Source: Synergistaceae bacterium
GTDB taxonomy: Bacteria; Synergistota; Synergistia; Synergistales; Aminobacteriaceae
Direction: 5' to 3'
NCBI GenBank assembly: GCA_031267575.1
Contig: JAIRYN010000076.1
Span: 1 to 33,744, forward strand
Length of the DNA stretch: 33,744 nt
Below the pieces are notes generated by a model that searched no databases, was not told the origin of the DNA, and saw only the letters and a program-made list of their open reading frames with translations. Both the position numbers and the translations under genes were made by a program. This document shows, piece after piece, positions 1 to 33,744 of the stretch. Positions within the stretch are counted from its first letter, which is position 1, and every line of letters begins with the position of its first letter.

Positions 1-10
1 TATATTCGCT

Positions 11-309
11 TCAGGAGAGTTCATGCAACAGCGCCCTCTGGACCTTCGCGGGCAGGCCGGGGAAAAAGCTCTCCAGCCGCTCGGACAGAGACGGGCCGTG
101 AATCTGGGAAAAATCCTTCAGCTCCAGTGGCCCGCCGGGAAGCTCCGCGACTTCGCTTCCTTCATATAGGCTTCCTTCATATAGGCTTCCTTCATACAGG
201 CTTCCTTCATACAGGCATACAGTTTGCACATCTTCCCAATGGCCCGGGTTATCACTCCGTCAAACTGAAGTATCTTCCCGCCAAACTAAAGGATCTTCAC
301 CGGTTTCAT
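11..309 (-). pseudogene. Degraded gene remnant downstream of uxaC, possibly a uronate reductase
   Basis: Forty-odd bases after the uxaC stop there is an ATG (307-309) opening MKPVKIL, followed at once by TAG (286-288) and then FGGKILQFDG. The first codons resemble the N terminus of the mannitol-dehydrogenase family of tagaturonate/fructuronate reductases, which begin with an ILQFGxGNF-type NAD-binding segment. That enzyme would be the next step after UxaC. A 21-bp near-duplication (256-297) and a 15-bp x 4 array (155-214) break the similarity, and a different frame stays open from a GTG at 227-229 to the TGA at 11-13. No frame gives a complete protein. The family link rests on fewer than ten residues and is weak. 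The C-terminal frame, which contains PGGPLELKDFSQIHGPSL, was not recognised. Confidence 0.3.
155..214. repeat. 15-bp tandem array, 4 copies
   Basis: Four head-to-tail copies of GCTTCCTTCATATAG: two identical, then two with C for T near the end. Read on the minus strand in the frame open at this point they encode LYEGS four times. Confidence 0.95.
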
Positions 310-355
310 AGTCTCGTCCTCACGTTTCCTGCTTTTTTCGCTTTTTTCGTTACCT

Positions 356-1777
356 TCATTTGGGGAGCGGCATTCCGAAATAGTTCACGGCGTTGTTGAA
401 ACAGATATTCCGCACGATCCCGCCAACGAGGTCGAAGTCCCCCGGCAATTCCCCCGCCTCCATCTCCGCGCCGAGTTTGGCGCAAAGCAGCCTGCGAAAA
501 TACTCGTGCCTCGGATACGAAAGAAAGCTGCGCGAGTCGGTGAGCATCCCGACAAATCGCGAAATCAGGCCGATGTTGGACAGAGCGCTGAGTTGGCGAT
601 TCATGCCGTCTTTATTGTCGTTGTACCACCAGGCTGTTCCAAACTGCATTTTTCCAGGCGTGCGACCGTCCATGAACGAACCCACTATCGAGGCGACCAT
701 GTCGTTGTCGCTAGGGTTCAGAACGTAAACGATTGTACGAGCCAGGCAGCCCTCCGATTCCAGCCTATCCAGCAGCGTGACCAGTGCCTCACCTATGGAA
801 AACTGCCCGATGGTGTCGTATCCTGTATCCGGGCCGCAGAGACCGAAAGCCCGCGAGTTGTTATTGCGCTTCGCCCCAAAGTGCAATTGCTGCGTCCAAT
901 TCGCGCGGGCGTCCATTTTCAGCATTTCATAAAGCAGAGAAGAACGGTACTGTTCCAGTTCGTCACCCGTCAGAGATTGCCCCCTCCGGAGTTTTTCAAA
1001 TGAGACCGCGACGTCCGCGTCCGTGTACGGAACTGCGTAAGGGCGCTCGATGCCATAGTCCGATAGTTTGCAGCCGCGGATCTCGAAGTGTTGGTGACGG
1101 CTTTCGAGGGCCTCCAGCAGGTTGAAGTAGGAAGAAATGTCATGTCCCCACGCAGCCTCCAGCTTGTCCATCCACGCGTTGACGGCGGGAGCGTCGTGTG
1201 CCGCTAGGGCCTTGTCCGGCCTCCAAGCGGGGTAAATTTTACAGCCCCATTCTTGAGAGGCAAGGCGCGCGTGGCAGTTGAGATCGTCCACCGGATCATC
1301 CGTGGTGCAGATAACCGAAACGTTGCTGCGTTTAATGATGGAGCGAACGGAAAATTCCGGTTGCTTCAACATTTCGGAGCATTGTTCGTAAATCTTTTTC
1401 GCCGTCGCCGGGGACAGAAGCTCGTTTATCCCAAAATATCGTCTCAGCTCCAGGTGCGACCATTGATAGAGCGGGTTGCAAATAGTTTGGGGCGTCGTTT
1501 CCGCCCAAGCCGCGAAACGTTCGTAGTCGGGCGCTGCCTCCGGGATACCTGAGATTAAACGTTCGGGGACACCACAGGCTCTCATGGCGCGCCACTTGTA
1601 ATGGTCGCCATAGAGCCATACCTGCGTCAGGTTCTCGAAGTTCACGTCGTCCTCGATCTGCTGGATGGGCAGGTGTGAGTGATAGTCGAATATCGGCATA
1701 TTTTTAGCGTACTCGTTGTAGAGCCGCTCCGCCGCCTCGTTGGGCAACAGAAAATTTTCGTCCAAAAATGTTTTCAC
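356..1777 (-). CDS. uxaC: Uronate isomerase (glucuronate/galacturonate isomerase)
   Basis: The enzyme interconverts D-glucuronate and D-fructuronate (or D-galacturonate and D-tagaturonate) in the cytoplasm, the first step of hexuronate breakdown. The 473-residue length is normal for the family, and the amidohydrolase-fold metal motif DYHSH lies at residues 31-35. Family-typical segments such as WLYGDHYKWRAMR and TTDDP are easy to see. The start is a GTG (1775-1777) with AAGGAG a suitable distance upstream; no better ATG exists in this frame. It lies 13 bases after dctM on the same strand, as the last intact gene of the TRAP transporter operon. This context implies that the transporter imports a uronate. 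Identification is firm; which uronate is preferred cannot be told from the sequence. Confidence 0.95.
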   Translation of the reverse strand: MKTFLDENFLLPNEAAERLYNEYAKNMPIFDYHSHLPIQQIEDDVNFENLTQVWLYGDHYKWRAMRACGVPERLISGIPEAAPDYERFAAWAETTPQTICNPLYQWSHLELRRYFGINELLSPATAKKIYEQCSEMLKQPEFSVRSIIKRSNVSVICTTDDPVDDLNCHARLASQEWGCKIYPAWRPDKALAAHDAPAVNAWMDKLEAAWGHDISSYFNLLEALESRHQHFEIRGCKLSDYGIERPYAVPYTDADVAVSFEKLRRGQSLTGDELEQYRSSLLYEMLKMDARANWTQQLHFGAKRNNNSRAFGLCGPDTGYDTIGQFSIGEALVTLLDRLESEGCLARTIVYVLNPSDNDMVASIVGSFMDGRTPGKMQFGTAWWYNDNKDGMNRQLSALSNIGLISRFVGMLTDSRSFLSYPRHEYFRRLLCAKLGAEMEAGELPGDFDLVGGIVRNICFNNAVNYFGMPLPK

Positions 1778-1790
1778 GGCAACGCGCTCC

Positions 1791-3083
1791 TTATCTCAAA
1801 AGATTTGGCAAAAACATGCTGATTCCGGGGATGAACGTGACTAGCAGCAGGGCTACGATCATGCAAAGATAAAACGGCAGCGTCGCTTTGACGACTTTCT
1901 CCATCGGCAGGTGAGCGACGGCGGAGCCGATAAACAACACCGCCCCCACCGGCGGAGTCAAAAGGCCGATTCCGCAGTTGAGTACGATGATGATGCCGAA
2001 TTGAATGGGGTGAATGCCGATCGACGTGGCAAGCGGCAACAATATCGGCGTGGCGATCAAGATGATGGGCGCCATGTCCATAATGCAGCCCAACACCAGC
2101 AAAATACCGTTTATCAACAACGCTAGCATGATCTTGTTCGTTGTCACGCTGGTGATGGCCTTGGCCGCTATTTCCGGCACGTGCAGGAGCGTGAGACAGT
2201 AACCGAAGACGCAGGACGTGGCGATCAAAACCAGCACGATGGAGAGTGTGTCCACACATTCACCTAGAGCGTGCCAGACACCCTTCATGTCGAGTCCCTT
2301 GTATATGAAAAGGCTGACGAAAAGGCTGTAGATAACAGCGATTGCGGCCGATTCCGTCGCGGTGAACCATCCGCACACCACTCCGACAACCACGATTACC
2401 ACCGCAGCTAGAGCCCAGAACGATTTGCACGCCTGTTTGATGAAGTTCATCAGACTGAATTTCGAGCCCTTCGGGTAGTTTCGCTTCACTGAAATGATAT
2501 ACGAACCGATCATCAGTGAAATTGCCAGGACCGCGCCCGGAATATACCCCGCCAGGAAGAGGCTGCCCACCGAGATCCCTCCGGCTGTGGTGGCGTAAAT
2601 CACCATGTTGTGGCTGGGAGGCACCAAAAGCCCCTCGCAGGACGACGTGATGGTGACCGCTGTGGAAAAATCGGCGTCATACCCCTGATCGACCATCATG
2701 GGGATCAGGATGGAACCCAAAGACGCAGTATCGGCCGCGGCGGACCCGGAGATTCCGCCAAAGAAATACGAGGCCACGATGTTCACCATCGCCAAGCCTC
2801 CGCGCATCCATCCAACGATGGCGTCGGCCAGCGCGATCAGTTTTTCCGAAATACCTCCCGATCCCATGAGAATCCCCATAGTTATAAAGAAGGGAACGGC
2901 CATCAAGCTGAACGAATTGACCCCTTTTACCATCTGCTGGCAGACAACGGAGACGGGTTTGCCGAGGTATAGGAGGCACAGGGCGGACGAGATTCCGACC
3001 GCGTAAGCGATGGGAAAACGCAGCAAAACCATAAGGAGAAACCCACCGATCAAAATCAAAATGGCGACGTTTTCAGGACTCAT
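1791..3083 (-). CDS. dctM: TRAP transporter large permease subunit (DctM family)
   Basis: The large membrane subunit of a tripartite ATP-independent periplasmic transporter carries the substrate across the inner membrane using an ion gradient. The 430-residue protein is almost entirely hydrophobic with about 11-12 predicted membrane segments. It shows DctM hallmarks: the glycine-rich SGGISEKLIALADAIVGWMRGGLAMVN-type region, SGSAAADTASLGSILIP and the C-terminal GLLTPPVGAVLF. The ATG overlaps the end of dctQ by 11 bases, with AAGGAGG inside dctQ as ribosome binding site, so the two are translationally coupled. It sits between dctQ and uxaC, which points to uronate uptake. Substrate cannot be read from this subunit. 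Confidence 0.95.
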   Translation of the reverse strand: MSPENVAILILIGGFLLMVLLRFPIAYAVGISSALCLLYLGKPVSVVCQQMVKGVNSFSLMAVPFFITMGILMGSGGISEKLIALADAIVGWMRGGLAMVNIVASYFFGGISGSAAADTASLGSILIPMMVDQGYDADFSTAVTITSSCEGLLVPPSHNMVIYATTAGGISVGSLFLAGYIPGAVLAISLMIGSYIISVKRNYPKGSKFSLMNFIKQACKSFWALAAVVIVVVGVVCGWFTATESAAIAVIYSLFVSLFIYKGLDMKGVWHALGECVDTLSIVLVLIATSCVFGYCLTLLHVPEIAAKAITSVTTNKIMLALLINGILLVLGCIMDMAPIILIATPILLPLATSIGIHPIQFGIIIVLNCGIGLLTPPVGAVLFIGSAVAHLPMEKVVKATLPFYLCMIVALLLVTFIPGISMFLPNLLR

Positions 3084-3606
3084 TCTTCGATACCTCCTTC
3101 ACAAAAAAAGCCCCAATATGACGGCACAGGATTTCCGCCTCAAAAACGAGCATACAGACGCCGGCTAGTGGAATGGGAAAGTACAGCCAAAACTTGGACA
3201 GCGTGGGCATACTCGTATAGAAAGCCTTACTGCCCAGACCCGTGCAGTACTTCCAACCCGCTACGAGCATCATGACGGAAAACGCGGATACGGCGAGGTC
3301 GGCCACTACGTCGAGGGTTTGCACGACTCTCACGGGCAAGTAGATATCGAGGGCGGTCATGCGGATGTGGGCGTTACGTCTCAGGGCCATGGACGCGCTG
3401 ACGACGGCCATGTAAATCATGCAGGTCAATACAATCTCCTCACTCCAGGCCGGGTCGGGAATGAAAGAAACGTACCGTCCCAGCACCGCCATGGAAGTGA
3501 TCAGAATATCCGTCACCAGCAGGAATTTGCAGAATAACATAACGGTTCTGTGCGCTGCGTCGAAAAACGGCTTTGCGCGGTCGATCTTTTGAATAAAGGA
3601 CGCCAC
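3073..3606 (-). CDS. dctQ: TRAP transporter small permease subunit (DctQ family)
   Basis: The small four-helix membrane subunit couples the periplasmic binding protein to the large permease. The protein shows four hydrophobic segments and the family-typical WSEEIVLTCMIYMAVVSASMALRRNAHIRMTALD region. I place the start at a GTG (3604-3606) because AAAGGAG lies 7-8 bases upstream, giving 177 residues. A longer frame from an ATG at 3669 would run through the hairpin between dctP and dctQ and has no ribosome binding site. It is followed by dctM with an overlap. The hairpin upstream suggests that dctQM is expressed at a lower level than the binding protein. Confidence 0.9.
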   Translation of the reverse strand: MASFIQKIDRAKPFFDAAHRTVMLFCKFLLVTDILITSMAVLGRYVSFIPDPAWSEEIVLTCMIYMAVVSASMALRRNAHIRMTALDIYLPVRVVQTLDVVADLAVSAFSVMMLVAGWKYCTGLGSKAFYTSMPTLSKFWLYFPIPLAGVCMLVFEAEILCRHIGAFFVKEVSKNES

Positions 3607-3636
3607 GGCGTTTTCTCCTTTCGTCGATCGTCGATA

Positions 3637-3683
3637 CATAAAAAGACGGCGCGAGGCAAAACGAGTCACCCAGCGCCGTCTTT
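3637..3683 (-). terminator. Intrinsic terminator / attenuator between dctP and dctQ
   Basis: An 11-bp perfect inverted repeat (AAAGACGGCGC / GCGCCGTCTTT, 3642-3652 and 3673-3683) encloses a 20-base loop. On the minus strand it is followed by a run of five T. It lies just after the dctP stop, so it should stop part of the transcripts and leave the binding protein more abundant than the membrane subunits, as is common in binding-protein-dependent operons. Confidence 0.85.
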
Positions 3684-3707
3684 CGACTGATAGCGTTTGC
3701 TAGGCTG

Positions 3708-4715
3708 TTATTTCGCCATGTCGAGAATGGCTTTGTAATCTTCCTCCATACCTTTGGAGAATTGAGCGATGACGTCCTTACAGGCTTCCTGCCACTCGCC
3801 GAGGTCTTTCACCTCAATGAAGGTAACTCCTGCGGTCTTCAAGCTGTCTATGCATTCCTTCTCGATCTGCGCCGAAAGGTTGGCGTTGAATTCGCTGGCG
3901 TATTTACCGGCCTCGACGATGAAAGCCTTGTGCTCATCCGAGAGCTTATCCCAAGCGCTGTCGGTGATCAAGACCTCACCGCAGCCCAGAGTGTGTCCGT
4001 CCAGGATCATGAATGGCGCGACCTCGAAGAAAGAGTTACTCTGATAATTGACGATGGGCTGTTCCGCGCCGTCAACCACCTTCGTGGAGAGCGAAGAATA
4101 GAGTTCGTTGAACGACACCACCGTGGGAGACGCTTTGAGACCATTGACCATGCCGGTCATGATCGGGTCGTTGGATACGCGGATCTTCTTGCCGGCCAAG
4201 TTGGCGAGGCCTTCGATGTTGCTGTTAAAGAAGAAATGCCGGAAACCCTCCTCAACGTAAAAAAGTCCCTTGACTCCGAGCTTGAGTTCTGTGGCCTCGT
4301 TCAGCAGTTTCGCGCCCAGTTCGCTGCGCGCGATTTTCCAAAAATGCTCTCTCCCCGAAAGAGTATAGGGAACGCTCAGGAGAGACATGAGCTTTGAGCC
4401 ATAGCTGTTCAGGCTGTACGTCGCGATACGAGACATATCGACTGTGCCGCCTCCACCAATCATGGTGTCAAGCACGTCGTTCTCAGCGCCCAGAACACCG
4501 CTGAACTGGATATCGATGACGAGAGACCCTTTGGAGAGTTCCTCCACCTTTTCCTTGAACGCCTGAGCTGTCCTGCCCATCAGAGAATCAGCTGGGTTGA
4601 CCTCCGCGTAGACCAGCTTGACGCTGCTCGCCGCCATGCTGGGACTCGCGCAAAGAACAAGGCCCAAAGCGGCAAAAAACACCGACACTACAGCGATACA
4701 TACAAACTTCTTCAT
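3708..4715 (-). CDS. dctP: TRAP transporter solute-binding protein (DctP family), probably for a uronate
   Basis: This exported protein captures the substrate outside the inner membrane and hands it to DctQM. From the ATG at 4713-4715 it has 335 residues, normal for DctP. A GGGAGG ribosome binding site precedes this ATG; a longer frame to 4799 adds 28 residues with no ribosome binding site and would bury the signal peptide. The first 28 or so residues form a typical signal peptide (MKKF, hydrophobic core, then SMAAS). Family segments include FKEKVEELSKGSLVIDI, LAGKKIRVSNDPIMTGM and the substrate-orienting YSSLSTKVVDGAEQP region. It is the first gene of the operon ending in uxaC. TRAP binding proteins for glucuronate and galacturonate are known, which fits the context. 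Confidence 0.93.
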   Translation of the reverse strand: MKKFVCIAVVSVFFAALGLVLCASPSMAASSVKLVYAEVNPADSLMGRTAQAFKEKVEELSKGSLVIDIQFSGVLGAENDVLDTMIGGGGTVDMSRIATYSLNSYGSKLMSLLSVPYTLSGREHFWKIARSELGAKLLNEATELKLGVKGLFYVEEGFRHFFFNSNIEGLANLAGKKIRVSNDPIMTGMVNGLKASPTVVSFNELYSSLSTKVVDGAEQPIVNYQSNSFFEVAPFMILDGHTLGCGEVLITDSAWDKLSDEHKAFIVEAGKYASEFNANLSAQIEKECIDSLKTAGVTFIEVKDLGEWQEACKDVIAQFSKGMEEDYKAILDMAK

Positions 4716-4810
4716 TATCTTTTCCCTCCCGAAATTTGATTGATGGAGCACTATGTTAAAAACGCGTGTTGCGTTCAAACATCCCAAAAAACATCCCAAA
4801 AGAAGAGCAT

Positions 4811-4823
4811 GTTATCGTTTACT
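4811..4823. promoter_or_regulatory. Putative LacI-family operator, box A
   Basis: GTTATCGTTTACT. The core GTTATCGTTTAC is an imperfect 12-bp palindrome with a central CG, as LacI-family operators usually have. It is identical to box B and matches box C at 11 of 13 positions. It lies in the untranslated leader of dctP and could act as an auxiliary site. Confidence 0.5.
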
Positions 4824-4958
4824 CGATCTCATACGCTCGATAATTATAAAAATATTCTGTCCGAAACCGACCACAAAAACACCTTCTCTTCAGTTAATAT
4901 CGAATATTATCGAAGAAAATTTCCCTGCGTCGCGTTCAAACATGCAAAAGAAAGGAAC

Positions 4959-4971
4959 GTTATCGTTTACT
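4959..4971. promoter_or_regulatory. Putative LacI-family operator, box B, at the dctP promoter
   Basis: GTTATCGTTTACT, identical to box A. Read from the dctP side it begins 2 bases downstream of the proposed minus-strand -10 element (4974-4979). This is a typical place for repression by blocking transcription initiation. Confidence 0.55.
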
Positions 4972-4973
4972 TG

Positions 4974-5002
4974 AATTTATCAGAAGCGTATCCAATTGTC
5001 AA
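4974..5002 (-). promoter_or_regulatory. Putative promoter of the dctPQM-uxaC operon
   Basis: On the minus strand there is a consensus -35 TTGACA (4997-5002), a 17-base spacer and a -10 TAAATT (4974-4979, four of six matches). It would give a leader of about 250 bases before dctP. The box B operator directly follows the -10 element, which supports both calls. Confidence 0.5.
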
Positions 5003-5075
5003 GATTTAAAGTTAATGAATTTTAGTTGAACTCAAAGAGTTGAACTCAAAGAAATGAAAGGTCTCTCGAAAATAT

Positions 5076-5104
5076 ATTCTTTGCTTGATTAAATGTGATA
5101 CAAT
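5076..5104 (+). promoter_or_regulatory. Putative promoter of the LacI-family regulator gene
   Basis: A good -10 TACAAT (5099-5104) lies 42 bases before the ATG, with only a weak -35 (around 5076-5082). Operator box C begins 4 bases after the -10 element, which suggests autoregulation. Confidence 0.45.
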
Positions 5105-5108
5105 TTAC

Positions 5109-5121
5109 GTAATCGTTAACT
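5109..5121. promoter_or_regulatory. Putative LacI-family operator, box C, at the regulator promoter
   Basis: GTAATCGTTAACT matches boxes A and B at 11 of 13 positions and keeps the central CG and the GT...AC ends. It sits between the -10 element and the start codon of the regulator gene. Confidence 0.5.
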
Positions 5122-5145
5122 TTTTGTTAAGAAGAGGATCTCCTT

Positions 5146-6279
5146 ATGACGACAAAAGCGACACTAAAAGATATCGCTGAGGCAATGGGGGTAACGTCGA
5201 CCACAGTACACCGCGCGTTGAAGGGCAAAGACGGCGTCAGTGAAAAGATGCGGCAAACCATTCGAGAATTGGCGGCGAAAATGGGATATCGCTCGAATTA
5301 TCTTGCCTCCGCCTTGAAACGCAAGAGCATCCGTATAGCGATCGTTTTGCCTGAGCCGGTCGATGACAACAAGTATTACTATGGGCGGATGTGGAGGGGC
5401 GTCCGCGATTTTTTGGCTGAGGTGTCCGAGTTTCCGATCGCGCCCATAGAACGCACGTATTCGTTCGTTTATGGAGCGAACGGAGCGGCCTTAGAAAGTC
5501 TGTGTCAAAATCATATCGGTAAACTCGATGGTCTCATCACGATGGGCGTGGATCAGGGACAGTCGTTGTACTTTGTTGAAAAATTCATCGAGCGCGGCGT
5601 TCCCATCGTTTATGTCGGCAGCGACATTTCCAGAGGCGGCAGGTTTTGCTGCGTAAAATCATGCGACGAGATGGCGGGAAGCCTCGCAGCCGAACTCCTC
5701 ACGGCGTTCCACGAGGACAAGACGCGAAGAAAAGTGATCCTCCTCGGCCATTCTGGTCAATTGGGGATGACGGATCAGATTCACAACGCGGCGGGTTTCG
5801 ACGCTTATATTAGAGAGAACGCTCCTTATCTCACCTTGATTCAGCTTCGGGGCGCGGGTCACCTTGAGGTGTGCCGCGAGCTGGAGCAAACACTGCGGAG
5901 TGTGGAGGGCGTCTACGCCATCTATTCTTGCAGCGCGCGCCATACTGTCTATATGTTGCGGGTGATTGAAGATTTGGGGATGAAGGGTAAACTGAAACTC
6001 ATCGGGAACGACAGTTTCGAAGAGAGTTTGAACGCGTTGGAAAGAGGAGAGCTGACGGCAATCATCGACAAAAAGATCGCGCGACAAAGTTACCTCGCTG
6101 TAAAAACCTTGTTTGATTATATTGTGAAGAGCGAATACCCCCCCAGCGCCCAACTTCAGCTGAAACCTGAGGTCATCCTGAGAAGCAATCTCAAAAAACA
6201 CTTTCTTTCCGCCGTCGAGTCACCCGGCAATCAGCTCGCGCACGGCGAAATTCTCAGCCCGAATTTTAAAGTCAGATAA
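5146..6279 (+). CDS. LacI-family transcriptional regulator, likely repressor of the uronate operon
   Basis: A DNA-binding regulator with a sugar-binding-protein-like sensor domain. The LacI helix-turn-helix is clear at residues 6-26 (TLKDIAEAMGVTSTTVHRALK), followed by the hinge GYRSNYLASALKRK and a periplasmic-binding-protein domain from about residue 65 to 350. At 377 residues it is somewhat longer than the usual 330-345, with an extra C-terminal tail after about residue 350. The ATG has an AGAGGAT-type ribosome binding site. It is divergent from dctPQM-uxaC. Three similar operator-like boxes lie in the shared intergenic region, two of them at promoters, so local control by a uronate or a breakdown product is likely. 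The actual effector is not known from sequence. Confidence 0.92.
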   Translation: MTTKATLKDIAEAMGVTSTTVHRALKGKDGVSEKMRQTIRELAAKMGYRSNYLASALKRKSIRIAIVLPEPVDDNKYYYGRMWRGVRDFLAEVSEFPIAPIERTYSFVYGANGAALESLCQNHIGKLDGLITMGVDQGQSLYFVEKFIERGVPIVYVGSDISRGGRFCCVKSCDEMAGSLAAELLTAFHEDKTRRKVILLGHSGQLGMTDQIHNAAGFDAYIRENAPYLTLIQLRGAGHLEVCRELEQTLRSVEGVYAIYSCSARHTVYMLRVIEDLGMKGKLKLIGNDSFEESLNALERGELTAIIDKKIARQSYLAVKTLFDYIVKSEYPPSAQLQLKPEVILRSNLKKHFLSAVESPGNQLAHGEILSPNFKVR

Positions 6280-6343
6280 AACTGTAGCGGGCCGAGGAAC
6301 TGGGTCAATATCCGGGTATTTGGCTCGTGAAGGCGTCTCGCTC

Positions 6344-6650
6344 TCTTGTGTCATCTTGTGTCATCTTGTGTCATGATGAAAATAAGGCGGCTGTGTCGGG
6401 CGTGGTCGATAGAAGTCGATAGAAGTCGATAGAAAGGGACATTTTCTTGATTTCCGCGCTTTTCAATTTCCGCGCTTTTCAGGCCGCGTTTTTTCGATGA
6501 CAGTCACCGAATATCATTTAATAACCTTTCGCAAGAAGCAATAACCTTTCGCAAGAAACAATGACCTTTCGCAAGGAGGGCAAAAGGTCATCAATAAAGT
6601 TCTTCAAAATTCTTCATTAAAGTTCTTCAAAATTCTTCAAAGTTTTTCAT
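6344..6650. repeat. Repeat-rich spacer downstream of the regulator gene (five tandem arrays)
   Basis: The 429 bases between the regulator and tRNA-Pro contain no convincing gene. They hold consecutive short arrays: TCTTGTGTCA x 3 (6344-6373), GTCGATAGAA x 3 (6405-6434), a 16-bp unit x 2 (6450-6481), a 20-bp unit AATAACCTTTCGCAAGAAGC x about 3 (6520-6576) and a 23-bp unit x 2 (about 6595-6645). Units are exact or nearly so, and none is a multiple of three. A 9-bp inverted repeat (6561-6569 / 6583-6591) at the end of the 20-bp array could fold but lacks a T run. Confidence 0.9.
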
Positions 6651-6708
6651 TGTCGTTATAATTTATGAATATTAAACTACGAACATTTAAACTTATAGAA
6701 ATCTAACT

Positions 6709-6786
6709 TGGTCGGGACGAGAGGATTCGAACCTCCGACCCCCTGCACCCCATGCAGATGCGCTAACCAGACTGCGCTACGTCCCG
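6709..6786 (-). tRNA. tRNA-Pro (anticodon GGG)
   Basis: A complete cloverleaf on the minus strand: acceptor CGGGACG/CGTCCCG, D stem GCGC/GCGC, anticodon stem TCTGC/GCAGG with loop ATGGGGT (anticodon GGG, reading CCC and CCU), T arm GGAGG-TTCGAAT-CCTCT, discriminator A and an encoded CCA end (6709-6711). Confidence 0.96.
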
Positions 6787-6884
6787 AACAACTTAGTGTA
6801 TTCTACAGGATTTTCGCCAAAGGTCAAGAGCTTCCGATGAAACTGTACCAAAATCCGCGAGTCGAAAAATCTCCATAAATCCTT

Positions 6885-9269
6885 TCAATGTAAGGGATAG
6901 CGCGTTTTCCTTTTTTCATCGTGTAATCCTATTTTCCTTTTTTCATCGTGTAACCCTATTTTCCTTTTTTCATCATGTAACCCTATTTTCCTTTTTTCAT
7001 CGTATAACCCTATTTTCCTTTTTTCATCATGTAACCCTATTTTCTTTTGTTCATCGTATAACTCCGTTTTCCTTTTTTCATCGTGTAACCCTTTCGGAGT
7101 TTTAGCTCTTGGAGCGGGGAGGGCCTTGGTCTTGCCGGAAGAAGCCATGGAAGAAGCCATGGAAGAAGCCGTGGAGGTAGAGAGCGTAAAGTAGGAAAGA
7201 ACCTCGGTCAAGACCTGAGAGTGTTCGCTCATAGCTTCGGAATGTTCCGCCACGCTTCGGGCGGACTGAACCGTGTCTTCCGTTGCCCGACGAATGTTGG
7301 AAAGGTCTTCCACCATTTCTATTGTAGATTTGGTGGCGCTGTTGATAGCTATCGCTACTTCCCTACTGGAGGCCGCTTGTTCTTCCGCTACGGCAGCGAT
7401 GTTCTGGATGGAGTCATTGGCTTTGTTCATCTCCTGAAGAGCTTCATTCAAGTCACCTTGCGTCTGTTCCGCCTGAGTAAGGGTTTCCATCAACATCCGG
7501 CCCGCTTCGGCGGTAGCGTTGATGCTTTCTTGGGCGTTGCTCTGGAGCTCCGCGATAATCCCGTTCACATTCCGGGCCGCTCGCGCTGATCCCTCCGCCA
7601 GTTTGCGCACCTCTTCAGCGACGACCGCAAAGCCTCGCCCCACTTCGCCAGCCCGCGCCGCTTCGATAGCCGCGTTTAGAGCCAACAAATTCGTCTGATC
7701 CGCGATGCCGGTAATGACCGACACAAAACTGTTGACGTTTTCGACGGAGACGACTAATTGTCGCGTTTTGTTTTCGCTTTTCTTGGCGTTGACGTTTACA
7801 TTGCGCATACCCACGATGACGTTGTTCACCATTTGAATGGCTTTGTTGGAGGTGTTGGTGATCTGAGAAATAAACGCGGCGCTGTTTGTTGCCGATTGAG
7901 CCACGGCATCGGCCCCGGCGCTCATCTCCTCTATGCCGGCGTTACATTCCTCCAGCGCGGCGCTGTTGTTTTCACTCGAAGCGGCAACATGCTCGATGGA
8001 TGTCTTGATTTCTTCCATGGAGGTGTTTGTCTTCTCGGAAATGGCCGACAAACTGTTAGCGCTCGTGGAAAGGTCGCCCACCAGATCTACGACTTGCTGC
8101 GTACTATCTTTTTGTTTGTCGAGCATACTAGAAATGGCGTCCGCCAATTCTCCCAGTTCGTCCTTGCCTTCATAGCCAAATTCCTTCCGCTCGATGGTCA
8201 AATCGCCTTCTTCAGCGCGCTTAGCCAGTGTGACGATGGTGAAAAGAGGCCTGGAGATATCACGAGAAATGAGAATCGCGATCAAGATTCCCAAAATAAG
8301 GGATATCGCCGCTGATAGGAGCAAAATCATAGTGGCGCTTGCCAAATTGACGACGCTCTCTGATGAGATAGTCGCCACGCGCTCCCACGCGATGTCGAAA
8401 GCGTTTAAACTTTCTCTGTTCATAACCTGTTCGAGAGAACTGCAGATATTGTTTTCTTCTTCAAAAACCTTCTGGCCCTGCGCTACATCTCTTAGACTGG
8501 CCGCGTAATTTTGGGTCGCCTTGATCGCCTGATTCAGCAGAGTTATGCTTTTGGCGTTGCCGCTGACGTCCCGCAAAGCGGCAAAATCCTTTTCGAAAGA
8601 CGGAATTTCCTTATGCGCTTCCTCCATCATGCGAGCATTGTTGGTGCTCGTCGCTCTCAGCATATCGAGGCGCAGAGTTTGAATTCCGACCAAAATGTTC
8701 ATACTCTTCTGGAAGCCGCTAATATTCTCTTCGATCTTGCTCGCGTCAAGGGTTATCACCGTGTCTGTGGCGGCCTCTGCATAAGACGTTGTTATTTCGC
8801 TGGTAATTTTGGTCATCTCATTCCCATGATCCTTAGCGGCAAGGTCGCGCTCCTTCTTTTTTCTGATGGCGACTATAGTTTTATTGACGGAATCCGCGAA
8901 GTCCTTGTAAGATTCCACAAATTTATCTTGAACGTATTTTATGGAGTAGAGGGTCGGATGAGTCATGCCGAAGGCGAGAATGACGTCGATATTCTTCTGA
9001 ACGACCGCCTCTTTCGCCTTCACATCCGCAAAACTTGCTTCCGTTTGCTCGTACTGCATCCGACGAAAAGAAAGCAAAAACTCATAAGTGGATTGTTCCA
9101 GATTCGATGTTTCTCGCATGATAGGAACGATAGCCTGTGCTAGTTCTTCATTACCCCTTCTGACAGTCTCTAAACTTCTCCACGTCACAACGACAGCTCC
9201 AAGAAACACAACCAAGAGCAACCCAAACCCTATTAACAACTTAGAACGGATTTTAAAATTTTTCCACAT
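6885..9269 (-). CDS. Methyl-accepting chemotaxis protein with a repeat-built C-terminal tail
   Basis: A membrane chemoreceptor that signals to CheA/CheW. From the ATG at 9267-9269 (AAAGAGG upstream; an ATG three codons earlier has the ribosome binding site too close) it has 794 residues. The first membrane helix is at about residues 8-30, a mostly helical sensor region of about 270 residues follows, and the second helix lies at about 306-330. Then comes a HAMP domain ([21 protein letters not shown]) and a long signalling coiled coil. The hairpin tip, around 526-550, carries [20 protein letters not shown] and [13 protein letters not shown]. The normal domain ends near FTLSTS. After it comes a low-complexity [10 protein letters not shown] segment and seven 9-residue repeats (GLHDEKRKI type), highly charged and ending RYPLH. 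The tail is unusual and its role is unknown. Confidence 0.93.
6903..7091. repeat. 27-bp tandem array, 7 copies, inside the chemoreceptor gene
   Basis: Seven 27-bp units encode GLHDEKRKI and close variants (T for I, Y for [10 protein letters not shown]). The copy farthest from the stop codon is the most diverged. The five nearer the stop are almost identical, so expansion is recent there. The unit is in frame, so copy-number change lengthens or shortens the tail by nine residues. Confidence 0.95.
7144..7180. repeat. 12-bp tandem array in the chemoreceptor gene
   Basis: GAAGCCATGGAA-type units repeated about three times on the plus strand, encoding SSMA repeats of the receptor on the minus strand just before the 27-bp array. 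Confidence 0.85.
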
Positions 9270-9329
9270 ATACCTCATCCTCTTTAAGTTTGTCTTGTAA
9301 AAGGCTTTTCTAGAGTTTGAAAAAAGAGT

Positions 9330-9420
9330 TTTCTTTCATTAGTATATCCATTAGAGTTTTCTTTCATTCAGTATATCCATTAGAGTATATCCATTAGTAT
9401 ATCTATATATCTAGTATATC
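9330..9420. repeat. Nested AT-rich repeats upstream of the chemoreceptor gene
   Basis: Overlapping copies of AGTATATCCATTAG and AGAGTTTTCTTTCATT alternate in the 5' leader of the chemoreceptor gene. Units are partly degenerate. Confidence 0.8.
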
Positions 9421-9442
9421 CATATATCGCTTTGATGTTTTA

Positions 9443-9454
9443 GTTCAGCTGAAC
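9443..9454. promoter_or_regulatory. 12-bp perfect palindrome near the chemoreceptor promoter
   Basis: GTTCAGCTGAAC is a perfect palindrome starting a few bases downstream of the proposed minus-strand -10 element. It is a candidate operator for an unidentified regulator. Confidence 0.35.
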
Positions 9455-9458
9455 AATA

Positions 9459-9486
9459 ATTATATCTTATGTAATCATTCAATCAA
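9459..9486 (-). promoter_or_regulatory. Putative promoter of the chemoreceptor gene
   Basis: On the minus strand TTGATT (9481-9486), a 16-base spacer and a consensus TATAAT (9459-9464). It would give a leader of about 180 bases containing the nested repeats. Confidence 0.5.
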
Positions 9487-9504
9487 GGCCTCTCGGAACT
9501 AAAA

Positions 9505-9681
9505 ATGATAATATTAGGCACAGGAAGACCTGAGCGAAAATTTTTTACCAAGAGCTTGAACATTAAAAAAAGTCGTCTTGACGCGTTTGAATTATATTTA
9601 TGTGATATTGAGTGGGAAAACAGAAATATCTCTTTGTTACGAACAAAAGACAGAAAAAAGCTACGTAATATAGCCACTTAA
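9505..9681 (+). CDS. Possible small hypothetical protein (58 aa), doubtful
   Basis: An ATG-started frame of 58 codons reads MIILGTGRPERKFFTKSL and continues with a charged helix-like segment to LRNIAT before TAA. The ribosome binding site is poor, and the opposite strand is also open here for 64 codons. The region is AT-rich. I do not recognise the protein. It may be a chance frame or a remnant. It is listed because it is the only plausible coding stretch in the roughly 1-kb gap between the chemoreceptor and ribD. Confidence 0.2.
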   Translation: MIILGTGRPERKFFTKSLNIKKSRLDAFELYLCDIEWENRNISLLRTKDRKKLRNIAT

Positions 9682-10275
9682 TACGTATATCAATTATTAA
9701 ATAAAAAAACATTAGCAAAAAATATGACATTCACCTCATCCTCACTCTATAATTTTACTAATTCAGATAATAACATTTTTCTGCACTTTAGTCCAATATA
9801 AGTTAGTTAGAAATTGTAGTTGTTCAATATGTAGTTGTTCAAAGGTAGAGGCACTAGACGAAAAGAGATCAAAGTAGTAAAGTAGTATCACAAGTTAGGA
9901 TATTGGGTTCGATGCAGAAAAACACAGGTTGCTTGGGTTGTGTTTGAAGTGATACTTTCAAGGCGATATGTGAATTAGAAGCAATATTAGAAGCAATAAG
10001 AGAAGCGATAAGAGAAGCGATAAGAGAAGCGTTTGGTAAAGGATTGCTGAAGCAAACGAAATTAATGTTTCGTTTGTAATATTGATTTGGGAAATGAAAA
10101 GAGTTATAGGAAGCTAAAGGAGTTAAAATATCAACAGCGGTTCTGGGGTGGTTCTGGAGTCGCGGGCGGTTCTGGAGTCGCGACGTTGGGTTGTATTTGC
10201 GTAAGATCAATGTTTTTTGTTTTGGATTTTTGTGGATATTTGTTTTGGATTTTTGTGGATAGAGGAAGTTTGGAC
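9682..10275. other. AT-rich intergenic region upstream of ribD with repeats, no convincing gene
   Basis: About 600 bases with stops in all frames or only low-complexity frames. It contains a 12-bp array ATAAGAGAAGCG x 3 with diverged TTAGAAGCAATA units before it (about 9975-10032). An 18-bp unit, GGTTCTGGAGTCGCGGGC type, occurs in two to three copies (about 10138-10182), and a 22-bp unit TTTTGGATTTTTGTGGATA plus three bases occurs twice (about 10217-10262). No FMN riboswitch consensus was found. A longer frame into ribD from 10087 runs through these repeats and is not credible. Confidence 0.75.
10053..10076. promoter_or_regulatory. Perfect 9-bp inverted repeat upstream of ribD
   Basis: CAAACGAAA and TTTCGTTTG are separated by TTAATG. 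The site lies about 200 bases before the ribD start and is followed by a TAATATT stretch. It could be an operator or a weak hairpin. No regulator is known from the window. Confidence 0.35.
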
Positions 10276-11391
10276 ATGATCGCGAAACGTAAAATAGACG
10301 AATACTATATGAGTCACGCTCTTTCTCTGGCTTGGCGGGGATTAGACACGACTTCCCCTAACCCTAGAGTCGGTTGTGTGTTGGTGAAAGAAGGACGCGT
10401 TATTGGTGAGGGATATCACGCTCGATGGGGAGGACCCCACGCCGAGGTGGTCGCCCTGAATGACGCGGCAAAAAAAGGCGGGGAAACGAAGGGCGCCACG
10501 GCCTACGTCACCTTGGAGCCTTGCTCCCATTTCGGAAAAACACCTCCCTGCGCTCCACGGTTGGTGGATGAGGGGATCGCTCGTGTTGTTGTCGGTTCAG
10601 TGGACCCCAACCCCAAGGTAAAGGGGAAGGGACTCGAAATTCTGAAGGCTGCGGGGGTGGAAGTGTCATTTCCCTGTTTGGAAAAAGAGTGCAAATGGCT
10701 GAACAGAGGGTTTTTCAGGAGCAAAACCCTGAATCGTCCTTGGGTCACATTGAAGGCCGCCACAGGATTAGATGGGAAAATGGCCCTTGCTTCTGGAGAG
10801 AGCAAGTGGATCACCGGCGATACAGCAAGAAATTGGGCGCATCTTCTGCGGGCCGAGCACGATGGGATTCTTGTGGGTGTGGGAACGGTCCGAGTGGACG
10901 ATCCCGAACTGACGGCGCGGAACACTTGCGGTAAATCGCCTTTACGCATAATATTAGACGTGGATCTTTCGTTGCCCCTAAATTCCCGTGTCTTACAAGG
11001 GGGGTGTCTGATTTTCGCGGATGGCGACGGTTCAGGATTTTCGAGAAAAAAGCGGACCCTCGAACAGGCGGGGGCAGAAGTTTGCGTCGTCCCCTCCGTT
11101 GGAGGACGTGTTGATTTGAAATCCGTTCTTCAGGAACTGACGACGCGGCAGGTACAGTCCTTGATGGTCGAAGGCGGCCCCAAGGTCATTTCCGCCTTCA
11201 TTGAGGCGGAGTTTTGCGACTCCCTGGTCCTTTTCGCGTCGGCGTCTTTGTTAGGCGAAGGGCGCGGGCTGGGAGAGGGGTTGCGTTTCGATTCTATGGG
11301 GAACACGGTTCGTCTGAGAGAGACGACGGTGAGACGCGCGGGGGAGGACCTGCTTGTGGAGGGGATTTTTCGATGTTCACCGGCCTTGTAG
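10276..11391 (+). CDS. ribD: Bifunctional pyrimidine deaminase/reductase RibD
   Basis: It catalyses the second and third steps of riboflavin synthesis: deamination of the GTP-derived pyrimidine, then NADPH-dependent reduction of the ribosyl chain. The 371-residue protein has the deaminase zinc motif HAE at 55-57 and PCSHFGKTPPC with Cys83 and Cys92. The reductase domain follows from about residue 145 (TLKAATGLDGKMALASGESKWITGD, then MVEGGPKVISAF). The start ATG has GAGGAAG upstream. An extension to 10087 is rejected because it runs through noncoding repeats. It is first in ribD-ribE-ribBA-ribH and overlaps ribE by 19 bases. No FMN riboswitch is visible upstream. Confidence 0.96.
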   Translation: MIAKRKIDEYYMSHALSLAWRGLDTTSPNPRVGCVLVKEGRVIGEGYHARWGGPHAEVVALNDAAKKGGETKGATAYVTLEPCSHFGKTPPCAPRLVDEGIARVVVGSVDPNPKVKGKGLEILKAAGVEVSFPCLEKECKWLNRGFFRSKTLNRPWVTLKAATGLDGKMALASGESKWITGDTARNWAHLLRAEHDGILVGVGTVRVDDPELTARNTCGKSPLRIILDVDLSLPLNSRVLQGGCLIFADGDGSGFSRKKRTLEQAGAEVCVVPSVGGRVDLKSVLQELTTRQVQSLMVEGGPKVISAFIEAEFCDSLVLFASASLLGEGRGLGEGLRFDSMGNTVRLRETTVRRAGEDLLVEGIFRCSPAL

Positions 11392-12020
11392 AAGCAATAG
11401 GGAAAGTCTTGGACGTCCGAGAAACCCGTGACGTCTTTCGCCTTTCTATCGAATGCCCGGAGTTCGCCTCGGAGTTGGCGTTGGGACAGTCCGTGTCAGT
11501 AAGTGGGGCTTGTCTTTCTGTGGCGGCGGTGAGGGCGAGCGTCTTCGACGTGGAAATGATGCCAGAAACCGTGAAACGGACGCGTTTCGTTTTTTTGACA
11601 CGGGGAGTTTTCGTGAACCTGGAGCGAGCGATGAAGTTGGGCGAGCGCTTGGACGGGCATCTGGTGCTGGGACATGTGGACGGAACAGCGAAGGTCGAGA
11701 AACTGTCAGGCTCGGCTCGGACGAAAAAGGCTTTTTTCCGCGCCGACCAAGACGTGACGCGTTATATCGTGCCAAAAGGGTCCGTGGCGGTGGACGGGGT
11801 CAGTTTGACCGTGATCGACGCGGGCGCTGGAGGTTTTTCCGTGGGGCTGATTCCGACAACACTGGAGAGCTGCACCTTGGGCCGCCTCGCGCCGGGAGAT
11901 GTCGTCAATATAGAGACCGACGTCATCGGGAAGTACGTGGAGCGATTGCTGAGCCCAGAGCGCGCTTCAGCGACGTCGGGTTTGACGTTGGGGGAGATGT
12001 ATGAACTTGGTTATGGATAA
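11373..12020 (+). CDS. ribE: Riboflavin synthase alpha subunit
   Basis: It dismutates two molecules of 6,7-dimethyl-8-ribityllumazine into riboflavin and the pyrimidine precursor, the last step of the pathway. The 215-residue protein starts with the invariant MFTGLVE and shows the two duplicated barrel halves: [13 protein letters not shown] and [10 protein letters not shown] in the first, [14 protein letters not shown] and [14 protein letters not shown] in the second. It ends with [15 protein letters not shown]. The start overlaps the end of ribD and has GGAGGGG upstream. The end overlaps ribBA by 20 bases, so the three genes are tightly coupled. Confidence 0.96.
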
Positions 12021-13335
12021 AGGCCGGCAATCGGCCGAAGAATATGGAGAAACGGAACTGGTGGGCAACGAAGTAAGGAACGAAGTAAGGTTTGAAGTAA
12101 GGAACGAAGTAAGGTTTGATGCCGTGAAATTCGACACGATTGAGGACGCGATCGAGGACATCCGCCAGGGCCGTATGGTTTTGGTTGTGGACGATGAATC
12201 CAGGGAGAACGAAGGTGACGTGATTATGGCGGCGGCGCACGCCACCACGGAGAAAATCAACTTCATGGCTCGTCACGCCCGGGGTTTGATTTGTGCGCCG
12301 GTTTCAGAAGAGATCGCGAAGCGGCTCCAGTTGGATCTCATGACGAAACAAAGTTCGGATAAACACGGAACAGCGTTTCTGGTGTCGGTGGACGCGAAAG
12401 AAGGTATCTCTACGGGAATCTCCGCCGAGGAGCGGGCGATCACCGCGCGGCTTTTGGCGGACCCAGAGGCGCGTCCCGATGACTTCTACCGGCCGGGGCA
12501 TTTGTTTCCTTTGGCCGCCAAAACGGGCGGTGTCTTAAAACGGGCGGGGCACACGGAGGCCACGGTAGACCTGGTGCGGTTAGCGGGGTTGCCTCTGGCG
12601 GGGTTGTGTTGCGAAATTATGAAAGAAGACGGAACAATGGCGCGTTTACCGGATCTGGCGCCTTTCGCGGTCCAGCATAGGTTGAGGCTGATTACCGTGC
12701 GGGACCTCATCGCTTGGCGCGCTACTCGTGAAAAACTCGTGGAGAAGGTTGTCGAGGTCAATCTGCCGACGGAGTTCGGACTGTTTCGCGCCCACGCCTA
12801 CCGCAATACCTTGGAGGACGACGATGGCCATACCCATATCGCCCTGGTGAAGGGGGACATCTCCAGCGTCTCCAATGTTTTGGTGCGCGTCCACAGCGAA
12901 TGCCTGACAGGCGACGTATTCGGGTCCTTGCGCTGCGACTGTGGCCCCCAGCTTCACACCGCTCTGGAAATGATCGGCAAAGAAGGCGTTGGGGTGTTAC
13001 TTTACATGCGCCAAGAAGGGCGCGGCATAGGAATCCTCAATAAGCTGAAGGCCTACAAACTTCAGGAAGAGGGTATGGATACGGTAGACGCGAATATTGC
13101 TTTGGGCTACGCCCCGGACTTGCGTGACTATGGCACGGGCGCTCAAATCTTGAAAGACTTGGGGTTAAAAAAAATCCGCCTTCTGACCAACAATCCCCAC
13201 AAAATCGTGGGTCTGGAAGGACATGGCCTTCAGATCATAGATAGAGTACCATTAGTGATCGAACCCAACGAGTTCAATAAGGATTACATGCGCACCAAAG
13301 AAAGCAAGATGGGGCATTTACTGCACTCGCTGTAA
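12001..13335 (+). CDS. ribBA: Bifunctional 3,4-DHBP synthase / GTP cyclohydrolase II
   Basis: The N-terminal half makes 3,4-dihydroxy-2-butanone 4-phosphate from ribulose 5-phosphate, and the C-terminal half opens GTP; together they supply both precursors of the pathway. The 444-residue protein has the RibB motif [15 protein letters not shown] and [20 protein letters not shown]. It has the RibA zinc cysteines Cys301, Cys312 and Cys314 ([19 protein letters not shown]) and RQEGRGIG. The first 40 residues are not part of the normal enzyme: they carry [16 protein letters not shown], encoded by a 12-bp x 4 array, and IEDAIEDI follows. The ATG at 12001 has GGGGGAG upstream and lies within ribE. Translation from a later start cannot be excluded but no better site is evident. 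Confidence 0.95.
12070..12117. repeat. 12-bp tandem array, 4 copies, in the 5' end of ribBA
   Basis: GAAGTAAGG followed alternately by AAC and TTT, four exact units (a 24-bp higher-order unit repeated twice). It encodes [16 protein letters not shown] and keeps the frame. Confidence 0.95.
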
Positions 13336-13358
13336 CGTGACGGTTCGCGAGATACACA

Positions 13359-13388
13359 CGTCAATACATGTCAATACACGTCAATATG
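13359..13388. repeat. 10-bp tandem array, 3 copies, between ribBA and ribH
   Basis: ACGTCAATAC-type units, three copies with single changes, fill most of the 66-base gap between ribBA and ribH and stop just before the ribH ribosome binding site. Confidence 0.85.
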
Positions 13389-13401
13389 GGAGGTTCGGGG
13401 A

Positions 13402-13887
13402 ATGAAAATAGTGGAAGGAAAATTGATAGGTACGAAGCTTTCGATAGCGATTGTCGTTTCCCGTTTCAACGAGTTGATCTCCAACAAACTTCTTGAGGGG
13501 GCGAAAGACGCGCTTTTGCGTCATGATGTGTCTTACCAGCATATAGAGGTTTATTGGGCTCCAGGCTCCTGGGAGCTGCCTTTAGTGGCCAAGGAACTTG
13601 CTCTTTCCGGCAAGTACGACGCGATTATCGCCTTGGGGGCTGTCATTCGCGGGGATACACCTCACTTCGACTATGTATCCTCGGAGGTGTCCAAAGGGCT
13701 GGCCCTTGTGGGCTTGGAACAGCGCGTTCCCGTCCTGTTCGGCGTCCTGACCTGCGATACTTTAGAGCAAGCCCTCCTGAGGGCCGGCAGCAAGGCGGGG
13801 AACAAAGGAGCGGATTGCGCCTGTGGGGCCATCGAAATGGCTAACCTCTTGAGAAACATCCGAGTCGGAGAAAAAGGCGGCGTTTAA
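13402..13887 (+). CDS. ribH: 6,7-dimethyl-8-ribityllumazine synthase
   Basis: It condenses the pyrimidine from RibD with DHBP to give lumazine, the substrate of RibE. The 161 residues are the normal size. Motifs are clear: [15 protein letters not shown] near the N terminus, [25 protein letters not shown] with the active-site histidine, and [14 protein letters not shown] followed by [18 protein letters not shown]. The ATG has GGGAGG upstream. It is last in the riboflavin operon, separated from ribBA by a short gap containing a 10-bp repeat. The enzyme is usually an icosahedral or pentameric assembly, which cannot be judged here. Confidence 0.96.
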
Positions 13888-13951
13888 CTAACAGAATTTG
13901 TGGGTTTTATAAACTTCGTCTTCCCCAGCATAAATTGAATTCGCTCCGGAG

Positions 13952-15703
13952 GTGTCGTTTCTTTTGACCGTTTCCTATAGCTTGGAAATGATATTGGGGT
14001 GTGTAAGCGCGGCCGTTTTGTGCGTCCTCGTTCAATACCTGACAAAAAGGTTTTTCGACGCGCGGCAATACGGTTACTTGCGCGACTTGATTCTAGCCGC
14101 GGCGTGGTTGCTGTTGGCGATCTGGTTCGGCTCGCCTCAGTCTCGATTCGTGGTGGGTGCCGCTTTTATCGCGGGAATAGTGGGGTTGACGGAGGTCTGC
14201 TGGCCCAAACGTTCTTGGCGTTGGGCGTATCTTCTCATCGGCCTTTCCTGCGCCCTTTTCGGTCCGTCCATCAGCTTCATCAGTTTTGTGGATGGGGAGT
14301 ATATCTACCTGACTCCCCTGACGTCGATCATCGTCACAGCCCTGTGGTTCATGGCTTTCCCCCTCGTTTTGCAGCAGTTGGATGGGATTCCCGGCCTGGT
14401 GGGGTACATGTTGGCCGTGACTTTTTCTCTGATGCTGACCTCTGTCGTGTTGGCGATGCGGGGGATGCAGGACGCTTTTTTTATGTCCTTCGGTGGGCTT
14501 CTCCTCTTGGTGGCGTTTTGGAGCCGTTTCAGCAACTTCTACCGTCAGGCGGGTAAAGCATTATCGGCGATGTGGGGAACTCTGGCCGCTGGGACGGCAA
14601 TCCTGGGAGTCAGCAAGGGTATCGTTTTTAGCTCTATGTTCTATCTATCCCTGGGGCTTTTCGCTATTCCCTTCGCGGAAGCCTCCTTCCACCTGGTAAG
14701 TTTGGCCTTGTCCGACGCCTCTCACGGCACGGAAAGGCTCTACCGTAAATTGATTCGGAGCGGGTTGGATCATCCCGACGCTGTGCGGGTGATCGCCGGC
14801 CTTTGCGCCTTTTTAGGAACCCTCACGACCCTGTCTCAATACCCGCCCAACTACGCGACGTGGATCGGATGGGCCGCCATGGGATGGGTGGTTTTTGTAC
14901 TGCTAGGTTTGCTGCTTTGGAAGTACCGGCACAGGTCCCCTATGACCCACACGAAACCCCACCTTTGGGGCGTCTCCGTCGATAACATGTCCCTTAACTA
15001 CGCACTGGCCAGAGCTAGGGGCATGGTTTTGTCCGCCAGCGGAACGCGACTGGTAGCCACAGTCAACGCCCTGGGAATGAACGAGGCGGTGCGTGACAAA
15101 GAATATCATCGCGTCTTGAGACATTCGGCGATAGTTCTGTCGGACGGGGTGGGTCTTTTGTGGGGATTGCGCTTTCTGGGTATGCCCATCCAAGAACGGG
15201 TAACGGGCATAGACTTTGCGGAACAGCTCTGCCGGATGGCGGCGGTGGAAGGGTGGCCGGTGTATTTTCTGGGATCTAGAGGCAACACGGCCTTGGTCTG
15301 CGCCAAGGTCATGGCTGCGCGGTATCCGGGGCTGGTGGTGGCAGGAGCCCGAGATGGCTATTTTGCTATAGACGACCTTTCGGTGGTGGAGTCCGTGGTG
15401 CGGTCTGGAACGAAAATTCTCTTTGTGGCTATGGGAATTCCTCGCCAGGAAAAATGGGTGGTTCGCCACTCTCACCGGCTGGGCAATGTCTTGGCCGTGG
15501 GCATTGGCGGTGCTTTTGACGTGCTTTCCGGACAATTGAGACGTGCTCCGGCCATCATGCAAAAAATGGGACTGGAGTGGCTTTTCAGGTTATGTCAGGA
15601 ACCCTTCCGCTGGAAAAAGGACTTGATGTTGATCGTCTTCGTTTTTCGTGTTTTGCTGACGCGGGTGGGACTTTATTCTTGGAAGGAGGGGCATCAGGAA
15701 TGA
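13952..15703 (+). CDS. Membrane-anchored WecG/TagA/CpsF-family glycosyltransferase fused to a degenerate WecA/TagO-like domain
   Basis: The C-terminal part (about residues 330-583) is a GT26 transferase. Its LSDGVGLLWGLRFLG (Asp398) and KILFVAMGIPRQEKW are family motifs. Such enzymes add ManNAc or a related sugar to an undecaprenyl-linked GlcNAc at the inner membrane. The N-terminal 320 residues are a multi-helix membrane domain. At the places where WecA/TagO/MraY enzymes have DD and NxxNxxDGxDG it has Thr80-Glu81 and QQLDGIPG (Asp144, Pro147), with spacing close to that of WecA. It therefore looks like a dead polyprenyl-phosphate sugar-1-phosphate transferase kept as a scaffold. The start is uncertain: GTG 13952, or TTG 13964, which is better spaced from GGAGG. 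The stop overlaps the next gene (ATGA). Confidence 0.85.
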   Translation: MSFLLTVSYSLEMILGCVSAAVLCVLVQYLTKRFFDARQYGYLRDLILAAAWLLLAIWFGSPQSRFVVGAAFIAGIVGLTEVCWPKRSWRWAYLLIGLSCALFGPSISFISFVDGEYIYLTPLTSIIVTALWFMAFPLVLQQLDGIPGLVGYMLAVTFSLMLTSVVLAMRGMQDAFFMSFGGLLLLVAFWSRFSNFYRQAGKALSAMWGTLAAGTAILGVSKGIVFSSMFYLSLGLFAIPFAEASFHLVSLALSDASHGTERLYRKLIRSGLDHPDAVRVIAGLCAFLGTLTTLSQYPPNYATWIGWAAMGWVVFVLLGLLLWKYRHRSPMTHTKPHLWGVSVDNMSLNYALARARGMVLSASGTRLVATVNALGMNEAVRDKEYHRVLRHSAIVLSDGVGLLWGLRFLGMPIQERVTGIDFAEQLCRMAAVEGWPVYFLGSRGNTALVCAKVMAARYPGLVVAGARDGYFAIDDLSVVESVVRSGTKILFVAMGIPRQEKWVVRHSHRLGNVLAVGIGGAFDVLSGQLRRAPAIMQKMGLEWLFRLCQEPFRWKKDLMLIVFVFRVLLTRVGLYSWKEGHQE

Positions 15704-16176
15704 TCACTACGGTGGGAGATCTGATGGACCGCGACTTGACGGTGGTCATGGAGCATAGTACTATCAGCGAGGCCATTGATATTTTTTATTCTCACAGCGT
15801 GGCGGGGCTGCCGGTGGTGGATGTAGATTGGCGACTCGTGGGCTTTCTCTCCGAGACCGACATTTTACGCGCCGCGACTCCCTCCTACCTGGAGGTTCTC
15901 ACCCAAAGCTCGTTTCTGAGCGGAGAAGAAGAGGAGTTTGCGAGGGAGTTGGAGAAGCTGGGTGACCTGCCCGTTCGGGACTATATGGTCAAGCCTCCTA
16001 TCGCTGTGGAGCCTTACGTAAGCCTGATGTCCATTGCCGACCTGATGATACGCAAACATTTTCGCCGCCTTCCCGTTGTAGAAGACGGCGTTTTGATCGG
16101 TATCATAGACCGCCGGGCTCTGTGGAATTTCATGCTTGAGGGCTATGCGCGCAATGTGGAACAAGGCGAAGCTTAA
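15700..16176 (+). CDS. CBS-domain pair protein
   Basis: A 158-residue protein made of two CBS domains (about residues 5-60 and 95-150). The first shows VGDLMDRDLTVVMEHSTISEAIDIF and AGLPVVD, the second VRDYMVKPPIAVEPYVSL and RRLPVVEDGVLIGIIDR. CBS pairs bind adenine nucleotides and often sense energy state. The ATG overlaps the stop of the glycosyltransferase gene (ATGA) and has GGAAGGAGG upstream. It overlaps the first V-ATPase gene by 23 bases, so it may be co-expressed with, and perhaps regulate, the ATPase. That role is a guess from position only. Confidence 0.9.
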   Translation: MITTVGDLMDRDLTVVMEHSTISEAIDIFYSHSVAGLPVVDVDWRLVGFLSETDILRAATPSYLEVLTQSSFLSGEEEEFARELEKLGDLPVRDYMVKPPIAVEPYVSLMSIADLMIRKHFRRLPVVEDGVLIGIIDRRALWNFMLEGYARNVEQGEA

Positions 16177-16597
16177 TAAGGTACTTGGTAAGGCGAAGCC
16201 TTCGTCCCCTGAACTTGACCCTCTCGTCTCGACCTGGACGGAGCTAGAAGCGTTGCGCGCTCGGCTCGCCGAGGACATGGAGGATAAGAAAACCGAAATG
16301 GAGCGTTTCAAGGAGGAGACCTTGTGGCGTTTGAATTCTTTGTCCGACCGGACTATCGAGATCGCTCGCATGGAGGGACGGAATGCCGAAGCGCGCGTCG
16401 CCCAGGACAAAGCGGAAACCGAGGCGGAACTCGCCCAATGGAAAGCCCGCGTCCGGGAGCGGGTTCTGGATGAAAAAATTCTGGACACCCTGGCGGAGCA
16501 AACCATTCTTCGGCTGCTTCCCCCGACGGGAGAAGGGGACGTGTTAGCGTCCTCCGAAGTGGTGGTTTCTGAAACGAAAGGAGGTGGCGCTTCATGA
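16154..16597 (+). CDS. Probable V-type ATPase peripheral-stalk subunit (G/NtpF-like coiled coil)
   Basis: A 147-residue, very charged, almost wholly helical protein rich in Glu, Lys, Arg and Ala, with long heptad-like runs such as ALRARLAEDMEDKKTEMERFKEE. Sequence similarity to named families is not clear to me. The call rests on position: V/A-type operons often start with a short coiled-coil gene before subunit I, whose product pairs with subunit E in the peripheral stalk. I chose the ATG at 16154 with GAGGG upstream; a TTG at 16136 and an ATG at 16145 are also in frame. Its stop overlaps the start of the subunit I gene (ATGA), which shows translational coupling. It could also be an unrelated adaptor. 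Confidence 0.65.
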   Translation: MWNKAKLNKVLGKAKPSSPELDPLVSTWTELEALRARLAEDMEDKKTEMERFKEETLWRLNSLSDRTIEIARMEGRNAEARVAQDKAETEAELAQWKARVRERVLDEKILDTLAEQTILRLLPPTGEGDVLASSEVVVSETKGGGAS

Positions 16598-18567
16598 TCA
16601 CACACATGGCAAGGGTCGCTCTGTGGGGGGTGCGGGATAAAAAATCCGTTGTTGTGAGCCGCCTTTACGAGCTTGGAGTTTTCCATTTGACCACGTCCGA
16701 GGAAGCCATGGACGGAAGCCATCGTTTTCTCCTGGAAAAACTGCGGGAGCAGAGGGGGAAGGCGTTGAATCTTATCGAAGCTCTTCGGTGGGACGAGTGG
16801 CGGAAACTGACGGACGCCTTTGTGGAAAATGTGCGCTATAACCTTTCCCAGGATCTAGAAGCGATGACGGAGGAGATCGAGAGAAGTCTGCAACGCATTC
16901 AATCGCGTCTCGTTTGGATTAGGAGAAACCAGGAAAGACTACAGAACGACTTTATTGAGCTGCGAAAGGCCAATCTCATTTTGAAACGCGCCCAAGGGTT
17001 TTTAGAGCAGGAGAAGACCGTCCGGGGAGAGATGGCGATCTGGCGTTTGCCGCGACAAGGACAACACGCGTTGATCTCTAAAATCAATGGAGAGCTGGAT
17101 CTTTTACCCAGTGGCCATGAAAAGCCTTGGTTTCGCTACCATTCCATCGATTTCAACGACGGTTCTTCTTATCTGGTGACCAGTGCCTCCTACGAGGTGC
17201 AGCCCAAAATCAGAAACGGAGTCACCAACCTTCAGGGCTCTCGTTGGCGGTTGCTTGACTATACAGAGAAGAAAAAAGCGAAAGAAACCAATTTTGACGC
17301 TGAGGAAAGCGATTGGACCAAGGACAACGCCGACGAAAAATCCTTTCTGATAACGGCGCCGTCGCGGATCGCTCGGCTTTTGCGGCGGGCTCCGACTCGG
17401 ATAAGAGCGAATAGAGAAGAATTGCGTAAACTCTCCGACCAGTGGGGAGCGAATTTGGCCGCCGTTTACATTTTACTGAACGACCGCATGGAACAGCTCC
17501 TCATGGAGGCATCTGCCGAGGAGAACGAGGAGTTTTTCAGCTTGGAGGGCTGGATTCCGGAAAAAGATTTGGCCCGCACGAAAGCGGTATTGAAAGAGGA
17601 TTTCGGCGATTTCGTCATCGTGCGCTCCCGGCCCCCTGACCCCGCCAAAGACGGAGTGGTTCCCACCGCTTTGAGGAACGTCTCGATTTTCAAGCCCTTC
17701 GAACTGTTTCTGAAGTTACTACGTGTACCTCACTACAATGCCTATGACCCGACTCCCCTGATCGGGCTTTTCTTCCCCTTTTTCGCGGGCTGCATGGTGG
17801 GAGACATTGGCTACGGCGTTCTCATTCTGTGGGTGGGGCGGCATTTGAAGCAGAAGAAAACGGAGACCCTACGGGATGTGGGCGTCATTCTCTTGTTCGT
17901 CGCCTTTTGGAGCATCTTCTGGGGAGCCATGTTCGGGGAGTTTTTCGGGGACGTGGGGCACAGGCTTCTGCACATGAGACCCATCTGGGAGGACCGAGTC
18001 CACGCGATCTTGCAGGTCATGGGTTTCAGCGTGGCCTTGGGCACTACGCACGTGACGCTGGGGCTGCTCATCGGTGTGATTCAGGGGATACGGAACCGAC
18101 ACCGTCATCATTGGATGGAACGGCTGGGAAGTTTGCTGGTGATTGTGAGTCTGGTGGCGGCGCTGATGTTTTTGCGCGCTCAATTGCCGGCTTCCTTTTT
18201 CTCCATTCCGGTTATCCTGCTAATTTTTGCCCTGATTTTCCTGATTTGGGGCGGAGGTATCGGGGGCATTATCGAGTCTCTGAGCACCATTGGTAACATT
18301 ATCAGTTACGTTCGAATCGCCGCCATTGGTTTGTCGTCCGCTATTCTGGCGATGGTGGCCAGCACATTCGTGGATACTATAGAGGTTCCGCTGGTGGGGC
18401 TCTTCATGGCGTTCGCCATCCACCTTCTGAATTTCGTTCTGGCGATCGGGGGCTCCGCCCTACACGCCGCTCGGCTCCATTACGTGGAGTTCATGGGAAA
18501 ATTTTACGAAGATGGAACTCTCGCATATAAACCATTTGCCAAAAGGAGGAGTTTACACAATGGGTGA
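16594..18567 (+). CDS. ntpI: V-type ATPase subunit I (membrane stator, a-subunit type)
   Basis: The membrane stator subunit provides the ion half-channels and contacts the K ring. The 657-residue protein has a long coiled-coil cytoplasmic half (about 1-380) and a C-terminal membrane half with about seven to eight helices starting at PLIGLFFPFFAGCMVGDIGYG. The essential membrane arginine is Arg574 in SYVRIAAIGLS. The final ALHAARLHYVEFMGKFYEDG matches the family C terminus. It overlaps genes on both sides (ATGA at the start, 8 bases with ntpK at the end). Identification is firm. Confidence 0.95.
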   Translation: MITHMARVALWGVRDKKSVVVSRLYELGVFHLTTSEEAMDGSHRFLLEKLREQRGKALNLIEALRWDEWRKLTDAFVENVRYNLSQDLEAMTEEIERSLQRIQSRLVWIRRNQERLQNDFIELRKANLILKRAQGFLEQEKTVRGEMAIWRLPRQGQHALISKINGELDLLPSGHEKPWFRYHSIDFNDGSSYLVTSASYEVQPKIRNGVTNLQGSRWRLLDYTEKKKAKETNFDAEESDWTKDNADEKSFLITAPSRIARLLRRAPTRIRANREELRKLSDQWGANLAAVYILLNDRMEQLLMEASAEENEEFFSLEGWIPEKDLARTKAVLKEDFGDFVIVRSRPPDPAKDGVVPTALRNVSIFKPFELFLKLLRVPHYNAYDPTPLIGLFFPFFAGCMVGDIGYGVLILWVGRHLKQKKTETLRDVGVILLFVAFWSIFWGAMFGEFFGDVGHRLLHMRPIWEDRVHAILQVMGFSVALGTTHVTLGLLIGVIQGIRNRHRHHWMERLGSLLVIVSLVAALMFLRAQLPASFFSIPVILLIFALIFLIWGGGIGGIIESLSTIGNIISYVRIAAIGLSSAILAMVASTFVDTIEVPLVGLFMAFAIHLLNFVLAIGGSALHAARLHYVEFMGKFYEDGTLAYKPFAKRRSLHNG

Positions 18568-18781
18568 GAAAGCGATCATGGCGCTGGCCGCGGCACTGGC
18601 TGTGGCTATCCCCGCTCTGGCAACGGCTTACGCTCAAGCGCGTATCGGCAGCGCTGGGGCGGGAACCGTAGCGGAAAAACCGGAGACGTCGGGGACGATT
18701 ATTATCTTGGAGGCCATTCCCGAAACGATGGTCATTTTGGGCTTTGTCGTCGCCATCATGATCATCATGAGAATAGCCTAG
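18560..18781 (+). CDS. ntpK: V-type ATPase subunit K (proteolipid ring subunit)
   Basis: The ion-carrying ring subunit. From the ATG at 18560, with AAAGGAGGAG upstream, it has 73 residues and two membrane helices, so it is the single-hairpin form rather than the 4-helix form of Enterococcus. The second helix carries the ion-binding Glu55 in EAIPETMVILGF; Glu51 lies one turn before it. Many sodium-binding relatives have PETQ and a Tyr shortly after. Here Met57 and Leu60 stand at those places, so proton coupling is possible. That is an inference from a few residues. An upstream extension to 18512 lies inside ntpI and is not used. Confidence 0.93.
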   Translation: MGEKAIMALAAALAVAIPALATAYAQARIGSAGAGTVAEKPETSGTIIILEAIPETMVILGFVVAIMIIMRIA

Positions 18782-18790
18782 CCGACCGAT

Positions 18791-19429
18791 ATGAACCGCC
18801 CTTCGGGTGAACTCCTGGATGATCGCGAACCGGGATCCGAGGACTTGGTCGGGTTCAAGGAAGCCTTGTTAGCTCAACACAAAAAACGCTGCCTGGCGTT
18901 AAAGCGCTCCGTGGACGAGGATTTAGCGGATATCATTACGGCCCGCCGCATTGAAGTGGAGCGTATTGTTCATAGTTTGCGCCGCAGTCACGAAAAACAT
19001 CTTGAAGAGGTCTTAAAAACCAACCTCCATCACGTCAAGCGCCAGAAAAAAAGCTACGAGGCGGAGCTTCAGGACATTTTTTTCGAGACGCTGGAGAAGG
19101 CGGTACGCTCGCGGCTGGAAACCTTTCGCCATTCGCCTCGGTATGGAGCTGTTTTGGAGGCTTTGGCGGTGGAGGCGCAGACTTGTATTCAAGGAAATTC
19201 TACTTTATCCTGGGTCGCTTTGGTTGAGGAAGGTGACGCTCTTTTTCTGCCTCCTTCCTCTCGGGGAAACATTCGGGAGGTGCGCGAGGAACTGTGGGAC
19301 GTTTGGGGCGGTCTCGTTCTGGTCGAGGCCGGCGGGGGCGGAAGGGTCGTCGACAATACGTTCCGCGCCCGATGGAAACGACTACCTTCCTTATTCGCGT
19401 TCAAGCCCGATCTTCGCGATGATTTATGA
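18791..19429 (+). CDS. ntpE: V-type ATPase subunit E-like peripheral-stalk protein
   Basis: A 212-residue protein with a long N-terminal helix (about 20-110, rich in charged residues) and a C-terminal globular part ending VWGGLVLVEAGGGGRVVDNTFRARWKRL. That matches the GGxxxxxxDGxxxxDNTxxxR pattern of subunit E. Subunit E forms the peripheral stalk that holds the A3B3 head against rotation. The start ATG is 10 bases after ntpK, with a weak ribosome binding site. It overlaps ntpA by four bases (ATGA). N-terminal sequence is diverged from typical E subunits. Confidence 0.8.
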   Translation: MNRPSGELLDDREPGSEDLVGFKEALLAQHKKRCLALKRSVDEDLADIITARRIEVERIVHSLRRSHEKHLEEVLKTNLHHVKRQKKSYEAELQDIFFETLEKAVRSRLETFRHSPRYGAVLEALAVEAQTCIQGNSTLSWVALVEEGDALFLPPSSRGNIREVREELWDVWGGLVLVEAGGGGRVVDNTFRARWKRLPSLFAFKPDLRDDL

Positions 19430-21300
19430 CGAGGCGGCGAGAAATGGAAAAAATGCCTAGAAAGGGCGTCGTCGTTGGAATTTTAGGACCTGTTCTTGTG
19501 GCGGAGGTTGATTTTTCCGTCCGCATGTTTGAGGTTGTCCGCGTCGGCGAACGAGGACTTTTGGGCGAAGTTTTCGAGGTCGGGGTTCGAGATTCGGGCG
19601 ACCAGGGTCTGAATGTTGGTATTCAGATCTGGGAGGACCTCACAGGGCTGTCCGTGGGGGAAGAAGTGTTGTTCACCGGAGAACTTTTGAGCGTGGAACT
19701 AGGCCCCGGTTTTCTGGGTGAGGTTTTGGATGGTTTGGGACGGCTGTATTCCCGAAAGGAAAAGCTCTGGCGTTTCCAGCCGTCGGTGAGGGAGGGGGAA
19801 AAGATCTCTCCAGGAGATATCCTGGGAACGGTGATAGAGAGAGGCCGTTTTTCCCATCGGATTCTAGTCCCACCCGGCGCGCTCGCCGCGGAATCACGTG
19901 AACGGGACAACCGGGTAGCGTGGATTGCTCCAGAGGGAGAGTACACCGCCCAAGATTATATTTGCCGCCTGGAAAATGAATTTTCTTTGCCCCTGAGTCT
20001 AACGCAAAAATGGCCGGTTCGTGTACCAAGGCCATTGAAAGCGCGCCTGCCCTTGGATTATCCACTGTTCACGGGGCAGCGAGCACTGGATACTTTTTTA
20101 CCTCTGGCGCTAGGAGGCACTGCCGCCCTGACCGGCGGATCCGGCACGGGCAAAACGCTTTTGTTGCGATCTTTGGCCAAAGGGTGTGGGGCGGACGTGA
20201 TCGTCTATGTCGGTTGCGGCGAGCGGGGTAATGAAATAATGGAGATCCTCGATGATTTTTCCAAGGCAGCCTCCCTTCGATCCAATGGGCTTTCGAGCCT
20301 GATGGACCGCGCCATAGTGATCGCGGCGCCTTCCGACGCACCGGTAACGCTTCGAGAGATGGCAGTTCACTTGGGGTTAACCTTGGGAGAATACTATCGG
20401 GACATGGGATACGACGCGGTCGTGATGATCGACTCTGTTTCTCGCTGGGCGGAAGCGTCCAGGGAAATCGAAAGCCGTGTCGGAAAAACTTCCGGAGAGG
20501 AGGGATACCCACCCTGGCTGAACGCCCGGTTAGCCCTCTGTTGCGAGCGAGCGGGACGAGTTAAGGTTTTGGGCAAAAGTGCCCCTGGGTTGACAAATAA
20601 TTCTTCCCGTTCTGGATCAATAACCCTTATCAGCGCAATTTCGCCAGAGGGAGGGAATCTTTCGGACCCTGTGACTCAAGCGATGGCTAGATCTTCCGGT
20701 ACTTTTTGGGTACTGAATCAAGAATTGGCCCAAGCGCGTCGTTTCCCGGCGATCGACTGGAGCCGGAGCCATGCTTTTTATGAGAACGTCCTCGATGAAG
20801 CTTTTGCCCATGAGGCAAGCAAGGATTGGCCGGACTTGAAAGAGTATTTGAGAACCATAATGAAGTGGCGAGAAGAGCTTGCCGGCGCTTTGCGGCAAGG
20901 GGAGCGCGATGCCCTTTCGGAGGAGAATAAGTGGCTTTTGTACCACGCTGAGACCCTTGAAATCGTTTTTTTACGACAAAACGCCTACGGAGAAACTCGT
21001 TCTTCTCCGGCGCGAATGGCAGCAATGCTCCGTTTTCTGAAGACACTGGACGGCGAGGTTAGAAAAATCTTGAAAAAAGAACTTGTTTGTGACGTCGTAA
21101 CCGCTCTGCCATCGAGGCAGGAGATGCTCGCTTTGCGCGACCTGCCGGAGAAGGACTTTGAAAAAGCGGAGCGAAAATGGCTGGTTCGTTTCACGTCTGG
21201 ACTCACCTCATCCGCTCCGACTGAATCCGCTCCGACTGAATCCGCTCCAACTGAATCCACTCCAACTGAATCCACTCCAACTGAGGAGGCTGCTCCATGA
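19426..21300 (+). CDS. ntpA: V-type ATPase catalytic subunit A with a repeat-built C-terminal tail
   Basis: The nucleotide-hydrolysing subunit of the A3B3 head. The 624-residue protein has the P-loop GGSGTGKT at 237-244 (Lys243), the catalytic Glu266 in GERGNEIMEIL, DSVSRWAEASREI, GEEGYPPWLNARLA and SGSITLISAISPEGGNLSDPVTQ. The P-loop differs from the usual GPFGxGKT. The last 30 residues are an added low-complexity tail (APTES and TPTES units) encoded by a 15-bp x 5 array that runs into the ntpB ribosome binding site. The start is uncertain: ATG 19426 overlaps the ntpE stop, but ATGs at 19444 and 19453 are also possible and the last matches family N termini best. Identification is firm. Confidence 0.93.
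   Translation: MTRRREMEKMPRKGVVVGILGPVLVAEVDFSVRMFEVVRVGERGLLGEVFEVGVRDSGDQGLNVGIQIWEDLTGLSVGEEVLFTGELLSVELGPGFLGEVLDGLGRLYSRKEKLWRFQPSVREGEKISPGDILGTVIERGRFSHRILVPPGALAAESRERDNRVAWIAPEGEYTAQDYICRLENEFSLPLSLTQKWPVRVPRPLKARLPLDYPLFTGQRALDTFLPLALGGTAALTGGSGTGKTLLLRSLAKGCGADVIVYVGCGERGNEIMEILDDFSKAASLRSNGLSSLMDRAIVIAAPSDAPVTLREMAVHLGLTLGEYYRDMGYDAVVMIDSVSRWAEASREIESRVGKTSGEEGYPPWLNARLALCCERAGRVKVLGKSAPGLTNNSSRSGSITLISAISPEGGNLSDPVTQAMARSSGTFWVLNQELAQARRFPAIDWSRSHAFYENVLDEAFAHEASKDWPDLKEYLRTIMKWREELAGALRQGERDALSEENKWLLYHAETLEIVFLRQNAYGETRSSPARMAAMLRFLKTLDGEVRKILKKELVCDVVTALPSRQEMLALRDLPEKDFEKAERKWLVRFTSGLTSSAPTESAPTESAPTESTPTESTPTEEAAP
21211..21285. repeat. 15-bp tandem array, 5 copies, at the 3' end of ntpA
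   Basis: TCCGCTCCGACTGAA-type units, five in a row with a gradient of G to A changes, encoding SAPTE or STPTE. The array ends in GAGGAGG, the ntpB ribosome binding site, and keeps the reading frame. Confidence 0.95.
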
Positions 21301-22763
21301 GCAACTCGAATGCGAGGCTTTACAGAGAGGGATTCCAAAGCGTCAGAGGAGTGACTGGCCCCCTTCTTTTTGTAAATAACGCGAGGGGTGTCGGTTACGG
21401 TGAGTTCGTGACGATTGAGACGCGCTCCTGGGGGTCTCATGCCTGGGGATCTCATGGAAAACAAACCGTTACCCGCACGGGCCAGGTGCTTCAAATTCAG
21501 GATGACCTTTGCGTGATTCAGGTCTTCGATGACATCTTGGGGTTCGAGACAGGAAATACCACTGTGTGGGTGGAGCGCGACGTCGCTAAGGTCGGTGTGG
21601 GGGAACGCCTGCGCGGTCAGATCCTAAACGGCCGCGGACAAACGTTGGAGGGAAAGGACCTTTACGGGCTCGACGCGTTGCTTCCCATCAATGGTCTGTC
21701 GCTAAATCCTGTGACTCGCGCCGTCCCCTGCGAGCCCATCGAAACGGGGATGTCTGTTCTAGATCTAATGAACACCACAATGCGTGGACAAAGATTAGCG
21801 CTGCTAGGTGGACCGGGACTACCCGTCGGAGAGCTTGCGGCGCTCGTCGCTTCTCGCGCTCTTCTTCCCGGCAATGGGGATGCCTTTCTGGTGGTTTTTG
21901 CCGCTATGGGCGTTACTAGCCGAGAAGTGGATGTTTTTATGGAGTCATTTGTCCGTAGCGGGATACTGGAAAGCGGCGTCTTTTTGTTGAATAAAGCTGA
22001 CGATCCTGCTATAGAGCGACTCTTAACGCCTCGCGCCGCCCTGACCATCGCCGAATATTTCGCTTTCACCAAGGGTTACGATGTCCTTGTTGTCATGACG
22101 GACATGCTATGTTACGCTGAGGCGCTGCGAGAGGTTGGCGCGGCGCGGGGGGAATCTCTTGGGCGGATGGGATACCCCACGTATTTGTACTCCGACCTGG
22201 CGGGGATTTATGAGCGAGCCGGCTGTCTCGCTGGACGGAAGGGTAGGGTGACGCAGATTGTCACCGTCGGGATGCCGAACGATGACGCCGCCCATCCGGT
22301 GGCCGACGCGACGAGCCATATTGTCGACGGACAGATTGTCTTGGATCGGAGGTTGCACACCGCTGGCGTTTTTCCGCCCGTGGACGTATTGTCCAGTCTT
22401 TCACGGCCTATGAACAAGGGGATAGGGCATGGGCGCACTTTTGACACGCATCGTGTCCTCGCCGACCAGCTCCACGCTGCCTACGCGAAAGCCCAAGAGG
22501 TAAATTGCTTGAGGCACCACATCGGTGACAAAGGGCTTTCGGAAGTGGAAAAGAGCTACATAAAATTTGGAGAATCCTTTGAAAAACTTTTTGTCAATCA
22601 GAAACGAGAGAGAGGGAGGGAACAGTGGGGGCGAGAGACGGAAACGGTGGAAAGAAGGACGTTTATTCAGTCCGAAGCGAAAGCCTGGGAAATTTTGCGT
22701 CAGCTCCCCGCCGGAGAACTGTACCTATTGTCCCCTTCCTTGATGGCGCACAAGCTGAAGTAA
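21297..22763 (+). CDS. ntpB: V-type ATPase regulatory subunit B
   Basis: The non-catalytic partner of A in the head. The 488 residues include the expected degenerate nucleotide loop GGPGLPVGELA, FAAMGVTSREVDVFMESF, LNKADDPAIERLLTPRAALTIAEYFAF, DMLCYAEALREVGAARGE, GRMGYPTYLYSDLAGIYERAG and PPVDVLSSLSRPMNKGIG. All are family segments. It is slightly longer than usual because of an insertion around residues 40-60 with a 15-bp duplication (WGSHAWGSH, about 21428-21458). The ATG overlaps the ntpA stop and has GAGGAGG upstream. It is the last gene of the operon; the D subunit gene that normally follows B is not here. Confidence 0.94.
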   Translation: MSNSNARLYREGFQSVRGVTGPLLFVNNARGVGYGEFVTIETRSWGSHAWGSHGKQTVTRTGQVLQIQDDLCVIQVFDDILGFETGNTTVWVERDVAKVGVGERLRGQILNGRGQTLEGKDLYGLDALLPINGLSLNPVTRAVPCEPIETGMSVLDLMNTTMRGQRLALLGGPGLPVGELAALVASRALLPGNGDAFLVVFAAMGVTSREVDVFMESFVRSGILESGVFLLNKADDPAIERLLTPRAALTIAEYFAFTKGYDVLVVMTDMLCYAEALREVGAARGESLGRMGYPTYLYSDLAGIYERAGCLAGRKGRVTQIVTVGMPNDDAAHPVADATSHIVDGQIVLDRRLHTAGVFPPVDVLSSLSRPMNKGIGHGRTFDTHRVLADQLHAAYAKAQEVNCLRHHIGDKGLSEVEKSYIKFGESFEKLFVNQKRERGREQWGRETETVERRTFIQSEAKAWEILRQLPAGELYLLSPSLMAHKLK

Positions 22764-22857
22764 TAGTAGAGACCAGTAGAAAGGTTTTCATAAAAGAAGT
22801 GAACAAAAAACGTTCAATACGGGGAAAATGTGATAATATTTTTCGAGTAAAAAGTGC

Positions 22858-22933
22858 GCGCCTGTAGCTCAGTGGATAGAGTGACGGCCTCCGGAGCCGT
22901 AGGCCGGGCGTTCGAATCGCCCCAGGCGCGCCA
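22858..22933 (+). tRNA. tRNA-Arg (anticodon CCG)
   Basis: Cloverleaf with acceptor GCGCCTG/CAGGCGC, D arm GCTC-AGTGGATA-GAGT, anticodon stem ACGGC/GCCGT with loop CTCCGGA (anticodon CCG), T arm GGGCG-TTCGAAT-CGCCC, discriminator G and encoded CCA. A TGTGATAAT -10-like element lies about 25 bases upstream. Confidence 0.96.
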
Positions 22934-23102
22934 GTATAGATTAAACACACCGATCAATACGACTCAATGCGACCTAACAATGAGTATCCTCGAACGAGTA
23001 TGTAAAATATAATTTCGTTAATAATGATTTTGTTGGGAAAAACGACGATTTTTTCTTGATTTTTCCTCTCTTTTGAAACATGCCGGTAAAACCGGCGAAA
23101 AC

Positions 23103-23207
23103 AAAATTCAAGGAAGTAAAATTCGAGAAAGTAAAATTCAAAGAAGTAAAATTCAAGGAAATAAAATTCAAGGAAATAAAATTCAAGGAAGTAAAATTCA
23201 AGGAAGT
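23103..23207. repeat. 15-bp tandem array, 7 copies, upstream of the LPP20-like gene
   Basis: AAAATTCAAGGAAGT-type units, seven copies with a few changes. Each unit contains AAGGAA, and the last copy provides the ribosome binding site of the gene starting at 23216. The opposite strand gives a low-complexity frame (FYFLE repeats) that is not a gene. Confidence 0.93.
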
Positions 23208-23215
23208 AAAAACAG

Positions 23216-23755
23216 ATGCGAGTGAGAAAAAATAAGGGTTCAAAGTTTTCAAAACCCTCGATTAAAAAATCCTCAATCAAAAAAAGGCAAATCCGTTTCT
23301 GGAGGGTTCTTTTTTTTCTTTTGTTTTTGGGAGGCACCTGTGTGTTCCTATACTTTTTTACAATATCGCCCCACCAAACAAACGCGTCACTTTTGCTCCC
23401 TCGAGAGGAAAAAATGGATGAGGAAGCGAGGGTACGCTATTCCACAAAGGTTTTCGCGGCTGAGAATCGGGTCAGCGCGTCGGGAACTGCTCGCATCCTG
23501 GACAATACGGATCAGGGAAAACTGCTGGCCAGACGCGCCGCTTTAACGGACGCCCGACGTAACCTCATCGAGTTGCGGCGAAAGCTGCTTGGAGATCCCG
23601 TTTTTAAATCCGGAGCTCGCTTCTCGGGACGCGTTGTCGTGCCGGACGTTTACTCGGAAAGGATCGAAGGCGACCTATATTTCCTGGAAATCGACATGCC
23701 GCTCGACAGCCTTTTGGAGGTGGGCTGGGAAGAATCTTTCCCCGCGTTCCGGTAA
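23216..23755 (+). CDS. Membrane-anchored protein of unknown role, LPP20-like motif
   Basis: A 179-residue protein with a very basic N terminus (1-26), one membrane helix (about 29-49, FWRVLFFLLFLGGTCVFLYFF) and an exterior part. The outer part contains VSASGTARI and LLARRAALTDARRNLIELRRKL, which resembles the conserved GxGxA...ARxxAxxDARRNL core of LPP20-type surface proteins. It then has short beta-like segments to the end. The topology implies an anchored domain outside the inner membrane. The ATG is preceded by AAGGAAG from the last copy of the 15-bp array. No function can be assigned. It precedes another exported protein gene by 55 bases. Confidence 0.7.
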   Translation: MRVRKNKGSKFSKPSIKKSSIKKRQIRFWRVLFFLLFLGGTCVFLYFFTISPHQTNASLLLPREEKMDEEARVRYSTKVFAAENRVSASGTARILDNTDQGKLLARRAALTDARRNLIELRRKLLGDPVFKSGARFSGRVVVPDVYSERIEGDLYFLEIDMPLDSLLEVGWEESFPAFR

Positions 23756-23810
23756 AACCTGTTATCATTTTCGGTGTCAGCGTACAAGACGGGCAACATG
23801 AGAGGAGAAA

Positions 23811-24548
23811 ATGGATGTGAACAAGAAATGGATATGGGCAATTGCCATTGTCTTTCTGGCGCTCCCCTTTGGAACGGTGGCGCGCGGCGCAGTGGTCGAA
23901 GCAGAACAAGACTTGCAACACATTATGGGGGACCTTTACACGTTGTCCACCGCGATGCTTCTCTATCACGACGATACGAAAAACGCTCAATGCCCTTCCA
24001 TCGAGGAACTGGAGCGCTACTTTAAAAAACCCCTGCCCGACTCCTGGCCTGGTGAGTACCGAACCGCTGTGATCGAGGGGGGTTGGTGGGTGGGACGCCA
24101 GGTCCCGGAGTTCTCCAACGCCCGAAAATTTTTGAGACGCAATGCCCCCGCTCTGGGACTCTACGACAAGGAGAGTATGAGCGCGTGGCTGGGTCAGTCC
24201 TTCGTGTGGATCGAAGCCTTGTCGTTCAGAAAAGAAACGACTCTCCGTGTTGTTCAGGGCGAGGAAAAGGAACGGTTGTTCTTTAACTCTCCAGGCACGG
24301 ATTACTACTGGTGGAGTAACCTCCTCTTCACCTCGCGCGCCTACAACGCAGCGCTGGTAAAATGCGGCGCGATAGCGAAGGCTTTAGCAATTCCTCCCGC
24401 ACCCACGAAGGAGCGAGAAACCTTTACCGCCTCTCCCGTTTCGCCACCACTCGATTTTAGGGTGGGGGGTGAGCAGGATGAAGGAGGTCCCCAACCTGTT
24501 GAAATGGCCGATGTGATCTTCAACCCCATTCCGCGTCCCAGAGATTAA
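23811..24548 (+). CDS. Exported protein with a pseudopilin-like globular domain, function unknown
   Basis: The 245-residue protein has a signal peptide (about 1-26, WIWAIAIVFLALPFG, cleavage near ARG-AVV). After it comes DLYTLSTAMLLYHDDTKNAQCPSIEELERYFKKPLPDSWPGEYR. This follows the order seen in type II pseudopilins: a helix with A-x-x-x-Y-x-x-D, a P-x-x-x-x-L segment and a DPWGxxY-like end. The pilin processing site is lacking. The middle is rich in Trp, Tyr and Phe, and the C-terminal 45 residues are proline-rich and probably unstructured. The ATG has AGAGGAG upstream. It is likely co-transcribed with the anchored protein before it. The pseudopilin link is an inference from pattern only. 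Confidence 0.65.
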   Translation: MDVNKKWIWAIAIVFLALPFGTVARGAVVEAEQDLQHIMGDLYTLSTAMLLYHDDTKNAQCPSIEELERYFKKPLPDSWPGEYRTAVIEGGWWVGRQVPEFSNARKFLRRNAPALGLYDKESMSAWLGQSFVWIEALSFRKETTLRVVQGEEKERLFFNSPGTDYYWWSNLLFTSRAYNAALVKCGAIAKALAIPPAPTKERETFTASPVSPPLDFRVGGEQDEGGPQPVEMADVIFNPIPRPRD

Positions 24549-24704
24549 CGGGTAGGAACTGACGGATAGAGATTAGGATATAGTATTTAATTAAATAATA
24601 TTTGATTAAATAGAGACTTAGCAAAGTATCAATATACGATAAATATATGATATGCTATAGTATAGGTTACTATGGTGAGATTATACACGGTATATTAAGC
24701 GGCA
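24549..24704. other. AT-rich intergenic DNA, no gene seen
   Basis: About 155 bases of very AT-rich sequence with duplicated TATTTGATTAAATA-like words. No open frame, RNA or clear promoter was recognised. It leads into the duplicated block at 24705. Confidence 0.6.
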
Positions 24705-24758
24705 ATAGTCGAAGAAATACTATGCGAGGCGTATCTACTAGTGATCAGTGGGTATTAG
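24705..24758 (+). pseudogene. Fragment of a duplicated coding block (3' end only)
   Basis: Eighteen codons ending in TAG read IVEEILCEAYLLVISGY. The block matches 28924-28977 on the opposite strand, which reads IVEEILCETYLFIISRY. Nine differences fall at first (4) and third (5) codon positions, none at second positions. Upstream the frame is closed. The stop codon lies 22 bases before the GTG of the DinB-family gene, in the same orientation. Confidence 0.5.
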
Positions 24759-24780
24759 CACATGGAAGGGATTGGTTATA

Positions 24781-25257
24781 GTGAAAGTTATAACAGAGGA
24801 TTTAAAGGCAAATTTTGATCGAGGGTGGAGTTTTTTGACGCAAATCATCGACGTCTGTCCTGACGTGGTGTGGAGTAAGAAGGCGGGGGGATTCGTTTTC
24901 TGGCAACAGCTTTACCATTGTTTCGCGACCGTGGATTTCTTCCTGTTGCCGAAAGACGGCGTTCCGGAACCCGGGCCTTGGGGCGCGGAGGCCGCGCAAT
25001 TCAAAGGAGAGCCCACGGCAAAACCCACCAAAGAGGAACTCAAAGCATACGCGGCCAAGATGAAGGCCAAGGTTGACGCTTGGCTCGCCACTCTTGATGA
25101 CGCGTCTCTTGCCCAGACCCACGAGGGGTTTTCCGCTCGCAGAGGCGTGCCCATGAATAACGTTATGGTGCTGACCATCCTGTCGGGACACTTGTCGTAC
25201 CACATTGGAAGCTGCGACGCCATCCTGCGCGACAACGGCGAAAAAGGAGTAATGTGA
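24781..25257 (+). CDS. DinB-family (DinB/YfiT-like) four-helix protein
   Basis: A 158-residue helical protein with the metal-binding pattern of DinB-like enzymes: His46 in FWQQLYHCFATVDFFL and His137 and His141 in SGHLSYHIGSCDAIL. Members bind a divalent metal. Some act as thiol-dependent transferases or hydrolases, but most have no known substrate. I place the start at GTG 24781 with GGAAGGG upstream; a GTG at 24748 lies inside the duplicated block and has no ribosome binding site. It is a single gene, convergent with rsmA, and ends before a strong hairpin. Confidence 0.8.
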   Translation: MKVITEDLKANFDRGWSFLTQIIDVCPDVVWSKKAGGFVFWQQLYHCFATVDFFLLPKDGVPEPGPWGAEAAQFKGEPTAKPTKEELKAYAAKMKAKVDAWLATLDDASLAQTHEGFSARRGVPMNNVMVLTILSGHLSYHIGSCDAILRDNGEKGVM

Positions 25258-25281
25258 GCCTTTAAAGCCACACTTATGGAG

Positions 25282-25355
25282 CGGCGGTTCTTGATTTCGA
25301 CTTACCCTCGTATCGATATTACCCCTCGTATCGAAACGCCGAAATCAAGCCGCCG
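25282..25355. terminator. Hairpin between convergent genes, probable bidirectional terminator
   Basis: Arms 25282-25299 and 25340-25355 pair as CGGCGG/CCGCCG and TTGATTTCG/CGAAATCAA around a small bulge, with a 40-base loop that itself holds a CCCTCGTATCGA direct repeat. A clear T run is lacking. The position between the converging DinB-family and rsmA genes supports a terminator role. Confidence 0.55.
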
Positions 25356-25378
25356 TCTTCTGCCTCAACCGGAACAAT

Positions 25379-25417
25379 ATTCAAGTTCAGAATTCAAGTT
25401 CAGAATTCAAGTTCAGA
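25379..25417. repeat. 13-bp tandem array, 3 exact copies, at the rsmA stop codon
   Basis: ATTCAAGTTCAGA three times without mismatch. The rsmA stop codon (25413-25415 on the minus strand) is inside the last unit, so copies beyond it are outside the coding region. Confidence 0.95.
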
Positions 25418-26252
25418 GGGTATGAACGGCGTTGTACAACCGTAGCCACTCTTCGCCGCTTAGATCCTCCGCGCGAATTTTCAAGTCGAGCTTCGCGTCG
25501 CTCAGGAGGGGGCTCCAGTCCTCCAGGCTCCGAAAACCTTTGAGGTTGTTGAAGAGCGTTTTCCGACGTTGACGAAACCCCGCGTGTAAAAGATCGCTCC
25601 AAAGAGAATTCTTCATCAAAAAAAGGTTCCGTTCCAGCTTGATTTCCACCAGAGCGGAGTCCACCCGAGGCACTGGGCGAAAACAGGAGGGAGGCACCCG
25701 GCGAACTAATGTTGTCCTCCCCATGACTTCGAGGGCCACACCCAGAGGATAACGTTCTTTTGTATCGCGGCGCGCTGTCAATCGTTCCGCAGCCTCTTTT
25801 TGCACCATATACAAATGGTAGGTCAGTCCCCGCGACGCAAAGGCGAGAAGCCTCCATATCAGAGGCGTCGTGATGTTGTAGGGGATATTGGCCACGACCT
25901 TGTTGGGGAACGGAGACAGGGCGCTGTAATCCGCCCGCGCTGCGTCGTCCCAAAGGACGTTTAACCGCGGATTCTGGGCCTGCAACCCCTCCAACGCGTC
26001 TTTTAGGCGCAAATCCAACTCGACAGCGTAGAGGCGCGCGCACCCTTGAAGGAGCAGTTCCTTGGTCAGAATGCCTTCTCCTGGCCCCACCTCCAACAGC
26101 ACGTCTTCTGGTGCGACGGCGGCGCGCTCTACAATCTCTGAGAGAATGTTGCGGTCGATGAGAAAATTTTGCCCGAAACGCTTCTTGGGGTGAAAGGATT
26201 TGGCGGATTCGCGCGGCGGTGTTCTAGGAAGCATGGTCTGGACTCGGGTCAT
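25413..26252 (-). CDS. rsmA: 16S rRNA dimethyladenosine transferase
   Basis: Also called KsgA, it dimethylates two adjacent adenines in the 3' hairpin of 16S rRNA during 30S maturation. The protein has 279 residues. The SAM-binding region is clear: KKRFGQNFLIDRNILSEIV, LLEVGPGEGILTKELLL, AVELD, and the adenine-binding VVANIPYNITTPLIW, where NIPYN replaces the more common NIPYY. The C-terminal helical domain contains FRQRRKTLFNNL. The ATG at 26252 lies within the upstream YbaK-like gene (29-base overlap); a second ATG at 26234 is also possible, and neither has a strong ribosome binding site. Confidence 0.95.
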   Translation of the reverse strand: MTRVQTMLPRTPPRESAKSFHPKKRFGQNFLIDRNILSEIVERAAVAPEDVLLEVGPGEGILTKELLLQGCARLYAVELDLRLKDALEGLQAQNPRLNVLWDDAARADYSALSPFPNKVVANIPYNITTPLIWRLLAFASRGLTYHLYMVQKEAAERLTARRDTKERYPLGVALEVMGRTTLVRRVPPSCFRPVPRVDSALVEIKLERNLFLMKNSLWSDLLHAGFRQRRKTLFNNLKGFRSLEDWSPLLSDAKLDLKIRAEDLSGEEWLRLYNAVHTL

Positions 26253-26778
26253 GACAAAACCCGCGTTTTTTGATGGGGACCTTCATTCCCCCTGTGAGAG
26301 CCAGAAGGCGTTCCGGCTCTATGGGGAAAAAAGCATGATCTGTGCCCGCAGCGGCCCAGACCACAGGGTACCGGAAAAGGTCCTCGTCCAAAAAAGCGGG
26401 TATCTGAATAGGATACCCTGTTGGAGGCACACCTCCAACCTTAAATCCAAAGCGCTCGAACACGTACTCTGGAGAAGCCATTTTGGTTTTTTTACCCTTC
26501 GCCTCCCGCGCTACGGCCCGGAGGTCCACCCGGTTTGCGCCGCTCATCAACACCAAGACGGGACGCTCGTCCACTAGAAAAACGAGGCTCTTCAGAATCT
26601 TCTCCGCGGGGGCTCCGACAGCCCGAGTAGCGTCTTCCACCGTAAAAATGGTCTCCTCCGTCACCTTGATCTCGATATCGCCGTATCCCCCCGCGTCCAA
26701 CGCGACTCGTACTTTTTCAATAGCCTCCTCAATAGCGTCCTCAATAACATCTTCAATAGCGTCAGTAGGTTCGCGCAT
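26224..26778 (-). CDS. YbaK/ProX-family aminoacyl-tRNA deacylase-like protein
   Basis: A 184-residue protein of the family that removes wrongly attached amino acids from tRNA (YbaK, ProX and the inserted domain of ProRS). It shows the expected order: TEETIFTVEDATRAVGAPAEKILKSLVFLVDERPVLVLMSGANRVDL, a conserved lysine-containing KSLVF strand, GGVPPTGYPIQIPAFLDEDLFRYPVVWAAAGTDHAFFPI. The first 20 residues contain IEDVIEDAIEEAIEKV, encoded by a 12-bp x 4 array (about 26715-26762), which is not part of the family domain. The ATG has GAGGAGA upstream. It overlaps both the CDF gene before it and rsmA after it. Confidence 0.88.
   Translation of the reverse strand: MREPTDAIEDVIEDAIEEAIEKVRVALDAGGYGDIEIKVTEETIFTVEDATRAVGAPAEKILKSLVFLVDERPVLVLMSGANRVDLRAVAREAKGKKTKMASPEYVFERFGFKVGGVPPTGYPIQIPAFLDEDLFRYPVVWAAAGTDHAFFPIEPERLLALTGGMKVPIKKRGFCHDPSPDHAS
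26715..26762. repeat. 12-bp degenerate tandem array, 4 copies
   Basis: CTCAATAGCGTC-type units on the plus strand, four copies with substitutions, coding on the minus strand for the IEDVIEDAIEEAIEKV start of the YbaK-like protein. Confidence 0.8.
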
Positions 26779-27712
26779 TGTCGTTCTCCTCGTCTCTCCA
26801 CTTTATTGTCGCATCATTTCTCGGTTCGTAAGGTTCCGCGTGCAACGTGATCAACGCGTTTCGCCCTAACAGGTCTTCCAGTTTGCATTCGAGAGTCGTG
26901 GTCACGTCGTGAGCTTGAACTAAGGTTATGTGCCCGTCCAGCACAATATGCGCCTCCACCGCTACGTAGAAACCGATTCTCCGCGTTCTGACCTTGTGAA
27001 TGTCGAAGATCTCCGAGAAATCTAAAGCCGCTTCCTTGATAGCGTCCACTTGAGATGGAGCCAGAGACGTATCCAGAACCTCCTCGATGCTGTTCCAGAA
27101 AATAGAGACGGCCGCGTGAAGGATAAAGACACTCACCAGAACGGCCGCCACCGGATCGAGAATCACCCACTTTTCACCGCCTACGAAACCGCCGGCGATT
27201 CCAAGAAACGCCCCCACGGAGGACATAGCGTCTGCACGGTGGTGCCAGGCGTTGGCCTTCAGTGACGCGCTATTCAGCTTTCGGCCAGCGGCAAAAGTGT
27301 AACGGAACAGGACTTCTTTCATTATAATGGAAATCAGCGCCGCCATCAGGGCCACTCCTCCGGGTCTAGACAACTCACGCCCGTCCACGGCCTGCAGGAT
27401 GGAAGTGCTTCCCTCGAAAAAAACACCCAGTCCTACAATCAACAGTACCAGTCCGCAAAAAGCCGCCACCAGCGTTTCGATCCTTCCATGTCCGTAGGCG
27501 TGGTCTGCATCCGCTGGTTTACTCGTGTAACGTAACCCCAAAAGAACGGCGAAGTCTGTCAAAAGGTCCGACAGGGAGTGCGTCGCGTCGGCAATCATCG
27601 CCCCGCTGTGCCCAAAAACACCGGCCGCGTATTTTCCCACAGTCAGGATCAGATTGCCCCCTAGACCCACCAAGGTCACGCGCGTGCCTTCTCGCATTTT
27701 CTCCCCAGCCAT
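26762..27712 (-). CDS. Cation diffusion facilitator family metal exporter
   Basis: A proton-coupled exporter of divalent metals such as zinc, iron or manganese, acting as a dimer in the inner membrane. It has six membrane helices. The transport site residues are visible in IADATHSLSDLLTD (His45, Asp49 from the chosen start) and in WHHRADAMSSVGAF (HHxxD). A cytoplasmic C-terminal domain follows, from about residue 210, with HKVRTRRIGFYVAVEAHIVLDG. I chose the ATG at 27712 because GGAG lies nine bases upstream; an ATG at 27727 has no ribosome binding site. It follows the PatB-like gene by about 20 bases and overlaps the YbaK-like gene. Confidence 0.9.
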   Translation of the reverse strand: MAGEKMREGTRVTLVGLGGNLILTVGKYAAGVFGHSGAMIADATHSLSDLLTDFAVLLGLRYTSKPADADHAYGHGRIETLVAAFCGLVLLIVGLGVFFEGSTSILQAVDGRELSRPGGVALMAALISIIMKEVLFRYTFAAGRKLNSASLKANAWHHRADAMSSVGAFLGIAGGFVGGEKWVILDPVAAVLVSVFILHAAVSIFWNSIEEVLDTSLAPSQVDAIKEAALDFSEIFDIHKVRTRRIGFYVAVEAHIVLDGHITLVQAHDVTTTLECKLEDLLGRNALITLHAEPYEPRNDATIKWRDEENDNARTY

Positions 27713-27735
27713 GCCTATTTTCTCCATATTTACAT

Positions 27736-28896
27736 TTATTCAAAAGCGGCGGCGATTTTCTCCAGTCCCTCCTGGAGCAGCGATCTGGGGGTGCCGATAT
27801 TGAGGCGAACGTGACCTTTGCCCTCATCTCCAAATGTCGTGCCGTCGTTGAGCGCCACACGCGCTTCCTCCTTCAATTTTTTCATCAAAGCCTTTTGTTC
27901 CAGTTCGTAGGCGGAAAAGTCCAGCCACATCAAGTAAGTGCTTTCAGGCACGTAGACCCCCACCTGGGGCAGACGAGACTCCAAAAAAGACGTCACGAAC
28001 TTCGCGTTGCCCTTCAAGTAAACCAGCAGCTCCTCCAGCCATTTTTCCCCTTCTCGGTACACGACCTCGGCAGCCTTGTAACCGAACAGGTTGACGCTCA
28101 TGTGAAACTGGTCCAGCAAGGTCCGTATCTTGTTCCGCAGGTCTGGGTTTCTCGCGATCAAAAAGGAGGCCTTGAGCCCTGCCACATTGAAGGTTTTGCT
28201 AGGGGCCGATGCAATGATCGCGATCTCCTGGGCCTTGGGAGAGACGTTCAAAAGCGGGATGTGTTTGTGTCCAGAAAAAACCAGATCGGAGTGAATTTCG
28301 TCAGAGATGATGATCGTTCCGTTGCGGGCGCACAACTCTACGATATTTTCTAGCTCGCTCTTTTCCCAGACGCGCCCCACGGGATTGTGCGGGCTACATA
28401 AAATGAAGGCCTTCGCTCCCTTCTGAAGTTTCGCCTCGAAATCATCGAAATCCATCTCATATCTTCCGTTTACACGGCGTAGAGGCGAGAGCAAAAGCTG
28501 GCGTCCCAAAGATTTGGGGACGGCGAAGAAGGGGGGATACACGGGAGGGGTGACCAGCACCTTGTCTCCGGGTTGAGTGAGGGCGGAGATCACGAAACCG
28601 AGTCCACAGACGACACCGGGAACATCCAGAAGTTCCTCTTTCGTCAGGGTCAGGCCATTGCGTCTGGCGTTCCAGTCGATTAGGCTCTTATAATAACCCT
28701 CTCCTGCGAAAGTGTAACCGAAGGTGGAATTTTCCGCGCGCGCCAGAAGCGCTTTCTCCAGTTCGGGCAAAACGGGAAAATCCATATCCGCCACCCAAAA
28801 GGGCAATAAGTCAGGGTCTCCATAAACCTGCCGAAGCGCGTCCCATTTGCTGCAATCCGTTCCCTTCCTCGCCAACAGCCGATCAAATTCGTACAT
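27736..28896 (-). CDS. PLP-dependent cystathionine beta-lyase, PatB/MalY type
   Basis: A fold-type I PLP enzyme that cleaves cystathionine or cysteine conjugates to pyruvate, ammonia and a thiol, or acts as an aminotransferase. The 386-residue protein has the MalY/PatB N terminus (YEFDRLLARKGTDCSKWD), LPFWVADMDFPVLPEL, CSPHNPVGRVW, IISDEIHSDLVF and the PLP lysine in SAPSKTFNVAGLK. The start is the ATG at 28896, with an AGGAT-type site upstream; a TTG two codons earlier is less likely. It heads the minus-strand group leading to the CDF, YbaK-like and rsmA genes. Substrate cannot be deduced. Confidence 0.92.
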   Translation of the reverse strand: MYEFDRLLARKGTDCSKWDALRQVYGDPDLLPFWVADMDFPVLPELEKALLARAENSTFGYTFAGEGYYKSLIDWNARRNGLTLTKEELLDVPGVVCGLGFVISALTQPGDKVLVTPPVYPPFFAVPKSLGRQLLLSPLRRVNGRYEMDFDDFEAKLQKGAKAFILCSPHNPVGRVWEKSELENIVELCARNGTIIISDEIHSDLVFSGHKHIPLLNVSPKAQEIAIIASAPSKTFNVAGLKASFLIARNPDLRNKIRTLLDQFHMSVNLFGYKAAEVVYREGEKWLEELLVYLKGNAKFVTSFLESRLPQVGVYVPESTYLMWLDFSAYELEQKALMKKLKEEARVALNDGTTFGDEGKGHVRLNIGTPRSLLQEGLEKIAAAFE

Positions 28897-28923
28897 AGGC
28901 AATCATCCTATCCTTTCAGCGTA

Positions 28924-29154
28924 CTAATACCTACTTATAATGAATAGATACGTTTCACATAGTATTTCTTCGACTATTAAGCCCAAGAAAAAGCTGAATC
29001 TCGCAAAGCTCGTAGAAATATTCCTATATAAAAGTAGAAATATTCCTATATAAAATTTGTGTGTCTGTTTAAATGCCATCTTACAACGCTTAACCGCGTT
29101 GCAAATGTTCTGCGCTGCTATGTTGTAGAAAAGCACTTCATCGTTATAGGTCAC
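28924..29154 (-). pseudogene. Small unknown frame (76 codons) ending in the duplicated IVEEILCE block
   Basis: The frame starts MTYNDEVLFYNIAAQNIC, continues with AVKRCKMAFKQTHKFY and ends GLIVEEILCETYLFIISRY. Its last 18 codons are duplicated at 24705-24758 with a coding-like substitution pattern, so at least this end comes from a real gene. A 22-bp tandem duplication in the middle (about 29012-29055) is not a multiple of three, so either the frame was repaired by chance or the original is broken. I do not recognise the family. The stop is 27 bases upstream of the PatB-like ATG. Confidence 0.35.
29012..29055. repeat. 22-bp tandem duplication
   Basis: GTAGAAATATTCCTATATAA plus two bases, present twice in a row without mismatch. 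The unit is not divisible by three and lies inside the doubtful 76-codon frame. Confidence 0.9.
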
Positions 29155-29174
29155 GGCGTTGTCAGCGAGTGTCA

Positions 29175-29230
29175 GGAATAGCGCGTTTTCCTTTTTTCAC
29201 AAAACAGTGAAGGGAAAAAATCGCTATTCC
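29175..29230. repeat. Long imperfect palindrome (REP-like) downstream of the M20D gene
   Basis: GGAATAGCG (29175-29183) pairs with CGCTATTCC (29222-29230). The inner arms, a TTTTTTCAC/GTGAAGGG-AAAAAA type, continue the stem to a 6-base loop. It can terminate transcription from the M20D gene but lacks an outer T run. Its left arm shares a 22-base exact match with 6897-6918 at the end of the chemoreceptor gene. Confidence 0.7.
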
Positions 29231-29298
29231 CTTGAGCAACGCAGGATGACGCGAATTTTTAGAGAGCATCTTGCGGGGGTTTAGGGTCTCTCTTGCTT

Positions 29299-30510
29299 TT
29301 AGGCCTGCCAGTTGAGAGCGTAAACGGCCAGAGCGGCCGTACCCGTCCAGAGTACGGACTCGTTTATATCAAATTTCGCGTTGTGGTGTGGATAATCTCG
29401 CCCTTCCCCGATAACAGCGTGAGGTTCAAAAGTCGAGCAATGGTAGAAGAAAGCCCCCGGCACTTTCCCAAGATAGAACGCAAAATCTTCCGCTCCCGAC
29501 GAGGGCAGCGCAACCTCCTGGGTCCACTCCTCTCCCAGGGTCTTTGCGACGATGTCCCGCATTCGGAGGGCGCAGCTTTGGTCGTTGATGACCGCGGGGA
29601 TGTCGCTGGAAAAGGCAACTGTGGCTTTGCCTCTCATGGAAGCCGCGATTCCCTCAACTGTGCTTTTGATGCGCTCTTTCAAAAACGCGTCGATCTTTGG
29701 GTCGAAGCTGCGAATCATTCCGCGCATTCTACAACTTCCGGCGATAACGTTTGGAGCCGAACCTCCCGTAATCTGTCCGATGGTGAACACCACTGCTTCA
29801 AAGGGGCTGACCTCGCGACTAACCAGGGTTTGGAGTTGACTGATCATCTTGGTGGCTATCACGATGGGGTCTACCGTCAGATGCGGGGTGGCGCCGTGGC
29901 CTCCCTTGCCTTGAATCTCGATCGTCAGCGTGGAGGTTGAGGCCATCATTGGTCCCACACGCCATCCAATTTGTCCCGGCGTCAGACCTCCTCCCCAGAT
30001 GTTGCCCGTGTGCAATCCGATGATCTCGTCCACTCGCGGATTTTCCAGTGCCCCACTGGCGATCATGGAAAGGGCGCCGTTGATCGTCTCCTCTGAAGGC
30101 TGAAAGATGAAGCGCACTGTCCCGGCTAGGTCCTCGCGCTTTGCCGCGAGCAGTTTCGCGGCCATCAGCAACATTGCCACGTGAGCGTCGTGCCCGCAGG
30201 CGTGCATGTTGCCATTGGTCGAAGCGAAAGGGAGGCCGGTATCCTCCACAATGGGAAGCGCGTCCATGTCCGCGCGCAACGCCAGCGTTTTACCCGGACC
30301 CGGTTTTTTCCCTTTCAACGTGGCAAAAACCCCATGTCCCTGTCCTTGGCCGGATTTGATTTCGTCAAGCCCCAGTTTGGATAGTTCTCGTACAATCACT
30401 TCTTCCGTGAAGGGTAGATCGTGTTCCAGCTCTGGGTGCGCGTGCAACTCTTGCCGCAACGCCACGATCTCTTCGTTTAGAGCTTTGGCCTCTAGCCCGA
30501 TTTTCTCCAT
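29299..30510 (-). CDS. M20D-family amidohydrolase (N-acyl-amino-acid / hippurate hydrolase type)
   Basis: A zinc- or manganese-dependent hydrolase that frees amino acids from N-acyl forms. The 403-residue protein has the family order: RQELHAHPELEHDLPFTEE, LRADMDALPI, the metal site HACGHDAHVAML, the catalytic glutamate in FQPSEET, GLHTGN, the dimerisation insertion with GKGGHGATPH, and a final metal histidine in YPHHNAKFDINE. The start is the ATG at 30510 with GGGAGGAG upstream; a TTG seven codons earlier lies on top of the ribosome binding site. It is in an amino-acid-utilising context, but the exact substrate is unknown. Confidence 0.93.
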   Translation of the reverse strand: MEKIGLEAKALNEEIVALRQELHAHPELEHDLPFTEEVIVRELSKLGLDEIKSGQGQGHGVFATLKGKKPGPGKTLALRADMDALPIVEDTGLPFASTNGNMHACGHDAHVAMLLMAAKLLAAKREDLAGTVRFIFQPSEETINGALSMIASGALENPRVDEIIGLHTGNIWGGGLTPGQIGWRVGPMMASTSTLTIEIQGKGGHGATPHLTVDPIVIATKMISQLQTLVSREVSPFEAVVFTIGQITGGSAPNVIAGSCRMRGMIRSFDPKIDAFLKERIKSTVEGIAASMRGKATVAFSSDIPAVINDQSCALRMRDIVAKTLGEEWTQEVALPSSGAEDFAFYLGKVPGAFFYHCSTFEPHAVIGEGRDYPHHNAKFDINESVLWTGTAALAVYALNWQA

Positions 30511-30533
30511 AATGACATTCTCCTCCCTCAATC

Positions 30534-30584
30534 TAATTACAAATTCTGATTACAAATTCTAATTACAAATTCTAATTACAAATT
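30534..30584. repeat. 13-bp tandem array, about 4 copies, upstream of the M20D gene
   Basis: AATTACAAATTCT-type units, four copies with one G for A change, between the thermonuclease-like gene and the M20D gene. It covers most of the intergenic space, including where a promoter would be expected. Confidence 0.9.
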
Positions 30585-30604
30585 TAAAACAATCACATAG
30601 CGCC

Positions 30605-31150
30605 TTACTTTCCCCAAAGTCCCCTCTTGTTGTTCCGCGCTTCTTCTTGAAATTTCGCGAAAATTTGAGAATATTTGGAGTTGGGCTGGATCGTCATGAT
30701 CTTGCCGTATCCCTGCAAGACCAACTGGGCGTTGAACATGTTCTTCCGGATTGCCGTCTCTCCCGTCCCGGGCTTCGTCAGCCAGACGTAGGCCAGGTGG
30801 CGGTTGTAACGGTCCAGAGGAGCCACGTCGTATTCCAGCCAAACGGTTTTGTTCGTTAGGTTCTTTTTGGTAAAATCCGACGCTTCTTTACCATAAAACT
30901 CCACGGGCTTTCGAGGATGAACGGTTTCTGGGGTATCCACGCCAATCAAGCGCACGGTGCGGTCCTCCCCCGCCACGGTTACGTGTATCGTATCTCCATC
31001 CACCACCCGGGTAACCGTTCCCGACAGAACATCCCCGCCGGGCGCGAAGAACAGATAGAAAGCTCCAAGCAATAAGGTTCCCGCCAGGGATATGATTTTT
31101 TTCACCGTAAGCTGAGGAACGAGTTTTTGCCCTTTTCTTTTTTTCTTCAT
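30605..31150 (-). CDS. Membrane-anchored thermonuclease-like (SNase) protein
   Basis: A calcium-dependent nuclease fold acting outside the cytoplasmic membrane. The 181 residues start with a basic segment and one hydrophobic anchor (about 18-36). The nuclease domain follows: VVDGDTIHV (Asp53), VRLIGVDTPE (Arg67, Asp72, Thr73, Glu75) and DRYNRHLAYVW (Arg117). These align in spacing with Asp21, Arg35, Asp40, Thr41, Glu43 and Arg87 of staphylococcal nuclease, so it is probably active. The ATG has AGGGGTG upstream. It follows the C69 peptidase gene by 12 bases on the same strand and is likely co-transcribed with it. Confidence 0.92.
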   Translation of the reverse strand: MKKKRKGQKLVPQLTVKKIISLAGTLLLGAFYLFFAPGGDVLSGTVTRVVDGDTIHVTVAGEDRTVRLIGVDTPETVHPRKPVEFYGKEASDFTKKNLTNKTVWLEYDVAPLDRYNRHLAYVWLTKPGTGETAIRKNMFNAQLVLQGYGKIMTIQPNSKYSQIFAKFQEEARNNKRGLWGK

Positions 31151-31162
31151 AAATTTTCACCC

Positions 31163-33010
31163 CTAAATACTTTTTCCTGTTGATGCCGCGTCCAATTCCG
31201 AAGAGATTTCTTTCGCTTTTGTCAAATTTGTCAAAGTCGTCAATCCCATGCCCACCAACCTCCGGCCTTGTTCATCCTCGATAATCAACCACATGTCGGT
31301 GAAACAGGGAGTGGAGTTTTTCACCCACGCGCCGACCGTGAAGGAAAAACGAAGCTCGTCCTCGCCCGGCGCGACTTCGATCGCTTTCGACCACTTGGAG
31401 AACGGGGCATAATGGGGGCCCAAGAGGATTTTTTTCGGAACAATGTCGCCGACGTCGAAGCCGATGTCGAAATTGAAATCTTGTCCAGCGTCCCGCAGAT
31501 CCTGAGTGGGCACTTGCACGGAAAACGGTTCTTGCTCGTTGACGTCGATCTGTTCGGGAAGCCGGACTGGCAAGACTTTTGCCGCCGCGCGAAGTTCGTC
31601 CAGTTTTTGCAGGGCGCGGGCCGTCCAGTTGCCCACGGAGCTGGTCAAAAGCTCTCTGCCCTTCTCAGGGTCCACCTGAAACTGCTTTAAAGCCAAAAGT
31701 TCGAGATGACGGACCTCTTCTTGCAGAACGCTTTCAAACTCGGCAAGGGCCGCTTGAACTTCTCCGACTTTTCCCTCGTAAAGGGGATCGAGGGCCGCCT
31801 GCAAATCGGTGTAGTGAAACCAGGCCGTGTCCTTCGAGTAATCCAAGTCCGCGGCCGGAACGGAAAAATGGGTTCGCACCGCTCTTTCGGGATCGTCGGC
31901 GTACTCCTGGGGAACGTTTGAGATGCCGAAGTACCAGGGTGAGTAAAGCGAAAGGCAAGGTCGGCCCAAGGCGCGCCAAATCAGCGTCATATCGTGGTTT
32001 TCCCGGATCTGCACGATGGAACTCTCGATTGTTGTGCCCGCGCATATGGGCCGCGTCCTCATGTAGTGCGGAGAGCCGCCTCCCGACACGTCTTGAAGGG
32101 TTCCCTCGAAATGACAGCGTAATACTTTTTTGATGTCCTCAACGCCGACTTTACGGTTGTATTTGACCGAGAAAGGCAACTCAGCTTCGATATTGAGGGG
32201 GTATTCTAGCAGAAGTTCAAGTCCTCTGCGGTGACGGTGGATATTGCGGGCAGCGCGATAAGCATCTGGGTCCTGGTAGGACAGGGCAAAATCAAATTCC
32301 CCTTTTTGTGGGTCATACCAACCTCGTCGGGTGGCATAAGAGACGAGCCTCTCGAACCCTGGCGCTTGAGGATCTGGTTGCCGGATGGTGTAATGGTTGG
32401 GGTTCACGTAGATCTCGTCGTTCTCCACGCGTTTTACGGCGTAGTGCTTACCATTGACGACTTGGAGCACCCAGATCTCATTTTTGTCGGCAAAATGGTA
32501 ACTGCGTCCTCCTCCGATGTAGCCGTATTTGTCCACCAGTCCGCTGGCAACTTCCACTGCGTTGTAAGCGGACCTCGCCAACTCGGCGGTCAGACGGCGG
32601 ACGCCATAGCCGATACCTCCCTCGCTCAAGTCGGGGTTGTCTTCCTTTGATTTGCCGCAGTTGTCGCTGCAGAGGACGACACCATGCTCGTTGACGTAAA
32701 AGTCGCAAAAGGATGCGCCGCCATCCGCTATGAAAGAACGGGCTTCGGACCAGAAAAGTTTCGGCCGTTCCGAGGGCGCTTCTAAAAGAGCCGCGGTTGG
32801 CTCGAAGCGGAAAGTTTCCGCCGCGTCCGTCCGTTTGGGGACGATATGCGTCCGCATAACATAGCGTCCCCCGCTATCCTCGTTATGCCCCACCAAGACC
32901 TCTCCGGTCTCCGAGGCGTCTTTGCCCACCAGCACCGTCGTGCAAGCGAATGCCGTCGCGGGTAGAAGCGCCCCCAGAATCGCCGCGGCAATCGACAGAA
33001 TCCCAAACAT
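31163..33010 (-). CDS. C69-family dipeptidase, exported
   Basis: An N-terminal-nucleophile hydrolase that cleaves dipeptides. From the ATG at 33010 (GGGAGAG upstream; an ATG at 33025 is less well placed) it has 615 residues. A hydrophobic leader (1-22, ending ATAFA) is followed by Cys23 in CTTVLVGKDAS. This is the expected nucleophile after removal of the leader. Family motifs include VLVGHNEDSGGRYVMRTH, DNCGKSKEDNPDLSEGGIGYGVRRLTAE, YGYIGGGRSYHFADKNEIWVLQVV and FDFALSYQDPDAYRAARN. The last 130 residues may be a separate beta-rich domain. It is divergent from the htrA-like gene. Confidence 0.93.
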   Translation of the reverse strand: MFGILSIAAAILGALLPATAFACTTVLVGKDASETGEVLVGHNEDSGGRYVMRTHIVPKRTDAAETFRFEPTAALLEAPSERPKLFWSEARSFIADGGASFCDFYVNEHGVVLCSDNCGKSKEDNPDLSEGGIGYGVRRLTAELARSAYNAVEVASGLVDKYGYIGGGRSYHFADKNEIWVLQVVNGKHYAVKRVENDEIYVNPNHYTIRQPDPQAPGFERLVSYATRRGWYDPQKGEFDFALSYQDPDAYRAARNIHRHRRGLELLLEYPLNIEAELPFSVKYNRKVGVEDIKKVLRCHFEGTLQDVSGGGSPHYMRTRPICAGTTIESSIVQIRENHDMTLIWRALGRPCLSLYSPWYFGISNVPQEYADDPERAVRTHFSVPAADLDYSKDTAWFHYTDLQAALDPLYEGKVGEVQAALAEFESVLQEEVRHLELLALKQFQVDPEKGRELLTSSVGNWTARALQKLDELRAAAKVLPVRLPEQIDVNEQEPFSVQVPTQDLRDAGQDFNFDIGFDVGDIVPKKILLGPHYAPFSKWSKAIEVAPGEDELRFSFTVGAWVKNSTPCFTDMWLIIEDEQGRRLVGMGLTTLTNLTKAKEISSELDAASTGKSI

Positions 33011-33091
33011 TTCCAACTCTCCCATCCGCTCAAGATACGTACCCAGCGAGACAATGTCACCGCCTTCGCCTTGTTCCGCGGTATTGTCGGC

Positions 33092-33125
33092 TTGGAGTTT
33101 CCACCCGCGGGAATAGATATATAAT
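33092..33125 (+). promoter_or_regulatory. Putative promoter of the htrA-like gene
   Basis: A TATATAAT -10 region (ending about 33125) with TTGGAG (about 33092-33097) as a possible -35. The spacing fits best if the -10 is TAGATA just before TATAAT. It lies about 40 bases before the GTG start. Confidence 0.4.
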
Positions 33126-33165
33126 ACAGCAATGGAGCGGAAATTTTATAGGAGGTGTTCTTGTC

Positions 33166-33387
33166 GTGGGCTTCGAGAAAAAAGCGCAATTAAGAATGAA
33201 AAAAGTGGGCTTGAAGTGGACGGGCTTGTTGGTGTTCTGTGTGTTTTTAGTGGGGTTGGTGGGAGGTATAACGTTTGATCAAGGAGCGCTGGCCGCGTCG
33301 CGCGCGGACAACCCCGTGGTTCAGATCGTGAAGATCACGTCTCCGGCGGTGGTGAACATCGACGTGGAAACCATGCCCAAGAGGTAA
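33166..33387 (+). pseudogene. htrA/degP-like serine protease gene, N-terminal part only
   Basis: A GTG (33166) with AGGAGG ten bases upstream opens 73 codons. They encode a basic start, one membrane anchor (WTGLLVFCVFLVGLVGGITF) and NPVVQIVKITSPAVVNIDVETMPKR, which is the very start of a DegP/HtrA protease domain. Then TAA follows. A normal HtrA has about 400 further residues with the His-Asp-Ser triad and PDZ domains. Nothing in the next 350 bases continues the domain in any frame. A microsatellite and an intron-like RNA follow instead, so the gene was probably interrupted by an insertion. The rest may lie beyond the window. Confidence 0.65.
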
Positions 33388-33407
33388 CAATATAGTCTTT
33401 GCGTAAA

Positions 33408-33555
33408 TATCTATTCATGTATCTATTCATATATCTATTTATATATCTATTCATATATTCATATATTCATGTATCTATTCGTGTGGATATTTTATATGGA
33501 TATTTTATATGGATATTTTATGCGGATATTTTATATGGATATTTCATATGGATAT
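33408..33555. repeat. AT-rich microsatellite tract (12-bp then 13-bp units)
   Basis: TATCTATTCATA-type units (about five, partly degenerate), followed by TGGATATTTTATA x 5 with small changes. The tract fills the space between the broken htrA-like gene and the intron-like sequence. A frame running through it is low-complexity and not a gene. Confidence 0.93.
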
Positions 33556-33589
33556 TTATAAAACGTACTATAAAAGCCTTCCATACTCT

Positions 33590-33744
33590 GTGAGGAGTAT
33601 GCAGGATCAGGTGAAATTCCTGGTCATGAACTTATTTAATTGCTGGCAATCCCTAAAGCTCGAAGAACCACAGCGTAGAGATGAAAGAAGCTCAGGCGCG
33701 AAGGTGACGAAAGTAGAAAAAATCTTCGAGATGGCGCACGAGGC
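33590..33744 (+). ncRNA. Possible 5' part (domain I) of a group II intron, running off the window
   Basis: After GTGAGGAG the sequence loses coding character and shows RNA-like words: CAGGTGAAATTCCTG (a small hairpin), GCTGGCAATCCCTAAAGCTC, AAGAACCACAGCG, AAGAAGCTCAGGCG, GTGACGAAAGT and GCGCACGAGGC at the end. The AGGTGAAA-CCT hairpin, the GACGAAAGT word and the ending CACGAGGC recall domain I of bacterial group II introns. The reverse transcriptase and domains V/VI would be beyond the window. The 5' end GTGAG is not the usual GTGYG, so the boundary and the call are tentative. Confidence 0.35.

Follow-up and report, generated by a model that had tools for sequence, protein, structure and literature searches.

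A catalytically degenerate WecA/MraY-fold domain fused to a WecG/TagA-type glycosyltransferase in Synergistota

The passage of lipid-linked sugar intermediates between successive membrane enzymes is poorly understood. Among the enzymes of the PNPT family (PF00953), which includes WecA, TagO, MraY and DPAGT1, the Mg ligands of DPAGT1 are Asn185 and Asp252, with alanine mutants retaining 1.2% and 7% activity, and its Asp115/116 mutants have at least 10% activity left (PMC6218659). In MraY, D117, D118 and D265 are critical, D265 binding Mg (PMC6606608). The WecG/TagA family (GT26) is represented by TagA, whose catalytic residues include T37, D65, R83, Q167, R214 and R221 and whose C-terminal appendage is needed for activity (PMC6493773). 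A gene of a Synergistaceae bacterium joins a degenerate relative of the former family to a member of the latter.

The window, meaning the whole stretch of 33,744 nucleotides analysed, is contig C76 of a genome of 2.76 Mb that is 97% complete, the nearest named relatives of which are Synergistaceae MAGs at 71-79% identity. The gene, its alternative start and its main parts are as follows.

13952..15703, + strand: whole open reading frame of the pseudo-WecA/WecG fusion, 583 aa from GTG 13952; open reading frame confirmed
13964, + strand: alternative TTG start giving 579 aa, based on the GGAGG position and orthologue starts
13982..14932, + strand: WecA/MraY-fold membrane domain, residues 11-327, with 11 predicted TM helices and a periplasmic beta-hairpin, catalytically degenerate
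14852..14932, + strand: TM11, residues 301-327, poorly conserved (mean entropy 2.73), returning the chain to the cytoplasm in the model
14960..15667, + strand: WecG/TagA (GT26) domain with C-terminal appendage, residues 337-572, from PF03808, the TagA structure and the alignment

The real start is probably TTG 13964 rather than GTG 13952, because a GGAGG at 13948-13952 overlaps the GTG and orthologues (e.g. that of locus L010) begin with MTVSYS, four residues downstream of it.

The AlphaFold2 model of the protein, built on a 44-sequence alignment with a mean pLDDT of 86.6, has eleven membrane helices together with two further hallmarks of MraY, a beta-hairpin on the periplasmic side and a break in TM9. 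Compared with the PDB, the N-terminal model superposes over about 284 residues on MraY (Z 23.6, 3.6 A) and human DPAGT1 (Z 22.5), with Z values of 21-24 across MraY and DPAGT1 structures against only 6.9 for the top unrelated structure. The predicted model of a sister-order orthologue gives Z 24.8 with MraY. The initial annotation had named a predicted fold unlike that of MraY/WecA as a finding that would overturn it, and the predicted structure is instead MraY/WecA-like. Profile-profile comparison assigns the domain a probability of 96.6 for WecA versus 55.6 for MraY, and its profile matches stand-alone WecA/TagO proteins of other phyla with E-values from 2e-26 to 1e-8. K and R make up 19.6% of the residues in segments of the domain predicted to be cytoplasmic and 6.6% in periplasmic ones, and in the model helix 11 places the transferase domain in the cytoplasm.

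The N-terminal half of the window protein gives no Pfam match up to E = 1 and stays below the PF00953 cut-off, which is reached by second-order Synergistota orthologues with 41.5, 40.1 and 27 bits. No PDB sequence was matched by the N-domain profile, and the link to the PNPT family therefore rests on the fold and on comparison with genomic WecA. By predicted fold, profiles and the PF00953 matches of its orthologues, the N-terminal half is a PNPT/WecA homologue. Chance similarity to WecA/MraY was rejected on the predicted fold, the profile E-values and the orthologues over the Pfam cut-off, and also because the motif loss described below recurs in every aligned member, in one order and in its sister order.

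The catalytic motifs were located in an alignment of 30 sequences including 17 intact WecA/TagO/MraY, and residue conservation was counted over 47 aligned fusion members. The sites concerned, together with a conserved cytoplasmic loop, are listed below.

14192..14197, + strand: E81-V82, site of the catalytic DD pair, from alignment with the 17 intact WecA/TagO/MraY
14372..14395, + strand: Q141-G148 (QQLDGIPG), remnant of NxxDGxDG, with Asn replaced by Q141 and the second Asp by P147
14516..14554, + strand: cytoplasmic loop, residues 189-201 (FWSRFSNFYRQAG), one of the best conserved segments of the dead domain (mean entropy 0.97)
14555..14557, + strand: K202, site of the Mg-binding GD-motif Asp (MraY D265), from the motif alignment
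14735..14746, + strand: R262-L-Y264-R265, site of HxHH, with Y264 kept in 47/47

Loss of the DD pair had been noted from the sequence at Thr80-Glu81; the loss stands, and the 30-sequence alignment shifts the site by one residue to Glu81-Val82. The third motif, NxxNxxDGxDG, had also been called lost, which is correct for its Asn and second Asp but not for Asp144 of NxxDG, which is invariant in all 47 aligned members together with G148. Two further losses emerged beyond the initial annotation, GD becoming GK202 and HxHH becoming R262-L-Y-R265. By motif alignment, Q141 and K202 are the equivalents of DPAGT1 Asn185 and Asp252. Neither Mg ligand survives in the aligned fusion members, where differing residues take its place, mostly Q or R at position 141 and mostly E, K or R at position 202 (n=47). 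D144, G148, Y264 and G271 never vary, all 47 members have Arg or Lys at position 192 (Arg in the window protein), and D45, R198, W208, E243 and H274 are conserved in Synergistales but not kept in the sister order. The intact WecA set of Synergistales retains DD, Asn and the GD Asp in 35/35. The loss of Asp at the catalytic sites is thus conserved among the homologues of the phylum, a point that the initial annotation had singled out for checking. Judged from these residues, the N-terminal domain is very probably catalytically dead, and since the catalytic DD, the Mg-ligand Asn and Asp and HxHH are replaced, it is classed by sequence as a homologue within the PNPT family and not as a PNPT enzyme.

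The C-terminal half matches PF03808 (WecG/TagA/CpsF) over residues 393-556 with E 2e-56 and 190.8 bits against a cut-off of 27.4, and its model matches TagA 7mpk with Z 27. Together with the motif alignment, this bears out the original claim that a degenerate WecA-like domain is joined to the enzyme acting next in the pathway. T370, N372, D398, R416, Q499-E500, R546 and R553 correspond to TagA T37, N39, D65, R83, Q167-E168, R214 and R221, TagA R224 corresponds to Lys556, and the C-terminal appendage is present. The transferase half therefore looks active from its residue set. The fusion scores below the NCBIfam equivalog cut-offs for both TarA and WecG; the TarA equivalog NF041710, a ManNAc transferase model, scores 137.5 bits, below its 350-bit cut-off, for which reason no donor sugar is assigned. 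In the source genome the WecA gene adjoins WecB (UDP-GlcNAc 2-epimerase, TIGR00236) and a UDP-sugar dehydrogenase homologue lies elsewhere, so that ManNAc and ManNAcA are both conceivable donors.

The fused gene is the sole WecG of its source genome. With the window N-domain as query, a match was found in 143 of 151 Synergistota genomes, with one copy each apart from split fragments. The eight genomes without a match comprise three Synergistales, fragmented or incomplete, and five outside Synergistales. Outside Synergistales, three genomes of the sister order (f11) carry fused proteins of 585-593 aa that a single-sequence search misses because of their divergence but that Pfam and the predicted model identify clearly, a fourth genome holds the fusion gene in pieces, and one f12 genome is without WecG. 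The fusion is nearly universal and single-copy in Synergistales and is present in a second order as well. A recent pseudogene or MAG artefact was rejected, the open reading frame being conserved in more than 140 genomes with low dN/dS. A separate intact WecA, the presence of which the initial annotation had also raised, exists in the source genome and nearly everywhere else, being single-copy in 97 of 101 genomes. An intact fused ancestor was sought in the sister order and was not found, the fusions there being degenerate too.

Beyond Synergistota, WecG is mostly stand-alone in 199 Bacillota genomes, at about 240-320 aa; no PNPT-WecG fusion was seen there, the WecG domain being joined to other partners in the seven long ORFs among those listed. 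PNPT-WecG fusions with degenerate motifs also occur in two genomes of one further phylum (loci L204 and L206), where PF00953 scores 84 and 52 bits. In L206 the last helices are missing, EE replaces DD and GN replaces GD. Trees set both apart from the Synergistota clade without rejecting a single origin (N-domain p-AU 0.354, GT-domain p-AU 0.427).

The surroundings of the gene follow an old order. From 10087 to 22763 the window holds ribD-ribE-ribBA-ribH, the fused gene, a CBS-domain gene and V-ATPase genes, an order conserved in Synergistales; in many relatives serS separates ribH from the fusion, and the rib-serS-fusion part is common to the sister order too.

15700..16176, + strand: CBS-domain gene, next downstream, its start overlapping the fusion stop; a conserved neighbour outside the proposed mechanism

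A functional tie of the fusion to the riboflavin genes was rejected, as the order reflects old housekeeping synteny and no mechanistic link was seen. No FMN riboswitch reaches the Rfam gathering score anywhere in the window, despite a complete riboflavin operon (10087-13887). ORFs 16136-16597 and 18791-19429, in the V-ATPase region and without Pfam matches, are presumably fast-evolving V-ATPase stalk subunits. The window also holds tRNA-Pro(GGG) at 6709-6786 on the minus strand and tRNA-Arg(CCG) at 22858-22933 on the plus strand. Elsewhere, in Synergistetes bacterium UR.bin68 (L039:6176-6643), a ribH homologue of 44% identity lacks a 14-residue motif, and its locus has no ribD or ribBA match; it is possibly a decaying or repurposed lumazine synthase. 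At L142:8032-8790, serS and the fusion flank an opposite-strand gene whose product is an LmeA-like phospholipid-binding protein (PF11209, E 3e-13), with similar ORFs at loci L141, L143 and L150 and none in the window.

Selection on the dead half is strong. Its dN/dS is 0.04-0.16 in unsaturated close pairs, mostly equal to or below that of the transferase half. The best conserved stretches of the dead half are cytoplasmic loops 144-148 and 189-201 and the short loop 222-225; TM5, TM8 and TM9a are intermediate, and TM1, the loops 84-90 and 254-261, TM11 and the linker vary most. Conservation thus peaks on the old active-site face and not on the tether helix, which is not what a plain tether would be expected to show. 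The catalytic residues are gone and the fold is under purifying selection, the combination that marks a pseudoenzyme. Because of the low dN/dS and the conservation on the old active-site face, with TM11 drifting, the dead half is probably a retained pseudoenzyme, neither a relic nor a plain anchor.

The dead half most likely captures Und-PP-GlcNAc and presents it to the fused transferase, a reading held with middling confidence in which we infer lipid binding, handover and donor. A separate intact WecA would make Und-PP-GlcNAc; the dead domain would capture it with its former polyprenyl groove and active-site face and hold it for the WecG/TagA-type half, which would transfer UDP-ManNAc or a derivative onto it. 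The dead domain no longer has metal, nucleotide and catalytic residues, but it retains the fold, one DGxDG Asp and a conserved basic and aromatic cytoplasmic face. Support comes from homology, the predicted fold, catalytic loss, the GT residue set, near-universal WecA co-occurrence and purifying selection. Several points weigh the other way: docking of the GT domain or of WecA could explain the conserved face equally well, some residues that Synergistales conserve are missing from the sister order, and TagA-type enzymes elsewhere need no such domain, most Bacillota WecG being stand-alone. Docking on live WecA, whose product would reach WecG within a complex of WecA and pseudo-WecA-WecG, is a less probable alternative. 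PNPTs are often dimers. Crystal structures show DPAGT1 and MraY as dimers (PMC6218659), the dead domain is strongly conserved and an intact single-copy WecA occurs nearly wherever the fusion does, although this co-occurrence is expected regardless, WecG needing the product of WecA, and the dimer interfaces differ between DPAGT1 and MraY.

That an old WecA, once fused, persists just as a membrane tether holding WecG in the correct orientation is unlikely. TagA-type enzymes must reach the membrane, which they do via the C-terminal appendage (PMC6493773), and helix 11 sets the GT domain in the cytoplasm in the model; yet one helix would suffice for this, the GT half retains its own appendage, dead-half dN/dS is as low as that of the GT half, and the conserved loops form the old active-site face whereas the true tether, TM11, drifts. 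Strong purifying selection and the conserved face therefore make a role in substrate handling or docking likelier than that of a passive anchor. A rebuilt active site that transfers sugar phosphate through different residues, making the protein bifunctional, is very improbable. D144 is invariant, and the activity left in DPAGT1 Asp115/116 mutants makes DD loss alone not decisive; however, the two Mg ligands and HxHH have given way to residues that vary between members, and nearly all genomes have a separate intact WecA. Extending the capture-and-presentation reading to the phylum, the polytopic WecA/MraY-fold pseudoenzyme would be a dedicated Und-PP-sugar receptor channelling to its fused transferase, possibly with a second independent origin elsewhere, a generalisation that we advance tentatively. 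To our knowledge and within the papers searched, no conserved PNPT-fold pseudoenzyme has been described earlier, and the Synergistota fusion would be the first. A dead enzyme of the first step, fixed onto that of the second in nearly the whole phylum, opens handover and substrate presentation to testing. Since the window protein itself escapes Pfam, other dead PNPT domains of this kind may go unnoticed elsewhere.

An open-licence literature search on WecG fusions, WecG in Synergistetes and PNPT/phosphoglycosyltransferase pseudoenzymes found no description of this arrangement; both families are known, and a degenerate PNPT-fold member fused to GT26 is new in the searched literature. Like WecA, TagO, MraY and DPAGT1 (PNPT, PF00953), the fusion has the family fold over about 284 residues with beta-hairpin and broken TM9, the motif positions in the same order and the NxxDG Asp. 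Unlike them, it has DD, the catalytic Asn, the metal Asp and HxHH all replaced, a shortened TM1-TM2 loop and a GT26 domain. The transferase half resembles TagA/TarA and WecG (GT26) in catalytic residues, C-terminal appendage and fold (TagA 7mpk, Z 27), but TagA as known is small and only peripherally bound to the membrane (PMC6493773), whereas here the GT domain follows an 11-helix pseudo-WecA. Other Bacillota WecG fusions, with pyruvyltransferase-like and other N-terminal halves, likewise place WecG at the C-terminus of a larger protein and differ in that the partner is without PNPT similarity. The PNPT-WecG proteins of L204 and L206 share the architecture and have similarly degenerate PNPT motifs but, by their PF00953 scores, stand nearer to active WecA than the Synergistota fusion does.
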